Source of the DNA: Acidobacteriota bacterium
Lineage (GTDB): Bacteria > Acidobacteriota > Vicinamibacteria > Vicinamibacterales > CAVVIG01
NCBI GenBank assembly: GCA_003222395.1
Contig: QHWB01000039.1
Coordinates: forward strand, 186,001 to 250,000
DNA length: 64,000 nucleotides
Direction: 5' to 3'
In this document: positions 1-64,000 of the stretch, piece after piece
How positions within the stretch are numbered: position 1 is the first letter of the stretch
Layout: every line of letters starts with the position of its first letter
The notes under the pieces: model-generated
What the model saw: only the letters and a program-made list of their open reading frames with translations
Told to the model about the DNA's origin: nothing
Databases searched by the model: none
Program-made: the position numbers and the translations under genes

Positions 1-168
1 GCCGCGAATGAGCCGCACCGAGATCGCGTGATCAGGAAGATCGGTCACCGGACGCGGGATGCCCGACATCTGTTTCGGGTCCGGCATCTGGAACTGCGCA
101 CGGACGACCGCTGAACCGACACACAGCACACCGAGGACACAAAGAGCGCAACGGGGCGCCCACTTCAC
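1..168 (-). CDS. Secreted protein of unknown function (N-terminal part only)
   Basis: The reading frame starts at a GTG whose last bases overlap the TGA of the upstream zinc-ribbon gene (GTGA arrangement), which implies translational coupling. It runs off the left edge of the window after 56 codons. The first 25 or so residues form a signal peptide: a basic start (MKW), a hydrophobic core rich in L, C and V, and a likely cleavage after VVRAQ. The mature part begins with FQMPDPKQMSGIPRP. I do not recognise the family from this fragment. It is the last visible member of the leftward cytochrome c maturation cluster, so a periplasmic or outer-membrane location is inferred. Confidence 0.6.
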   Translation of the reverse strand, partial: MKWAPRCALCVLGVLCVGSAVVRAQFQMPDPKQMSGIPRPVTDLPDHAISVRLIRG

Positions 169-786
169 AGCTTCACCCCGCATGATTTGCAGAACGTCGC
201 GTCCGCGTCGTTCACGGTCGAACAATTCGCGCAGAGGCGCTCGGCTGAAGCCTCGCGCTCCCCTGCGATTCGCTCGGCTGAAAGCCTCGCGCTGCCTGTG
301 TCCGTCTGCATCTCGTTGTGCGAGCCGGCGCTTCCGCTGTCGTAGCGCGAGCCTTTCAGGCGAGCAGCGAGATCGCGTTCGATCTGATCGCGGTATCCCG
401 ACCCTGCGTCGAGTTGACGGAGGAGGCCCGCAGCGCGCATGCGCAGGCGGGTCGACATCTCCTGAAAGTCGGCTTCCGCCAGCTTGCCCATCGCGCGATC
501 GAACTCCAGCTCCTTGATCGCGCGCAGCGTGAGGTGCTTCTCGCGTTCGAGCGCGGCCCGCGTACGATGGCCGATCATCACCGTGCGATCCTCTTCGCTC
601 GAGACCAGCGGCCGTACCATCCGCAGCACCGCAATGCCGACCGCAGCCGTCGTGATCATGAGGATGCCGAGCAGGATGATGCTGACGATCCCCTGTCCCC
701 GCGCGAGGAACGTGACCGCGGTGGCGCAGCCGAGCGCCGCGAGGAGGAAGAATTGCCAGGTTTGAAGACCGCTGTCTTCTGCGCTC

Positions 787-809
<23 letters not shown>
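165..809 (-). CDS. Membrane-anchored coiled-coil protein with C-terminal zinc ribbon
   Basis: This 214-residue protein starts at an ATG lying inside the end of ccmF (23-bp overlap). Two hydrophobic helices at about residues 17-60 are followed by a helical, charged segment (about 65-150). The C-terminus is a zinc ribbon with two CxxC pairs (CANC and CKSC). In Ccm systems this position often holds small assembly factors, so a role in heme or cytochrome assembly is plausible but unproven. The linker before the ribbon (SARLSAERIAGEREASAER and the residues before it) is encoded by a paired palindromic repeat at 239-365, so it looks like an insertion and not an ancestral part. Longer upstream starts would run through ccmF and are not credible. 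Confidence 0.75.
239..365. repeat. REPIN-like paired palindrome inside the zinc-ribbon gene
   Basis: Two direct copies of a palindrome with core GGCTGAAAGCC lie at 239-259 and 271-295. A reverse-oriented copy (AGCGCGAGCCTTTCAGGCG and following bases) lies at 344-365. The element is entirely within the open reading frame and leaves the frame intact. Related copies occur at 13,771-13,827 and 57,799-57,913. Confidence 0.7.
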
Positions 810-3269
<2,460 letters not shown>

Positions 3270-3270
<1 letters not shown>

Positions 3271-3701
3271 TACGCACCCGACTTTGCTGCAGCTTCATAT
3301 TTGGAGGGACATTTCGCCATCACGCCGTTGGGCGAGACCTTGAAGCCCTCGGTGGTCAGCTCTCCCTTCAGCACCACCTCCGCTTCGCCCTTGAACGTGT
3401 CGGGCACGATACCGGTGTACGACACGCTGATCACCGAACCCGGTTCGGTGGCGCGGGCAGGATTGTTCTGGACCTTGAATCGATACTCGAGCGAGTTGTT
3501 CCTCGATCGGTAAATCGATTCCGGCACGACGTAGCCGTGGAGCTGCAGCTGCTTGCCGTGCCACTCCGACTGGTTCGTCATCACCTCGTCGAGGTTCTTG
3601 TAGTACTCGGTGCCGTCGCGCAGCGTGGACCAGAACAGTCCAGCGAAGGCCAGCCCAAGAACCAGCACGGTCGCACCAATCTTGATATATCGCTGTGTCA
3701 T
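3270..3701 (-). CDS. ccmE: Heme chaperone CcmE, CXXXY variant
   Basis: CcmE is a periplasmic, membrane-anchored chaperone that binds heme covalently and passes it to CcmF. This copy has 143 residues: an N-terminal membrane anchor at about 8-25, an OB-fold beta domain at about 45-120, and the conserved GVMAK loop. The classical heme-binding histidine is replaced by Cys131 in the motif CPSKY, followed by Tyr135. This matches the CXXXY-type CcmE described in Desulfovibrio and archaea. I chose the ATG giving MTQRYIK because the anchor follows directly; a TTG 45 bp upstream would add a polar leader. No clear Shine-Dalgarno precedes the chosen start. Confidence 0.9.
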
Positions 3702-3791
3702 AGGGAGTTCTGGGGAAGAAATTACACGTTCAGAATAACGCGCCAAGTGGCGTTATGCAAGGCGTGCGATAGTGAGCGGATCGTGCCCGAT

Positions 3792-4430
3792 TCAGGAAGT
3801 TACGTGAACCCGCTGCACGATTTCCGCCATCACCGCCGCGACCACGCGGTCGCACCGTGGCGCCTGAAAGGCGAACGCCTCAGCCGTCGATGCGCCGATG
3901 CGCTCGGTGATGGCGCTGCGTACCATGGCACGCGCGCGATGCAGCCGGGTTTTCACGGCTTCATCGCCGAGCTCCAGCCCGGCAGCGGTCTCGCTCGTGC
4001 TCAGCCCTTCGATATCGCGAAGCATGAAGACGAGGCGATACGTTTCCGGCAGCGAATCGACCGCGGCTTCGAGCACCCGCCGCAGCTCGGCGGCGTAGGC
4101 CTGCCGCTCCGGGTCCGGCTGCGGTGACGTCAGCGTTTCCATCACGTCCTCGGGCGTCTCCTCGGGTTTCCGCTTTCGCCGGCGCGCCAGTGCTTCGTGC
4201 ACCGTGATCCTCGTCAGCCACGTCGAGAACTGGGAACGATCCTGAAACTGACTCAAATGCGTGAAGGCGTTGATGTACGCCTGCTGCATCACGTCTTCGG
4301 TGTCGGCTTCGTCCTTGATGACGGCGCGCGCCACGCGGTAGATGCGCTGGTTGTGCCGCCGCATCAGGATCTCGAACAGCGCCGTTTCTCCGGCGCGGAC
4401 CCGCTCGACGATTTCGGCGTCAGTCATCAT
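3792..4430 (-). CDS. ECF-type RNA polymerase sigma factor
   Basis: The 212-residue protein has the two-domain layout of ECF (sigma-70 group 4) factors. Region 2, at about residues 20-90, includes ADTEDVMQQAYINAF and a -10 recognition helix (STWLTRITVHEALARRRK). Region 4, at about 125-180, has the helix-turn-helix LSTSETAAGLELGDEAVKTR. It would redirect transcription to an unknown regulon. No anti-sigma factor is adjacent. Its stop is about 90 bp upstream of ccmE on the same strand, so co-transcription with the ccm genes is possible. Two consecutive ATGs start the frame; I took the first. The C-terminal tail (about 185-200) is encoded by a half-palindrome near 3,862-3,885 that resembles the REP family seen elsewhere in the window. 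Confidence 0.9.
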   Translation of the reverse strand: MMTDAEIVERVRAGETALFEILMRRHNQRIYRVARAVIKDEADTEDVMQQAYINAFTHLSQFQDRSQFSTWLTRITVHEALARRRKRKPEETPEDVMETLTSPQPDPERQAYAAELRRVLEAAVDSLPETYRLVFMLRDIEGLSTSETAAGLELGDEAVKTRLHRARAMVRSAITERIGASTAEAFAFQAPRCDRVVAAVMAEIVQRVHVTS

Positions 4431-4520
4431 TCATTAGAGTCGCGTGCCCCCCTCGACGTTGCAACCCGCGCCGTTGTCACCTTTTCGCGCCCGGGCGACT
4501 CTGTTCAGGCGAGGAGACAT

Positions 4521-5867
4521 ATGACGATGAAGCTCGCGACCGCTGCTGTAGTCGTTCCGCTTGCCACCATTATCACCGCAGCCGTGCTGACGAACCGTCT
4601 GCACGCCGAGCGCGGCGATGCCCGCCCGCCCCGCGCGCCGTTCGATCGCGTGATCGGCGAGCACGCGGAGGAGTTGTTCCGCAACGGCGCGACAATCTTC
4701 CGCTACGACACGTTCGGCGACGAAGCGTTCTGGGGCGGAACGCTGAAGCTGCATCAGGCAATTGCCGGCGCGCGATTTGGCGGCGTCGGACCCGGTGTGA
4801 GCCCCGCGACGGCGCTCGCGGTCGGGCTCAAGGTCGACGTGGACAACGTTCCCGCCGCGGTCCTCGATGGCATCCGCGCAGGGACCGTCGACCTCAACGA
4901 TCCGGCGAACACGATCGCGCTGCTCGACGCGAAGGCCGTCGTCGGCGTCAGCCTCCTCCGCGACGCCGCCGGCCGCGTGCAGTCGATGGGCGTGCAGTGC
5001 TCGCTGTGCCACTCGACCGTCGACGATTCGTTCGCGCCCGGCATCGGCCATCGCCTCGACGGCTGGACCAATCGCGACCTCAACGTCGGCGCGATCGTCG
5101 GGCTCTCGCCCGATCTCAGCGCAGTCGCCGGGTTGCTGCAGGTCGATCAGGCGACGGTGCGCACCGTGCTGAACAGTTGGGGACCCGGAAGGTTCGACGC
5201 GGCGTTGTTCCTGGACGGCAAAGCGTTCAGACCCGACGGCAAAACGGCCGCAACGCTCATCCCGCCGGCTTTTGGCCTCGCCGGAATGAATCAACACACG
5301 TTCACGGGCTGGGGCAGCGTGCCGTACTGGAACGCGTTCGTCGCGAATCTCGAGATGCACGGCTCCGGCACCTTCTTCGATCCGCGCCTCAGCGATCCGG
5401 TGCAATTCCCCGTGGCGGCGCGTGCGGGCTTCGGCGACGTCCGTCCGGCCGACGATCGCGTCACGTCGAAGCTTGCGGCGCTGCAGTTCTACCAGCTTTC
5501 GATTCCCTCGCCGGCGCCGCCGCAAGGCAGCTTCGACCCGGCGGCCGCAGCGCGAGGAGAACGGCTGTTCAACGGAGCAGCCCGCTGTTCGACGTGTCAC
5601 GTGCCGCCGCTCTTCAGCGAGCCGGGCTGGGCGATGCATACCGGAGCGGAGATCGGCATCGACGATTTCCAGGCGAATCGTGCGCCGGACCGGCGCTATC
5701 GCACGACGCCGCTGAAGGGCGCGTGGTCGCATCAGAAGGGCGGGTTCTACCACGACGGGCGCTTTGGCACGCTCGCCGACGTGGTGCGGCACTACGACGA
5801 GACGTTCGGCCTGCATCTGACGCCGTCGCACGTCAGCGATCTCGTCGAGTACTTGAAATCTCTGTAA
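4521..5867 (+). CDS. Secreted di-heme c-type cytochrome
   Basis: The 448-residue protein starts at an ATG preceded by GAGGAG. It has an N-terminal signal or anchor helix (residues 5-24). Two CxxCH heme-attachment motifs are visible: CSLCH at 160-164 and CSTCH at 356-360. The second lies in a domain ending GGFYHDGRFGTLADVVRHYD, which is typical of the cytochrome c peroxidase/MauG-like superfamily. A periplasmic electron-transfer or peroxidase-like role is inferred; the substrate is unknown. It is divergent from the ECF sigma gene and is a plausible client of the nearby Ccm cluster. Its 3' end overlaps the convergent maf gene by 35 bp. Confidence 0.85.
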   Translation: MTMKLATAAVVVPLATIITAAVLTNRLHAERGDARPPRAPFDRVIGEHAEELFRNGATIFRYDTFGDEAFWGGTLKLHQAIAGARFGGVGPGVSPATALAVGLKVDVDNVPAAVLDGIRAGTVDLNDPANTIALLDAKAVVGVSLLRDAAGRVQSMGVQCSLCHSTVDDSFAPGIGHRLDGWTNRDLNVGAIVGLSPDLSAVAGLLQVDQATVRTVLNSWGPGRFDAALFLDGKAFRPDGKTAATLIPPAFGLAGMNQHTFTGWGSVPYWNAFVANLEMHGSGTFFDPRLSDPVQFPVAARAGFGDVRPADDRVTSKLAALQFYQLSIPSPAPPQGSFDPAAAARGERLFNGAARCSTCHVPPLFSEPGWAMHTGAEIGIDDFQANRAPDRRYRTTPLKGAWSHQKGGFYHDGRFGTLADVVRHYDETFGLHLTPSHVSDLVEYLKSL

Positions 5868-6450
5868 TCAGCTCGCAGACGCACGCGACCGGCAGACCGA
5901 CAACGTTCGAGTACGATCCTTCGATACGCGGGATGAAGCGGGACGCGAGCCCCTGAATCGCATACGCGCCGGCTTTATCCCGCCCTTCCCCGCTTGCGAC
6001 GTACCACGCGACGTCCGCGTCGGTCAGCGCCGCGAAATGCACGGCGGTGATTTCGACGCGGCCGACTTCCGACGCTCCTTGCCGGACGCTGACGCCGGTC
6101 ATCACCTCGTGTCGCCGCCCCGAAAGACGGCGCAGCATCGCCGCCGCATCCGCATCGTCAACGGGTTTGCCAAGGATCTCGTCGTCGATGACGACGGTCG
6201 TGTCGGCGCCGAGGACCATGACCGGTGGCGCGGGGCTTTCAACCCCGCGATCGCGGCCCTGAAAGGGCCGCGCCACATCAATCATCGCGGCCGCTGATTT
6301 CTCTGCGGCCAGACGGCGCACGTAACTTCGTGGGGATTCGTCCGCACGAATCGATTCATCCACATCTGTCACGACTGTTTCGAAGTCAAAGCCGGCGGCG
6401 CGCAGCAGTTCCGCGCGGCGCGGTGATCCGGACGCGAGGATGATTCGCAC
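5833..6450 (-). CDS. maf: Maf-family nucleotide pyrophosphatase with an in-frame repeat insertion
   Basis: Maf proteins hydrolyse non-canonical or canonical nucleoside triphosphates to monophosphates and are thought to protect nucleotide pools. This 205-residue copy has the N-terminal LASGSPRR motif (residues 5-12), the central VLGADTTVV strand (79-87) and the C-terminal YAIQG...IEGSYSNVVGLP signature. It is longer than typical Maf because residues 59-76 (DVARPFQGRDRGVESPAP and neighbours) are encoded by a paired palindrome at 6225-6276. This insert sits just before the strand carrying the active-site Asp, where most Maf proteins have only a short loop. The frame is preserved and all catalytic motifs remain, so activity is likely. 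It is divergent from the DciA-like gene. Confidence 0.92.
   Translation of the reverse strand: MRIILASGSPRRAELLRAAGFDFETVVTDVDESIRADESPRSYVRRLAAEKSAAAMIDVARPFQGRDRGVESPAPPVMVLGADTTVVIDDEILGKPVDDADAAAMLRRLSGRRHEVMTGVSVRQGASEVGRVEITAVHFAALTDADVAWYVASGEGRDKAGAYAIQGLASRFIPRIEGSYSNVVGLPVACVCELITEISSTRRDR
6225..6276. repeat. REPIN-like paired palindrome inside maf
   Basis: Two head-to-head arms of about 25 bp each (6225-6249 and 6252-6276) are near reverse complements. Each is itself palindromic around GGGCTTTCAACCC or GGCCCTGAAAGGGCC. The outer edges read GTGGCGCGG and CCGCGCCAC. The same arm type recurs upstream of recA at 9479-9619. The element is wholly inside the maf coding sequence. Confidence 0.8.
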
Positions 6451-6465
6451 GACCGGAATGATAGG

Positions 6466-6750
6466 ATGAACGCTATGAGACCGCTTTCACATGCCGTGCC
6501 GGCTGCGCTCGCCCATCTGTTGCGCGGCGCGCCGTTGTCGGACGGCAAAGTCGCGTTCGCGTGGCGCGCGGCCGTCGGTCCCGCGCTCGAGCGCGCGACG
6601 TCGGTCAGGCTCGAAAGCGGCGTGTTGATGGTCGATACGACGAGCGCGCAGTGGTCGCGCGAGATCAATCGATCGCGCGGCGTCATCCTCGCGCGTCTGA
6701 AAGCGCTGCTCGGCGACGATGCCGTCACGAGCATCCAGATCAGAAGTTAA
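6466..6750 (+). CDS. DUF721/DciA-like small protein
   Basis: This 94-residue protein fits the DUF721 family, in which DciA loads the replicative helicase DnaB in many bacteria lacking DnaC. Conserved features are VAFAWRAAVGPALERAT near residues 28-44 and the LMVDTTSAQWSREINRSRG segment near 53-72. The start is the first ATG after GGAATGATAGG; a second ATG three codons later (MRPL) is also possible. It lies four bases upstream of the thiolase start on the same strand and is divergent from maf. The functional link to DnaB is from family knowledge, and no replication genes are adjacent. Confidence 0.78.
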   Translation: MNAMRPLSHAVPAALAHLLRGAPLSDGKVAFAWRAAVGPALERATSVRLESGVLMVDTTSAQWSREINRSRGVILARLKALLGDDAVTSIQIRS

Positions 6751-6753
6751 TCG

Positions 6754-7935
6754 ATGCGTGAAGCGGTCATCGTCAGCGCCGTGCGCACGCCCACGGGGAA
6801 ATTTCTCGGCGTGCTCAAGGGCTTCGGCGCCGCCGAGCTCGGCGCCATGGTCGTCCGCGAGGCCATCTGCCGCGCCCGCGTCGATCCCGAAATCGTCGAC
6901 GAATGCATCATGGGCAACGTGGTATCGGCCGGCCTCGGTCAGAATCCGGCCCGCCAGGCGGCGCTCAACGGCGGTCTGCCGGACCATGTCGCCGCCCTCA
7001 CTGTTAATAAGGTGTGTGGATCGGGGCTGAAGGCGGTGATGCTGGCCGATCAGGGCATCCGCGTCGGCGACATCGACGTCGCGGTCGCCGGCGGCATGGA
7101 GTCGATGAGCAACTGTCCATACCTGCTGCCGCGCGTGCGCGACGGGTTGCGCATGGGCAACGCCGAAGTCGTCGATTCGATGATCAACGACGGGCTGTGG
7201 TGTGCGTTCGAGCAATGTCATATGGGCAACGCCGGCGAAGTCGTCGCCGAGCACTACCACGTCGATCGCCCGTCGCAGGACGATTACGCCGCCAGGAGCC
7301 ATCAGAAGGCGGCGCGAGCGACAAGCGAGGGCGCGTTCAAAGACGAAATCCTGCCGATCTCGATCCCTCAGAAGAAAGGTGACGCGCGCGTCGTCGATCG
7401 CGACGAGGCGATCCGCGCCGACACGACCGTCGAGTCGCTTGCCGCGCTGAAGCCGGCGTTCAGGAAGGACGGCACCGTCACCGCCGGCAACGCGCCTGGT
7501 GTCAACGACGGCGCGTCTGCGCTCGTCGTCATGGATGCCGGCCGCGCGAAGTCGCTCGGCCTGACGCCGCTCGCGCGCATCGTCGGACAGGCGACCAGCG
7601 GCCTGAACCCGAAGTTCGTCCTCATGACGCCGGTCGAGGCGGTGCAGCGCGTGGCGGAGAAAGTGGGCTGGAAGCTCGACGACGTGGATCTCTTCGAGCT
7701 GAACGAAGCGTTTGCCGTCCAGGCAGTCGCCGTGTTGAAAGAGCTCGGCATCGATCCGGCGAAGGTGAACGTGAACGGCGGCGCCGTCGCGCTCGGCCAC
7801 GCGATTGGCTCGAGCGGCTCGCGCGTGCTGACGACGCTCCTCTACGCGCTGAAGCGGCGCAAGGCGACGCGCGGCATCGCCACGCTGTGCCTCGGCGGCG
7901 GCAACGGTGTCGCGATGGCCGTAGAGCGCTTCTAG
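6754..7935 (+). CDS. Acetyl-CoA C-acetyltransferase (thiolase)
   Basis: The enzyme condenses two acetyl-CoA to acetoacetyl-CoA, or cleaves the product in reverse, in the cytoplasm. The 393-residue length is standard for this family. The nucleophile Cys88 is in [11 protein letters not shown]. The downstream signatures [26 protein letters not shown] (catalytic His) and CLGGGNGVA (second catalytic Cys) are all intact. The start ATG is four bases after the DciA-like stop. The next gene, 21 bp downstream, is a 3-hydroxybutyryl-CoA dehydrogenase, so together they interconvert acetyl-CoA and 3-hydroxybutyryl-CoA. This could serve polyhydroxybutyrate, butyrate or fatty-acid metabolism; no synthase or crotonase is present to decide. 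Confidence 0.95.
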
Positions 7936-7955
7936 CAGCGACGTTGACCACCGCG

Positions 7956-8801
7956 ATGATCAGAACCATCGGCGTGATCGGCGCCGGCACGATGGGCAAC
8001 GGGATCGCTCAGACGTTCGCGCAGTCGGGTTTCTCGGTCATTCTCCTCGACGTCGCGCAGCCGATGCTGGATCGGGCGCGCGGCACCATCGAAGCGAGCC
8101 TCGGCAAGTTCGTCGAAAAAGGACGGCTGTCGGCAGCCGATCGCGACGCGACGCTCGCACGCCTCGCGACGACGACGACGCTCGATCGCCTCGTCGAGGC
8201 GGACTACATCGTCGAAGCGATCGTCGAGAACGCCGACGCGAAGCGCGCGCTGTTCACGAGCCTCGACGCCATCGCGACGCGCGACGCGATCCTCGCGTCC
8301 AACACCTCGTCGATCTCGATCACGTCGCTCGGCGCGGCGACGAAACGTCCCGACAGAGTGCTCGGCATGCACTTCATGAATCCCGTGCCGCTCATGACGC
8401 TGGTCGAGCTCATACGCGGTCAGGCGACATCGGCCGAATCGATGACGATTGCGTCGGATCTCTGCCGCACGCTCGGCAAGACGCCGGTCGAAGCGGCCGA
8501 TTATCCCGGCTTCATCGCCAACCGCATCCTCATGCCGATGATCAACGAAGCGATTTACGCCGTGATGGAAGGGGTCGGCACGCCCGAAGCGATCGATGCG
8601 GTGATGAAGCTCGGCATGAACCACCCGATGGGGCCGCTGACGCTCGCCGATTTCATCGGGCTCGATATCTGTCTTGCGATCCTCAACGTCCTGCACGATG
8701 GCCTCGGCGATCCGAAGTACCGCCCCTGCCCGCTACTGCGTCGGATGGTCGCCGCCGGACATCTCGGCCGCAAGTCGGGCCAGGGCTTTTACACGTACTA
8801 G
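7956..8801 (+). CDS. 3-hydroxybutyryl-CoA dehydrogenase
   Basis: This 281-residue NAD(P)-dependent dehydrogenase reduces acetoacetyl-CoA to 3-hydroxybutyryl-CoA or does the reverse. The N-terminal Rossmann motif is [11 protein letters not shown] (residues 8-18). The catalytic region includes the SNTSSISIT segment and [15 protein letters not shown] with the active-site His. The C-terminal helical domain ends with [11 protein letters not shown], the family's usual end. The start was set at the ATG giving [14 protein letters not shown] because the Rossmann fold begins there. It forms a two-step module with the preceding thiolase. Its 3' end overlaps the convergent YdjM-like gene by 69 bp. Confidence 0.95.
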
Positions 8802-9329
8802 CCACAGCGCGATCGCGATCGGCCCGAGGATTGCGATCTCCTGCGCAACGGCGAGGAGATTCTGGCCGATCACGGTTGGTGTGGTGATGTACCTCCGCGC
8901 CGTCTGCCGGAAGATGTCGAGGCCGGAGATGTAGTACGTATCGCTGAAGGGCCACAGCGCGCGCAGTCCGTAGGGACGCGAGCTGTCGGCGCCGAGCCAG
9001 TCGAGCAGCAGGTGCGACGCGTAGGCGGCGGCGCACGTCAGCGCGACACGCAGAACGGGACGCCTGACGCTGACCGCGATCGCCGCCGCGAACAGCGCGA
9101 CGAAGAAGGTGGCGCCGATGCTGTGGGTGAGCGTGCGGTGCCCCGCCATGAGCAAGTCGAGATCGGGCGCCATGGCGAGCGCCGCACACGTGAGGGTGAG
9201 CCCGTTGCCGGCGCGTACGTACAAGGATGCGGTTGCGGGCGGAATCCGCGAGGCGCGATCGCCCGGAACCAAGTCGGCGGCCCATGCGGTCGCGAAGCCG
9301 GCGAGCGCGTGGCCAATTGGGCTAGGCAT
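8733..9329 (-). CDS. YdjM/DUF457-type membrane-bound predicted metal-dependent hydrolase
   Basis: The 198-residue protein begins with [12 protein letters not shown], where the early His is typical of the family. It then shows conserved histidine and aspartate pairs in membrane segments: [16 protein letters not shown] and SHLLLDWLG. These fit the YdjM/LexA-regulated inner-membrane family (DUF457), predicted metal-dependent hydrolases with no firm substrate. About four to five hydrophobic helices are visible. It is convergent with the dehydrogenase gene and divergent from recA. In enterobacteria ydjM is SOS-induced; proximity to recA is suggestive only. Confidence 0.8.
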
Positions 9330-9442
9330 CCGGGCCGTATGATGGCAGAATCTGCAACTCTTCGGTCAAAGGGGCGAAAGTGGTCACAGCCGTAAGCGAC
9401 GTCATCTCAGTCAGTTCAGACGACGACTTCATGGTCTTGCCC

Positions 9443-9471
9443 TTGACTTTCGCCCGGCACGTTTTTAGAAT
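9443..9471 (+). promoter_or_regulatory. Predicted sigma-70 promoter of recA
   Basis: A TTGACT hexamer at 9443-9448 and a TAGAAT hexamer at 9466-9471 are separated by exactly 17 bp, close to the housekeeping consensus. Transcription would start around 9478, at the left edge of the palindromic repeat cluster, leaving a structured leader of about 150 nt before recA. I could not recognise a LexA box. Confidence 0.55.
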
Positions 9472-9478
9472 AGCCCAG

Positions 9479-9619
9479 CTTCGCGGCCCTGAAAGGGCCG
9501 CGCCATCCGAACATGTCGAGTGGCGCGACCCTCACCCACGCCCGCATCAGACGTGTGGTGTTTGCCTTTCAGGCCCGCCCGCATCAGACATGTGGCGCGG
9601 GCCTTTCAGGCCCGCGAAG
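9479..9619. repeat. REPIN-like repeat cluster in the recA leader
   Basis: The outer arms at 9479-9505 and 9593-9619 are 27 nt long and reverse complementary at about 25 positions. Each arm is also internally palindromic around CCTGAAAGG or CCTTTCAGG. Inside lies a 37-bp tandem duplication (9541-9577 and 9578-9614) beginning CCCGCATCAGAC. The right arm ends 12 bp before the recA start, so the whole element lies in the predicted transcript leader. The arms match the copy inside maf. Confidence 0.8.
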
Positions 9620-9631
9620 AGAGGAGCGCGC

Positions 9632-10675
9632 ATGCCGCCGATTGAACGCGACGAACGCACGGACCGTGAACGCCTGAAGGCGGTGGACCTCGCCGTCGGC
9701 CAAATCGAGAAGCAGTTCGGCAAAGGGTCGATCATGCGCCTCGGTCAGAAAGGCGCGATTCAGCCGATTGAGGCAATCCCGACAGGCGCCATCAGCATCG
9801 ACTTCGCGCTCGGCGTCGGCGGCGTGCCGCGCGGCCGCGTCATCGAGATTTTCGGGCCGGAGTCGTCGGGCAAGACGACGCTCGCGCTGCAGGTGATTGC
9901 CGAAGCGCAGAAGCTTGGAGGCATGGCGGCGTTCGTGGATGCGGAGCACGCGCTCGACGCATCGTACGCGCAGAAGCTTGGCGTGGACGTCGACAACCTC
10001 CTCGTCTCTCAGCCCGACAACGGCGAGCAGGCGCTGGAGATTGTCGAAGTGCTGATCCGATCGAACGGCGTCGATGTCGTCGTCGTCGATTCGGTCGCCG
10101 CGCTGGTACCGAAGGCGGAAATCGAAGGTGAGATGGGCGACGCGCAAATGGGCTTGCAGGCGCGCCTCATGTCGCAGGCGCTCCGGAAGCTCACGGGCGC
10201 CGTCGCGCGATCGAAGTGCTGTCTCGTCTTCATCAACCAGCTGCGCGAGAAGATCGGCGTCATGTTCGGCAACCCCGAAACGACGACCGGCGGCCGCGCG
10301 CTGAAGTTCTATGCGTCGGTGCGCATCGACATCCGCCGCATCGCGTCGATCAAGGACGGCGACGCCGTGGTCGGCGGCCGCACACGCGTCAAGGTGGTCA
10401 AGAACAAAGTGGCGCCGCCGTTCCGCGAAGCGGAATTCGACGTGATGTACGGCGAGGGGATCTCGCGTACCGGCGATCTGCTCGATCTGGCGGTCGACAA
10501 GCGCATCGTCGAGAAGTCGGGCGCGTGGTTCGCGTACGGCGGCGAGCGGCTCGGCCAGGGACGCGAGAACGCGAAGCAGTTCCTCAAGGACAACCCCGAC
10601 GTCTACAAGGCGATCGAGGACCGCGTTCGCCGCGAGCTCGGGATGGTCCGCGAGGCCGAACCCGCGACCGTGTGA
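9632..10675 (+). CDS. recA: Recombinase RecA
   Basis: RecA forms filaments on single-stranded DNA, drives homologous recombination and triggers LexA self-cleavage. The 347-residue protein has the P-loop GPESSGKT at residues 75-82. It also has the Walker B strand [22 protein letters not shown] (split here only for naming), the [19 protein letters not shown] loop and the C-terminal [12 protein letters not shown]-like segment ([16 protein letters not shown]). The start ATG is preceded by AGAGGAG at good spacing; longer in-frame extensions cross the repeat cluster and are not credible. The stop overlaps the GTG of the next gene (GTGA), suggesting coupling of recA to a membrane protein, which is unusual. 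Confidence 0.97.
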
Positions 10676-13600
10676 CATCCGACCGGAGCGCGCGCCCTGA
10701 GCCGCGTCGAACGGCGAATGCTTCAGCCGAGCGTCACATCGTGGTCTGGCTGGCGCTCGGCTGCATCGCGCTCACCATCGTCTACGCTTACCCGCTGTCG
10801 GTTCACCCGGGCGACCATGTCATGTCGCTGGGAACCGACGCGAACCTGTACATCTGGACGCTCGCGTGGGATGTCCACGCGTTGGTCCATCGGCCGCTCT
10901 CGATCTTCGAGTCCAACATTTTCTATCCGCTGCACCATACGCTCGCCTATTCCGAGAACCTGATCGGCAGCGCGTTATTCGCGGCGCCGGTGCTGTGGCT
11001 GACCGGCAACCCGGTGCTCGCCATGAACGTCGCGGCGCTCGTCACCGCACCGCTGTGCGCGCTCGGCGCGTACGTGCTCGCACGCGCCGTCGGCGTCAGC
11101 GTGGCCGGTGCGGTGCTCGCGGCGATGATTTACGGTTTCTCGCCGGCGCGCTTCTTCCGGCTGGATCAGCTCCACCTCACGAACGTCCAGTGGATACCCT
11201 TCTCTGTCGCCTTCGCGCATCGGTACCTCGATCGTCGCCAGCCGCGCGATCTGCGACTCGCGATCGCGTTCTTCACGCTCCAGGCGCTGACGAGCGGCCA
11301 CGGCGCGGTCTTTCTGGCGATCGTCCTCGCGGCGTTGATCGTGTACCACATGGTCCTCGGCGAGCCGGCCGCGCCCATCGAACGCCTTCGCGACGCCGGG
11401 ATCGTCGGCGCGCTGCTCCTTGCGCCGGCAATCCTGGTTGTTCTGCCCTATCGCGTCGTGCAGGTCGAGATGGGACTGCGCCGGACGCTGGAGAACTGGC
11501 ATGTGTCGTGGACCAGCTTCCTCGCATCGCCCTCGCACGTGCAGCAGTACCTGGTTGCGCGGTTCATGCCGTCCGCACGAGTGTACGAAACGGCGACCGC
11601 TTATCTCTTCCCCGGCTACATACCGTTGATGCTGGGCGCCGTCGGCATCGTTTGGCGCGTCGAGCGCGGCATCGCGCGGCGCCGCGCGGCGCTCGCGCTG
11701 AACGTGGTCATCGTTCTCGCGCTCGCCGTCGCGGTGTACGCGACGGCGACGAACGACGCGAGGGTCCGCGTCGGCACGATCGTCATTCTATCGGCGCGTC
11801 AGGCGTGGCGCGCGTGGCTATGGGTTGCCGTCGCGCTGGCGATGCGAATCGCGATCGCGTCACGCGTACCGCTTCTCTCTCGCCCGCGGTTCCCGCGCGG
11901 CGACGCCGCGACGTTCTACACGCTGATGTTCGTTCTGAGCGTGTGGCTGTCGATGGGGCCGCCGTTTGGCGCGTGGCAGTTCATCTACTGGCTGCCTGGA
12001 TTGAATTTCATCCGCGCGCCGTCGCGGTTCATGATCCTCGGTATCCTTGCGCTCGCCGTGGTGGCCGCGCACGGATTCGACCGGTTGACCGCGCGGCTTT
12101 CAGCCCGCCAGCGATCGGCGGCGGCCGCGTCCGTCGCGGCCGTTATGGCGATCGAATTCGCCGGCATGCCGCTCGACATCGCGGCGCAATCCGTGCGGCT
12201 GCCGGCCGTCGATCGGTGGCTCGCCACTCGTCCGCCACCTTTCGCCGTCGCGGAAGTCCCCGTCGCCGATTCGAAGAACGTCACCGTTCGCGAAGAGCGG
12301 CAGTCGATCTACATGCTGCACTCGATGGCGCATTGGCAGAAGACCATCCACGGCTACAGCGGCCTGCTGCCCAACTTCTCCGACAACCTGTACTGGCAGC
12401 TCACGACGTTTCCGGATGCGACCAGCATCCACGCGCTCAGCGAGATTGGCGTCACTTACGTCGTCGTGCACGAGGATCTGTATGCTCCGGGCGAGTGGCC
12501 CGACGTCGAGCGGCGCCTCGCCCGCTTCCCGGAGCTGACGCTCGAGCACACGGAGACGGGCGGCCGTGTGTATTCGTTGCCTAACGCGCGTTTCAACCTT
12601 TCCAGCGGCCGACCCGTCGAAGGCGGCATGCGAACACTTGCTGCTGCCGCTATCGTTCTGCAAACCGCCGGTGCCGGCGCCCAGACCGCCGACATCCACG
12701 GCACCTGGACGGCCGAGCTTCGAAATAACAAGGTTTTCCTCCAGGTTCAGGCAACGCAACCTGACGACTGGAACCGCAACAACGACTGGCGAGGCGGCTG
12801 GAACATGGGCCAAAGTCTCCCGGTCGACGAGCTGTCGGGGCTGCCGGGAAACGACGAGCGCTTTACGGCCGCCAGCGTGAAGTTCGAGCTCCGGCGCGAA
12901 GGGGGCACGCTCGGCTTCGAAGGCTCGTTCCGCGACGGGCGGGGCGCCGGGCTGTTTACCTTTGCGCCGCGCCGCGAATACATCGCCGAGATGCGCCGCC
13001 TCGGATACAACGACGACATCCCGCTCTGGCGTCAATTTCAGCTCACCGTCCACGACGTCGGACCGCGCTACATCGCCGCGCTGAAGGCGGAAGGTTACGA
13101 CAAGCTGTCGCTCGATCAGATCCAGCGCTCGAAGAACCACGGCGTGACGATCGACTACATCAAGGCGATGAAGGCCGAAGGCTTCAAGGCGGCGACGCTC
13201 GAGGAGCTGGTGCGCACGCGCGATCACGGCGTCACGCCGACCTACATCCAGGACATGCGCAAAGCGGGCTTCGGGAATGTCGCCATCGAAGATCTGGTTC
13301 GATCGAGAGACCACGGGGTGAGTCCAGAATTCGTGCAGGAGATCCGGCGCCTCGGACTGACCGCCTCGACGATCGATCAGTTCGTGCGGCTGCGCGATCA
13401 CGGCGTCACGGCGCAATTCGTCAACGAGCTGAAAAGCGCCGGCTACGACAGGCTCGCGACCGAGGATCTCGTGCGCGTGCGCGACCACGGCGTCAACGCG
13501 GCTTTCATCCGCGAGCTCGGCGCGCAGGGCTTCAAGAACCTGCCAATCGACGATGTGGTCCGCGCGAAGGATCACGGCGTCAGCGCCGACTACCTCGCGG

Positions 13601-13764
13601 ACATGAAGTCGCTTCTGAAGGATCTATCGCTGACGCAGGTCGTGCGGATGCGCGACCACGGCGTCACGCCCGGCTTCATCAATCACGCGCGGGCGCGCGG
13701 CTTCACGACGACCGATCCCGAGGAGCTCGTGCGTCTGAAAGATCGCGGTCTCTGGAAAAACTGA
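10672..13764 (+). CDS. Multipass glycosyltransferase-like membrane protein in one frame with a secreted repeat protein
   Basis: A single frame of 1,030 codons runs from a GTG overlapping the recA stop to 13,764. Residues 1 to about 640 look like a complete polytopic membrane protein of the GT-C/ArnT-like kind. They have roughly ten hydrophobic helices, an early loop with acidic residues ([16 protein letters not shown]) and a soluble C-terminal domain ([20 protein letters not shown]) ending near VYSLP. Without a stop codon the frame continues through a linker ([15 protein letters not shown]) into a second protein with its own signal peptide at 12,628. This is either a real fusion or two genes whose separating stop was lost. 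The sugar donor and acceptor are unknown. The N-terminus (ANASAER) again resembles REP-encoded peptide. Confidence 0.7.
12628..13764 (+). CDS. Possible separate start: secreted protein with eight 29-residue repeats
   Basis: An ATG at 12,628, four bases after GAAGGCG, begins [20 protein letters not shown], a good signal peptide, so this may be translated separately from the upstream membrane-protein frame. The mature part (about residues 22-130) is a beta-rich domain starting [10 protein letters not shown]. From about residue 150 come tandem repeats of 29 residues with consensus HGVTPxYIxxMKxxGFxxxxxEDLVRxRD. Seven are clear and one at the N-side is degenerate. Similar helical repeats occur in acidobacterial BlaR1-like and envelope proteins; their ligand is unknown. 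Annotators may report only the long fused frame, so this entry marks an alternative product and not an additional gene. Confidence 0.5.
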   Translation: MRTLAAAAIVLQTAGAGAQTADIHGTWTAELRNNKVFLQVQATQPDDWNRNNDWRGGWNMGQSLPVDELSGLPGNDERFTAASVKFELRREGGTLGFEGSFRDGRGAGLFTFAPRREYIAEMRRLGYNDDIPLWRQFQLTVHDVGPRYIAALKAEGYDKLSLDQIQRSKNHGVTIDYIKAMKAEGFKAATLEELVRTRDHGVTPTYIQDMRKAGFGNVAIEDLVRSRDHGVSPEFVQEIRRLGLTASTIDQFVRLRDHGVTAQFVNELKSAGYDRLATEDLVRVRDHGVNAAFIRELGAQGFKNLPIDDVVRAKDHGVSADYLADMKSLLKDLSLTQVVRMRDHGVTPGFINHARARGFTTTDPEELVRLKDRGLWKN

Positions 13765-13770
13765 GCGACC

Positions 13771-13827
13771 AGGCTTTCAGCCGAGCGCACGCACTCCGCT
13801 CGCCGCGCGAGCCTTTCAGGCGAGCGG
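13771..13827. repeat. REP-like palindromes after the repeat-protein gene
   Basis: Two copies of the GCTTTCAGC/GCCTTTCAGGC palindrome (13,771-13,787 and 13,804-13,827) lie in the same orientation, separated by a GC-rich spacer, directly after the stop codon at 13,764. They belong to the same family as the elements at 239-365 and 57,799-57,913. Confidence 0.6.
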
Positions 13828-13861
13828 AACCGCCGTCACCCTTCGCCGCGCCCCGATTACT

Positions 13862-13870
13862 TGCTATGAT
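13862..13870 (+). promoter_or_regulatory. Extended -10 promoter element of tRNA-Phe
   Basis: TGCTATGAT matches the extended -10 pattern TGnTATAAT except for one base and ends 19 bp before the tRNA. No good -35 hexamer is visible, which is common for extended -10 promoters. Confidence 0.45.
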
Positions 13871-13889
13871 GAGAGTTCGGTCCGGGCGT

Positions 13890-13965
13890 GGCGAGGTAGC
13901 TCAGTTGGTAGAGCATACGACTGAAAATCGTAGTGTCGACAGTTCGATTCTGTCCCTCGCCACCA
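13890..13965 (+). tRNA. tRNA-Phe (GAA)
   Basis: The 76-nt sequence folds into a full cloverleaf. The acceptor stem is GGCGAGG with CCTCGCC, the D arm GCTC...GAGC, the anticodon stem TACGA/TCGTA around loop CTGAAAA (anticodon GAA), and the T arm GACAG-TTCGATT-CTGTC. The discriminator A and the CCA end are encoded. Its 3' end from 13,948 onward forms the left attachment site of the genomic island. Confidence 0.97.
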
Positions 13966-13975
13966 CTCTCTCGAA
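13948..13975 (+). repeat. Left attachment site (attL core)
   Basis: These 28 bp (TTCTGTCCCTCGCCACCACT plus CTCTCGAA) cover the T-arm and acceptor end of tRNA-Phe and the ten bases after it. They are repeated perfectly at 35,121-35,148. Confidence 0.9.
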
Positions 13976-14062
13976 CAATTTGGAAGGTTTCGAGAAGCGT
14001 CAGTCGCACAGCCCGAGCCGGCTGACAAACGGCTGACAATCGGTAGCGCCTCACTCGCATTT

Positions 14063-15466
14063 TCAGCCCACCTGCACGTTGTCGTCTGATCGCGTCGCGA
14101 GTCGATCGGCGCGGCGCTGGCGCGCGTGCTTCATCGATTCCGCCAGCGAGTTCGCCCGCGCATTCATGTACCGCTGCGTCGTCGTGATGTTCGCGTGACC
14201 GGCGAGCAGCTGCAGCTCGTGGACCTGAACGCCTTCGTCTGCAAGACGCGACAGTGCCTCGTGCCGCAGGTCGTGCCAGTGCAGGTTGATCTTCCGAAGA
14301 GCGTCACGTTCCAGCCGCCGATGACCGCTCGCGCGTGCAGTCGGCACGACACCGTGGCACAGCAGCAACAACGTTTCCCAAGCCGATCGGAAGCTGCGCA
14401 CGTATTCGCCCGTCTTTGCGTGGCCGAAAACGTAGGCGTCCGGTCCGAGGAACGCTCGTCGTCGTAGTACCTCCTCGAGGCGACTGCCGCGTTCAAACGG
14501 GATCACGCGCGCCACCTCCGTTTTCGAGTTCTCTTTCAGGATTCGGATCCAGCGATGCTGCCAGTCGATGTGCCGGTTCTGAATCTTCATCATCTCGCCA
14601 CATCGACAGCCGGTGTCGAGTGCGCCGATGATGCGGTCGCGCATCTCGTCGCCGGTGGTTAGCTTCGCATCGGGATCCCAGATCTGCTTCGTGACGATTT
14701 CGCTGCAGAGCGACTGCGGGATCTGGAACCTTCTGGCGAGCTCGTTTTGAGTGACGCCTACCTGGGCGCGTCGTCGGATGTCGTTTACGATGTCCCAGCT
14801 CAGCTTCGCGTTCGCGCGCGGAACCTCGTTGAGCCGCTTGCACGCGTCGAGCAACTGCTGTTCTTCGGCCTCACTGACACGGCGGTCTCGACGTCGTTCG
14901 TTCTTCGTGACGATCCGCAACCCAAGTCGATGAAATGGTATCGCAGCGAGCAGATCTCGTCCGATTGCCCAGTTACATACGTGCCGCAGTCGAGCGAGGT
15001 ACCGGTTGGTTGTCGCGATTGCCCGTTCTGAACACCGTGCCTTGAAGTCCTCGATCGCTTCAGGACGTTCGAGCGCCTTCACGGGCAGCTGACCGACTTC
15101 CGACGTGAGCACGCGAAGCTGGCTCTTGGCCGTGTGTCGACTCTTGAGCGGTTCAACCTCGACGTACCGCTCACGATAGAGCGTGAAGAGATCGGCAACG
15201 GTCGTCGGTTTGCCGGCTGCGTTCTCCCGTGCAGGAATCACACGGGGATCTTTGCCCGCCGCGATCTCCGCGATGAACTTCGGTTCCCAGACCTTCTCGG
15301 CTTCTTGCTTCGAAGTGACGGATGCCGTGGCGCCTCGCGCGAACGCGAAATCGTCGACGGGCATCCGATAGCGTTTTCCGTGGTGCATGACGTTAAGCCA
15401 CCACGGATGCGCGCAGCGCGGGCTCGCCCTGCAGCCTCTGCTGCCACATTGCTTCCGAACGGCCAT
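14063..15466 (-). CDS. int: Tyrosine-type site-specific integrase with an inserted HTH segment
   Basis: This enzyme would integrate the island at the tRNA-Phe 3' end. The 467-residue protein has an N-terminal cysteine-bearing segment, an arm-type DNA-binding region, and a SAM-like core-binding domain at about residues 90-175. In the catalytic domain, Arg288 (DTGCRCGE), His398 and Arg401 (HDLRH), His424 (GHANITTTQRYMN) and the nucleophile Tyr433 are all present, so it should be active. Residues about 217-267 are an extra segment containing a helix-turn-helix-like sequence (RAQVGVTQNELARRFQIP), placed before the first catalytic Arg. It ends about 90 bp from the attL repeat. The excisionase-like gene lies 18 bp upstream on the same strand. 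Confidence 0.93.
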   Translation of the reverse strand: MAVRKQCGSRGCRASPRCAHPWWLNVMHHGKRYRMPVDDFAFARGATASVTSKQEAEKVWEPKFIAEIAAGKDPRVIPARENAAGKPTTVADLFTLYRERYVEVEPLKSRHTAKSQLRVLTSEVGQLPVKALERPEAIEDFKARCSERAIATTNRYLARLRHVCNWAIGRDLLAAIPFHRLGLRIVTKNERRRDRRVSEAEEQQLLDACKRLNEVPRANAKLSWDIVNDIRRRAQVGVTQNELARRFQIPQSLCSEIVTKQIWDPDAKLTTGDEMRDRIIGALDTGCRCGEMMKIQNRHIDWQHRWIRILKENSKTEVARVIPFERGSRLEEVLRRRAFLGPDAYVFGHAKTGEYVRSFRSAWETLLLLCHGVVPTARASGHRRLERDALRKINLHWHDLRHEALSRLADEGVQVHELQLLAGHANITTTQRYMNARANSLAESMKHARQRRADRLATRSDDNVQVG

Positions 15467-15484
15467 ACAGGTCCTCCTTTCCGG

Positions 15485-15754
15485 TTACGAGACTCGGGTT
15501 GGTGCGCCTCGACGCAGCCAGTCGAGGACGGCTTCAGGTCGGAACCTCCTTCCTCGAACGCCGAATCGCTGCGAGACGAGCAGGCCGCGTAGGTATGCGC
15601 GCCGCACCGTCTCTTCGTGGCAGCCGATAAACTCCGCGACCTCGAATGCGGTCATCAGCCGGTTCGGTAGTCCGTTATTGGCCGGCGCGCTGTTCGCCGG
15701 CGGCTGCGTGGTGTCTGCAGTATGCGTCGATTCCGGGTACGCCGTCTTCCGCAT
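15485..15754 (-). CDS. Excisionase-like helix-turn-helix protein
   Basis: The 89-residue protein has a Pro/Ala-rich N-terminus, then a MerR/excisionase-type DNA-binding domain at about residues 32-82 (MTAFEVAEFIGCHEETVRRA, followed by YLRGLL and a wing GRRFRPEAVLDWL). Such proteins bind near att sites and direct excision, or they repress the integrase. It is 18 bp upstream of int and probably co-transcribed. Assignment rests on the domain and on context. Confidence 0.82.
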   Translation of the reverse strand: MRKTAYPESTHTADTTQPPANSAPANNGLPNRLMTAFEVAEFIGCHEETVRRAYLRGLLVSQRFGVRGRRFRPEAVLDWLRRGAPTRVS

Positions 15755-16175
15755 CGGTCCCTCCGCGCAAGTGCGGCGCCGAGCATTGGCGCTCGACGCC
15801 TGGTTCTCGGATTGACGAACCGAGTCTGGATGGTGCGACGGAGGACGATCGGCCTGAGGCGATCGGCTCGCGTGGCGGACTCGGTAAGGCGGGATTCAGG
15901 GCGTGCCGCTAAGCGCTCACTCGAATCACACGCCGGCGGGAGGTGTCGATGCGTGGCGGATGTGCGCGACGCATCGTACCCTCCACATGCTCATGCCACG
16001 CGACTTGTCCTGGGAGAAGTCGCGCGCAACGGCTGTCGATGGGGTCACCGGCCCTGAGGTTGGTGCGCCTGAGCGCGACGGACAATCTGTCGGCCGCTTT
16101 CAGGTCGCTGTCGCGTAGAGTGCCGTCACCGAGGGCGCTGGGCCGTCGGATCTCAAGCTGCGACCGTTCCAACCG
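15755..16175. other. Stretch without a recognisable gene
   Basis: About 420 bp upstream of the excisionase-like gene contain only short, uncharacteristic frames on both strands. It probably carries the int/xis promoter and the degraded 5' part of the permease fragment that follows. I see no clear repeat or RNA structure. Confidence 0.4.
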
Positions 16176-16713
16176 TTCCGGTCTTGGGTGCTTCTCGCCG
16201 TGGCCCTGAGGCCATCAACGGCTGCAGAGAGCGTCGCGGCGGCAATTGAACATGTCAATCGCGAAGTCACCGTCACGTTCACGCCGCTGCCAGATCAAAT
16301 AAATGCGTCCCTCATCCAGGAACGAGTCACCGCCATTCTCGCCACGTTCTTCGGGCGGTTGGCGCTTGTTCTGGCGTCTCTTGGTTTGTACGGCGTCACG
16401 GCGTATGCAGTCGTCCGCCGCCGTGCCGAAACTCGGGATTCGCATGGCGCTGGGAACTGCTCCGGGCGTGATCGTTCGACTTGTTTTGTCTCATGTTGCT
16501 GCCCTCGTCGCGATCGGCCTACTCGTCGGCGCGGCGCTAAGCATGTGGTCGTCGCAGTTCGTCAGGGCGCTGCTCTACGGATTGGAACCGCGCGATCCCA
16601 CTACGCTGATCGCATCGGCAGTCGTTCTTGCTGGCGTCGCCGTGATCGCTGCGTCGCTGCCGGCGTGGCATGCGTCGCGGATCGATCCAGCAGAGGTGGT
16701 GCGCGAAAGCTAA
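16176..16713 (+). pseudogene. C-terminal fragment of an ADOP-type permease, frameshifted
   Basis: Only the last quarter of a MacB/FtsX-like permease is left. One frame encodes ESVAAAIEHVNREVTVTFTPL and the helix RLALVLASLGLYGVTAYAVV. Near 16,425-16,437 the reading frame shifts, and a second frame continues with LGIRMALGTAPGVIVRLVL, two further hydrophobic helices and the usual end PAWHASRIDPAEVVRES. The N-terminal and periplasmic parts are missing. It is a dead relic of the same family as the permeases at 23,004, 28,211 and 29,598. Confidence 0.8.
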
Positions 16714-16972
16714 GTCGCGCAATATCCCGGCCAGCGTACGTCGGCGGCTAAACACTACGCGACTGCTCATTACCTTCGTGACCGACCGCCCAGCTTTGCC
16801 GCGTTTGACATCGAAGCGGCAGTCCCTTGATACTGCCGGGAGCGCGCTGACAGGGCGCCACCCACCCGCGGCAAGGGAAGACTCCCACCTGTTCGGTCTG
16901 AGGCGTGTGCGTGTGCACCTTCTTTCAGCCTGGGTTCAGCGGGGCACAGGCGATTCATGAAAGGAGGGTGCA

Positions 16973-18595
16973 ATGACCGCATCGAAGTCGCTCCCTGCCC
17001 GTCCGTCTCTCGAGTCCCTCCGTAAACAGGCAAAGAAGCTCGCGCGCGACATCACCGCCGGTGACGCCGATGCCATCGCACGTGCGCGCGTGCACCTGCC
17101 ACATGTCGACCTGCCGTTGACGCAGCGAAATGCGCAACTCGTGATCGCCCGTGAGTACGGCTACGCCGGCTGGCAAGATCTGACCGCCGAAGTCAGCAAA
17201 CGCCTCGGCAAGGGACTCGAGTGGGCGGCAACACAGGCTCGGCGCGTCATTCACGACAACGACGTCGAACGCCTGAAGCAACTGCTTGCTGAATACCCGG
17301 CCTTGCTGTCTTGGCAGGGAGACGAGCGGCACGGCAGTCTGCTGGAGATGGCCACGGGCGCCTATGGCGACGCCTTCGGTGCGGAACGAGAACATTGGTT
17401 CACGCGCGGAGCATGCGCGGAGCTGCTGCTCGGGCGAGGCGTCGTCGTGTTGCCGCGAGTGGCGGAGGGTATTCTCCAGTCACGAGCCGTTGGGCTGTTG
17501 CACTTGTTCGAGCGCAAAGGCCTGCTGCCGCGCACGTTGAAGTTTCGTGTCGCGCTCGGCGATCTCGCCGGTGTTCGCGCTCTTCTGCGGGAGAACGCGT
17601 CCGACCCGGCAGCGCTGAATGACGCGTTCATCTGCGCATGCCGCTACGAGCACGAGGAGATTGCGTCGTTGCTGCTGGAGCGAACGATCGGGCTCGATCC
17701 CGAGCTCGGCAGACGCATCGACGACACGACGGACCGGCAGTCCTTCATCAAGTTCTTCATGGAAAGGCAGTCACTGGACTTCGATCACACCCAAGCGGCG
17801 GGACTCTGGGAAGCATTTGTGATCGGACATGCCGTGCGCTCGTTTCACAACAAGGACCTCGTGTCATTCGTGAACATGCTGAAACGCGAGCCCTGGCTCC
17901 TCGGCGACGACTACGTCTGGTTTCAAAACGATCTAGTGGCCAAAGCCAGCTTTAAGAACGATCGCGGCGCGTTTATCAGCGCGCTGTTCGATCTCGATGC
18001 TGCGATCCTGCGTCGCCAGCCGCCGCCACAGTCCGAGGCGATCGCGTACGCGCTCACCTACGCAAAGACGGAACTCATTCCGTTACTGAGGCGCATTTGG
18101 CCGCTGCCCGACGATCTACCACATGCAGCTGGCATGGGCGATTTCACAAGGGTCAAGAAATGGTTCGACGCAACCGGACAGCCGGCGCTGGGCGATCTCG
18201 ACAATCACTACCCCCGCACCAGCCCGCATCTACGAAAGCACGATGACCTCCACTGGGGCGCGCCCACGGTGCAGCATGTTCTCGACACCGCGCTCGCGTG
18301 GTCGGTCATCAACCGTCACTTCGACGTGGCAGATTTCCTCCTCGAGCACGGCGCAAACATCAGCACTGATTGGAACTCGCACGAGCCGGCGAGTATCCTG
18401 CATCATCTGGTCTTCCTGCCGAACCCTTACGAGTCGATGCAATTCCTCATCGACCGCGGCATCGACATGACGATCAAGGACTACCGTTGGGACAGTAACG
18501 CAATAGGTTGGGCGCGCTACGGCAAGAGCGACGAGAAGATGGCCCAGTGGCTGGAGGAGGCGGAACGGCGGCGGGAACAGGGACGATCCGCATGA
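16973..18595 (+). CDS. Ankyrin-repeat protein
   Basis: The 540-residue cytoplasmic protein starts at an ATG preceded by a near-perfect Shine-Dalgarno (AAAGGAGG) at 16,960-16,967. The first 60 residues (PSLESLRKQAKKLARDITAG, then VIAREYGYAGWQDL) match a head region common to a family of bacterial ankyrin proteins. Degenerate ankyrin units follow at about residues 95-230 (VERLKQLLAEYPALLSW, VAGVRALLRENA-like) and at about 435-520 (FDVADFLLEHGANISTDW, MQFLIDRGIDMTIKD). Ankyrin repeats mediate protein binding; the partner is unknown. It is the first intact cargo gene of the island. About 260 bp upstream without a gene probably hold its promoter. Confidence 0.85.
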   Translation: MTASKSLPARPSLESLRKQAKKLARDITAGDADAIARARVHLPHVDLPLTQRNAQLVIAREYGYAGWQDLTAEVSKRLGKGLEWAATQARRVIHDNDVERLKQLLAEYPALLSWQGDERHGSLLEMATGAYGDAFGAEREHWFTRGACAELLLGRGVVVLPRVAEGILQSRAVGLLHLFERKGLLPRTLKFRVALGDLAGVRALLRENASDPAALNDAFICACRYEHEEIASLLLERTIGLDPELGRRIDDTTDRQSFIKFFMERQSLDFDHTQAAGLWEAFVIGHAVRSFHNKDLVSFVNMLKREPWLLGDDYVWFQNDLVAKASFKNDRGAFISALFDLDAAILRRQPPPQSEAIAYALTYAKTELIPLLRRIWPLPDDLPHAAGMGDFTRVKKWFDATGQPALGDLDNHYPRTSPHLRKHDDLHWGAPTVQHVLDTALAWSVINRHFDVADFLLEHGANISTDWNSHEPASILHHLVFLPNPYESMQFLIDRGIDMTIKDYRWDSNAIGWARYGKSDEKMAQWLEEAERRREQGRSA

Positions 18596-18716
18596 GCACA
18601 CCTTAGAGCACTTGCCTGGGCCACATGCTACTGATAAACGGTGCACCGATTCCCGAAGACGCGCAGACGCGGTCGCCTCTTGCTTGGCGACTACAACGGA
18701 GTAGCATGTATTGCCC

Positions 18717-19091
18717 ATGCCCGCCTACCAGCCGACCGAGCTGCACGCACTGTTCGCACAGGCGTTCAATCGCGGCGACCTCAACGAACTGCTCGCACTC
18801 TACGAGCCGAACGCCACCATCGTGGTTGGCGGTGAGTCCGTGGCGGGTCATGACAGTGTGAGAGCCGCGCTCGAGCGGTGGTTGGCTGCTGGTGGCCAGA
18901 TTGCTCTGGCCACACGCGCCGTGATTGAGGGCCCTGACGGGCTCGTTGTGCTGCACGGCGCTTGGGCCATCGCATCGCCCGAGGCACCCCCTTCCGCAAC
19001 GGTACGGCGAGGGTTGAGCACAGAGGTTCCGCGACGACAGTCGGACGGAACCTGGCGTTTCGTCATCGACAATCCGGATATGCCAATCTGA
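18717..19091 (+). CDS. SnoaL/NTF2-like protein (DUF4440-type)
   Basis: The 124-residue protein fits the NTF2-like fold. It has an N-terminal helix pair (ELHALFAQAFNRGDLNELLALYEP), a beta strand NATIVVGGESVAGHDSVRAALERW and later strands ending SDGTWRFVIDNPDMPI, a typical C-terminus of DUF4440/SnoaL relatives. Members are small hydrolases, isomerases or ligand-binding proteins and the function here cannot be assigned. A TTG two codons upstream is an alternative start. It is followed after 6 bp by the YdeI-like gene, suggesting a pair. Confidence 0.8.
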   Translation: MPAYQPTELHALFAQAFNRGDLNELLALYEPNATIVVGGESVAGHDSVRAALERWLAAGGQIALATRAVIEGPDGLVVLHGAWAIASPEAPPSATVRRGLSTEVPRRQSDGTWRFVIDNPDMPI

Positions 19092-19097
19092 CAAGCT

Positions 19098-19658
19098 GTG
19101 GCGGGGAATCTGATCACGCTCGAGGTGCGAACACGGGAACAGTGGCGGCAGTGGCTCGCGAAGCACCATGCGTCCAGCGCCGGCATCTGGCTCGTCCGCC
19201 ACAAGCAACACACCCGCGTGAAGTCGATGCCCTATGAAGACCTTGTGCGCGAGGCGCTCTGCTTCGGATGGGTCGACAGCCTGGTCAAACGCTTGGACGA
19301 CGATCGCTACGCGATCAAAGTCACGCCGCGCAAGGCGACGAGCAAGTGGTCGGACATCAACCGGAGACGCTGGAACGAACTCAAGGCGGCTGGCCTGCTT
19401 GCAGCGCCTGGCCTCGCAGCGGCTCCCACGGGAAACAGCTATGCGCCACACCCACCGATCCCGGAGCTGCCTGCCTACGTTGCCAAAGCATTCAGGACGA
19501 ACCTCAGCGCATGGCAAAACTTTCAGGCGCTTGCTCCGACGTACCGGCGTGATTTCGTGGTGTGGATTCACACAGCCAAACGAGCTAAGACGCGGGAAAG
19601 GCGTATTCGCGAGTCGATTGAACTGCTCTCGGCCGGCAAGAGACTCGGTTTGAAGTAA
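19098..19658 (+). CDS. YdeI/OmdA-family protein
   Basis: The 186-residue protein starts at GTG (MAGNLITLEV). It shows family signatures WLAKHHASSAGIWLV, the YEDLVREALCFGWVDSLVKR segment, TPRKATSKWSDINRRRW and the C-terminal DFVVWIHTAKRAKTRERRI. YdeI-like proteins are small cytoplasmic proteins linked in some bacteria to resistance against cationic peptides or bacteriocins; the biochemical activity is unclear. It sits six bases after the SnoaL-like stop. Family assignment is good and function is only suggestive. Confidence 0.85.
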   Translation: MAGNLITLEVRTREQWRQWLAKHHASSAGIWLVRHKQHTRVKSMPYEDLVREALCFGWVDSLVKRLDDDRYAIKVTPRKATSKWSDINRRRWNELKAAGLLAAPGLAAAPTGNSYAPHPPIPELPAYVAKAFRTNLSAWQNFQALAPTYRRDFVVWIHTAKRAKTRERRIRESIELLSAGKRLGLK

Positions 19659-19904
19659 ACGACGCTTCCGTCGTGGGCCCAATCCGCTCGCGTCACCGGC
19701 GTGAAGTCTTCGACGCGCCTCAGCCATCCGCGATCTGGTTCCAACTGGCGAGAGTGAGGGTCGACCTTGCCGGATAAGTACTGAGTGACGGCGCAGGGGA
19801 TCCCGATGCCCGACCGTCGAAATTTCCTCGCTTGGCGACTACTCTGGATTTATCCGGCGATATCCGGCGACTGTGCCGTAGCCCACGAACCGGCACGCGC
19901 CAAT

Positions 19905-20792
19905 TCATCGCTGCTGCAACACACGCTCAATCGCCCACGCGATCAACCCAGGCTCCGAGTTTTGGATCTGATGAGAGCTCGTCGCGGTCTCGACGAACGT
20001 TCCTCGCGCAAGGCTTGTTGCGAACCGGCGAAGTGACGCGTTCCGCACGCTGAGCCACTGGCGCACCCACCGGTGCATGTCAAACGACACGGGCATTGAG
20101 GTCGGCCATTCGGTGTCGCTGTCGCCCACGAGCACCACGACTGGAATGTTGCGCAACGGAGGCAGCGACTGAATCTCGGGGAAGCCGGCGGCGGACATCG
20201 CTGACGCCATTGCACTCTCGGCGAGGATTGGTTTCGGCGTCGCTGGGTTGGGCTTCTGCAGCGCGCGCATTTCGTCGCGTTCTTTCTGTCCAAGTCCAAG
20301 GGGAACAAAGATGTCGTTGACATCATCATCGGACGTCCGGGTGAAGTCGGGCGTGGGGTCGACGAACACGAGGCCGGCGACCCCGTTGGGGTAGACGCCG
20401 GCAAACATCCGGATCCGCGTGCCGCCAAGCGAGTGTCCAACCAGGACGTACGGCGGCGTGACGCCAGCAGCGGCCAGCGCATCGTGCAATACAGTCGCAA
20501 TGTGCCGAAGCGTCGGTGACTCTCCATCGTCGGCTGATCTGCCGAGTCCCGGCCGGTCGTATCGAATCGTGCGCAGATCTCTCGAGAGAAGCGGAAGCAC
20601 GTGCGCGAAGTCGCCCGTGCCCGGGGTGCCGAGGCCGCTCTCAAACACGATCGTTGGACGCGTCGCGCTGGGCCGCGCAGGCGAGGCGATGTCGAGCCGC
20701 ACGGAGCGGCCGTTCACCTGAACGGTGACGTCCTTCGCCTGAGCGGACGGACCGATGAGCAGCAGCGCAAGAAGGAGCGGCCTGGCGTTCAT
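19905..20792 (-). CDS. Secreted alpha/beta hydrolase
   Basis: The 295-residue protein has a signal peptide (MNARPLLLALLLIGPSAQA) and an alpha/beta-hydrolase core. Visible are the oxyanion region FESGLG, the strand RTIRYDRPGLGRS, the nucleophile elbow GHSLGG, an acid strand VVVLVGDSDTEWP and a catalytic His in TSSHQIQNSEP. It probably acts on esters or amides in the periplasm; the substrate is unknown. It is paralogous in layout to the hydrolase at 26,896-27,894. The 246 bp between it and the convergent YdeI-like gene hold no gene. Confidence 0.85.
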   Translation of the reverse strand: MNARPLLLALLLIGPSAQAKDVTVQVNGRSVRLDIASPARPSATRPTIVFESGLGTPGTGDFAHVLPLLSRDLRTIRYDRPGLGRSADDGESPTLRHIATVLHDALAAAGVTPPYVLVGHSLGGTRIRMFAGVYPNGVAGLVFVDPTPDFTRTSDDDVNDIFVPLGLGQKERDEMRALQKPNPATPKPILAESAMASAMSAAGFPEIQSLPPLRNIPVVVLVGDSDTEWPTSMPVSFDMHRWVRQWLSVRNASLRRFATSLARGTFVETATSSHQIQNSEPGLIAWAIERVLQQR

Positions 20793-20960
20793 TCCGGTCC
20801 ATTGCCAGCGGCCCAGTGCAGGGTCCCGGCTGAGGACGAGTTTCGGCCTGTCCGCTTATATCACACCGACCCTCCCAAGATACGAGGGCAGGCGCGTAAG
20901 TTCCTGAAGTGAGCAAGTCAGAGCTATTGCTCGTTGAATGAAGTGAATCGAAGGCGTCGG

Positions 20961-20984
20961 TAACGACAAACGCCGACCTGGTGG
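20961..20984 (+). repeat. Island dispersed repeat, copy 1
   Basis: First of five short sequences with core AAACGCCGAYCTGG found between cargo genes. This copy is TAACGACAAACGCCGACCTG and lies in the 311-bp gap before the gene at 21,104. That gap otherwise shows nothing recognisable. Confidence 0.5.
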
Positions 20985-21103
20985 CTGTGGCCGGGGGCCG
21001 CCGCCAGCTCAGGCCCTGTACTCGGCGATCATTCGTATCCGACGAAAGCCGACGCGTCTACCCGACCAGCATCGGCCATAGAATGAGTGGGAGGAGCAGA
21101 CCT

Positions 21104-21514
21104 ATGAAATGGTCGCTGCGGCTTCTGACAACGGCGGCTGCGATCAACTGCCTGGTTGGTGTCGCGGCCGGTGCTCCCGAACGTTACTGGCAAACCGGCA
21201 CCTGCACCGACGCTGGCGTCATGCGTGACTTGACCGTCGGCCAGGACAGAGTCGGATCCAGACCGTTCGGACCACCGAGTCCCGCCAATCCTCCGACCGT
21301 CCCGGAGGTTGCGACCTATGTGATTGAGACGCAGGACGACCGGGTTGAAGTGAAGGACATTCTCCCTGTTGGCGCCGGCAGCTTGAACTTGATCGTCGGT
21401 GATCGAGTGATGTTTGCTATCACGAAAAAGACGGTCTACATCCGCGACGCGAAGGGACACGAATACCGATTCAGGCTGACCAAGAAGACGCCGAAGCGAA
21501 TAGATAGCCGCTGA
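21104..21514 (+). CDS. Small secreted protein of unknown function
   Basis: The 136-residue protein starts at an ATG preceded by GGGAGGAG. It has a signal peptide (about residues 1-24, ending VAAGAPER). The mature part contains YWQTGTCTDAG, a beta-rich stretch with ATYVIETQDDRVEVKDILP, and a basic tail (YRFRLTKKTPKRIDSR). I do not recognise a named family; similar short secreted proteins are common in acidobacterial genomes. A longer start seven codons upstream would place the Shine-Dalgarno inside the gene, so I rejected it. Confidence 0.65.
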   Translation: MKWSLRLLTTAAAINCLVGVAAGAPERYWQTGTCTDAGVMRDLTVGQDRVGSRPFGPPSPANPPTVPEVATYVIETQDDRVEVKDILPVGAGSLNLIVGDRVMFAITKKTVYIRDAKGHEYRFRLTKKTPKRIDSR

Positions 21515-21558
21515 CCGCCTCGTTCGTCAGCAGCATCATCCGAAAGGACCGGACACTG

Positions 21559-21583
21559 TAACGCAAAACGCCGATCTGGCGAC
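21559..21583 (+). repeat. Island dispersed repeat, copy 2
   Basis: AACGCAAAACGCCGATCTGG with flanking bases, in the 120-bp gap between the small secreted protein and the VWFA gene. Confidence 0.5.
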
Positions 21584-21636
21584 TGACACCGCCTAAACTC
21601 GTACACGTGCGGCGCCTCGATGGTTTTGAGCTTACG

Positions 21637-22638
21637 ATGGCGGGCGTGAACGGCTGGCTTATCGCGGTCGCCGCGGCGGGCCTGGCGGCCCAGCAGACCT
21701 ATCGGGACCGCGTCGACGTCCCCCGCGTCCTCGTCGACGTTCGTGTCGTGGACAACGCCGGCAAGCCGGTCGCGGGGCTAACGCCCGCTGACTTCTCCGT
21801 CCGGATCGACGGCAAGACTGCGGCGGTCGACACGATGGAGTGGGCTGCTGCCGAGGACGCGGCCTCGCTCACGTCGGCGCCGTCGAGGCCTGACGTCGTG
21901 CCGCCGCACGGCCGCTGGATCGTCTTCCTCTATCAGAAGAAACCAGATCTGTCCGAAGTCGCCGGGCTGATGCGCATCCGCCGCGACCTCGCCGCCTTCG
22001 CGGGCGTGATCACGTCCGAGGACCGCTCCGCGGTCGTGTCGTTCGACACGCAGGCACATCTCTGGCTCGATTTCACGAACGACGTGCCGGAAATGCGGCG
22101 CGTGCTCGAGCACGACATCGTCGTCGGCTCGCCGCCGCGCCTGGATCCCGGTCCAGCGCCGTCGCTCACTGGCCGGCTCGCCGCGTTTTCGTCGAGCAAC
22201 ACGATCGAGCAGACACTGCGGCTGCTCGGCGAGACGCTCGAGCCGTTGCCCGGTGCGAAGAGCATCATCGTGCTCGGATATGGGATGGGAACCTGGATCC
22301 CGAAGTTCCAGTCAGTCGACATGGACGCCGGCTATCCAGAGGCGATAATGAGGCTGCAGAAAGCCCGCGTGTCGGTATTCTGCGTCGACATCACGACCGC
22401 CGACTATCACGCGCGCCAGGAAGGACTGCAATCAATAGCGAGCGACACCGGCGGCTTCTACCTGCAGTCGCACATCTTCACGACCGCCGCGTTCGACCGT
22501 CTGGCGGGTGTGCTGGCCGGCCACTACGTCCTGCTGGTGGAGCCTCCGGACCAGGAGAAAGGCGCGCGCCGCCTGCAGGTCGCGCTGACGCATCGGCGAG
22601 CGACGGTGATCGCGAGGCGGTGGTATGTTGCGGAATGA
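21637..22638 (+). CDS. VWFA-related secreted protein
   Basis: The 333-residue protein belongs to the VWFA-related domain family that is abundant in Acidobacteriota. After a signal peptide (MAGVNGWLIAVAAAGLAAQ) comes a beta domain with the hallmark VDVRVVDNAGKPVAGLTPAD at about residues 25-45. A von Willebrand A-like Rossmann domain follows (HGRWIVFLYQKKPD through VSFDTQAHLWLDF, SIIVLGYGMGTW, VFCVDITTADYH). The canonical DxSxS metal motif is not intact, so metal binding is doubtful. A GTG ten codons upstream is a possible start, but the ATG gives the better signal peptide. Role and ligand are unknown. Confidence 0.8.
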   Translation: MAGVNGWLIAVAAAGLAAQQTYRDRVDVPRVLVDVRVVDNAGKPVAGLTPADFSVRIDGKTAAVDTMEWAAAEDAASLTSAPSRPDVVPPHGRWIVFLYQKKPDLSEVAGLMRIRRDLAAFAGVITSEDRSAVVSFDTQAHLWLDFTNDVPEMRRVLEHDIVVGSPPRLDPGPAPSLTGRLAAFSSSNTIEQTLRLLGETLEPLPGAKSIIVLGYGMGTWIPKFQSVDMDAGYPEAIMRLQKARVSVFCVDITTADYHARQEGLQSIASDTGGFYLQSHIFTTAAFDRLAGVLAGHYVLLVEPPDQEKGARRLQVALTHRRATVIARRWYVAE

Positions 22639-23003
22639 CGCCACGAAGCGAAGTTGTCAGCCGGAACACCCAGGCCGCGCGGATCTCCGCCACGAGGCGA
22701 ACGTCGTCTGCCGCCCGATCCAGCGCCTGCGGCGCGTCCCCTACACACAACGCGACCAGTCGTTACTGAAGTCACCGCCCGCGCCATCCGAATTACGTCC
22801 TCGGTCGACCGTGCCACGAGTTGTGCGGACAATTGCCCCGATGCATGCATCGCGCGATCTACCAATTACATTCCTGTCTTGAATATGATCCAGCGTCTCC
22901 CGTCGGATTGGAAAGGAGCACCCCGGCGCGCTTCCAAGCATCTGCATTTGCCGGAGCGACGAGATACTTAGGCTTCTGTCATCCTCCGTTGCATAATCCC
23001 GGC
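22639..23003. other. Stretch without a recognisable gene
   Basis: These 365 bp between the VWFA gene and the permease contain no frame with coding character on either strand and no clear repeat. They probably hold the promoter of the downstream permease. Confidence 0.4.
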
Positions 23004-24830
23004 ATGCTCGTCCTGCAGGGGTGGCGATCCTGGCGGAACGACAAGGCTGTCGCATTCTTCGCTGCGGCTGCCTTCGCAGCTGGCATCGGAGCGGCCACGG
23101 CCATATACACCGTCGTCAACGCGGTGATGCTGAAACCGTTGCCGTATCGTGACGGTGACCGGTTCGTCGCCATCTTCAGCGCAGCGGTCAACGATCCCGA
23201 GCATTACGGGTCGCTCTCCTTCAGGGACGCGCAGACCTATCAGGAGCGAACCCGCGTCTTCGATTCGTTCGGATCGTTCCGCTTCGCGGGCAAGAACCTG
23301 ACCTTCGCGGGCGAACCGCATCACGTCGAGGGTGTTGCAGTCACGCCGCGGCTGGTGCGCGAGCTCGGCGTCGATCCGATGCTGGGCCAGTGGTTCCAGG
23401 ACGAGACTGGCGTTGTGATTTCCGCACCGCTCTGGCGGCGGCTGGGAGCCGACTCCGCCATCGTCGGCAAGTCCCTCACCCTAGACGGACGCGGCTATAC
23501 GGTTACCGGCGTGATGCCGGAGCATTTCGCGCTTCCGGTCGCCGGCATCATGTCGGGAACCGGAACGGACGTTTGGATCGCTCTCGATCCAGGAGGACGA
23601 GGGGAACCCGGAGCGGGCGCACTGTATTTCGCGTACGCGCGACGCAAGCCAGACGTGACGTTTGCGGTCGCTGAGGCCGACGTTAAACGCGTGGCTGGAG
23701 AAATCGCCGCGGAAGATCCCATCAATCATCCCGCCTATACCGCGCGCGTCTTCGATCTTCGGGAGACCGTCATTAAGGACATCCGACCGACGCTGTTGTT
23801 ACTGCTGGCAGCGGCAGCGCTCCTGTTTCTGATCACCTGCGCGAATGCCGCCGGACTCCTGTTGGCGCGGTCGGTTGCCCACGCGCGCGAAACGGCGATG
23901 CGCGTGGCGCTGGGAGCCAGCCGGTCACAGCTCGCCGCGCTCTACCTCGCCGAAAGCCTGCCGATCGCGCTCGTCGGTGCAGCCGCGGGGATCGTCCTGA
24001 GTCTCACGCTAACACCTGGAGTGGTCTCGATGGTCTCGGACTATCTCCCCCGCGCGGAGGAGATTGCTGTCGATTGGGCAGTTGTGTTGTTCGCGGCGGG
24101 AGCAGCGATTCTCGCAAGCGTCTTGTCCAGCCTGGCTCCGCTCTGGCAGGCGTTACGGACCGCACCCGCGGAGGCGCTTGGCGAGGGGGCCCGTGCGTCA
24201 GCGGGCGCGCGCAGCCGGCGCGTGTCTCAGTCGCTGGTCGTCGCCGAGATCGCGCTGGCCTTCGCCCTGCTCGCGCTCAGCGCCATCCTGATCAGCCACC
24301 TCAGGAATCTGTCGCGCACATCCGCCGGTCTCGACGCTGATCATGTGTTGACGTTCGTCGCCAGCATTCCGGGCCCCATCGCTGACGATCCCGCGAGGCG
24401 CATTCCGTTCCAGCGACGGCTCGTCGAGGCGTTGAGCGTCATTCCCGGCGTCGACGCCGTCGCTTTCGCGAACCAGTTGCCGCTCGATGGGTGCTGTCTC
24501 GGCACCAACATTTATCCGGAAGGCCGGCCTACGGATCTCATGGCGGGACAGCGGACCAGCCTCATGGCCATCAGCCCCGACTACTTTCGGGCCATGGGGA
24601 TTCCGCTGCGACGTGGACGACTGCTGAGTGAGACCGATGTGCGCGATGACCACGCCGTCGCCGTCATCAGCCAGTCCGCGGCCACGCGTACTGGGGCGAC
24701 CGGGATCCCATCGGGACGTTTGGGAGGTTTCTCAATCCCACAGGCTCGCGCTTCCAGGTGGTCGGAGTCGTCGGCGATGTGCGCAACGACGGCCTGGGCA
24801 ATCCGCCCGTGCCGGATATCTACATTCTGA
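23004..24830 (+). CDS. ADOP/MacB-type permease, 5' frame of a frameshifted gene
   Basis: The frame encodes the N-terminal membrane helix (FAAAAFAAGIGAATAIYTVV), the MacB-like periplasmic domain, the first three-helix core (LLLLLAAAALLFLITCANAA, then GLLLARSVAHARETAMRVAL) and the second periplasmic domain. Around 24,675-24,690 the reading frame shifts: after AVAVISQSAA the expected HAYWGDRDPIGTFGRF continues in the frame used by the next entry. The residues after the shift in this frame are noise. No ATP-binding subunit is adjacent, as usual for orphan ADOP permeases. A single-base sequencing error or a true mutation could explain the break. Confidence 0.75.
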   Translation: MLVLQGWRSWRNDKAVAFFAAAAFAAGIGAATAIYTVVNAVMLKPLPYRDGDRFVAIFSAAVNDPEHYGSLSFRDAQTYQERTRVFDSFGSFRFAGKNLTFAGEPHHVEGVAVTPRLVRELGVDPMLGQWFQDETGVVISAPLWRRLGADSAIVGKSLTLDGRGYTVTGVMPEHFALPVAGIMSGTGTDVWIALDPGGRGEPGAGALYFAYARRKPDVTFAVAEADVKRVAGEIAAEDPINHPAYTARVFDLRETVIKDIRPTLLLLLAAAALLFLITCANAAGLLLARSVAHARETAMRVALGASRSQLAALYLAESLPIALVGAAAGIVLSLTLTPGVVSMVSDYLPRAEEIAVDWAVVLFAAGAAILASVLSSLAPLWQALRTAPAEALGEGARASAGARSRRVSQSLVVAEIALAFALLALSAILISHLRNLSRTSAGLDADHVLTFVASIPGPIADDPARRIPFQRRLVEALSVIPGVDAVAFANQLPLDGCCLGTNIYPEGRPTDLMAGQRTSLMAISPDYFRAMGIPLRRGRLLSETDVRDDHAVAVISQSAATRTGATGIPSGRLGGFSIPQARASRWSESSAMCATTAWAIRPCRISTF

Positions 24831-26725
24831 GCGCTCTGCCAACCGTCGAGACGATGAACTTCGTGGTGCGCTCAGCGAGACCGGTCGCAGCGCTCCTGCC
24901 CGACATCCGTCGTGCCGTCCAGAGCGTCGATCCAGAGCTGCCGATTCATCAAGTCGCGAGCATGCGCGACATCATTCAGCGATCGATGACGCTGGAGCGC
25001 GCGGCGTCTACCCTTACCGCTTTCTTTGCCCTCGCCGCGCTGCTGCTCGCAACGTTGGGGGTCTACGGGGTCGTTTCCTATTTCGTGCAGCATCGGAAGG
25101 TCGAGATTGGGACGCGGATGGCCCTGGGTGCCACCAGCCGCAGCGTGCTTTCGCTGATCGTCGGTGGTGGTCTCACGATGGCCGTCCTTGGAGTGGTGGT
25201 TGGAGGTTTGCTGGGATTCGGTGCCGCGCTGTACTTGGTGCGCGCCTTCGAGATCGGGAACGTCGGGCCCGTTCCGTTCGTCTCGGCGACTGCGATTGTT
25301 GGCGCTGTGGCGTTGGCGGCGTCTGCGGTCCCGGCGTGGCGAGCGTCGCTCCTCTCCCCGATGGCGGCGATCCGGGACCAGCCGGAATCGGTGTGGCAGG
25401 CTGCACGGCAGAAGGTCGAGCGAGCTGTCCGGCATCTCTCCGGGGACGACGAGCAGCCCGTCGTGTCGCTTGGGACTCTGATCAGCGAGTTCGCGGATTC
25501 GGTTCGCCGTGCGGGGTCCGTTCGGGACGCTGCGGACGCGTCGCTCGCGACCTTACAGGAACGGACGGGCGCGTCGTCCATCATGCTGCTCGAGAAGGCC
25601 GGTGGGGAGTACCGCGGTAGGACGTGCTCGATCCCGGCCCAGGGGGTCCTGATGAACCTCCTTCGGCACTACCCTCACCCGCTCGCACTGCCGCAGGGTC
25701 ACTTCGCCATGTGGCTGCGATGGGCGCGAGAATCCAGGCCGGAGCATATCGCCGAGATAGAGGCACTGGCGTCAACCGGAGTCCAGACGGTGGTTCCGCT
25801 GCGCACGAAGAACGAGGTCGTGGGCGTGCTCTTGCTGGGGCTTCCTACCGGTCGTGAGCGGTACACGACCGCGGAGCGGCGGGTCTTGAGCAACTCGGCG
25901 GAGGTGATCGCCTTGATGCTCGAGAACGCGCGCTTAACGGATCGTGCGCTGGAACAGGAGAAGGTGCGGCGGGACCTTGCAATGGCCGCCGAAGTACAGC
26001 GGCGACTGCTGCCACCGCAAGCGCCGCGAAGCGCGGCTGCTACGTTCGCGGCATTTACCCTTCCCGCGCGGACAATCGGGGGCGACTACTACGACTTTCT
26101 CGATCTGGGAGGAGAACAGGTCGGGATCGCAGTGGCGGACGTCTCGGGCAAGGGCATCTCCGCTGCGCTCGTCATGTCAGTGGTGCAGGCTTCGCTGCGG
26201 GTGATCTCGTCGCAGCGGCACGTGTCCTTGTCCCAGCTTGCAGCGCAAATGAATAGATTCTTGTATCAGTCCACAGGAGCCAACAAATACGCGACTTTCT
26301 TCTACGCGCAGGTCGAGAATCGCGGCCAGCGGCTTCGGTACATCAATGCAGGCCACAATCCGCCCTATTTGGTGCGCTGTGCGAATGAGACGACGGAGAT
26401 CATTGAGCTCTGCGTCGGCGGTACGGTGCTCGGACTCTTCCCGGAAATTGAGTTTCAAGAGGCGGACATCGATTTGCGGCGGGGGGATCTACTGGTCGCG
26501 TTTACGGATGGTGTTACGGAGGCCCTAAATACTGCGGGCGAAGAATTCGGAGAAGAGAGGCTCAAGCACATGCTGCGTGCGGCGGTTGGTGCCCCGGCGG
26601 ATGAGATTTCGACGAGACTCTCCGACACCATGCGGGATTGGATCGGCGACGCCGAACAACATGATGACTTGACGTTCGTTGTCGTCGCCTTGAATACAAG
26701 TCAAGAAACAACACACACCATCTGA
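24758..26725 (+). CDS. ADOP permease C-terminus fused to GAF and SpoIIE-type PP2C phosphatase domains
   Basis: This frame carries the rest of the same gene. Residues about 1-200 complete the permease: VVGVVGDVRNDGLGNPPVP, then helices near LLLATLGVYGVVSYFV and the end VPAWRASLLSPMAAIRDQP. After a linker comes a GAF-like domain (about 225-390) and a SpoIIE/RsbU-type PP2C phosphatase (about 415-650). The phosphatase metal-binding motifs are RTIGGDYYDFL, VADVSGKGISAALVM, LVAFTDGVTEA and QHDDLTFVVV. Such phosphatases dephosphorylate anti-anti-sigma proteins in partner-switching pathways. The fusion would couple an envelope-spanning permease to cytoplasmic signalling. If the frameshift is real, this part could be made only from an internal start. 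Confidence 0.75.
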   Translation: MVGVVGDVRNDGLGNPPVPDIYILSALPTVETMNFVVRSARPVAALLPDIRRAVQSVDPELPIHQVASMRDIIQRSMTLERAASTLTAFFALAALLLATLGVYGVVSYFVQHRKVEIGTRMALGATSRSVLSLIVGGGLTMAVLGVVVGGLLGFGAALYLVRAFEIGNVGPVPFVSATAIVGAVALAASAVPAWRASLLSPMAAIRDQPESVWQAARQKVERAVRHLSGDDEQPVVSLGTLISEFADSVRRAGSVRDAADASLATLQERTGASSIMLLEKAGGEYRGRTCSIPAQGVLMNLLRHYPHPLALPQGHFAMWLRWARESRPEHIAEIEALASTGVQTVVPLRTKNEVVGVLLLGLPTGRERYTTAERRVLSNSAEVIALMLENARLTDRALEQEKVRRDLAMAAEVQRRLLPPQAPRSAAATFAAFTLPARTIGGDYYDFLDLGGEQVGIAVADVSGKGISAALVMSVVQASLRVISSQRHVSLSQLAAQMNRFLYQSTGANKYATFFYAQVENRGQRLRYINAGHNPPYLVRCANETTEIIELCVGGTVLGLFPEIEFQEADIDLRRGDLLVAFTDGVTEALNTAGEEFGEERLKHMLRAAVGAPADEISTRLSDTMRDWIGDAEQHDDLTFVVVALNTSQETTHTI

Positions 26726-26734
26726 CGCTGTGGC

Positions 26735-26752
26735 TTTAAACGTCGATCTGGT
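26735..26752 (+). repeat. Island dispersed repeat, copy 3
   Basis: TTTAAACGTCGATCTGG, a variant with one changed base in the core, ten bases after the stop codon of the phosphatase frame. Confidence 0.4.
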
Positions 26753-26810
26753 AGAAATCGGCGCGTCACACCTCCCCGTCAGGTGCGGACTCAGGAACCC
26801 GTCGGTTCCG

Positions 26811-26834
26811 ATAAACGCCGATCTGGCGAGCGAC
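26811..26834 (+). repeat. Island dispersed repeat, copy 4
   Basis: ATAAACGCCGATCTGGCGAG plus flanking bases, 62 bp upstream of the lipoprotein hydrolase gene. It shares the longest match with copies 2 and 5. Confidence 0.5.
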
Positions 26835-26895
26835 TCCGGCAACTAGTTTGCCGCTTGTCGGCAGAAGTCGATGCCGCTAGGCTCAGCGCAGAGAG

Positions 26896-27894
26896 ATGCG
26901 GTATGCCCTGCGGTTCGTACTCGCAATTCTGCTTCTCGTTGGCTGCGGGGCGGCCTACGAGCAACTGTCTGAGCGGCGGGATCGGACGCGCATTCCCCAG
27001 ATCGGCCAATCAATAGCCATCGGTCCGCGAGCGCTGAACATCTTCTGTTCGGGCGAAGGCACGCCATCGGTCATTTTTGATAGCGGCGGCGGAATGCCGG
27101 GGTTCAGCTGGGCCGCCACGCAGCGTGAAGTCAGCACGTTCACACGAGCCTGTTGGTACGACCGCGCTGGTTACGGCTGGAGCGATCCAGCCCCTGCGCC
27201 ACACACGAGTGCCGACGCCGCCAGGGACCTTCACGCCCTCCTGAATGCCGCTCACATTCCTGCGCCGTACGTGCTCGTGGGTCATTCGATCGGCGGATTA
27301 AACGTGCGCGTGTACGCCGGGATGTTCCGTCAGGATGTGGCGGGTGTGGTTCTCATTGACGCCTCTCACGAGGATGTCGACCAACGCATTCCCCGTGGTC
27401 GTCCGCGTATTCGCCTTCCCGCACCATTTCGTCCCGTGTTCGAGATGTGGATGGCGACATTGCGCCAGACAGGAGTACTGCGGCTCATGGCAAACGGCAG
27501 TTTGACAAATGAACCGCAGCCCGTGTCCCTATCAGCGATGGAGTGGCGGACAATTCAGCAGCTAGCCACGCTGGCAAACGCCGTGCAGGCAAGTGCGACG
27601 GAATGGTTCCAGCGAAGCGCGGAGCAGGCGCGTGAGGCAGGCGGTCTCGGAGACCGTCCATTGCTTGTGCTCACGGCGGGGCGTGTAACGGGCCGTGACG
27701 CTGCCGCTGACGAGGACCACCGCGCGTGGATTCAACTTCAGGCTGAAATGGTTCGGCTCTCGGCACGCGGCCGACAAGTGATCGTTGCGAACAGCGGCCA
27801 TTTGATGCCCTTCGACTCGCCAGAAGCCATCGTGGTCGCAATCCGCGACGCCGTCACTGATTTTCGCGGCACACTGGCCGAACGCTCACGATAA
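26896..27894 (+). CDS. Lipoprotein alpha/beta hydrolase
   Basis: The 332-residue protein begins with a lipoprotein signal peptide whose lipobox is LLVGC at about residues 13-17, so it should be lipid-anchored in the envelope. The hydrolase core shows FDSGGG, the strand ACWYDRAGYGWSDPAP, the nucleophile elbow GHSIGG, VVLIDASHED and a catalytic His in NSGHLMPFDSPEAI. The substrate is unknown. It is the second alpha/beta hydrolase of the island. Its TAA stop lies inside copy 5 of the dispersed repeat. Confidence 0.86.
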   Translation: MRYALRFVLAILLLVGCGAAYEQLSERRDRTRIPQIGQSIAIGPRALNIFCSGEGTPSVIFDSGGGMPGFSWAATQREVSTFTRACWYDRAGYGWSDPAPAPHTSADAARDLHALLNAAHIPAPYVLVGHSIGGLNVRVYAGMFRQDVAGVVLIDASHEDVDQRIPRGRPRIRLPAPFRPVFEMWMATLRQTGVLRLMANGSLTNEPQPVSLSAMEWRTIQQLATLANAVQASATEWFQRSAEQAREAGGLGDRPLLVLTAGRVTGRDAAADEDHRAWIQLQAEMVRLSARGRQVIVANSGHLMPFDSPEAIVVAIRDAVTDFRGTLAERSR

Positions 27895-27908
27895 ACGCCG
27901 ATCTGCTT
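27891..27908 (+). repeat. Island dispersed repeat, copy 5
   Basis: ATAAACGCCGATCTG and following bases. The TAA within it is the stop codon of the hydrolase gene, so the repeat abuts coding sequence directly. Confidence 0.5.
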
Positions 27909-27938
27909 TAGTGAGATCCGCGATCATCAGCTCGCACG

Positions 27939-27989
27939 GATTCTGCGGCTCGTCTCGGCTCCGTCAAGGCGCTGCGCTTCGCTCCGCCC
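27939..27989 (+). repeat. About 50-bp repeat, copy A
   Basis: Begins GATTCTGCGGCTCGTCTCGG and ends CGCTTCGCTCCGC. A second copy at 29,519-29,568 matches at most positions. This copy forms the left half of a GC-rich imperfect hairpin reaching about 28,040. Confidence 0.6.
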
Positions 27990-28083
27990 CGCACGGCGGG
28001 CTCTGGCCCTGACGGGGCCTCGGACGAGGCGCCGCTCCCTCTTATTCTCTAGGTGATGGTCGCGACGGTGTGATGCTCGCGAC

Positions 28084-28189
28084 CTGCCGACGCTCCGATA
28101 ATCGCCCGGGGATGGAAGCGGCGCCAACGGAGGGAAGGATTGAGCTGCGCCACCGCTTCCGTAAAATGAGTCTTCGGAGCGTCGGTTCG
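28084..28189 (+). repeat. Long imperfect hairpin repeat, copy A
   Basis: The outer arms CTGCCGACGCTCCG and CGGAGCGTCGGTT are complementary. Between them a GGAAGCGG arm pairs with CCGCTTCC. The copy at 32,120-32,254 is about 30 bp longer and shares the sequence GGAGGGAAGGATTGA and both outer arms. Copy A lies just beyond the truncated end of the permease pseudogene at 28,211. With the 50-bp repeat it fills the 316-bp gap after the lipoprotein hydrolase. Confidence 0.65.
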
Positions 28190-28210
28190 GAGCTTTTCGT
28201 TAAGCGCGGG

Positions 28211-29323
28211 CTAATCCGCGGTGCGGCCGGCGACGGCCATCACGAGGCTCTCCGTCAGCAACTGCCGGATCAAACGCATGCGGTCCGATCCCACGGACAG
28301 CCGAATGGCGACCTCCCGCTGGCGCGCAGCCGCTCTCGCCAGCAGCAGCGTTGCCACGTTCGCGCACGCGATGAGCAGGACGACGGCAGGGACCGCCGAC
28401 ATCACGATCAGGAGAAGACTCCGCTCCTGGGGTTGAAACATGCCGGAGCCGTTGCCGGCGGGTGTGAGGTCGACTCTCTGCTCGGCGTGTTCGTGGCGTT
28501 GCTGCTCCTCGGTCCGCGTGCTGCCGCGCGCTGCGAGGATCTGTCGGTACAGAACCGTGAGCTCGGCTTACGCACGCTCGATCGTGATGCCGCTTTTCAG
28601 CCGAGCCACGATCTCCGGTCCGTACGTATCGTTGAGATCGTAGGTCAGGATCGAGCCCTCATCACCATGGACCCACAGCTCGGTGGACGTGCTCGGGAAG
28701 ACGCGAGGCTGCAGTGCGATTGGGACCGTGAGATCCGGCGAAAGCGTCTGGATGACGCCGAAGAACTTTGGCGGCGCGACCCCAACGATCGTGACCGGGA
28801 CGCCGTTGAGCGTCATCGTTCGGCCTACGACCGATGGGTCGAGCGCGAAGCGGCGCTGCCAGTATCGATAGCTGATGACGGCAACCGGGCCATCCCGACC
28901 GCCGACCCCCGGAATCTGATCGTCGTCCGGCGACAAGACGCGGCCGAGAACCGCGCTGACGCCAAGCACCGAATAGAAGTCGCCGGACACCATTTGCCCG
29001 ACGGCCTGCTCTGCATCCTCGCCTGTGCGCACGCTCGCCGGAAAGACGCTGAACGCGGACATGCCGGCGAGCGTCTGCGTCCGATCGCGAATCGTGCGGA
29101 AGGCCGGGTAGGACAGCGGCGTGCGGAGCCGGACGATCTCGTCGGCGTGGGGCACCGGTAGCATTCTGAGCATGAGCGCGTCGGTGACGCTGAAGAGCGC
29201 GGTGTTCGCGCCGATCCCCAGCGCCAGCGACGATACGGCCACGGCGGCAAACCCCGGATTCCGCAGTAGAAGTCTCGTGCCGTATCGCAGGTCCGCCCAG
29301 AATCCCCAGCCGATTCCGCGCAT
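28211..29323 (-). pseudogene. ADOP-type permease, nonsense-mutated and truncated
   Basis: The frame starts MRGIGWGFWADLRYGTRLLL, then has the standard first helix (AAVAVSSLALGIGANTALFS) and most of the MacB-like periplasmic domain. An in-frame TAA at 28,568-28,570 interrupts the sequence at GITIERA[13 protein letters not shown]. Reading continues in the same frame to the first core helix ([20 protein letters not shown]) and the segment [20 protein letters not shown], then ends at 28,211. The second half of the permease is absent. The break falls next to the hairpin repeat at 28,084-28,189. It is divergent from the intact permease at 29,598. Confidence 0.85.
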
Positions 29324-29518
29324 GTGGTGCCTTAGCCCGACGTTTCCGAATTGACCGGCGAATCTCGGCGGCATTTTATGCCTCCCATTCCGGGTTCAGC
29401 AAAATTCTTCCCCGTCTCTCATTGTGCTTCGCCCGGAGTAGCTGGCTTGTTGCGCCGTCACCCCGATGCAAGGATCGGGCGACTCGCCGAGTCGCGGTAT
29501 GCCCGACCATCACCTCCA

Positions 29519-29568
29519 CGATTCTGCGGCTCGACTCGGCGCCATCAAGGCGCTACGCTTCGCTCCGC
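29519..29568 (+). repeat. About 50-bp repeat, copy B
   Basis: Begins GATTCTGCGGCTCGACTCGG and ends CGCTTCGCTCCGC, matching copy A at 27,939-27,989. It lies 30 bp upstream of the start of the intact permease, in its probable leader. Confidence 0.6.
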
Positions 29569-29597
29569 GCAAACTGTGGCAGCGTTGGGAGGGGAGC

Positions 29598-32045
29598 ATG
29601 GATGCCGTTGTCCGCGATGTCCGCTACGCCGTGCGAGCATTGAAACGGTCGCCCGCCTTCACGACGGCAGTGGTGATCACACTTGCCCTCGGCATCGGAG
29701 CAAGCACGACGATGTTCAGCCTGACCGATGCACTCCTCTTCCGCTCCATTCGAGTGCATCGCCCCGACCGCCTCGTCCGCCTCTCGAGTGTCGGCGTCGA
29801 AAACCGCGACGATGGAATTCTCGGTGCGACCGTCGACCGTATCTCCCAAACAAATCTGTTCGCCGGCTTGTGCGGATTCTTTCCGCCAGGCGTAACGATC
29901 GAATTCGCCGGACGCACAATGCCCGTCATCGCGAATATCGTCACTGGAGATTGCTTCCGGACCCTGGGCGTCCGTCCGGCACTGGGTCGCCTGCTGTCGC
30001 GAGATGACGATCGACCCGGCGCACCAAATGTCGCCGTGTTGTCGTACGACGAGTGGCAGCGCAATTTCGGTGGAAACGCTGCCACGCTCGGCCAGGCGAT
30101 CAACATCGAAGGCGTGCTTTTCTCGGTTGTTGGCGTTACCGAAGCTGGCTTTTCGGGTCTCCGAGTCGGATTTCCCGCTCGCATCTTCTATACGTTCAAC
30201 GCGAACGTTGGCACTGGTCCCGGTCACTCACCGCCAGCGAACACGTCGATGCAGGTGTTGGCGCGGCTTCGGCCCGACCTGAGCGCAGATGCGACGACCA
30301 TTCAATTGCGCACGCGCTGGTCGTCCTTGCTGCAGGACTCAATTCCTCCTCAGGTCATCGGCGTCGCACGCGAGCGATATCTGAGTCGACGGCTGGCGGT
30401 CGAGGACGCGTCGACCGGTATGGATTTTGGGCTTCGTCGCCGATTTCGAACGCCGCTCGTCGTGTTGCTCGCAACGTCTGGTGCTGTACTTCTCATCAGC
30501 TGCATCAACGTTGGTAATCTCCTCCTTGCCCGGTCCGCGGTTCGACGACGGGAGATGTTGGTGCGTTCTGCCATCGGCGCTTCGCGATGGCAACTGATGC
30601 GAGGAGCCGCGGCGGAGAGCGTGGTGATGCTTACAGTCGCGGTGGTCGTGGGATTCATCGTCGCGCGCTGGCTCGCTCGCTTTCTTGTTGCGCTGTACGG
30701 TGAAGCGACTCTCGGCTTCAACTTCGATGTTGGCATTGATAACCGCTTGCTGATGTATGCGGCTATTCTCGGCGCTGTGGCGTTTGCCGCGTTTGCGATC
30801 GCTCCTGTCTGGGTGGGCAGCGGCGATGTCGACGCCATATCCCTGAATGTCGCATCAACACGTCTCAAAGGAACCCATAGCCGTCTCCGTAGCGTCACAG
30901 TCGTCGCACAGGTTGCACTAACAATTGTTGTGGTCACAACCGGCAGTCTCTTCGTCGCTGCGCTCGCGCATCTCAGATCGATTCCCCTAGGGCTTTCCTC
31001 GGATCGAGTCATCACGGTGCAGCTTGCGGCAGTTCCGGGAGGGTACCAACGCGGGTTCGATGGCCGAACGTACTACGGCAGCCTCCTCTCCAAGATCGAA
31101 TCCATTCCTAGTATTCAATCGGCCGCGCTGTCTCAGGTCTTGCCGCTTTCAGGCTCTCCAGGCCCTGTGCGCGTGACCGTTCCTGACCTGAACGTCGAGG
31201 TCGATGCTGTAACCGCGCTTGTTAGTGATGCGTTCTTTTCGACTTTGCAAATCCCGATGGTAGCCGGCTCATCGTTTTCTCGCAGCGCTGGGCGTGCAGT
31301 ACCGCGCACGGCGATCGTCAGCGAATCTCTTCGCGCGGCGCTGTTTGGGGCTGACGCAGGGCTTCACCGTATGGTTCGTTCGGGTCCTGCCAACCAGAAT
31401 CTGCAGATCATCGGTGTTGTGCGAGACGCCATGATTTATGGACCACGCCAATCAACGCCGCGCGTCGTCTATGTGAACTATTGGGAGGCGTCTAGTGCCA
31501 CCCAGTCGTATCCAGGGCTCATAATTCGTTTGCGCGGTGACGCCATGTCTACATTCGGCCGAATCGAGGATGCCGTGCACAGCTTTGGCCGCGAATATGT
31601 GCTTCAGGCCCGGAGTCTGCCAGCAGTACGCGATGTGGCGTTAACTCAGGAGCGTCTGCTCGCCGTGGTTTCAACGGTGTTTGCCACTGTGGGCCTCACG
31701 CTCGCAGCTGTAGGGCTGTACGGACTCATGAGCTTCGCCGTTGCTCAGCGGACCGGTGAAATAGCAATTCGAAAAGCCCTCGGCGCGGACAATTGGGCAA
31801 TTGCGCGGCTCATATCCTCCGAGGTCACTCGCTTGGTTGTTGTCGGTGGCTTGATTGGCGCGGCGGCGGCGTCCGCGGCAGCCCGACTCGCACACGCTGT
31901 GATCGTTGACAAGAACTTGTCTATCGGGTTCTCACCAGTCGTGATCGCTCTTGCGCTTCTGCTTTTGGTCGCTGGTGCTGCTGTATGGGTGCCGACTCGT
32001 CGCGCCGCGAATGTTGACCCGATGGTCGCCCTACGAGCTGAATGA
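29598..32045 (+). CDS. ADOP/MacB-type orphan permease, intact
   Basis: The 815-residue protein starts at an ATG preceded by GGGAGGGGAG. It has the full duplicated ADOP layout: N-terminal MDAVVRDVRYAVRALKRSPAF, helix 1 (VVITLALGIGASTTMFSLTD), the first MacB-like periplasmic domain and a three-helix core (LVVLLATSGAVLLISCINVG). A linking helix, the second periplasmic domain and the last three-helix core follow, ending with the usual VPTRRAANVDPMVALRAE. MacB-type permeases couple ATP hydrolysis by a partner to work in the periplasm, such as lipoprotein or toxin export. ADOPs lack an adjacent ATPase and their role is unknown. Upstream it shares about 270 bp with the divergent pseudogene. Confidence 0.9.
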   Translation: MDAVVRDVRYAVRALKRSPAFTTAVVITLALGIGASTTMFSLTDALLFRSIRVHRPDRLVRLSSVGVENRDDGILGATVDRISQTNLFAGLCGFFPPGVTIEFAGRTMPVIANIVTGDCFRTLGVRPALGRLLSRDDDRPGAPNVAVLSYDEWQRNFGGNAATLGQAINIEGVLFSVVGVTEAGFSGLRVGFPARIFYTFNANVGTGPGHSPPANTSMQVLARLRPDLSADATTIQLRTRWSSLLQDSIPPQVIGVARERYLSRRLAVEDASTGMDFGLRRRFRTPLVVLLATSGAVLLISCINVGNLLLARSAVRRREMLVRSAIGASRWQLMRGAAAESVVMLTVAVVVGFIVARWLARFLVALYGEATLGFNFDVGIDNRLLMYAAILGAVAFAAFAIAPVWVGSGDVDAISLNVASTRLKGTHSRLRSVTVVAQVALTIVVVTTGSLFVAALAHLRSIPLGLSSDRVITVQLAAVPGGYQRGFDGRTYYGSLLSKIESIPSIQSAALSQVLPLSGSPGPVRVTVPDLNVEVDAVTALVSDAFFSTLQIPMVAGSSFSRSAGRAVPRTAIVSESLRAALFGADAGLHRMVRSGPANQNLQIIGVVRDAMIYGPRQSTPRVVYVNYWEASSATQSYPGLIIRLRGDAMSTFGRIEDAVHSFGREYVLQARSLPAVRDVALTQERLLAVVSTVFATVGLTLAAVGLYGLMSFAVAQRTGEIAIRKALGADNWAIARLISSEVTRLVVVGGLIGAAAASAAARLAHAVIVDKNLSIGFSPVVIALALLLLVAGAAVWVPTRRAANVDPMVALRAE

Positions 32046-32119
32046 GGGCAGGCCGCGCTGTCGGCATTCTGACCATCGCTCGCGATTTTGCGGCTCGCGA
32101 ATGGCCCGGCGATCTTAGG

Positions 32120-32254
32120 CTGCCGACGCTCCGCTAACAGCAAGGAACGGAAGCGGCTGGCGCAGGTCAATCCCGCGAAGCGCCGACGGGACGGAGGGAA
32201 GGATTGACCTGCGCCAACGCTTCCGCAAAATAATCCTTCGGAGCGTCGGTTGAG
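32120..32254 (+). repeat. Long imperfect hairpin repeat, copy B
   Basis: The outer arms CTGCCGACGCTCCG and CGGAGCGTCGGTT enclose a second, longer stem. GGAAGCGG and GGCGCAGGTCAATCC pair with GGATTGACCTGCGCC and CGCTTCC. It lies 75 bp after the intact permease and has the same orientation as copy A at 28,084-28,189, so the two copies flank the permease pair. Confidence 0.7.
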
Positions 32255-32290
32255 AATCGTTCGCTAGGCTCGAGATGCCCTCGAAAGGGA

Positions 32291-32563
32291 CTATCTGACG
32301 GCTGCCGGTGCCTCGATCGCGACGAACCGATCCGCGGCAAACAGGTAGTCTTCTCCGCTTTCGTCGACGACGCGCAGATCGCCGTCGCGTTCTGCGTCTT
32401 CATCGGGGAGGATTTCGTACAGCTTGTTGCGTTCGAGCGAGGCCTCGTACCCGTCGTTGCGAATGCATACGGCGAACCTGTGATCGCATCCGGCCGATCG
32501 CCGCGATCTACCCGAGGCAGCTCTCCCGTTTGAACTCTTTCTTCTCAATGGCATGCGCTTCAC
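32291..32563 (-). CDS. Small protein of unknown function
   Basis: The frame gives 90 residues. The C-terminal 55, from CIRNDGYEASLERNKLYEIL to VVDESGEDYLFAADRFVAIE, resemble a widespread small conserved bacterial protein with an SEDYLxPADRFVxIE-type ending. The N-terminal 30 residues are basic and uncharacteristic, and no good start lies directly before the conserved part, so the true start is unclear and the 5' end may be damaged. It is followed on the same strand by nothing but the hairpin repeat. Function is unknown. Confidence 0.5.
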   Translation of the reverse strand: MKRMPLRRKSSNGRAASGRSRRSAGCDHRFAVCIRNDGYEASLERNKLYEILPDEDAERDGDLRVVDESGEDYLFAADRFVAIEAPAAVR

Positions 32564-32601
32564 ACCAGGCGCTTCCGAAGAATGAAACGCAGGAGCGTCT
32601 G

Positions 32602-32814
32602 CTACGCTGGAATATCAACGTACGACGAACTCGAATGCGGTTCGGGAATGGCTAGTCCCTCTTCCCTTAGACCGTCCAGATGAAACGCGATCGCATCCTT
32701 CATCTCTCGCTGAATCTCCTCCTTTGTGCCGGCCGTCGCCACGCACCCCGGAAGGTCGGGAGAGTACGCGGAATATCCGCTGGAGGTCTGTTCGATCACG
32801 ATTAGGTACTTCAT
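32602..32814 (-). CDS. hicB: HicB-family antitoxin
   Basis: The 70-residue protein has the HicB partial RNase H-like fold: MKYLIVIEQTSSGYSAYSPD, then LPGCVATAGTKEEIQREMKD, AIAFHLDGLREEG and a short C-terminal tail. HicB neutralises the mRNA interferase HicA and often represses the operon. It ends early and lacks a clear DNA-binding tail. The normal upstream partner hicA survives only as a C-terminal remnant overlapping the start by four bases (ATGA), so this antitoxin appears orphaned. Confidence 0.88.
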   Translation of the reverse strand: MKYLIVIEQTSSGYSAYSPDLPGCVATAGTKEEIQREMKDAIAFHLDGLREEGLAIPEPHSSSSYVDIPA

Positions 32815-32884
32815 TGCTTCAATCCTGCCTGCTTCAAGACACTGTTCAGCGTTCCTGCGATTATGCCTCCGTTTTTGAACGATC
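32811..32884 (-). pseudogene. hicA: HicA toxin remnant (C-terminal end only)
   Basis: Reading toward hicB, the frame encodes KNGGIIAGTLNSVLKQAGLK and a final Gln, then TGA. GTLNSVLKQAGL is the characteristic HicA C-terminus. The remaining double-stranded RNA-binding-like fold, including the active-site His, is gone, and the upstream sequence in this frame does not resemble HicA. The TGA overlaps the hicB ATG, preserving the original operon junction. Confidence 0.75.
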
Positions 32885-32981
32885 GAAATCGCGCGCGCCG
32901 TGACGCGGAAGCGCGCTACGTACGCGCTCGCGATCGCGCTGTGAAGCCGCCTGCACTTCGCTCGAACACAGAGTCACCGGG

Positions 32982-33058
32982 AACCGCGGCGTGAACGACG
33001 CCAAACAGGCGTTGGGCCGCGTCTCGCGCCGCGAACCGGGGTCGTTCACGCCACGGTT
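32982..33058. repeat. Near-perfect 20-bp inverted repeat
   Basis: The arms at 32,982-33,002 and 33,039-33,058 are reverse complements with one mismatch and one bulge, around the sequence GTCGTTCACGCC. The 36-bp spacer is GC-rich. It lies in the 384-bp region between the hicA remnant and the right-end gene pair, which otherwise has no gene. It may be an operator or an origin-like site. Confidence 0.6.
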
Positions 33059-33088
33059 CCTCGCTGATCGAATTCGGAACCGCTGTTC

Positions 33089-33111
33089 GGGGCGGCACAA
33101 AACGCCGCCCC
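33089..33111. terminator. Strong GC hairpin, possible terminator
   Basis: GGGGCGGC, a seven-base loop ACAAAAC, and GCCGCCCC form a perfect 8-bp stem. No T-run follows on either strand, so it is at best a Rho-dependent or transcript-stabilising hairpin for the leftward gene that ends at 33,199. Confidence 0.35.
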
Positions 33112-33198
33112 AGTTACTCGACGGCATCTGCGCGCAACTCATTGCCGTGCAGACGCATCGCCGCACGCGCGGCGAAGTAATGCGAGCCATCTGCGACG

Positions 33199-34275
33199 TC
33201 ATCGCGCATCGACGGCGATTCCGATCGAGGGGGTTGAGGCGGTGCGGAGCGTATGTCTACGCCCTCGACCCCTTTCGCGACGAACGGAAGAGGCTGACCA
33301 AGGGAGCGAGATGGGATATGAGAGCACGAGGACGTGGCATTCGATCCGACCCGTTCCGCGCTCCAAGGCGGTGGCGATCACCGACGATGACAGCGGCTCA
33401 AAGACGCTGTCTCCGTCCGTCAGCCAGCGGCGGTAGAGCTGTCGAAATCGTGGCGTGTCGAACGCCGCGTGGTGACGCCAGAACTCTTCGTCTTCGAACG
33501 TCAGCGCGCGCGCGTTCGGTGTGCTGCAGCGCCTGCTGAAGTACCACGTGAGCTCGGCCAGCATCTCGGGTCGCAACGTGCTGGTCAGCTCGTGTCGCGC
33601 GGCCGCTTCGAAGGCCGCGATCGAGCCGGCGATCTGCTTCGGGAACAGCACCCGCAGCGTCCATCCGGGCAGCGCTCCCAATAGGTCAGCGTGACGTTGC
33701 ACGAAGGCCCGGAAGTCTTCGACGTTGCTGGCTGATACGACATACGTGAACACGACGCGGCCGGTCGACATGACGGCCATCGGCTGGTCCTCTGGAAAGA
33801 GCCGCACGCGCTGTGACGCACCTTGGCCGACCGTGATGTGAGGCAGGCGCTCCCGTGGCAGCGACGGCGCCATCACAGCGAAGAACGCGACCCTCTCCTC
33901 CTCGGTACCGAGGTACATGAGCTCGGGGAACAAGACGATGCCATCGAGCCGCATCAGGCGCTCGATGGCTTGCCGTGCGGACACCGGTCGCCGACACCGA
34001 CTGTGGGGCTGAGCGATGGCTTGGTACAGCGCGTGGTGCTTCACGTGATAGAGCTGCGCGCGGTTGTGCAGGCACCCGCAGACGGTAGCGTGTTCCCGCG
34101 ACGCGAGCTTGTCGAAGAACTTGCTGACCTTGTGTCCGTACGCCGTGCCCGCGAACTCGGCGTACTGCCTCAGGACGCACACACCCGACTGCAGCATCAC
34201 GGTCACCAGAAACCGCGCCTGGCGCTCCGTGTAGCCGAATTCCGAGACCGCCTTTACCCGATCCTCAAAGTTCAC
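33199..34275 (-). CDS. Island right-end protein of unknown function
   Basis: The chosen GTG start (MNFEDRVKAVSEFGYTERQA) overlaps the upstream gene by 11 bp and gives 358 residues. It begins with a helical segment (FGYTERQARFLVTVMLQSGV) resembling a small DNA-binding region. A second part contains LMRLDGIVLFPELMYLGTEE and a long mixed region with VVFTYVVSASNVEDF. I do not recognise the family. It forms an overlapping pair with the winged-helix gene at 34,265 and sits at the end of the island opposite the integrase, so a role in element maintenance or mobilisation is possible. The frame extends 37 codons upstream without Shine-Dalgarno support. Confidence 0.65.
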   Translation of the reverse strand: MNFEDRVKAVSEFGYTERQARFLVTVMLQSGVCVLRQYAEFAGTAYGHKVSKFFDKLASREHATVCGCLHNRAQLYHVKHHALYQAIAQPHSRCRRPVSARQAIERLMRLDGIVLFPELMYLGTEEERVAFFAVMAPSLPRERLPHITVGQGASQRVRLFPEDQPMAVMSTGRVVFTYVVSASNVEDFRAFVQRHADLLGALPGWTLRVLFPKQIAGSIAAFEAAARHELTSTLRPEMLAELTWYFSRRCSTPNARALTFEDEEFWRHHAAFDTPRFRQLYRRWLTDGDSVFEPLSSSVIATALERGTGRIECHVLVLSYPISLPWSASSVRRERGRGRRHTLRTASTPSIGIAVDAR

Positions 34276-35161
34276 GCAGCAGCTCCTCTGCGAGTCCTCC
34301 GAGATGGCTGCCGCCGCCCACGCGCGCGCTCGATCCGTCGTAGCAACTGAAGCCAGACCGGGCCGCCGCGGCCCCGTGCGCGCCACGGTAATGGACAGTC
34401 ACGACCTCGACGTCGACGTCGTCCCAGCGGCCATCGGCGTCCTCGTATTCGATGCGCGCGTCAGGGAAATGGACCTGCTCGTCGAAGTACGGCAAGTCAT
34501 GCTCGCGCGCTTCGATTTCGTGCTGGTCACGGTCCGAGTCGCCGTCGTAGTCGTCACGATCGCGATCGTGCGCGTGCAGCCACTGCTGGTACTCACGCTT
34601 GAGCTCGTAATCGAGCACCACCCGATCGATGCGCGCGCCGCGCTCTTCCAAGCGCTCGGCTTCACGTTCGAAGGCGCGATAGACCTGGACGTCGTGTTCC
34701 AGCTCCCGCTCGCGCTTAACGCCGGCGTAGAACGTTTGGCGGCCGTCCTGATCGCGATCTCGATGGCTCTCGAGCAGGCTGCGGCCGTCCTTCGTCAGCG
34801 ACACGGCATAGTCCCGCGAACCAGGTAGGCGGGTCACCTCGACCAAGCCTTGTTCGCGCAGGTGCCGCAGGTCACTGGTTCGCGGATCGAGCGGTCGATC
34901 GCGGTCATCTCGGAGATCACGACTGGAGACCACTCGAAAAACGCCAACCGTTGCGAGCGTCCGCGATTCGGAACCGCGCAAGGTGTACGCGCGATCCCTG
35001 TCGCGTACGATCTCGCGCTCGCGTCCGCGCGACAGATTCAAATCCCGCGTGAAGGCGTCTCGCGGATCCCGATCGCGGTCAGGCCAGCGTTCCTCGTCGC
35101 GCGGATCGTGTCCGCTCGCGTTCTGTCCCTCGCCACCACTCTCTCGAAGGCTTTCAACCAA
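34265..35161 (-). CDS. Winged-helix-like protein at the island's right end
   Basis: Up to 298 residues can be read. An Asp/Arg-rich N-terminus (ERWPDRDRDPRDAFTRDLN) is followed by a winged-helix-like region at about 70-130 (VGVFRVVSSRDLRD, DLRHLREQGLVEV, SLTKDGRSLLE). A coiled-coil and conserved core follows (VLDYELKREYQQWL, HDLPYFDEQVHFPDARIEYE). The arrangement recalls replication-relaxation-like proteins of mobile elements, but I cannot confirm this. Notably, the first 15 or so codons are encoded by the attR repeat and flanking chromosome. No ATG occurs there, so translation uses TTG at 35,161 or an internal TTG. The stop overlaps the start of the next gene by 11 bp, implying coupling. Confidence 0.65.
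   Translation of the reverse strand: MVESLRESGGEGQNASGHDPRDEERWPDRDRDPRDAFTRDLNLSRGREREIVRDRDRAYTLRGSESRTLATVGVFRVVSSRDLRDDRDRPLDPRTSDLRHLREQGLVEVTRLPGSRDYAVSLTKDGRSLLESHRDRDQDGRQTFYAGVKRERELEHDVQVYRAFEREAERLEERGARIDRVVLDYELKREYQQWLHAHDRDRDDYDGDSDRDQHEIEAREHDLPYFDEQVHFPDARIEYEDADGRWDDVDVEVVTVHYRGAHGAAAARSGFSCYDGSSARVGGGSHLGGLAEELLREL
35121..35148 (+). repeat. Right attachment site (attR core)
   Basis: Perfect 28-bp copy of 13,948-13,975, beginning TTCTGTCCCTCGCCACCACT. It contains the tRNA-Phe acceptor 3' strand and CCA but no complete tRNA. It lies within the 5' end of the winged-helix frame. Confidence 0.9.
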
Positions 35162-35240
35162 CCTGACTGTCCGCTGACCAACAGCTGCTAATCGGTAGGG
35201 CCTCGACCCACTTTCAACCCGCGTGCGCCCTGTCGTCTCC
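35149..35240 (-). pseudogene. Remnant of a related integrase 3' end and its att-flanking DNA
   Basis: The sequence right of attR resembles the sequence right of attL (13,976-14,090). Shared blocks include AATCGGTAG-GCCTC and the final stretch ending TGTCGTCT. On the minus strand the last residues read GDDRAHAG-stop, against SDDNVQVG-stop in the intact integrase. No further integrase sequence is visible to the right. This suggests an earlier related element once occupied the same tRNA site. Confidence 0.5.
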
Positions 35241-35258
35241 TAGTGATAACCTCGGGCT

Positions 35259-36104
35259 ATGATATTGCGCACCGCCGTACGAACATTGTCGGTTGCTGCT
35301 GCATGCATCTTGGGCCGCGGGCTGGTCACGATGCCCGCCGCTGCCACGGTCCGGGTCGACAGCCAGCCGTTGCCAGCCACCAACACTTTCGTCGAACAAT
35401 TCGAGCACGATCTTGCGATTGCGGTGCTCGACGAGAACTGCCGGCAGAGCGTCTTCAAGACACGGGACGGGATCAGTCTCAAGACAGGTCCGTACGTCGT
35501 GCCGCCGCCGCAAAGCACCGTTCGTCGCACGCGATCAGAGATCCTCTTGATGTGGCGAGGTCAGGAGGGCTGGCTGGCACGCCGACGAATGCTGTCAACA
35601 GACGGAGCGAGCGCGGCCTCAACGAGTGCCGAGCGCTTGGACGTCGTGGCATCGGCCGGTGTCGACCGACTCCTCGCCAGCGCCGTTGCCTTGCCGCAGC
35701 CGGCGCCGCTGTTGAAGATCGGATCAGCCGTTCCCATGTTCGACTTTCCGATCTGGCCCATCGCGTTGCTCGATCCGTCCGAGCGAGCCCGGTCAGGCTT
35801 CGCGGCTGCGCGCGTCAGCGGTTCAGCCGACCAGGTACGACTCGACGCGCAGCACCGGGACGTCGACACGCAGACGTCACTGATGTTCGATTCGCAGGGA
35901 AGGCTGATCCGAGCCGAGGTCACGGCCCGCCTTCAGACCGCCGTCGCCACCGTGAGCGCCGAATTTGAGACGAACCGGCAATTGAAGCTCGTCGTCCCCA
36001 GGAAGATGTCCGAGCGGTACCAGCACGGACTGGAGACTGCGACGACCGAGATCGTGTACTCCAACGTGCGACTCTTCGACAGCTCGGGCTCCGCGCGACG
36101 ATAA
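35259..36104 (+). CDS. Secreted protein of unknown function
   Basis: The 281-residue protein has an N-terminal signal sequence (MILRTAVRTLSVAAACILG to about residue 29, ending PAAA). The mature part has a helix-strand mix with YVVPPPQSTVRRTRSEILLM, a conserved-looking SLMFDSQGRLIRAEVTARL and a C-terminal beta stretch EIVYSNVRLFD. I do not recognise the family. It lies immediately right of the island in a zone that may descend from an older, degraded element. Confidence 0.65.
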   Translation: MILRTAVRTLSVAAACILGRGLVTMPAAATVRVDSQPLPATNTFVEQFEHDLAIAVLDENCRQSVFKTRDGISLKTGPYVVPPPQSTVRRTRSEILLMWRGQEGWLARRRMLSTDGASAASTSAERLDVVASAGVDRLLASAVALPQPAPLLKIGSAVPMFDFPIWPIALLDPSERARSGFAAARVSGSADQVRLDAQHRDVDTQTSLMFDSQGRLIRAEVTARLQTAVATVSAEFETNRQLKLVVPRKMSERYQHGLETATTEIVYSNVRLFDSSGSARR

Positions 36105-36215
36105 TCATCGAACAAAGCGTCGCAGCGTGGTCAGCAACTCACCTCGACGCCTCGCTGTTGCTGTTTGTTGCCGTCGTACCGACGTACGCGTCCACAACGG
36201 GCAGGCTTGACTAGG

Positions 36216-36980
36216 ATGACGGCGCTCATCGGTGATCCCTTCGGCGACGGCGCGTTCCTCCGGCGCGTGAACGGCATATTTCGCGATCGCGCACGACAGG
36301 AACGGTACGTCAGCGATGCCTTGGAGCGTATCCAGATTGTGTTGCGACTGCTCGACGACCTCCGTGCTCACGACGTTCGCCGGATCCTCGAGCTCGGCGC
36401 CAATCCCTACGCCATGACTCTCTTGATCCGCCGGCGCTTCGCCGACGCCTTTGATCTGCTGCTCGCGAACTACTTTGGCGAAACGACGCGTGACAGTTCC
36501 GCCGTCCAGGCGGTCGACGTTGATGGGCAACGGATTGAATTCCCGTATCAGCATTTCAACATTGAACGGGACCGGTTTCCCTATCCGGAGCACTCAATCG
36601 ACTGCGTTCTGTTTTGCGAGATCCTCGAGCACCTGCTGGAAAACCCCGACTACGTCGCGGGAGAAATCGCGCGCGTCCTGCGGCCGCGCGGATTCGTCGT
36701 GGTCTCGACACCGAATGCCACGAGGTTGCCCAACCTGTTCTTCTTGGCACAAGGACGCAGCATTTGGGAGTGGTACTCCGACAATGGTCCATACGGGCGG
36801 CACAATCGCGAATTCACGGTGATCGAGGTACAGGACCTGCTGAAGCGACACGGCTTCGAGATTTATCGCTCCGAAGTTCGAAACCTACAACGCCTCGCAC
36901 GCCGATACACATGGCTTCAGTGGCTGCGGCCGACGGTGTGGAACGAACACCTTTTCGTGGTCGGTCGCAAATCGCGGTAA
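36216..36980 (+). CDS. Class I SAM-dependent methyltransferase
   Basis: The 254-residue protein has the methyltransferase_11/23-type fold. Motif I is RRILELGANPYAM at about residues 54-66. An acidic strand follows, then DCVLFCEILEHLLENPDYV (motif IV region) and VLRPRGFVVVSTPNATRLPN. The substrate is unknown; similar proteins occur in polysaccharide and lipid modification. The start ATG (MTALIGDPFGDGAFLRRV) fits the usual N-terminus better than a TTG-like upstream extension. It is separated by 111 bp from the secreted protein upstream. Confidence 0.82.
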   Translation: MTALIGDPFGDGAFLRRVNGIFRDRARQERYVSDALERIQIVLRLLDDLRAHDVRRILELGANPYAMTLLIRRRFADAFDLLLANYFGETTRDSSAVQAVDVDGQRIEFPYQHFNIERDRFPYPEHSIDCVLFCEILEHLLENPDYVAGEIARVLRPRGFVVVSTPNATRLPNLFFLAQGRSIWEWYSDNGPYGRHNREFTVIEVQDLLKRHGFEIYRSEVRNLQRLARRYTWLQWLRPTVWNEHLFVVGRKSR

Positions 36981-37067
36981 TCGAAAATCAAATCGATCGC
37001 AATACACGCCGGTCCGTGGTCGAGGCACACGGTCAAGCGCGCGCGCCTCCGATGGCCGCGCCCGCGT

Positions 37068-37739
37068 TCAGGACGAACAGACGGCCTCGCGCGCGACGGT
37101 CCTGGCCGGTCCGCCGACACGGTTGAACAGATCGCGGAAGCCGCCGCGGTCCCACTCGTACCAGCCCGCACCGCGTCCGAAATAGAAACTCTCCACCGCG
37201 CCGGCCGAACCGGCGGGATCGTACGGCTGATACTCGAGCACGAGGGTGTCGCGGACGCCGAGGTCGCCACCGGCGTCGCGCGGCTCGATCCACACGCGCT
37301 GGCGATACGGAAAGACACCTGACCGCGCCTGCACGCGGCACGCGGGATCGAACCACGTGATCCGGTTGCCTCGCACGTCGAACCGCCACGTACCGGTCAG
37401 TCGCCGCGGCAGCCAGCGGCCGTCGGAGAAGCGATACGACTCGCCCGTATTGCCGTCGATCGCGTGATCGACCACGTGATACACGAAGCTGTCGTCCCAC
37501 CGCCAGCACTCGAACATGCGCGAGTTGGCGTATTTCACCCAGCAGATTTCCTGCCGGTCCAGATCAACGACCTGATCCTGTGAATGGCTGCCGATCCGCG
37601 GCCACAGGTTCGACGCGCCGATCAGATAGTCGAGCACGTCGACGGTCGGCTCCAACGATGAGGGACCGATCGACCGATCGGCGCCGGTTCCGCCGCACGC
37701 GAAGGAGAGGAGCGACGCCGTGATGACCAGCCGCCGCAT
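37068..37739 (-). CDS. Lipoprotein of unknown function
   Basis: The 223-residue protein begins MRRLVITASLLSFACGGTG, a lipoprotein signal peptide with lipobox SFAC at about residues 12-15. The mature part is rich in Trp, Tyr and Asp (EICWVKYANSRMFECWRWDD, SDGRWLPRRLTGTWRFDVRG), suggesting a beta-rich carbohydrate- or surface-associated domain. I do not recognise a family. It is 12 bp downstream of the receiver-domain gene on the same strand. Confidence 0.65.
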   Translation of the reverse strand: MRRLVITASLLSFACGGTGADRSIGPSSLEPTVDVLDYLIGASNLWPRIGSHSQDQVVDLDRQEICWVKYANSRMFECWRWDDSFVYHVVDHAIDGNTGESYRFSDGRWLPRRLTGTWRFDVRGNRITWFDPACRVQARSGVFPYRQRVWIEPRDAGGDLGVRDTLVLEYQPYDPAGSAGAVESFYFGRGAGWYEWDRGGFRDLFNRVGGPARTVAREAVCSS

Positions 37740-37751
37740 GTCCTGCCGAGC

Positions 37752-38177
37752 TTACACGCGTCTGGCATTATCCGGAAGATCGGATCCGCCGCCGGCGGCG
37801 CGACGGACCACCTCGGCTAGCTGGTTAATATCGTATGGCTTCCCCACGATTTCGTACACCTGCGCCGTGTCGCCGATGATTTCGCGCACGCGCTGCGCGT
37901 TGGTGCTCGTGATGATGAATTTCCGTCCGGCCATGCCGGGCGCGTGGCGGAGGTGGTCGAGAAACCGCCAGCCGCGGTCATAGGGCGGCACGAGGTCGTA
38001 GATGATGACCTGTGGGTCGTGTTCTTCCACGAAATCGCGCAGGCTCATCTCGCCGCGCCGGATTTTGTCGATGTGTCCGGACACCGCGACAAGCCCCACC
38101 TGTTCGATGACAATCCGCAGCATCTCGACGACATCATCATTAGTGTTGAAAATCGCGACGACCGGCGCCGAAGCCAT
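37752..38177 (-). CDS. Single-domain response-regulator-like protein
   Basis: The 141-residue protein is a CheY-like receiver domain. It has acidic residues near the N-terminus (FNTNDDVVEML), the phospho-accepting Asp at about residue 61 (VIIYDLVPPYD), the signalling Thr/Ser strand (KFIITSTNAQRV) and the conserved Lys-Pro (IVGKPYDINQL). There is no output domain. It may act as a phosphate shuttle or bind a partner; no kinase is adjacent. Its 5' end overlaps the fatty acid hydroxylase gene by 38 bp. Confidence 0.8.
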   Translation of the reverse strand: MASAPVVAIFNTNDDVVEMLRIVIEQVGLVAVSGHIDKIRRGEMSLRDFVEEHDPQVIIYDLVPPYDRGWRFLDHLRHAPGMAGRKFIITSTNAQRVREIIGDTAQVYEIVGKPYDINQLAEVVRRAAGGGSDLPDNARRV

Positions 38178-39000
38178 GCTTCGTATGGAGCAAAGAGTGC
38201 GCCAGCCGGCGATCGTCGGCGAACGGCAACGCCAGAGACCGCTCCAGTGTCACGTCTTCGGGCGATTGAAATTCACGAAGGCCCGTCGTAATCGCCGCCT
38301 GCGGCACGTTCAACCGTATCGTGCCGTGCAGACGGTCCCACCATGACAGCAGGCTCGAGAAATTCGAATCGAGTTCCTCAGGACGAGTCGAATGGTGGAT
38401 GCCATGCATCCGCGGCGTCGCGATCGCCATGACGAGGCGCCGCTCGGCGTCCGCCGGCAACTCGAGATTACTGTGGTGAAAGACGACGGACACGATGAGC
38501 AGTTGCTGCCAGAGGCGCAGCGTGTCGGCGTCGATGCCCAACAGCAGGATCTGCAGCGCCCGAAAGCCGGCCGCGAGCGCCAGCTCGCCGAAATGAAAGC
38601 GAAGTCCGGTCGTGCTGTCCAGATCCAGATCGAGATGGTGAACGGCGTGGAAGCGCCAGAGAAATGGCACCCGATGATTCATCCGGTGCCAGACGTACAG
38701 GGTGTAGTCGAGCATCAGGAAGCCGAGCACGACGCGCAGCGCGCCAGGCATCGGCAGCCGCCGCAGGAGACCCAACCGCCGCCGCTCGGCGAGCCGCTGC
38801 ACCGGCGAAACCAGCGGAATTTCGCTCGCGGCGGTCGTCGCCCCCGCCAGCAGCGCGATCGTCAGGTTGCGTCCGACGCGGGCCGCGCCGGGCTCCTTGC
38901 GCGATCGCAACGGCCGCATCCGTTCGAGGACGAACAGCGCGCCGACCGCCGCCCCGAATCCCAACGCGCCCCAGAACGATCGTCCGCGCTTCACCATCAC
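38140..39000 (-). CDS. Sterol desaturase/fatty acid hydroxylase family membrane protein
   Basis: The 286-residue integral membrane protein carries the three histidine boxes of the diiron hydroxylase superfamily: HRMNH near residue 105, HAVHH near 118 and HGIHH near 200. Four or so hydrophobic segments are present. Members hydroxylate or desaturate lipids using O2; the substrate here is unknown, with membrane lipids or hopanoid-like molecules likely. Two adjacent ATGs start the frame. Its 3' end overlaps the receiver-domain gene, so the two are probably co-transcribed. Confidence 0.88.
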   Translation of the reverse strand: MMVKRGRSFWGALGFGAAVGALFVLERMRPLRSRKEPGAARVGRNLTIALLAGATTAASEIPLVSPVQRLAERRRLGLLRRLPMPGALRVVLGFLMLDYTLYVWHRMNHRVPFLWRFHAVHHLDLDLDSTTGLRFHFGELALAAGFRALQILLLGIDADTLRLWQQLLIVSVVFHHSNLELPADAERRLVMAIATPRMHGIHHSTRPEELDSNFSSLLSWWDRLHGTIRLNVPQAAITTGLREFQSPEDVTLERSLALPFADDRRLAHSLLHTKHGFGAGRRDFQH

Positions 39001-39088
39001 AAAACCGAGTCAGTAATCGCCGACGCATATCGAAAAATCAATTTCAGCAAATCACGTCGTCAGCGTTCTGCAATATACTGCGCCCCCG

Positions 39089-40774
39089 ATGTGGCAGCAC
39101 AACTATCATCCGGTCGCTGGAAGTCTGGCGGCGTCGGCGCTCGTTGCCGCCATCCCCGTGTTCGTGTTGTTCCTGATGCTGGGTGTGCTGCGCAAGCCGG
39201 CATGGATGTCGGCGCTCTCCGCGCTCGCCTCGGCGCTCGTCGTGTCGCTGACGGTGTACGGCATGCCCGTGCAGCTCGCGGTCATCTCGACGCTGTACGG
39301 CGCCGCGTACGGGCTGTTCCCGATCGCGTGGATCGTGTTCACCTCGATCATGCTCTACCGCCTGGCGGTGGACACGGGTAAGTTCGAAATCATCAAGGAT
39401 TCGGTCGGCACGCTCACCGACGATCGCCGGCTGCAGGCGCTGTTCATCGCGTTTTCGTTCGGCGCGTTCATCGAGGGCGCGGCGGGCTTCGGGGCGCCGG
39501 TGGCCGTATCCGGCGCGATGCTCGCGGGTCTTGGATTCAATCCTTTCTATGCCGCGGGGATCTGCCTGCTCGCCAATACGGCGCCCGTCGCGTTCGGATC
39601 GATCGGCATTCCGGTGATTACGCTCGCCAACGTCACCGGGCTGCCCGTGATGGCGCTGAGCGCGATGGTCGGCCGCCTTTGCGCGATGATATCGGTTCTC
39701 ATCCCTGCCTACCTGCTCGTCGTGATGGCAGGAACGACGCGCGCGCTCGAGGTGCTGCCGGCGATCGCCGCCTGCGGTCTGTCGTTCGCCGGCATGCAGT
39801 TCCTGGTGTCGAACTTCATCGGTCCCGACCTGACCGACATCATGAGCTCGCTGACCTGCATCATCGTGATGGTCGCCGTGCTGAAGCTGTGGAAGCCACA
39901 GCGGATCATGCGCCTCGACGGCGATCAGCCGGTGCGGGCGGCGCTGCGGACGCACTCGGCGGGCGAGATCCTCGTCGCCTGGTCGCCGTACCTGCTGCTG
40001 GTCCTCTGCGTGCTCGCGGTGGGCGCGCCGGCGATCAAGAACGCAATCGACGCGCGCACGCACGCGCTCCTGCCGTCCGTGCTGCCGAAGAGTCCGACCG
40101 TGATGAACGGGCTCTTCGTCCCCGGGCTGCACAACATGATCACGCGCATTCCGCCGGTGACGCCGACGGCCGCTCCTTACGCGGCGATATTCACGTTCAA
40201 CTGGCTGACGGCATCGGGCACCGCCTGTTTCATCGCCACGCTGGCAGCCGCTCTGGTCCTGCGCGTCGGGCCGTCACAGCTCGCCCGCATTTACGTCGCC
40301 ACGTTCAAGCAGCTGTCGTTCGCGATTCTGACGATTGCGTCGATGCTCGGCCTGGCGTACTTGATGAACTATTCGGGCATGACGTCCACGCTGGGTCTGG
40401 CGCTCGCCGCGTCGGGATCGGCGTTCCCGTTCTTCAGCGCCGTCGTCGGATGGCTCGGCGTGTTCCTCACGGGCAGCGATACGTCAGCGAACGCGCTGTT
40501 CGGGAATCTGCAGGTCGTCACGGCGAACGCGCTGCACCTCAATCCGGTACTTACCGCGTCGGTGAACTCGGCCGCAGGCGTGATGGGCAAGATGATCTCC
40601 GTTCAGAGCATCGCGGTCGCGGTCGCGGCGACCGGCATGACGTCGGCGGACGAAAGCCGGTTGTTTCGCTTCACCGTCAAGCACAGCGTGCTGCTGATGG
40701 CGGTGATGGGGTTCATCGCGCTGCTCTTCGCGTACGTGTGGCCGGCCTTGGTGCCGGTCGCGCCCCCCAAATGA
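39089..40774 (+). CDS. lldP: L-lactate permease
   Basis: The 561-residue inner-membrane protein matches the LctP/LldP family of lactate:proton symporters, including glycolate uptake relatives. Signatures are FGAFIEGAAGFGAPVAVSGA at about residues 129-148, NTAPVAFGSIGIPVITLAN and the C-terminal GVFLTGSDTSANALFGNLQ. About 13-14 hydrophobic helices are present. A TATACT hexamer at 39,074-39,079 lies only ten bases before the ATG; without a good -35 its role is uncertain. No lactate dehydrogenase is adjacent. Confidence 0.95.
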   Translation: MWQHNYHPVAGSLAASALVAAIPVFVLFLMLGVLRKPAWMSALSALASALVVSLTVYGMPVQLAVISTLYGAAYGLFPIAWIVFTSIMLYRLAVDTGKFEIIKDSVGTLTDDRRLQALFIAFSFGAFIEGAAGFGAPVAVSGAMLAGLGFNPFYAAGICLLANTAPVAFGSIGIPVITLANVTGLPVMALSAMVGRLCAMISVLIPAYLLVVMAGTTRALEVLPAIAACGLSFAGMQFLVSNFIGPDLTDIMSSLTCIIVMVAVLKLWKPQRIMRLDGDQPVRAALRTHSAGEILVAWSPYLLLVLCVLAVGAPAIKNAIDARTHALLPSVLPKSPTVMNGLFVPGLHNMITRIPPVTPTAAPYAAIFTFNWLTASGTACFIATLAAALVLRVGPSQLARIYVATFKQLSFAILTIASMLGLAYLMNYSGMTSTLGLALAASGSAFPFFSAVVGWLGVFLTGSDTSANALFGNLQVVTANALHLNPVLTASVNSAAGVMGKMISVQSIAVAVAATGMTSADESRLFRFTVKHSVLLMAVMGFIALLFAYVWPALVPVAPPK

Positions 40775-40784
40775 AGGACTGATC

Positions 40785-40952
40785 TCACTTGACCAGCGTA
40801 CGAATCTGATCGACGGCGTCCTTGATCTTGTAGCCGACGAACATCTTTCCAAGTTCGGCGGTGCCGATCGCCTGGTCGCCATTGACGCCCGTACTGCCGC
40901 CGCGGGGAACGAGACACGTGACAACGGCAACTGCGGTGAGAACGTATTTCAT
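40785..40952 (-). CDS. Short secreted peptide of unknown function
   Basis: The 55-residue frame starts MKYVLTAVAVVTCLVPRGGS, a plausible signal or lipoprotein leader, and ends FVGYKIKDAVDQIRTLVK. A GAAAG lies eight bases before the ATG. It is convergent with the lactate permease gene. Longer upstream starts are in poor sequence. I do not recognise a family. Confidence 0.5.
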   Translation of the reverse strand: MKYVLTAVAVVTCLVPRGGSTGVNGDQAIGTAELGKMFVGYKIKDAVDQIRTLVK

Positions 40953-41097
40953 TTTTTGTCTTTCGCGGGGCCCAACATTTCGATACGCGGCGCGCCCACC
41001 CCAGCCGCCGTCGCTGGCTCTCATCGAGCGCCGCGCTCCGTTCGCGCGCGCGGGGCAGGGCCGAAGGCGCCGCCGAACTGTAGAATGGCCACTCGAA

Positions 41098-41487
41098 ATG
41101 GTCAATGAGCTTCGGCTCGACGTCTGGCTCGATATCGCCTGCCTCTTCAAGACGCGATCGGAAGCGCAGGATGCATGCAAGACGGGAAGGGTGTCGGTCA
41201 ACCGGCAACCTGCGAAGCCAAATCGGCGGCTGAAGGTCGGCGACAAGATCGAAATCGGCAGGCCGTTCGGACGCAAGCAGACGATCCGCGTTCGAGGGCT
41301 TGCCGAGCGTCACATCGCGAAGGTCGATGCGCGGCTGCTGTACGAGGATTTGACGCCTCCGCCGACGCCGGAGGAAATCGAAGCCCGGAGACTCGAGCGC
41401 ATATACCGCGCGGCCGTGACGCCGCCGCGCGCGCCCGATAAACGGGAGCGCCGCGCCCTCAGAAAGCTGCGAGGGCGCGACGATTGA
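41098..41487 (+). CDS. S4-domain RNA-binding protein (Hsp15-like)
   Basis: The 129-residue protein has an S4 RNA-binding domain at about residues 4-65: LRLDVWLDIACLFKTRSEAQ, ACKTGRVSVNRQPAKPN and RRLKVGDKIEIGRPFG. A basic helical tail follows (PDKRERRALRKLRGRDD). Hsp15 relatives bind 50S subunits carrying stalled nascent chains. The ATG was chosen because the S4 fold starts three residues later. Its TGA abuts the stop of the convergent small secreted-protein gene. Confidence 0.85.
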   Translation: MVNELRLDVWLDIACLFKTRSEAQDACKTGRVSVNRQPAKPNRRLKVGDKIEIGRPFGRKQTIRVRGLAERHIAKVDARLLYEDLTPPPTPEEIEARRLERIYRAAVTPPRAPDKRERRALRKLRGRDD

Positions 41488-41775
41488 TCATTTCTTTTTC
41501 GTCGCCGCCGTCGTCGCCGGCTTCTGCTCGATCTCGGTCGTCACCATCTTGTAGTAGACGGTCACCTTGTCGCCGACCTTCGGCGCGCCGCCTTTGGTGT
41601 CTTTCGTGAGCTCGAACTGCCAGGTTTCCTTCGCGCTCTTCTCGACGGTGAGCGTGCCGCCGTCCACGGCCTTGACGACGCCCGTGAACTGATACGACTT
41701 CGCGGCCGCGTACGCCCCGGCGACGAATGCGAGTGTCAGCGCAAGCAGCGCGATCAAAAGAACGACGCGTCTCAT
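41488..41775 (-). CDS. Small secreted beta-rich protein
   Basis: The 95-residue protein has a clear signal peptide (MRRVVLLIALLALTLAFVAG, cleaved near YAAA). The mature part, YQFTGVVKAVDGGTLTVEKS to KVGDKVTVYYKMV, resembles a small OB-like or DUF5666-like beta barrel, and the tail is lysine-rich. Function is unknown. A REPIN-like element lies just upstream (41,789-41,875). Confidence 0.72.
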   Translation of the reverse strand: MRRVVLLIALLALTLAFVAGAYAAAKSYQFTGVVKAVDGGTLTVEKSAKETWQFELTKDTKGGAPKVGDKVTVYYKMVTTEIEQKPATTAATKKK

Positions 41776-41788
41776 GTTGTCCTTTCAC

Positions 41789-41875
41789 GTAGGGGCCGAG
41801 CTTGCTCGGCCCAAGCGACAGTGCACGCGGGCGGAGTGACACCGCACGCGCGGGCGGAGCGAGCTCCACCCCTAC
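41789..41875. repeat. REPIN-like paired palindrome, second family
   Basis: The arms at 41,789-41,812 and 41,852-41,875 are 24 nt each and near reverse complements, of type GTAGGGGCCGAGCTTGCTCG. Each arm is internally palindromic. The spacer contains two copies of GCGGGCGGAG. The right arm supplies the stop codon of the gene at 41,872-42,162. Confidence 0.7.
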
Positions 41876-42162
41876 TCCGGTCTGTTCCCGATGTCTCCAC
41901 CGCTGGCGCCGGTGCCGGTGCGGAAGTTGCGCGTCCCGCCGGTCTCGGTGCCAAGTCCGCCCGTAACGCCTTCGGTGACGTCGCGCGATCCGGCGTGCTT
42001 GGTCTCGTCGTGTTTCGAGCCGCCATGCATGCCCTTCACGTCTTCTTCAACGGGTAGCGCCGTCTCACCCGGCCGTGCGTCCCTAACAGGCTCTTCTGTG
42101 CCCGGCTTTGGACGGATATCGCCGAGTATTCCATGCGTGATGCGTTCATCTCTCTTCGCCAT
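41872..42162 (-). CDS. Hydrophilic protein of unknown function
   Basis: The 96-residue protein is rich in Gly, Glu, Thr and Arg (MAKRDERITHGILGDIRPKP, GTETGGTRNFRTGTGASGGD), with no hydrophobic core, and is probably disordered. It starts three bases after the glycogen-debranching stop and is probably co-transcribed. The 3' end runs into a repeat element, so the original C-terminus may have been altered. I recognise no family. Confidence 0.55.
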   Translation of the reverse strand: MAKRDERITHGILGDIRPKPGTEEPVRDARPGETALPVEEDVKGMHGGSKHDETKHAGSRDVTEGVTGGLGTETGGTRNFRTGTGASGGDIGNRPE

Positions 42163-42165
42163 GAG

Positions 42166-44265
42166 CTATGCCTCCACTTTATCCAGATCGTGAATGGCAA
42201 GCTCGGTGCCACCTGCGAGCAGCGACAGCTTGACGAGGATGCGCAACACTTCAGCGACGCTCCAGGCCTGAGCAATACAACCGCGCGGCGTGAACGGCGG
42301 CTCGGCGTCGAAGATCTCCGCGATCGATCCGATGCTCATGATGTCGAGCGCAAAGCCGTCGAGCGCCCGGCGCGCGCCCGCGATGTCGTTCGGGTAGACC
42401 TTCAACCACGCGTCGATGAACGGCCCGACGAGCCACGCCCACACCGTTCCCTGGTGATACGCCGCATCACGCGCGCGAAGGTTGCCGAAATATTTCGCCT
42501 TGAATTCCGGATCGCTCGGCGCGAGGGACCGCAGACCGACCGGTGTGAGCAGCTGATCGCGCACCACGTGCATGACCGCCTCCCAACGCGCCTGGTCGAG
42601 CACCGGATGCGGCAGCGCAATCGCGAGCACCTGATTCGGACGGCACTTCGAATCGTTTCCTCCGCCTTCCCCATCGACGACGTCGTAGAGGTACCCACCC
42701 TGCGCGAACCAGAACCGATCGTTGAACGACTCGCGGACGCGAACGGCGCGTTGCCGGTACTCGGCCGCCGCGGCGTCGCCTTCTTCGACGGCCCAGCGTT
42801 CCATCAGACGCAGCGCGTTGTACCAGAGCGCGTTGATCTCGACCGCTTTGCCTCGCCGCGGCGTCACCACCCAGTCGTCGACCTTGGCGTCCATCCACGT
42901 GAGCTGATATCCCTGCGCGCCCTGCGCCAGCAGCCCGTCGCGTTCGTCGACGTGGATGCCGAAACGCGTGCCGCGGACGTGATGATCGACGATGTCCTTG
43001 AACTTCGGGTACAGCAACGCGAGCGTCAGCCGATCGCCGGAGCACTTGACGTAGCGATCGACGGCGTGGAAGAACCATAGCGTCGCATCGGCCGTGTGGT
43101 ACAGCCCTTCCTTCCGTCCTTCCGGAAACATGTTGGGAATCAGACCGTCTCGAACGTAGTGGGCGAACGTGCGCAGGATGAATCCCGCTTCGACCTGGCG
43201 GCCGGTCACGAGCGTCAGCCCTTCAAGGCTGATCATGGTGTCACGGCCCCAGTCGGTGAACCAGTGATAGCCGGCGATAACCGTGCGCACTTCGTCGCCG
43301 AATGCGTGCGCGCGCGCCGCTTCCTCGGTGCGGCCGGCCGGCGTGATGATGAACTGATCGGCGGCGAGCACGAGCTCGGCTTCGGCATCGTGGCGCGCGG
43401 CCGACACCGCCTGCGCGATGAGCCGTTGGCGGCGCTGCCGGTCAGCCGTCAGCGCCTGGTCCGGCTGCAGCACGTTCATCGTCGCGGACGATTCGGTCGA
43501 CGCGACGAGCGCGGCGCGCCGGCCCGGCTGCAGCACGAAGCGGAAGTAACCGGGACTCCATAGATCGCCGCGAGCCTGATAGCCGCGGCTCTCTTCGACG
43601 GGATACAGGACGTTATCGATGCGCTTCGGCTTGAGCGTGAACGACGGATCCTCCGCCCAGAGCCGCAGCCGCAGCGACGGAAACGGACCGCCGGCGCGCA
43701 CGATCTCGCTCTCGTCTCCCGATGAGCGAAACTCGTACGGCGCGCCGAGCGGCTCGCTGACCGGCGCTTCCTGCGCCCGGAAATTGACCGACGGCCGCAG
43801 CGCCAGCTCGACGCGATCGGCGCCCGAGACGAGCTCGTACATCAGATCCACTGTGTTCTGCATGTACGGCAGAAACACGCGTTTCTCGATCAGGAGCCCT
43901 TGGATGTCGTAGCGCCAGACCGGCAGCCCACCCTCGAGGCGAAACTCGACGAGGTACCCCGTGCCGTGCGCGTCGGGAGCGTCGCCGGTCCGTTCGCGTC
44001 CGCCGACTTCGATACGTCGCCCGTCGGGAAATCGCAACTGTTCGGCGACGTGGCTCAGCATCACGGTGCGGCCGAGCGGCGCGTCGAGCGCGGCGATGAG
44101 CAGGCCGTGATAACGGCGCGTCATGACGCCGGCGACGGTGCCTGACGCGTAGCCGCCCAATCCGTTGGTGGCGAGCCATTCGTGTGTGACGAGCGAGTCG
44201 GGATCCGAGGTCCCCGCCGGCGGCCACGGAACCCGGCGAATCGGAAGCGAGGCGACGTGGAGCAT
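42166..44265 (-). CDS. Amylo-alpha-1,6-glucosidase (glycogen debranching enzyme)
   Basis: The 699-residue protein has the N-terminal GDE domain (THEWLATNGLGGYASGTVAG, TRRYHGLLIAAL) and the C-terminal (alpha/alpha)6-barrel GH133-type catalytic domain. Signatures are GYHWFTDWGRDTMISLEGL, IPNMFPEGRKEGLYHTADAT, the LTWMDAKVDDWVVTPRRGKA segment with acidic catalytic candidates, and YHQGTVWAWLVGPFIDAW. It would remove alpha-1,6 branches from glycogen or limit dextrin. It starts six bases after the treZ stop. Together they suggest glycogen-derived maltodextrin and trehalose metabolism. Confidence 0.93.
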   Translation of the reverse strand: MLHVASLPIRRVPWPPAGTSDPDSLVTHEWLATNGLGGYASGTVAGVMTRRYHGLLIAALDAPLGRTVMLSHVAEQLRFPDGRRIEVGGRERTGDAPDAHGTGYLVEFRLEGGLPVWRYDIQGLLIEKRVFLPYMQNTVDLMYELVSGADRVELALRPSVNFRAQEAPVSEPLGAPYEFRSSGDESEIVRAGGPFPSLRLRLWAEDPSFTLKPKRIDNVLYPVEESRGYQARGDLWSPGYFRFVLQPGRRAALVASTESSATMNVLQPDQALTADRQRRQRLIAQAVSAARHDAEAELVLAADQFIITPAGRTEEAARAHAFGDEVRTVIAGYHWFTDWGRDTMISLEGLTLVTGRQVEAGFILRTFAHYVRDGLIPNMFPEGRKEGLYHTADATLWFFHAVDRYVKCSGDRLTLALLYPKFKDIVDHHVRGTRFGIHVDERDGLLAQGAQGYQLTWMDAKVDDWVVTPRRGKAVEINALWYNALRLMERWAVEEGDAAAAEYRQRAVRVRESFNDRFWFAQGGYLYDVVDGEGGGNDSKCRPNQVLAIALPHPVLDQARWEAVMHVVRDQLLTPVGLRSLAPSDPEFKAKYFGNLRARDAAYHQGTVWAWLVGPFIDAWLKVYPNDIAGARRALDGFALDIMSIGSIAEIFDAEPPFTPRGCIAQAWSVAEVLRILVKLSLLAGGTELAIHDLDKVEA

Positions 44266-44271
44266 AAATTC

Positions 44272-46215
44272 TCAAGCCGTTCGTCGTGTCTTCGGTTTCG
44301 CGCGCGGTTCACGGCGCGGACCGGGTTCGAGCACGATCGCGCTCTCGCCGGGAATCAACCAGCAGCCGGCCGGCCAGAGGTCGGGCGTGCCGCTGCCGTC
44401 GTACTTCGGATCCTCGCTCGACCACGCGAGGGCCCAGTCGGTGTCGACCGGCGGCGCCAGCAGCGGCTCGGCAAACGAGGTCCGCTTCAAATCGCCGCCG
44501 AGATTCACGAGCAGCAGCCGATCGTCGGCGTGATCGGGCGTAAAGAAGCGCAGCGCGAACGCCGACGGCGACAGCACAGCGCCGTCGAGGCCATCCGGCC
44601 GCTGCGTGTTGAACGCCGTGTGCTCGCGGCGAAGGCGCAGCAGGTCCTCGTGCAGTGCGTACGCCGAAGCATGCGTCTGCCTCTCCGTCAAATCGAGCCT
44701 GCACCGTTCGAAGGTCGCGGCGCTCGCCGGATCGGCAATCGCGCTGCGGCGCATGAAGTCGACGATGCTGGGAAACTGCGTCAGGAACTCGGCGCGCCCC
44801 TTCCGGATCGCATCGGCCAGATCCGGATCGTGATCGGCGAAGTACAGGAACGGCGACGACGCGGCGAATTCCTGTCCCTGGAAGAGCATCGGCGTGCCGG
44901 GCATCAGCAGCAACAGCGTCGTCATGGCCCGCCATCGCCCGGGACTCGAGAGCTCGTGGCCGCGCCGCCCGCTGGCGGAGTTCGCCACCTGATCGTGGTT
45001 CTGCAGGTACGTGACGAACGCGGCGGGCGGCACGCCCCACGACGGCACGCCACGCGATTGGCGTTGCCAGTAGTACAGCTGTCCCTGAAAGAGATACCCG
45101 TACTTGGCCGCCGAAATGAACTCCTGAGGGGCGCCGGTCGTGTCGCTGTAGTACGCCTCGGCCCTGCGGGTAAGCGCCACCATCGCCGAGTGATGGAAGT
45201 CGTCGTTCCACAACGCATCGAGCCCGCAGCCGCCGGCCTCGATCGGCCGCACGAGGCGCGTGTCCTGCGGCTCGTTCTCGGCGATCAGCACAATCGATCG
45301 ATCGCCGGCCGCCTCGCGCGCGCGGCGGCCGATCGCGGCGACGATGTGTTCCGGTGACGCGTCGAAGATCTGCTGCGTCGCGTCGAGACGCAGTCCATCG
45401 AGGTGATACTCGTCGATCCAGTAGCCGGCGTTCGCGACGAAGAACTCGCGGACCGGCTCGGAGTCTGGACCGTCGAAATTGATGGCGTCGCCCCACTCGT
45501 TCTCGTACCGGTCGCTGAAATACGACGGCGACAACGCGCGCATGTAGTTGCCGACCGGTCCAAAGTGGTTGTAGACGACGTCGAGCACGACGGCGATGCC
45601 GGCCGCATGCGCTAGATCGACGAACCGCCGAAAGTCGTCGGGGCGCCCGTACAGATGCGTTGGCGCGAACAGATCGACGCCGTCGTAGCCCCATCCAAAC
45701 CGTCCGGCGAATTCGGCGATCGGCATCAGCTCGATCATCGTGATGCCCAGGCGCGCGAGCTCCGACAGTTCCGCGGCGGCGGCGGCGAAGGTCCCGACAC
45801 GCGTGAAGGTGCCGACGTGCAATTCGTAGATGACCTGTCGCTCGATCGTGACGCCGCGCCAGCCATCGTCGGTCCATTTGAACGCGCTGGGATCCACGAT
45901 CTCCGACGGACCGTGCGGACCTTCTGGCTGGAACCTGGACGCGGGATCTGGATAGAGCCGTTGGTCGTCGCTCAACCGGAATTGATAGCGGTCGCCAGGC
46001 GCCGCGTCGACGAGCGCGCTGAAGTAGCCGTCCGCGTCGCGCAACATCGAGATCGCCCTCGAGTTCAGCACGATCTCGACGCGATCGAGACGCGGCGTCC
46101 AGACGCGCACGTGCGAGCGGCCGTCGCCGATGTATTCGGCGCCAATCGGCAGTCGGCGGCGAACGGCAGACCGCTCGAGAGGCGCGAGAGACGACTCGAC
46201 CGCGGAATCGGGCAT
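44272..46215 (-). CDS. treZ: Malto-oligosyltrehalose trehalohydrolase
   Basis: TreZ releases trehalose from maltooligosyltrehalose. The 647-residue protein has an N-terminal carbohydrate-binding beta domain (LPIGAEYIGDGRSHVRVWTP), a GH13 barrel and a C-terminal beta domain. GH13 motifs are VVLDVVYNHFGPVG, DGLRLDATQQIF (nucleophile Asp), VLIAENEPQDTRL (acid/base Glu) and YLQNHDQVANSASG (transition-state Asp). The ATG giving MPDSAVESS was chosen over one 13 codons upstream. The usual partner treY is not in this window. It is the first gene of a leftward operon with the debranching enzyme. Confidence 0.94.
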   Translation of the reverse strand: MPDSAVESSLAPLERSAVRRRLPIGAEYIGDGRSHVRVWTPRLDRVEIVLNSRAISMLRDADGYFSALVDAAPGDRYQFRLSDDQRLYPDPASRFQPEGPHGPSEIVDPSAFKWTDDGWRGVTIERQVIYELHVGTFTRVGTFAAAAAELSELARLGITMIELMPIAEFAGRFGWGYDGVDLFAPTHLYGRPDDFRRFVDLAHAAGIAVVLDVVYNHFGPVGNYMRALSPSYFSDRYENEWGDAINFDGPDSEPVREFFVANAGYWIDEYHLDGLRLDATQQIFDASPEHIVAAIGRRAREAAGDRSIVLIAENEPQDTRLVRPIEAGGCGLDALWNDDFHHSAMVALTRRAEAYYSDTTGAPQEFISAAKYGYLFQGQLYYWQRQSRGVPSWGVPPAAFVTYLQNHDQVANSASGRRGHELSSPGRWRAMTTLLLLMPGTPMLFQGQEFAASSPFLYFADHDPDLADAIRKGRAEFLTQFPSIVDFMRRSAIADPASAATFERCRLDLTERQTHASAYALHEDLLRLRREHTAFNTQRPDGLDGAVLSPSAFALRFFTPDHADDRLLLVNLGGDLKRTSFAEPLLAPPVDTDWALAWSSEDPKYDGSGTPDLWPAGCWLIPGESAIVLEPGPRREPRAKPKTRRTA

Positions 46216-46320
46216 GGTTGGCCGACTCAGGTGCAGGAATGGTGCCGCGCGCAACGCCGCTCCGAACAGTCAGGAGAACATGTGACTCGCACCGGCGCGC
46301 TGCGCAAACGCGAATCGCAG

Positions 46321-48288
46321 TCAGGCACGTCGGTCGGCTGAGCTCGTCGGCTGCATGTCGAGCACGTGACGCACCTTGCGCGCGAACACTTCAGGCGTGA
46401 ACGGTTTCTGCACAAAGGCGACGCCCGGCGTCAAATCCCGATGCATCACCTCGTGGTCGGTGTAGCCGGACATGAACAGCACCCTCATCCCCGGCCGCGC
46501 TGCCGACAGGCGCTTGGCCAGCTCGCCGCCGCCCATATGCGGCATCACGAGGTCCGTGATCATCAGATGAATATCGTCCGGGTGGCGCTCGGCGATCCGC
46601 AGCGCGTCGATGCCGTGCCTCGCCTCGAGCACGACGTATCCATTGCGTCGAAGCACCTCGCGCGCGAGCACGCGCACGGCATCCTCGTCTTCGACGAGGA
46701 GGACCGTCTCCCAGCCGAACTTTTTCCGGCCGGCGGCGTCTTCGCGCGTCACGCTGTGCGCCGCCGACGGCGAATCGGCAGGCGGCAAATACACCTTGAA
46801 CACCGATCCGTGTCCGACCTCGCTGTACACCCAGATGTAGCCGCCGTTCTGCTTCACGATGCCGTAGACGGTCGCGAGCCCGAGGCCGATGCCTTTCCCC
46901 TGCTCCTTGGTCGTGAAGAATGGCTCGAAGATGCGCGCCCGCGTCGTCTCGTCCATCCCCTGGCCCGTGTCGCCGACGGCGATCATCACGTATCGCCCGG
47001 GCTCGAGCGGCACGTGCGTTTTCGCGTACGACCCGTCGAGATCGACGTTCGCCGTCTCGATGGTCAGGCGTCCGCCCTTCGGCATCGCGTCGCGTGCGTT
47101 CACGGCGAGGTTGACGAGCACCTGCTCGATCGATGACGGATCGACGCGGACGGGCATCAGGTCCGGCGCCAGCGCCGCCACCACTTCCACGTGCTCGGTG
47201 ACGAGCCGTCGCAGCAGCTTCTGCATCCCGGCGACGAGGGTGTTGATGTCGACGACCTGCGGCTGCAGCATCTGGCGGCGGCTGAACGCGAGCAGCTGCC
47301 GCGTCAGCGATGCGGCGCGCTCGCCCGCCGATCGAATCTCCTCGAGATCGTTCCGCAGCGGATCCTGCGGCGGCAGCTCGTCGAGCAGCAAGTTGGCGTA
47401 TCCGAGAATCGCCGTCAGCAGGTTGTTGAAGTCGTGCGCGACGCCGCCCGCGAGCTGTCCGACGGCTTCCATCTTCTGCGCATGCCACAGCTGATCTTCC
47501 AGTTTGCGCCGGTCGGTGATGTCGCGCGCGTTGACGACGATGGCGCCGACCGACGGCTCGTGAAGCCGGTTGACGCCGACGCCGTCCATCACGCGCCAGT
47601 TCCCGTCGGAATGCTTCAAGCGGACCTGTTGCGTGATCGGCTCGCCCGGCCGCTGCAGCGCCTCGGCGAACTTCGTGCCGACCAGGTCATGATCGTCGGG
47701 GTGCATGAAGTCGAAAATCGAATGGCCGATGAGGTCCTCGCCTTTCCATCCCAGGTGCCGCTGAGACGAGGGCGTGACGTAGGTGACGCGTCCTTCGGCG
47801 TCGAGCAGCAGCAGCGTGTCGGAGCTGTTCTCGACCAGCGCGCGGAACCGCTCCTCGCTCGAACGCAGCGCCGCTTCGGCCTGCTGCCGCTGGCGCTCCT
47901 GCTCGCGGAGCGCGAGCGCATGGTGAATGGTCCGCTCCAGCGCCTCGATCGACAGATGGACCTTGCTGAGATAATCGGCGGCACCGGCCTTCATCGCTTC
48001 GACGGCGACGTCCTCGGCCCCACGGCTCGTCAGCACGACGACTGGTGTCTCGACGCCTTTGCCGCGTACATCGCGCAGCAGCGCGAGGCCGTCTCGCGCG
48101 CCGAGCATGTAGTCGAAGAACGCCACGTCGTACGCGGTTCGCTGCATCGCGTCGAGCGCCTGTTCGTAGGTCGTCGCGATGTCCATCTGCGCGCCGCCCC
48201 ACGTCTCGCTCAGACGCAGGAATTCCACCACCATCTCGGCGTGCTCGCGGGCATCGTCGACGACGAGGATACGAATGCGAAGCGTCAC
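46321..48288 (-). CDS. Hybrid sensor histidine kinase (REC-PAS-HisKA-HATPase-REC)
   Basis: The 655-residue cytoplasmic kinase has an N-terminal receiver domain (phospho-Asp about 59, FFDYMLGARDG). A short coiled linker leads to a PAS domain at about 142-258 (ERFRALVENSSDTLLLLDAE) and a HisKA domain with His285 (GGVAHDFNNLLTAILGYANL). An HATPase_c domain follows (NLAVNARDAMPKGG, DTGQGMDETTRARIFEPFFT, GIGLGLATVYGIV), then a C-terminal receiver with Asp in MITDLVMPHMGG. There are no membrane segments. It starts with GTG overlapping the stop of the penicillin-binding protein gene (GTGA). The signal is unknown; coupling to a cell-wall gene suggests envelope-related regulation. Confidence 0.93.
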   Translation of the reverse strand: MTLRIRILVVDDAREHAEMVVEFLRLSETWGGAQMDIATTYEQALDAMQRTAYDVAFFDYMLGARDGLALLRDVRGKGVETPVVVLTSRGAEDVAVEAMKAGAADYLSKVHLSIEALERTIHHALALREQERQRQQAEAALRSSEERFRALVENSSDTLLLLDAEGRVTYVTPSSQRHLGWKGEDLIGHSIFDFMHPDDHDLVGTKFAEALQRPGEPITQQVRLKHSDGNWRVMDGVGVNRLHEPSVGAIVVNARDITDRRKLEDQLWHAQKMEAVGQLAGGVAHDFNNLLTAILGYANLLLDELPPQDPLRNDLEEIRSAGERAASLTRQLLAFSRRQMLQPQVVDINTLVAGMQKLLRRLVTEHVEVVAALAPDLMPVRVDPSSIEQVLVNLAVNARDAMPKGGRLTIETANVDLDGSYAKTHVPLEPGRYVMIAVGDTGQGMDETTRARIFEPFFTTKEQGKGIGLGLATVYGIVKQNGGYIWVYSEVGHGSVFKVYLPPADSPSAAHSVTREDAAGRKKFGWETVLLVEDEDAVRVLAREVLRRNGYVVLEARHGIDALRIAERHPDDIHLMITDLVMPHMGGGELAKRLSAARPGMRVLFMSGYTDHEVMHRDLTPGVAFVQKPFTPEVFARKVRHVLDMQPTSSADRRA

Positions 48289-50291
48289 CGTTTGAAAATC
48301 CCGGCGATCTTACCGCCAAGCGTGCGGAAGAATCCTTCGATGGCGCGTCTCGCCTGCTGTTTGAGCGACCCTTTGTGGATGGGGCACAGTTCGGACGGTA
48401 CTTTATCGCCGTCCTTGAAGTACTCGGTATAGGTCGGACATTCGTCGACGGGTCTGAGGTATGAGACGCTGCAGAGCTCTTCGGGGCGCAGCGTCGATGG
48501 AATCTCGAATTCCCGCATCGGCAGCTCGCGCGCCGCGCGCTTCATGAACTCGGCCCAGATCGGCACCGCGACCCGCGCGGCGTACGCGTCGCGCGCGATC
48601 GGCGCCGGCTGATCGAACCCGACCCACACGCCTGCGACCACTGCGGTCGAATAGCCGACGAACCACGCGTCGCGGTACTCGTCGGTCGTTCCCGTTTTCC
48701 CGGCCACCGGTCCGCGCACGCCCCACGCGCGCGCCGTCGCCGCGGTGCCGCGATCGACGACGTCGCGCAGCATGCTCGTCATCTGAAACGCGACTTCAGG
48801 GCTGACGATCTGCTCGCGCTCGACCGGTCGGTCGAGCACCTGAAAGCCGCTGGCGTCCAGCACGGTGACGATCCCGCGCGGCCGCGCCACCTGCCCGCCG
48901 CCGGGAAACACCGTGAACGCCGACGTGAGATCGAGCGGCGACACGACGCCGGTGCCGAGCGCCAGCGACGGGACGTCGGGAAGACCCGACAGGCCGGCGT
49001 CGTTCGCCACGCGTAGAACCGCACGCGTGCTCACTTCCTGCTGCAGGTTCGCGGCCGCGGCGTTGTTCGATTCGAGGAGCGCTTCGCGCAGCGTCATCTG
49101 ATCGAGCTGCTCGCCGTGCGCGTTGCGCGGATTCCATTCGGGATCCAGCGGCGCGGAGATTTTCTGCAGATTCGACAGCACCGATACCGGCGAGTACCCC
49201 TTCTCGAGCGCCGCCGCGTAGACGAAGGGCTTGAACGCCGATCCCGGTTGCCGCCTGCTGCGCACGGCGCGGTTGAACGTGCTGCGCAGGTAGTCGGCGC
49301 CGCCGACCATCGCGAGGATGTCGCCGGTCGACGGATCGATGGCGACGAGCGCGGCCTCGAGGCCCGGACGGCGGAGACGTTCGATGCCTCCCGCGACGGC
49401 GCGCTCGGCGGCGTCCTGCAGAGATGGACGAAACGACGTGTGAACCTGCCATTCTGGCGGATGGTCGCCGCCGAACTCGTTGCGAAACTGCTGTCGCAGA
49501 AAATCTTTGGCCCACGCCGCCTTCGCGTCGCCCGGCTGCCGGTACGGCTGGATGCGCGGCTGCACACGTCGCGCCGCCTCTTCCTGTTGCCGCGTGATGA
49601 ATCCCTGCGCGCGCATCTGCGAGAGGACGAGGTGGCTGCGCTCGAGCGCGCCTTCGTAGTTCGACCACGGCGACAACGTCGACGGCGCGCGGATCAGGCC
49701 GGCGACGAGCGCGGCTTCCGGCAGCGTCAGCGTCTTTGCCGGTTTGCGGTACAGATGTTCCGACATTGTCTCGACGCCGTAGACGCCCGCGCTCAGGTAC
49801 ACACGATTGAGATACAGCTCGAGGATCTGCGATTTCTGCAGCTGCGTTTCGATCAACAGCGCAATCGCCGCCTCTTTCACTTTGCGGCCGTAGCTTCGAA
49901 CGTTCGAGAGAAACAGCGTTCGCGCGAGCTGCTGCGTGAGCGTGCTGCCGCCTTCGACGCGCCCGCGCGAACGCACATCGCGGACGGCGGCACGGACGAG
50001 ACCGATCGGATCGATGCCGGGGTGACGATAGAACCGCCGATCCTCGACCGCGACGACCGCGTGTTGAAGGTCGGGCGCGATGTCGGTCAGCAGCGCATCG
50101 TGGCGCTGCTCGTCGAGGCGGAACCACGGCCGGCCGTCGGCGCTGTAGAACATCGTGTCGCCGACGCCGCGCGTGAGCCGGTGGACGATGACGGCGTAGC
50201 GCGACAGCCACACGGCCGACAGCGTCCCGAAGACGACCAGCGTGCCGAGCAGTACGGCCGCGGTCCACTCGGACCAGCCGCGGGGGCGCAA
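48285..50291 (-). CDS. Class A penicillin-binding protein (glycosyltransferase/transpeptidase)
   Basis: This bifunctional peptidoglycan synthase has 668 residues and an N-terminal membrane anchor at about 10-30. The GT51 domain (about 65-240) shows VVAVEDRRFYRHPGIDPIGL, GGSTLTQQLARTLFLS and KVKEAAIALLIETQLQKSQI. The transpeptidase domain (about 310-600) has the active-site Ser motif (GSAFKPF), SNN and KTGTT. The C-terminal tail has cysteines and a basic end. The start is a TTG six bases after the terC stop. No ATG is available before the membrane anchor. It is co-transcribed with terC and the hybrid kinase. Confidence 0.93.
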   Translation of the reverse strand: MRPRGWSEWTAAVLLGTLVVFGTLSAVWLSRYAVIVHRLTRGVGDTMFYSADGRPWFRLDEQRHDALLTDIAPDLQHAVVAVEDRRFYRHPGIDPIGLVRAAVRDVRSRGRVEGGSTLTQQLARTLFLSNVRSYGRKVKEAAIALLIETQLQKSQILELYLNRVYLSAGVYGVETMSEHLYRKPAKTLTLPEAALVAGLIRAPSTLSPWSNYEGALERSHLVLSQMRAQGFITRQQEEAARRVQPRIQPYRQPGDAKAAWAKDFLRQQFRNEFGGDHPPEWQVHTSFRPSLQDAAERAVAGGIERLRRPGLEAALVAIDPSTGDILAMVGGADYLRSTFNRAVRSRRQPGSAFKPFVYAAALEKGYSPVSVLSNLQKISAPLDPEWNPRNAHGEQLDQMTLREALLESNNAAAANLQQEVSTRAVLRVANDAGLSGLPDVPSLALGTGVVSPLDLTSAFTVFPGGGQVARPRGIVTVLDASGFQVLDRPVEREQIVSPEVAFQMTSMLRDVVDRGTAATARAWGVRGPVAGKTGTTDEYRDAWFVGYSTAVVAGVWVGFDQPAPIARDAYAARVAVPIWAEFMKRAARELPMREFEIPSTLRPEELCSVSYLRPVDECPTYTEYFKDGDKVPSELCPIHKGSLKQQARRAIEGFFRTLGGKIAGIFKR

Positions 50292-50296
50292 TAGAT

Positions 50297-51046
50297 TCAG
50301 CGGCGCTCTCCTTCTTCTTCCAGCAGCAGCCGTTTCGCCTCGTCTTCAGGCGTCGTCCGCCGTTGCCGTCGCTCCTCGACCCTGGCATAGAAGAACGCAA
50401 CGACGAAGATGACGACAATGAGCCCCAGCGACAGCCACTTGGGAACCTCGAACTCGACGTAGCCGAGCGCGTGCAGGAACTCGACCATCAGTTTGAAGCC
50501 GACCCACGCGATGATGATGAACGCGCCGTCGACGAGCGCCGGATAGCGCTCGACGATCGCCAGCAGCTGTCCGATGACCAGCCGCATCATCACGATGCCG
50601 AGAAAGCCGCCGCTGACCACGACCCACGTCTTCGGCGACATGGCGACGCCCACGAGAATGGAGTCGATCGCGAACACGATGTCCGTCAGTTCCACTTTGA
50701 CAACCGTTGCCCAGAACGCCGACAGGCCGAGCCATGGCTGGGCAGCCGGCGCCTTGCGCCGATCGTCGGTGCCGCCGCCAGGTCCGAAATGCTCGTACAC
50801 GAGGTACAGCAGGTAGGCGCCGCCGACGAGTTTTACCCACGCGAGACGGATGAGATAGACCGCGAGCAGTGTCGCGATCCCCCGGAACGCGAACGCGCCG
50901 ACAATCCCGTAGCGAAGCGCCTGCCGCTGCCGCGTCTTCGGAAGACCGAGTACGAGAATTGCGAGGACCATCGCGTTGTCGACGCTGAGCAGACCTTCGA
51001 GCGCGACGAGCAACGCAATTGTCAGAAAATCCGACGGATGAATCAT
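50297..51046 (-). CDS. TerC-family integral membrane protein
   Basis: The 249-residue protein has about seven hydrophobic helices and TerC signatures with buried acidic residues: VALEGLLSVDNAMVLAILVL near residues 14-33 and VELTDIVFAIDSILVGVAMS near 118-137. TerC-type proteins are implicated in tellurite resistance and in manganese export associated with loading of exported metalloproteins. It is the first gene of the leftward operon with the penicillin-binding protein and the hybrid kinase, so a role in metal supply to envelope enzymes is possible. Confidence 0.9.
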   Translation of the reverse strand: MIHPSDFLTIALLVALEGLLSVDNAMVLAILVLGLPKTRQRQALRYGIVGAFAFRGIATLLAVYLIRLAWVKLVGGAYLLYLVYEHFGPGGGTDDRRKAPAAQPWLGLSAFWATVVKVELTDIVFAIDSILVGVAMSPKTWVVVSGGFLGIVMMRLVIGQLLAIVERYPALVDGAFIIIAWVGFKLMVEFLHALGYVEFEVPKWLSLGLIVVIFVVAFFYARVEERRQRRTTPEDEAKRLLLEEEGERR

Positions 51047-51146
51047 TACTTACTCGCGCGGGGCCCCACCCTCGCGCGGTGACGCGTCGCGCTGTTGCGT
51101 TCGCGCTGCCAGGAACAGAACGTCGCAACAGTATCCCTTACGGATG

Positions 51147-51175
51147 TTGACACGCCGCGTATCAAGGCCTACACT
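51147..51175 (+). promoter_or_regulatory. Sigma-70 promoter of the hspR-clpB cluster
   Basis: TTGACA at 51,147-51,152 and TACACT at 51,170-51,175 are spaced by exactly 17 bp. An imperfect inverted repeat ATCAAG-N7-CTTGGAT (51,161-51,180) overlaps the -10 element and is a candidate operator for the MerR/HspR-like protein encoded 24 bp downstream. It does not match the published HAIR arrangement (CTTGAGT-N7-ACTCAAG). Confidence 0.6.
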
Positions 51176-51203
51176 TGGATCGGCGCAAGATCACGAGATC
51201 GCG

Positions 51204-51545
51204 ATGGACCAGGACCTGTACTTCATCAGCATGGCCGCGCGGCTGCTCGGTATGCATCCGCAGACGCTCCGCAAGTACGAACGGCTTGGCCTCGTGCAGC
51301 CGACGCGGACCATCGGCAGCATGCGTCTGTACTCGCGCGAAGAGCTCGAGCGACTGAAGCTGATCAAACGCCTCGTTGACGACGCCGGCATCAACCTCGC
51401 TGGCGTGCAGCGGCTGCTGTCGATCGCCGAAGTCGTGCAGCGGCTGCGGCCGCTCGTCCGCGACGACAGCATCAGCGCGCGCGACACGCGGCGACGGCTG
51501 GTCCAGGAGCTCGACGAGCTGAGTCGCATGCTGGGGTTTGACTGA
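51204..51545 (+). CDS. MerR-family heat-shock repressor HspR-like
   Basis: The 113-residue protein has the HspR-type MerR DNA-binding domain (FISMAARLLGMHPQTLRKYE, RLGLVQPTRTIGSMRLYSRE) at about residues 5-70, followed by a short coiled-coil dimerisation helix. HspR represses dnaK, clpB and related genes in Actinobacteria. Here it precedes dnaJ-like and clpB genes on the same strand, so autoregulated control of this cluster is likely. The ATG giving MDQDLYFISM was chosen; upstream in-frame starts would lie inside the promoter. Confidence 0.87.
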   Translation: MDQDLYFISMAARLLGMHPQTLRKYERLGLVQPTRTIGSMRLYSREELERLKLIKRLVDDAGINLAGVQRLLSIAEVVQRLRPLVRDDSISARDTRRRLVQELDELSRMLGFD

Positions 51546-51585
51546 AACGGGTTCGGGGGTCCGGAACCACGAACCCAAAGACGTT

Positions 51586-52605
51586 ATGGACTTCAAGGAT
51601 TACTACTCCACGCTCGGCGTCGCGAAAACCGCGAACGAGAAGGAAATCAAACAGGCGTTCCGCAAGCTGGCGCGCAAGCACCATCCGGACGTCAACCCCG
51701 GCGACAAGGCGGCGGAAGCGAAGTTCAAGGAAATTAACGAGGCGTACGAGGTGCTCGGCGATCCGGCCAAGCGCAAGAAGTACGACGAGCTCGGCGCGAA
51801 CTGGCGGATGTACGAGCAGGCGGGCCAGGGCGGCCCCGGCGGAGCGGCCGGGTTCGATCCGAGTCAGTTCGGCGGCTGGAATGTGAATTTCGGGCGCGGC
51901 GCCGGCGGTCAAGGTGGATTCCGCACGATGACCGAAGACGAAATGCGGGAGATGTTCGGCGACGAGAACCCGTTCTCCGACTTCTTTCAGACGTTCTTCG
52001 GCGGCAGCGGCGCCGATACGGGACGGCGCCCGCGCGGCGCGCGCGGACGGGCGGCGCGAGTGGGCCGCGACGTCGAACACGAATTGGAGCTGGGACTCGA
52101 GGATGCGTATCACGGCGCTACGCGGCGCCTCACGCTGAAGCACGAGGGTCATTCGCGGACGGTTGACGTCCGCATCCCGCCGGGCGTCGGTGAGGGATCA
52201 CGCGTCCGCGTGCCGGGGGAAGGCGAGCACGGAACCGGCGGCGCGCAGTCAGGCGATTTGTACTTGCGAATCCATCTGGCGTCGCATCCGCAGTTCGAGC
52301 GCAAAGGCAAAGACCTCCACACGCATGTCTCGGTACCGTTGACGACGGCGGTGCTCGGCGGGGAGGCCGACGTGAAGACGCTCGGCGGCAAACCGCTGCG
52401 GCTCAAGATTCCGCCGACGACGCAGAACGGACAGGTGTTCCGCTTGAAGGGTCACGGGATGCCGCCAGTGGGCAAGACGGGAGAACAGGGCGACCTGTAT
52501 GCGACAGTCGACGTCCAGCTGCCGCGCGAGCTGACGTCGGAGCAGAGAAAGCATTTCGAGGAGCTGGCGAAGCTCGAGAAGGGTACGAAGCACACAGCCG
52601 CGTAA
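51586..52605 (+). CDS. DnaJ-class co-chaperone lacking the zinc finger (CbpA-type)
   Basis: The 339-residue protein has a J domain at residues 3-68 with the essential HPD (KHHPDVNPGD). A Gly/Phe-rich linker follows at about 80-150, then the substrate-binding CTD I and II from about 165 (VEHELELGLEDAYHGATRRL, RIPPGVGEGSRVRVPGEGEH, LRIHLASHPQFERKGKDLH). No cysteine-rich zinc finger is present, so it is CbpA-like and not DnaJ proper. It would stimulate DnaK, which is not in the window. It lies 40 bp after the hspR-like gene. Confidence 0.92.
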   Translation: MDFKDYYSTLGVAKTANEKEIKQAFRKLARKHHPDVNPGDKAAEAKFKEINEAYEVLGDPAKRKKYDELGANWRMYEQAGQGGPGGAAGFDPSQFGGWNVNFGRGAGGQGGFRTMTEDEMREMFGDENPFSDFFQTFFGGSGADTGRRPRGARGRAARVGRDVEHELELGLEDAYHGATRRLTLKHEGHSRTVDVRIPPGVGEGSRVRVPGEGEHGTGGAQSGDLYLRIHLASHPQFERKGKDLHTHVSVPLTTAVLGGEADVKTLGGKPLRLKIPPTTQNGQVFRLKGHGMPPVGKTGEQGDLYATVDVQLPRELTSEQRKHFEELAKLEKGTKHTAA

Positions 52606-52723
52606 CGCTTCTTCAAGCACCCGGGCGTCGCGAAAATCGCGGCGAGCCGAGAGGCGAGCCGCGACAGGCGCGTGGCAGCCTTGAGCCCAAGCAAGCGCGA
52701 ACGCGCGAGCGAGAGCGGCAGGG

Positions 52724-52762
52724 GTGGGGCCCCGGACGCGCTGAAGAACATCGGGGCCCCAC
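52724..52762 (+). repeat. Inverted repeat in the clpB leader
   Basis: GTGGGGCCCC at 52,724-52,733 and GGGGCCCCAC at 52,753-52,762 are perfect reverse complements 19 bp apart. In the transcript they would form a strong hairpin ending 14 nt before the clpB start. The rest of the 171-bp gap holds no gene. Confidence 0.55.
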
Positions 52763-52776
52763 GCGCAAATGAGAAG

Positions 52777-55368
52777 ATGAATATCAACAAATACACGGAG
52801 AGAGCACGAGAAGCGGTCGCAGCAGCGATCGAGCTCGCGCGCAAGGGCAATCATCCGCAGGTCGAACCCGAGCACGTGCTGCTCGCGCTCGTCGAGCAGC
52901 GCGAAGGCATCGTCCCCGAGCTGCTGCGGAAGGCCGGGCTCGACCCGTCGGCGATCGCGGCGGGGACGCGCGAGCTGCTCAAGAAATTTCCGTCGGCGTA
53001 CGGCGGATCCGAGCCGGCGCTGTCGCCTCGGCTGAGGACCGTCACCGATCAGGCGCAGGCCGAAGCGGATCGACTGAAAGACGAATACGTCAGCACCGAA
53101 CACCTCTTCATCGCCATCGCCGACGAAACGGGACGCTCGCCCGTCGCACAGCTGCTCCGCCAGCGCGGCATCACGCGCGACTCCATCCTGCAATCGTTGA
53201 CGAGCGTTCGCGGATCGCAGCGCGTGACGAACGAGAATCCCGAAGGCACCTATCAGGCGCTCGAGCGGTATGGACGCGACCTCACGGAGCTCGCCCGCAA
53301 GGGCAAGCTCGATCCGGTGATCGGCCGCGATGAAGAAATCCGGCGCGTCATCCAGGTGCTGTCGCGCCGCACGAAGAACAACCCGGTGCTCATCGGCGAG
53401 CCCGGCGTCGGCAAGACGGCGATCGTCGAAGGGCTCGCCGGCCGCATCATCCGCGGCGACGTCCCCGAGGGACTGAAGAGCAAACGGATCGTCGCGCTCG
53501 ACATGGGATCGCTCGTTGCCGGCGCGAAGTACCGCGGCGAGTTCGAGGAACGGCTGAAAGCAGTACTGAAGGAGATCGCCGACTCGCAGGGCCAGGTGAT
53601 CCTCTTCATCGACGAGCTCCACACCGTCGTCGGCGCCGGCGCCGCCGAAGGATCGATGGACGCGTCGAACATGCTCAAGCCGATGCTCGCACGCGGCGAG
53701 CTCCACACGGTGGGCGCGACGACGCTCGATGAATACCGCAAGTACATCGAGAAGGACGCCGCGCTCGAACGCCGCTTCCAGCCGGTCATGGTCGACGAGC
53801 CGAGCGTCGAAGACACTATCAGCATCCTGCGCGGACTCCGCGAGCGCTACGAGATCCACCATGGCGTTCGCATCAAGGACGCGGCGCTGGTGGCGGCGGC
53901 CGTCCTCTCGAATCGGTACATTTCGGATCGGTTCATGCCCGACAAGGCGATCGATCTCGTCGACGAGGCCGCGTCGCGGCTCCGGATGGAGATCGATTCG
54001 ATGCCGGCCGAGCTCGACGAGCTGGAACGGCGCATCATGCAGCTCGAGATCGAGCGCGAGGCGCTCCGCAAGGAGAAAGACGCCGCGTCCAGGGAACGGC
54101 TCGACAGGCTCGATCGAGAGCTGGCCGACCTGAAGGAAGAGCGGGGCCGGCTGGCCGCGCACTGGCAGCAGGAGAAGGAAGTCATCCAGCGCGTGCGCGC
54201 GCTGAAACAGGAACACGAGGGCCTTCGCCAGCAGATCGAGCAGGCGCAGCGCACCGGCGACTACCAGAAGGCGTCCGAGCTGCAGTACGGCCGCATGCCG
54301 CAGCTCGAGAAGCAGATCAAGGAGCAGGAAGCGCGGCTCGTCCAACTTCAGAAAGATCACCGGATGCTCAAGGAGGAAGTCGACGAGGAGGATATCGCCG
54401 AAGTCGTCAGCAAGTGGACGCACATCCCCGTCAGCCGTCTGATGGAAGGCGAAGTTCAGAAGCTGATTCACATGGAGGAGCGCCTTCACAAACGGGTCAT
54501 CGGTCAGGACGAAGCGATCCGCGCCGTCGCGAACGCGATTCGCCGCGCACGCGCCGGCCTGCAGGATCCGAATCGCCCGCTCGGCAGCTTCTTCTTCCTC
54601 GGACCGACCGGCGTCGGCAAGACCGAGCTCGCGCGGGCGCTCGCCGAGTTCCTCTTCGACGACGAGCAGGCGATGGTCCGCATCGACATGTCCGAGTACC
54701 AGGAAAAGCACACCGTGTCGCGGATGATCGGCGCGCCGCCCGGCTACGTCGGCTACGAAGAAGCGGGACAACTGACCGAAGCGGTCCGCCGCAAGCCTTA
54801 CGCGGTCGTGCTGTTCGATGAGGTCGAGAAAGCGCATCCGGAAGTGTTGAACGTGCTGCTCCAACTGCTGGATGATGGGAGGCTGACGGACGGGAAAGGG
54901 CGCACCGTCGACTTCAAGAACACGGTCGTGATCATGACGTCGAACCTGGGCAGCCAGTACCTGACGGGCGAGATCAGCGACGGGACGCGCCGCCAGGTCA
55001 TGGACGCGCTGCGCGATCACTTCCGTCCGGAATTCCTGAACCGCCTGGACGAGATCATCTTCTTCCACTCGCTCGATCGGGAGCACTTGAAGCAGATCAT
55101 CGACATCCAGCTCGCCGGACTCGTCAAGCGGCTCGAAGAGCGCAAGATTCGCGTGACGCCCACCGGCAAGGCGAAAGAGCTGCTCGTTCGAGAAGGCTAC
55201 GATCCGGTGTACGGTGCGCGGCCGTTGAAGCGCGCGATTCAGCGCCTCATCCTCGATCCGCTCGCGCTGCGCGTGCTCGAGGGCGACTTCCGCGAAGGCG
55301 ACACGGTCGTCGTCGATGCGGGACCCGATGGGATGGCGTTCGAGAAAGGCCAGGTCGTGACAGCGTAG
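52777..55368 (+). CDS. clpB: ATP-dependent disaggregase ClpB
   Basis: ClpB is a hexameric AAA+ machine that extracts proteins from aggregates with DnaK-DnaJ. The 863-residue protein has the N-terminal Clp repeat domain ([12 protein letters not shown]-like start, here [20 protein letters not shown]), NBD1 with GEPGVGKT (about residues 208-215), the coiled-coil middle domain (about 400-520; [20 protein letters not shown]) that marks ClpB, and NBD2 with GPTGVGKT (about 610-617). The IGL/F ClpP-docking loop of protease partners is absent. The start ATG was chosen by the family's conserved N-terminus. It is 24 bp upstream of ftsH. Confidence 0.96.
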
Positions 55369-55392
55369 TCTGGCCTACCTGACCAAGAGATC

Positions 55393-57264
55393 ATGGCATC
55401 GAAGCCCACTCCCCGGTTGAACCCACGAGGCGGCGACCGCCGCGGCCAGCGTCCGCTGACGCCGCGGCCTTCGTCTTCGCTCTGGTACGGGCTGGCGTTT
55501 CTGCTGCTGCTCGGGCTCGCGCAGATGTACTACCTGACGCCGAGCGGCCGCACGATCCCCTACAGCGAATTCAAGGAGCTGGTGAAGCAGGGTCAGATCG
55601 CCGAGGCGACGATCGGCGACCAGGTGATCCGCGGCACGCTCAAACAGGATCAGGACAACAAGGGACGCCAGTTCCAGACCACGCGCGTCGAGGATCCGAA
55701 GCTCGCCGAGGAGCTCGAAGCCAAGGGCGTGAAGTACACGGGCGAGGCGGTCAATCGATGGCTGCCCGATCTTCTCGGCTGGATCGTTCCGCTCGTCTTC
55801 TTCATCGGCATCTGGGGCTTCTTCTTCCGGCGGATGAGCGGCGCGGAAGGCGGCGTGATGTCGTTCGCGCGCAGCCGCGCGAAGATTTACGCCGACGATG
55901 AAGTGAAGGTTCGGTTCTCGGACGTCGCCGGCGTCGACGAAGCGGAAGAAGAACTGAAGGAGATCGTCGAGTTCCTCAAGAACCCGAAGAAGTACACCAA
56001 CCTCGGCGGCCGGATCCCGAAAGGCGTGCTGCTCGTCGGCCCGCCGGGGACCGGCAAGACGCTGCTCGCCCGCGCCGTTGCCGGCGAGGCGCACGTGCCG
56101 TTCTTCAGCCTGAGCGGATCCGAATTCGTCGAGATGTTCGTCGGCGTAGGTGCCGCCCGCATCCGCGATCTCTTTCAGCAGGCCGAAGCGAAGGCGCCGT
56201 GCATCGTTTTCATCGACGAGCTCGACGCGCTGGGAAAAGTCCGCGTCCAGAGTCCGATCGGCAGCCATGAAGAGCGCGAGCAGACGTTGAACCAGCTGCT
56301 CGCGGAGATGGACGGCTTCGACTCGCGCAAGGGCGTCATCATCATGGGCGCGACGAACCGACCCGAAGTGCTCGACCCCGCGCTGCTCCGCCCGGGCCGG
56401 TTCGATCGGCAGGTGCTGGTCGACAAGCCCGACGTGAAAGGGCGCGAGGAGATCCTTCGCATCCACGTCAAGGGCGTGAAGGTGTCGTCGAACGTCGACC
56501 TGAAGATCGTGGCGGCGCGCACGGCCGGTTTCGCCGGCGCCGATCTCGCGAACCTCGTCAACGAAGCCGCGCTGCTCGCGGCGCGCAACGACAAGACCTC
56601 GGTCGACATGAAGGACTTCGAGTCGGCAATCGATCGGCTCGTTGCCGGCCTCGAGAAGAAGCGCGTGATGAGCGTGAAGGAGCGCGAGATCGTCGCGTAC
56701 CACGAATCGGGCCATGCGATCGTCGCCACCGTGCTGCCCGGGCTCGATCCGGTGCACAAGATCTCGATCGTGCAGCGCGGCTTCGGCGCGCTCGGCTACA
56801 CGATGCAGCTGCCGCTCGAGGACCGGTACCTGATGCAGCGGCGCGACCTCGAGAGCCAGCTCGCGGTGCTGCTCGGCGGCCGGACAGCCGAGGAGATCGC
56901 GCTCGGCGAGATCTCGACCGGCGCGCAGAACGATCTGCAGCGCGCGACCGATATCGCGCGCGCGATGGTGACCGAGTTCGGCATGAGCGACGCGCTCGGC
57001 GCGATCAACTACGACGGCAACAAGCGCGCGCGCTTCCTCGACCTCCCGATACCGCAGGAACGCGGCCTCTACGGCGAAGAGACAGCGGAAAAGATCGACG
57101 CCGAGATCAAGCGCATCCTCACGGAAGCGCACGTCAAGGCGCGGCAGATCCTGTCCGACCACCGCGACAAGCTCGAGTCGATTACGCGCCGCCTCCTGGA
57201 AGTGGAGGTAATGGAAGGCGACGAGCTTCGCCAGCTCTTAGGGTTGGCGCCGACCACGTCGTAA
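55393..57264 (+). CDS. ftsH: ATP-dependent zinc metalloprotease FtsH
   Basis: FtsH degrades membrane and regulatory proteins at the inner membrane. The 623-residue protein has two N-terminal membrane helices (about residues 30-47 and 125-145) around a small periplasmic domain. The AAA domain has Walker A GPPGTGKT near 216-223, Walker [14 protein letters not shown] and the SRH ([20 protein letters not shown]). The M41 peptidase zinc motif is HESGH at about 437-441. The basic N-terminal extension ([20 protein letters not shown]) is longer than usual. It follows clpB by 24 bp and its 3' end overlaps the convergent MFS gene by 83 bp. Confidence 0.96.
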
Positions 57265-58465
57265 ACGCAATCAACGCGCCGGCGCACTGCACCGCAACGA
57301 TCAGCGCGACGCACGCCGGCCAGCCGCCGGTGTTCCACACGGCAGCCGGCGCCGCGGCGCCGACACTCCCTCCCGTGTAGTAGAACGTCGAGTACAAACC
57401 GACTGCGAGCCCGCGGTCGCCGGTCGTCACGGCGCCGATGTAGCTGCTGGTCGTCGTCTGCGCGATGAAGACCCCGGTGGAGGTGAACGCAAGGCCCGCG
57501 ATGATCGCCGGCAGCGGCCCGAGCAGGGTCAGCAGCGCACCGGCGGCGCCAATCGCCATTGCGGCTCCCAGTCCTGCGCGATGGCCGTGCTTGTCGATCC
57601 ATCGTCCGCCGAACGGCGTCACGATCACGCCGAGCAGGTACACGACGAAAAGCCAGCCGAGCGCCGCGGTGCTGAGATTGTACGGCGGCGCGGCAAGATG
57701 GAACGTCACGTACGTGAACATCGCGACGTTCGTGAACAGCACGCAGAACCCGAGCGCATAGGTCGCGATCAGCTGACGGTTGCGAAACAGTTCGCGTGCC
57801 GCTCGGCTGAAGCCTTGTTTGTCTTTCGGCTCGTCTGAACGGCTCGCGCTGCGTCCGCCGTAGCGCGAGCGTTCTTGACCGCCGGAGGCCTGGCGACGGC
57901 GGTTCAGGCGAGCGTGACGATCCGACGGCAGCGACACGAGCAGCGCCGTCGCGACGGCGAACGCGATTGCGCCGAGCACGGCGAATGACAGATGCCAGTC
58001 GAGATCGGCCGCGATGAGACCGGCCAATGCGCGCCCGCTGAAGCCGCCGACGATCGTGCCGGTCATGTACGCGGCTGTCGCGCGTCCGGCACGCGAAGGC
58101 GGCCACATCTCGTGGATGTAGGCCACGGTGCTCGCGAAAATCCCAGGCGTGACCATGCCGAGCACGAACCGCCAGGCTATGAACTGCCAGAGCGAACCCG
58201 CGGTGGCGGACAACGCCGTCGCCGCGGCGAGCAGAAACGACGATCCGACGATGACGCGGCGCAGACCGATTGTGTCGGCCAGCCGGCCGACGAAGGGGGC
58301 GAACAGGGCGACGGCGACCGTCGGCGCGGTCACGGTCAGGCCGACCTGGAACGTGGAGGCATGAAACGTGCGCGCGAGCAGCGGCAACAGCGGTTGTGTG
58401 GCGTAAAGGTTGAGAAACGCCGCCGATCCGGCGAGCACAACTGGAACGGTCGGTTCGCCGCGCAT
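57182..58465 (-). CDS. MFS transporter with a repeat-encoded central loop
   Basis: The 427-residue protein has 12 hydrophobic helices and MFS signatures ([20 protein letters not shown] in loop 2-3). It is close to the YnfM-like group of drug/metabolite exporters. The cytoplasmic loop between helices 6 and 7 (about residues 184-222; [40 protein letters not shown]) is encoded by a REP-type repeat cluster at 57,799-57,913, apparently tolerated in frame. The start was set at the ATG 18 bp from the divergent amidohydrolase start; longer frames upstream run antisense to that gene. The substrate is unknown. Confidence 0.85.
57799..57913. repeat. REP-like palindrome cluster inside the MFS gene
   Basis: It contains GCTCGGCTGAAGCC at the left, a TCGCGCTGC/GTAGCGCGAGC pair in the middle and GTTCAGGCGAGCG at the right. 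These are the same components as the element at 239-365, with extra unrelated spacers. The cluster is in frame and falls exactly in the cytoplasmic loop of the transporter. Confidence 0.65.
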
Positions 58466-58483
58466 TGCACTATATTGTTGCGC

Positions 58484-59779
58484 ATGATTCAGCCACGATT
58501 TGCCGTCCTGTCCGTTGCCGTGCTCGGCGCCGCCGGATTGTCGCTGCTGGCCGTCTCGGCGCAGTCGCCCAGCCGCATGATCGCGTTCACCGACGCGCGC
58601 GTCGTCGACGGCACGGATGCCACGCCGATCGACAACGCGACAATCGTCGTCCGCGACGGGAAAATCGCCGCCATCGGCCCGTCGGCGCGGGTGACCGTGC
58701 CGGCCAACACACAACGCGTCGCGCTGAACGGGAAGACGGTCATCCCGGGACTCGTGAACGCGCACGGCCACGTTGGCAACACCGTCGGCCTGCAGCAGGG
58801 ACACTATTCGGCCGAGAACGTGCTGCGCGACCTGAAGACGTACGCCGCGTACGGTGTCACCACCGTGTACTCGCTCGGCGACGACCAGGAAGCCGGCTTC
58901 AAGGCGCGCGACAGCCAGAACACGCCGTCGCTCGATCGCGCGCGCCTGTTCGCCGCCGGCCCGGTGCTCGCGCCGAAGAGCGTCGACGAGGCAAAGAAGC
59001 TCGTCGACGACAACGTCGCGATGAACGTGGACATCATCAAGATCCGCGTCGACGACAACCTCGGCACGACGGCGAAGATGCCGCCCGACATCTACAAGGC
59101 CGTGATCGACGAGGCGCATCGGAAAGGCAAGCGCGTCGCCGTTCACCTCTTCTATCTCGAGGATGCGAAAGGCGTGCTCGACGCCGGCGCCGATTTCATC
59201 GCGCACAGCGTCAGGGACAAGGACGTCGACGATGCGTTCATCGCGATGATGAAGCGACGCAACGTCTGCTACTGCCCTACGCTGATGCGCGAAGTGTCGA
59301 CGTTCGTATACGAGTCGACCCCCTCGTGGTTCTCCGATCCCCTGTTCCTGAAGCACGTCGATCCGAAGACGATCGAGCAGCTGAAAGAGCCGGCGCGTCA
59401 GGAGCAGATGAAGAACAGCAAGCAGGCGCAGCGCTACAAGGCCGGCCTCGAAGTCGCGAACAGGAATCTGAAGAAGCTGTCCGATGCGGGCGTGCCGATT
59501 GCGATGGGGACCGACACGGGTCCGCCCGCGCGCTTCCAGGGATATTTCGAGCAGATGGAACTCGAGATGATGGTGAAGGCAGGCCTGACGCCGCGCCAGT
59601 CGCTCATCGCGTCGACGCGCGACGCCGCGCGCTGCCAGAAGCTCGACGACCAGGTCGGCACGCTCGAGCCGAACAAGTGGGCCGACTTCGTCGTGCTCAA
59701 CGCCGATCCGCTGGCCGACGTCTCGAACATCCGGAAGATCGACGCGGTCTATGTAGCGGGGAACAAGGTCGATCGATAA
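58484..59779 (+). CDS. Secreted amidohydrolase
   Basis: The 431-residue protein has a signal peptide (MIQPRFAVLSVAVLGAAGLS to about SAQ at residue 27). It then has the amidohydrolase fold: TVIPGLVNAHGHVGN (metal-binding HxH), IIKIRVDDN with the bridging Lys candidate, VAVHLFY and IAHSVRD histidines, MGTDTGPP (catalytic Asp) and the C-terminal strand WADFVVLNADPLADV. Relatives include imidazolonepropionase-like and prolidase-like periplasmic enzymes; the substrate is unknown. Its start is 18 bp from the divergent MFS start, so the promoters must overlap. Confidence 0.88.
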   Translation: MIQPRFAVLSVAVLGAAGLSLLAVSAQSPSRMIAFTDARVVDGTDATPIDNATIVVRDGKIAAIGPSARVTVPANTQRVALNGKTVIPGLVNAHGHVGNTVGLQQGHYSAENVLRDLKTYAAYGVTTVYSLGDDQEAGFKARDSQNTPSLDRARLFAAGPVLAPKSVDEAKKLVDDNVAMNVDIIKIRVDDNLGTTAKMPPDIYKAVIDEAHRKGKRVAVHLFYLEDAKGVLDAGADFIAHSVRDKDVDDAFIAMMKRRNVCYCPTLMREVSTFVYESTPSWFSDPLFLKHVDPKTIEQLKEPARQEQMKNSKQAQRYKAGLEVANRNLKKLSDAGVPIAMGTDTGPPARFQGYFEQMELEMMVKAGLTPRQSLIASTRDAARCQKLDDQVGTLEPNKWADFVVLNADPLADVSNIRKIDAVYVAGNKVDR

Positions 59780-59809
59780 CAGGCAGCCGGCGCCTCGAGC
59801 GACGTCGCG

Positions 59810-60037
59810 CTACGGCGCCGGTTTGTCGCCGCTGCCCGGAATGGCCGCCTCGGCCGCCTGGAAGCCGGCGCGGGAATGCGTGCCGTCGCAGAACGGTTTG
59901 GTGGTCGATCCGCCGCATCGGCACAGCGCAAACGGACGCTTCGGTATCTGATACGCGTTCCCGTTCCAATCGACGAGCGTCACATCGTCGCCTTCCACGA
60001 GATACGGACCATTCTGTCGGACTTTAATCGTCGCCAT
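59810..60037 (-). CDS. CDGSH-type iron-sulfur protein
   Basis: The 75-residue protein contains one CDGSH-like 2Fe-2S motif, CRCGGSTTKPFCDGTH, with the three Cys and one His ligands present (threonine replaces the serine of CDGSH). The N-terminal MATIKVRQNGPYLVEGDDVT strand is typical of the bacterial mini-CDGSH family. These proteins are small redox or iron-sulfur carriers of uncertain role. It is 53 bp downstream of rho on the same strand, with an ATG preceded by GGGAGGG. Confidence 0.92.
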   Translation of the reverse strand: MATIKVRQNGPYLVEGDDVTLVDWNGNAYQIPKRPFALCRCGGSTTKPFCDGTHSRAGFQAAEAAIPGSGDKPAP

Positions 60038-60090
60038 CGAGACCCTCCCGCGCAGCGTGCTTCGCGCGCTTCCCTTGTGGGTCAGCGCAC

Positions 60091-61587
60091 TTAACCCATT
60101 TTTTGCATCGACGACAGGAAGTCGCTGTTCGATTTCGTCTTCGACATCTTGTCGAGCAGCAGCTCCATCGCCTCCACCGGCGACAGCGGCCCGAGCACTT
60201 TGCGCAGCACCCAGATGCGGTTGAGATCGTCGCGCGGGATGAGCAGCTCCTCTTTGCGCGTGCCGCTCTTCTGCAGCTCGATCGACGGGAAGACGCGTTT
60301 GTCGGTGAGCTTCCGATCGAGGTGGATTTCCATGTTGCCGGTGCCCTTGAACTCCTCGAAGATCACGTCGTCCATGCGCGAGCCGGTGTCGATGAGCGCC
60401 GTCGCCATGATCGTCAGCGAGCCGCCTTCCTCGATGTTTCTCGCCGCGCCGAAGAAACGCTTCGGCTTCTGAAGCGCGTTCGAGTCGAGACCGCCCGAGA
60501 GCACCTTGCCCGACGGCGGAATGACGGTGTTGTACGCGCGCGCCAGCCGCGTGATCGAGTCGAGCAGAATCAGCACGTCCTTCTTGTGCTCGACCAGACG
60601 CTTCGCCTTCTCGATCACCATCTCCGCGACCTGCACGTGGCGCTGCGCCGGCTCGTCGAACGTCGACGAAATGACCTCGCCGTCCACCGAACGCTGCATG
60701 TCGGTCACTTCCTCCGGGCGCTCGTCGATCAGGAGGACGATCAGATAGACTTCCGGATGGTTTTTCGAGACCGACTGCGCGATGTTCTGCAGCAGCATCG
60801 TCTTGCCGGTGCGCGGCGGCGCGACGATGAGACCGCGCTGCCCCTTGCCGATTGGCGTCCACAAATCCATCACGCGCGCGGAAAGATTCTCCGCGCTCGT
60901 CTCGAGGACGATGCGCTCCTGCGGATACAGGGGCGTGAGGTTTTCGAAGAACAGCTTGTCGCGCGCCTGCTCGGGGGCTTCGAAGTTGACCGCTTCGACC
61001 TTGATCAGCGCGAAGTAGCGCTCGCCTTCCTTCGGCGGACGAATCTGACCCGACACCGTGTCGCCCGTCTGCAGATCGAACTTGCGAATCTGCGACGGCG
61101 ACACATAGATGTCGTCGGGGCCGGGCAGATAGTTGTAGTCCGGCGCACGCAGGAAGCCGAAGCCGTCGGGCAGCACTTCGAGCACGCCCTCTGAGAAGAT
61201 GAACCCGCTTTGTTCGGTCTGCGCCTTCAGGATTTGGAAGATCAGCTCCTGCTTCCGCATGCCCGTCGCACCGCCGACGTTCAGGTCCTTCGCGATCTGC
61301 GTGAGCTTCTGAATGCTCATGTCTTTCAGATCGGTGATGTTCAGACCGCGCCGCTGCTGCTGCTGTTGCTGTTGTTGTGGCGGCTGTTGCTGCTGCGGCG
61401 GTGGCGGGGGCTGTTGCGCCTGCTGCTGTTGCGGCTGCTGATCCTGCGGCGGCGGCTGGGTTTGCTGTGCGGCGGCTTTCGTTTGTTGTTCGGGGTTGGC
61501 GGTGTCGGCGGGGGACGGGGTGGTCTCGGGCGCGGCGGGGCCGTTGGCGGTCCGCGCCGTAGCATGGCGCTTAGTGTTGCTTGGCAT
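60091..61587 (-). CDS. rho: Transcription termination factor Rho with a Gln/Pro-rich N-terminal extension
   Basis: Rho is a hexameric RNA helicase that ends transcription. The 498-residue protein has a Rho N-terminal helical domain at about 82-120 ([20 protein letters not shown]) and the cold-shock-like RNA-binding domain ([20 protein letters not shown]). The ATPase domain has P-loop [18 protein letters not shown] and the secondary RNA-site loop, ending with the LLDKM...SDFLSSM signature. Before the fold, residues about 34-78 are almost entirely Gln and Pro. Such disordered insertions vary between phyla. The 5' leader holds a perfect GCGGGC/GCCCGC hairpin (61,626-61,642) and a TATACT-type -10 at 61,671-61,676 on the minus strand. 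Confidence 0.96.
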
Positions 61588-61676
61588 GAACGTTCTTCGA
61601 TGGAGTGTTTGAGGTTATGTAAATGGCGGGCTGGACGCCCGCGGGTTTCGCGAGGTGTGTTGTCCGCCCGAGTATA

Positions 61677-62048
61677 TCAAAAATCGTACGGATTTTGACC
61701 GATGGCGACGATGCTGCACGCCACAATCGGTCTGATGGCCAGCGCGCGGGCGCGCTCGATGAGCGCGTCGCTCTCGGCGCCCGGATTGAACCACACCTCG
61801 CCGACGCCTTTCTTCGCCACGTCGCCGATCACGCGCTCGCCGACGTCCGGCGGCACGTAAAAAGTCGCCATGTCGATCGAACCCGGCACGTCGAGGACGG
61901 ACGGATAGGTTTTCATCCCCTCGACTTCACGTTCGTTGGGATTGATGGGAATGACGGTGTAGCCCTGCGCGCGGAATGCGCGCAGGGCGCGATTGCCGAA
62001 TTTGCGCCGGTCGCTCGACGCGCCGATCACGGCGACGACTTTAGGCAT
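61677..62048 (-). CDS. CoA-binding domain protein (YccU-like)
   Basis: The 123-residue protein is a stand-alone CoA-binding Rossmann domain: VAVIGASSDRRKFGNRALRA, TVIPINPNEREVEGMKTYPS, IDMATFYVPPDVGERVIGDV and VGEVWFNPGAESDALIERAR. Family members bind CoA or acyl-CoA, but a physiological role is not established. The ATG overlaps the end of the aminotransferase gene by eight bases. Longer frames upstream are antisense-like noise. Confidence 0.9.
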   Translation of the reverse strand: MPKVVAVIGASSDRRKFGNRALRAFRAQGYTVIPINPNEREVEGMKTYPSVLDVPGSIDMATFYVPPDVGERVIGDVAKKGVGEVWFNPGAESDALIERARALAIRPIVACSIVAIGQNPYDF

Positions 62049-63240
62049 ACGCGGTCTTCGGCGCCTGCGCCTGCACGAAGTCGAGGATCCTGCGGCTGCC
62101 TTCCCTGAGGTTGTCCATCGACGTTGCGTACGAAATACGGATGAAGCCGGGCGCATCGAACGCTTCGCCCGGTGTCACCGCCACGCGAGCCTCTTGCAAG
62201 AGTGCGTCCGCAAAATCTAGCGACGTCCTGAGGCCCCCGGTCGAAAGCACATCGGTGATGTCGATGAACATGTAGAACGCGCCGGCCGGCTTTCGGCAGC
62301 GCAGCCGCGGATCGGCCGCGAGCCATTCGCACAGCCGATCGCGGCGCTTTCTGTACTCGTCGAGCATCACCGTCACCGGCGCCTGCGATCCTGTGAGCGC
62401 CGCCACCGCCGCTTTCTGTGTAATCGAGGTGACGTTCGACGTCGCGTGGCTCTGCAGCGCGCCCGAGGCCGCGATGACCTGCGACGGCGCGAGAGCCCAG
62501 CCGCAGCGCCAGCCCGTCATCGCGTACGCCTTCGACGAAGACCCGCAGAGGACGGCGCGATCGCGGCACGTGGTCGCGACCACGCCGGGCAGATTGTGCG
62601 GCACCGGGTCGTAGATCAGTTTCTCGTAGCAGAGGTCGAGCACGATCCAGATGTCCTTGCGCGCGGCGGCCTCGGCGATCGTCCGCAGCTCCGGCTCGGC
62701 GATCAGCGCGCCGGTCGGATTGCACGGCGAGTTGACGATGATGCCGCGCGTCCGTGGCGTCACGGCATCGAGAATCGTCTTCGCCGTGATGGCGAACCCT
62801 TCTTCGGCGTACGTGCGCGCGAGGACCGGCGTCGCTTCCGCGAGCTTGATCTGTTCGGTCAGCGTCGGCCAGTACGGCGCGTGCGTGATCACCTCGTCTC
62901 CCGGACCGAAGAGCGACAGTGCCGCGTTGTACAGCGCCTGCTTGCCGCCGGCCGTGACGATGACCTCGGACTCCTTGTACTCGACGCCGTAGTCCTGGCG
63001 ATACCGCTCGCAAATCGCGCGCTTCAGGTCGGCGATGCCCGCAACCGGCGTGTAGCGGGTGAAATCGTGATCGAGCGCCTCGTGCGCGGCCGCCTTCACC
63101 GCGCCGGGCGTGGGGAAATCGGGCTCGCCGGCGCCGAAGTCGATCACTTCGATCCCTTCGCGCCGCAGCCGATCGACGGTGGCCGTCACCTTCATCGTCG
63201 GCGAGCTGGCGATGCGCGACGTGCGGTCAGCAAGCTTCAT
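62041..63240 (-). CDS. Aspartate/aromatic-type aminotransferase (class I, PLP)
   Basis: The 399-residue enzyme matches the Ib subgroup of aspartate aminotransferases. It has VIDFGAGEPDFPTPGAVKAA, the cofactor-binding GGKQALYNAALSLFGPGDEV, IIVNSPCNPTGALI, the Asp/Tyr pair (IVLDLCYEKLIYD) and the PLP-lysine segment GSSSKAYAMTGWRCGW. The C-terminal ARGALYMFI-like segment is GAFYMFIDITD. It transfers amino groups between aspartate (or aromatic amino acids) and 2-oxoglutarate in the cytoplasm. It is followed with an eight-base overlap by the CoA-binding gene. Confidence 0.94.
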   Translation of the reverse strand: MKLADRTSRIASSPTMKVTATVDRLRREGIEVIDFGAGEPDFPTPGAVKAAAHEALDHDFTRYTPVAGIADLKRAICERYRQDYGVEYKESEVIVTAGGKQALYNAALSLFGPGDEVITHAPYWPTLTEQIKLAEATPVLARTYAEEGFAITAKTILDAVTPRTRGIIVNSPCNPTGALIAEPELRTIAEAAARKDIWIVLDLCYEKLIYDPVPHNLPGVVATTCRDRAVLCGSSSKAYAMTGWRCGWALAPSQVIAASGALQSHATSNVTSITQKAAVAALTGSQAPVTVMLDEYRKRRDRLCEWLAADPRLRCRKPAGAFYMFIDITDVLSTGGLRTSLDFADALLQEARVAVTPGEAFDAPGFIRISYATSMDNLREGSRRILDFVQAQAPKTAYA

Positions 63241-63276
63241 GGTTCTCCCTCGTCCGGCTCTCGCCGGATGCGACTC

Positions 63277-63753
63277 TCAAACTTTCTGGCGCAGACGCTG
63301 CTCCACGAGATCGGGGACGAGCCCGTGGACGCCGCCGCCGAGCGCGAACACTTCCTTGATCAAGCGCGAGCTGATGTAGGTGTATTGCTCCGCCGGCATC
63401 ATGAACACCGTTTCGATCTTCGAGTTGAGGCGCCGGTTCATCAGCGCCATCTGGAACTCGAACTCGAAGTCGGAGACCGCGCGCAGCCCGCGGACGATGA
63501 CCTGCGCCTTGCGCGCCTCGACGTAGTCGACGAGCAGCCCGCCGAAGGTGTCGACCTCGACGTTCCTCTGATCCTTGAACACCTCGCGCGCGATCTCGAC
63601 GCGCTCCTGGATCGAGAACAGCGGCGCCTTCTCGGCGTTGACGAGGATCGCGACGACGATGCGATCGAACAGCCGCGCGCCGCGCAGGATGATGTCGACA
63701 TGGCCGTTCGTGAGCGGATCGAACGAGCCAGGGTAGACGGCTAAGGTGGACAT
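63277..63753 (-). CDS. coaD: Pantetheine-phosphate adenylyltransferase
   Basis: CoaD makes dephospho-CoA from 4'-phosphopantetheine and ATP, the penultimate step of CoA synthesis. The 158-residue length is standard. The motifs are YPGSFDPLTNGHVDII (nucleotide-binding HxGH-type T/HxGH region), RGLRAVSDFEFEFQMALMNR and the C-terminal TYISSRLIKEVFALGG. Its ATG overlaps the rsmD stop by 13 bp, a common conserved gene pair. Confidence 0.97.
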   Translation of the reverse strand: MSTLAVYPGSFDPLTNGHVDIILRGARLFDRIVVAILVNAEKAPLFSIQERVEIAREVFKDQRNVEVDTFGGLLVDYVEARKAQVIVRGLRAVSDFEFEFQMALMNRRLNSKIETVFMMPAEQYTYISSRLIKEVFALGGGVHGLVPDLVEQRLRQKV

Positions 63754-64000
63754 GAATAAAACGCCAGCGCGGAATCGCCTGAGACGACGTCGCGTGTGCG
63801 CGTGAGCGCGCCGCTCGACACCGGCGCCGCCTGCCGGCGCGCGTGCTCGAGAATCAGCACGCCGTTGGCCGCCAGCACGCGCGATGCGCGCTCGATGGCG
63901 GCCTCTGGCGCATGGTCGTACGGCGGGTCCAGCAGGACGAGATCGAATGACGCCGGCGGAAGATCCGCCACCGCGCGATCGAAGCTGGCGCGGATGATAG
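63741..64000 (-). CDS. rsmD: 16S rRNA (guanine-966-N2)-methyltransferase, C-terminal part
   Basis: The frame enters from the right edge and gives the last 86 codons. It contains the catalytic motif LDPPYD (residues after FDLVLL) and VLAANGVLILEHARRQAAP, the typical C-terminal half of RsmD, which methylates G966 of 16S rRNA. It overlaps coaD, the standard partner. The N-terminal SAM-binding half lies outside the window. Confidence 0.85.
   Translation of the reverse strand, partial: IIRASFDRAVADLPPASFDLVLLDPPYDHAPEAAIERASRVLAANGVLILEHARRQAAPVSSGALTRTRDVVSGDSALAFYSCPP

Follow-up and report, generated by a model that had tools for sequence, protein, structure and literature searches.

The window, i.e. 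the whole 64-kb stretch of DNA analysed here, is part of a genome of 7.74 Mb in 118 contigs (G000) and contains a gene coding for a Maf-family protein (PF02545, 1.8e-59 in a Pfam scan), inside which there lies a 52-bp REPIN (Table 1). The position claimed for this palindrome in an earlier note on this DNA proved to be exact, and a repeat scan of the window also recovered it as an inverted repeat. Its two arms deviate from the REP consensus by three and two mismatches, respectively, and its GTGG heads point outward, conserved heads at the outer ends being a feature of REPINs. As single-stranded DNA the element is predicted to adopt a structure in which an outer stem bears two hairpins (z = -5.24), and none of 200 shuffled sequences was equally stable, so that both the two inverted REPs and the stable single-strand hairpin of REPINs are present in the maf element. 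The minus-strand maf frame is open throughout, in line with the claim of an insertion without frame break. The element encodes VARPFQGRDRGVESPAP, that is 17 residues plus one base corresponding to Maf residues 59-75; the about 18 residues given earlier included a leading D that belongs to the flank, and compared to the commonest loop length of 13 residues the net increase is 15.

Table 1. Features at maf and elsewhere in the window (positions counted from the first letter of the window).
Feature	Position	Strand	Basis
REPIN, 52 bp, two inverted REPs, GTGG heads outward	6225..6276		pattern search and ssDNA fold
REP arm 1, GTGGCGCGGGGCTTTCAACCCCGC	6225..6248	+	REP consensus match
Spacer GATC, 4 nt	6249..6252		sequence
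REP arm 2, GTGGCGCGGCCCTTTCAGGGCCGC	6253..6276	-	REP consensus match
maf, Maf-family nucleotide pyrophosphatase	5833..6450	-	ORF, PF02545 and model/PDB match
REP upstream of recA	9483..9506	-	consensus match
REP upstream of recA, identical to the consensus used	9592..9615	+	consensus match
GTAG-type REP, 24-nt sequence identical to the REPs flanking the RAYT gene	342..365	+	consensus match

Five REP sites with up to three mismatches are found in the window, compared to a mean of 0.01 in 100 shuffled versions. The REPs which the earlier note had placed upstream of recA are indeed there, the identity of recA having been read by eye from the sequence; like the site at 342-365, they are members of the REP family to which the maf element belongs. 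The window also holds a 64-nt unit that occurs seven times at 13109-13691, mostly 87 nt apart and with a recurring DHGV-like motif, inside an ORF at 10741-13764, as well as an 82-nt direct repeat (28127-28208 and 32191-32272) with 82% identity between the two copies, which are 4 kb apart.

The many dispersed copies that characterise REPINs are likewise present. At up to three mismatches, a search of the whole genome with the arms returned 20 heads-out doublets of 52 bp, versus none for the reversed pattern, and 690 REP-half sites (358 + 332), versus 11 (6 + 5) in the reversed-pattern control. The single Y1_Tnp gene found in the genome, at locus L009, codes for a RAYT according to its match with NF047646 (NCBIfam REP-associated tyrosine transposase; 100.4 bits, cut-off 80) and lies between GTAG REPs that share one 24-nt sequence. 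A REP-flanked RAYT thus resides in the same genome, its flanking REPs being of a related subtype (GTAG, GCGAGC) unlike the GTGG/GATC subtype in maf. Directly 5' of the RAYT gene, at about 890-1405 of L009 on contig C106, GTAG REPs form a tandem array whose repeat unit measures about 37 nt and includes GTGGATATCACCG. In 9 of the 27 genomes of the family, all represented by incomplete assemblies, a Y1_Tnp match is absent, including the REP-bearing G006 and G012. The heads of the doublets are GTGG in G000, and mostly GTAG in the related genomes G009, G017, G024 and G026.

The location of these copies with respect to genes was called by a home-made coding score, trained on 800 kb of G000, that yields false negatives: it overlooked maf, and a copy within a gene for a sirohaem-synthase-type NAD-binding (CysG-type) protein in G017 was scored merely as "weak". 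Twelve of the 20 doublets of G000 lie inside genes (11 by score, plus maf), which agrees with the earlier suggestion that this type of element can live in genes. For random positions the score-based figures, in which misses of the maf type are included, were 259 of 361 near the same loci and 663 of 1000 in an 800-kb sample, where REP clusters were genic in 7 of 50 cases by score (8 with maf) and heads-in REP pairs in none of 11. Fisher's exact test separates the doublets from the heads-in pairs (12/20 vs 0/11, p = 0.0014) and gives p = 0.63 for the comparison with the 1000 random positions. The GTGG/GATC doublets of G000 do not avoid genes, unlike most REP clusters of the same genome. They also differ from the doublets of G009 (12/20 vs 0/18, p = 5e-5), of which there are 40 in total; of the 20 considered, 18 were examined, those near contig ends on C57 and C94 being skipped, and none was genic and one weak, compared to 193 of 309 random positions. 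A 54-bp element in MutS of G009, which is genic, is outside these 18. Elsewhere, genic doublets amount to 1/5 in G017 (in addition to the CysG copy), 2/2 in G026, 1/2 in G024, 0/2 examined out of five in G006, 0/2 in G010 and 0/1 in G016, and clusters of another repeat, GTCCGGCT, in G014 were genic in 12 of 63 cases vs 393 of 600 random positions. A general preference of REPs for genes is ruled out, since the clusters of G000 and G014 and the doublets of G009 avoid them. An extragenic location therefore applies to the REP clusters of G000 generally and not to its 52-bp doublets; in PMC3733652, where intragenic GTAG REPs are reported, such a location is accordingly not taken as a defining feature. 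Two more copies of G000, at C30:170659 and C47:90470, look genic by eye, just behind apparent signal peptides, and are not counted amongst the 12.

The lack of gene avoidance might be a relic: the GTGG/GATC subfamily could be old and inactive, its intergenic copies having decayed or been deleted, with genic copies persisting as deletions there must keep the frame. The REPs on either side of the only RAYT found in the genome are of another subtype, which would fit such a history, as would the genic share of the doublets, which is 5/6 at no mismatch to the pattern, 3/5 at one and 4/9 at two or three mismatches. However, several genic copies are near-perfect palindromes, and protein constraint alone should permit synonymous changes that break the pairing. 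This scenario, which is compatible with the identity of the element as a REPIN, has a real chance of being correct, if the smaller one.

The genic copies share a reading frame, as 11 of the 12 are read in the phase in which GTG forms a codon. When both strands of the 20 elements are considered (n = 40), 39 readings are open in phase 0, 37 in phase 2 and two in phase 1, so that for GTGG copies, with two open phases, the bias is associated with a one-sided p of 0.003. The two GTAG-headed doublets tested are open in phase 0 only; hence the frame bias is informative solely for GTGG copies, and if the heads were GTAG at the time of insertion, phase 0 would have been the sole open frame, which would make the bias inevitable.

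A search of 100 genomes gave a Maf match in 88, G000 included, and the Maf loop, defined as the segment between RLA..K and GADT, could be parsed automatically in 82 of these; of the six unparsed rows four were read by eye, two of them (G008 and G025) joining the 23 family genomes. The alignment of the Maf orthologues comprises loops with as well as loops without the element. Of the 61 parsed genomes outside the family, 58 have a loop of 12-16 residues, the exceptions being G042 (37 residues), G044 (17) and G090 (28). The idea that the residues are ancestral, for which the same residues encoded by unrelated DNA would have to recur throughout the phylum, is thereby ruled out, such a pattern not being seen among the 88 matched genomes. 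The loop of G000 has 28 residues, and inside the family the length ranges from 13 to 78 residues, with at least 18 in 13 of the 23 genomes.

Several of these long loops contain REPs. In G026, which belongs to another genus, a full 52-bp REPIN with GTAG ends sits at the same Maf offset as in G000; the two elements are identical at 46 of 52 bases, and four of the six differences make up two compensatory pairs. REPs of two other families occupy the loop in three further genera, namely the GTCCGGCT repeat in G014 and G023 (595 and 528 sites genome-wide, control 0) and the GTAGCGCAGGCC repeat in G025 (81 sites, control 1). In the Maf loops of G026, G014, G023 and G025 a REP is matched with at most two mismatches, while none of 200 shuffled loops was as good, the shuffles keeping base composition only and the CysG loops of G000 and G017 being excluded from them. 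A REP at this threshold is thus present in the Maf loop of 5 of the 23 parsed family genomes, G000 included. Amongst the other eight long loops, G016 and G024 have one 4-mismatch match each, and the pattern test gave no REP match in G004, G010, G011, G015, G017 and G020. By eye, the loop of G024 (with its 4-mismatch match) keeps both REPIN ends with other sequence between them, and that of G017, where the pattern test found no match, apparently has both ends with the middle gone. The existence of long loops without a recognisable REP (G004, G011, G015, G020 and others) indicates that Maf loops also grow in other ways.

Two observations on these repeats may be added. The Maf loop of G010 (L037) has a repeated AAPHARELF segment together with a GTAG hairpin that again differs in sequence, GTAGGGCCCCGC. 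In contigs of G014 (e.g. C107:26121-26214) the GTCCGGCT repeat occurs in frame inside long ORFs, up to three in a row, where it is translated as VRLKPDTT, VVSGFSRT or GPAKAGHYV.

An AlphaFold2 model of Maf, based on 23 sequences, has a mean pLDDT of 91.4, with an average of 55 for residues 61-70, located between a helix (40-60) and a strand (77-88), and it matches solved Maf structures (4p0u_B, TM 0.88/0.95). According to this model and the PDB match, the insert is predicted to form a flexible loop that leaves the fold intact.

A Pfam scan of the hosts of the G000 copies, comprising ten proteins including Maf and then three more, revealed besides the CysG-type protein a prolyl oligopeptidase, an Lhr-type helicase, MutS, spermidine-synthase-type proteins, a radical SAM protein, a PMT_2 protein, TPR proteins, and a class I tRNA synthetase catalytic domain, which from its cysteine motif and length we take to be GluQRS. 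Beyond Maf, the comparison of orthologues within the family covered MutS (26 genomes matched, 24 taken, 22 loops parsed), the CysG-type protein (25 matched, 22 taken, 21 parsed, with a shifted anchor that lengthened the loop in G021 and G014) and GluQRS (27 matched, 16 taken, the others being partial or lower-scoring hits, many of them probably other class I synthetases, and 14 parsed). A REP with at most two mismatches was found in the corresponding loop of MutS in 2 of 22 genomes (G000, G009), of the CysG-type protein in 3 of 21 (G000, G017, G026) and of GluQRS in 3 of 14 (G000, G005, G020), so that each of the four hosts, which are a non-random choice, has at least one other genus with a REP in the same loop. 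For MutS, the loops of G010, G025 and G012 additionally match at four mismatches, and in six genomes the loop is six residues long. In the CysG-type genes of G000 and G017 the element occupies the same offset but is inverted in one relative to the other; the copies agree at 51 of 52 bases after flipping and at 43 of 52 without it, and the 60-nt flanks next to them at 40 and 35 of 60 positions. Compared to the shortest or commonest loop, the net change in length is +15 residues in Maf, +19 in MutS, +16 in the CysG-type protein and +10 in GluQRS; no single insertion length fits all, and inspection of the flanks by eye revealed neither a target duplication nor a fixed insertion length. In G009, which is of another genus, the corresponding loop of GluQRS (L418) carries a tandem IQDR/IQDQ expansion, which means that this loop tolerates growth other than by REPs, too.

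The shared positions raise the question of how often the loops were hit. According to a phylogeny based on three genes with the loops masked, G000, G017, G025, G024, G016, G026, G005, G010, G009 and G020 form a clade (for its node there is no support value) in which G000 branches first, with a support of 78 for the rest; as the family members G001 and G018 fall weakly supported among the outgroups, the deep part of this tree is unreliable. It is conceivable that one old insertion in an ancestor of several genera was since refreshed by gene conversion, which would account for the Maf offset common to G000 and G026 and the compensatory differences between their elements, as well as for the CysG copies being so much more alike than their flanks. 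However, G016, the sister of G026 (support 100), has a different Maf loop of 36 residues, and the presence of other REP families in the loop is left unexplained. A single refreshed insertion, which again would be compatible with REPIN identity, is on balance somewhat doubtful; for Maf itself, both one old insertion followed by replacement and several insertions are possible.

A selected function inside maf, for instance translational control through an mRNA hairpin or a role as protein-binding site, would explain why the pairing survives the substitutions that separate G000 from G026, yet the host genes are unrelated and many orthologues do without the element, which makes such a function quite improbable. 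That a hypervariable loop, the Maf and GluQRS loops indeed carrying non-REP expansions as well, gave rise to a GC-rich, palindrome-like stretch by chance has a negligible probability and is ruled out as an origin of the palindrome by the repeat counts and shuffles described above.

In our opinion, the observations are best explained by a REPIN that was inserted in trans by a RAYT into a tolerant loop of Maf, the loops of related genera having been hit likewise, and we would put the probability of this overall explanation at about 85%. The element would then be a non-autonomous miniature element of two REP hairpins, most likely copied and inserted as single-stranded DNA by an HUH tyrosine transposase, for which the RAYT encoded at L009 is the candidate. 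One copy would have entered the codons of the Maf loop, between the helix and the strand with the GADT motif, and may have survived there, as we propose, because its usable frames are free of stops, the length finally reached is divisible by three and the loop is tolerant. The resulting peptide, flexible, charged and rich in proline and glycine, is probably tolerated with near-neutral effect, and the persistence of such copies would be due to selection and not to targeted insertion. The corresponding loops of Maf, MutS, the CysG-type protein and GluQRS in related genera would also have received REPs, some of them of other families. The nearest genomes compared belong to other genera, which blurs the insertion junctions, and neither a transposition event nor an empty site within one species was encountered. 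Since some relatives have palindromic repeats of other kinds at this position, the same protein loops seem to be extended time and again by short mobile DNA. Of the earlier description as a mobile REPIN-type element, the type and the residence in genes are thus borne out by the data, and mobility is inferred.

A bolder extension of the RAYT-mediated insertion is that the GTGG/GATC subfamily is a gene-dwelling specialist, a mobile cassette for a 17-residue peptide in one frame, and that loops of housekeeping proteins (Maf, MutS, CysG-type, GluQRS) are standing landing pads that are entered by REP families of different genera and, on the time scale of genera, replaced, flipped and converted in situ; as it stands, we consider this speculative and unlikely to hold in full. 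Short mobile DNA that repeatedly extends the same loops of conserved enzymes would offer a simple natural route to variation in protein length, and the genome shows a REPIN subfamily without gene avoidance beside REP classes that do avoid genes. As in-frame copies occur in genes of known fold and element-free orthologues exist in other genera, tolerance and function of the inserts are directly testable.

With respect to known systems, REPINs were defined, with an analysis of extragenic space, in PMC3116915. REPs inside genes of several species, many of them repair genes, are reported in PMC3733652, including REPs at about the same site of recB in two Xanthomonas, to which the copies described here are alike; intragenic REPs as such are therefore a known phenomenon, and the element belongs to a known kind. 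Acidobacteriota genomes with REP predictions are listed in PMC12306157, and "palindromic" occurs once in PMC11778308, with reference to CRISPR. No other report of REPs inside genes of Acidobacteriota was found among the matches listed in open-licence literature; the parts that we did not find described are the phylum, the lack of gene avoidance of this subfamily and the fact that the same loops are used repeatedly.

The element resembles the GTAG REPINs and RAYTs of PMC3116915 and PMC3733652 in its inverted REP doublet, its high copy number and the REP-flanked RAYT, and differs from known GTAG REPINs by its GTGG heads, the 4-nt spacer and doublets that do not avoid genes. Its host belongs to the Acidobacteriota, for which a transposase group with terminal inverted repeats is named in PMC3733652. 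The parallel drawn earlier with Rickettsia palindromic elements, which are covered in PMC10969869, holds for the effect, i.e. a palindromic repeat in frame in unrelated or conserved ORFs that yields a recurring peptide, and not for membership in the same family, and given PMC3733652 a different phylum alone does not make a new kind. The Rickettsia elements measure about 150 bp (PMC10969869) and those of R. conorii have CGTC ends, CGTC repeats being without transposase association (PMC3733652), whereas the elements described here are 52 bp long with GTGG or GTAG ends.
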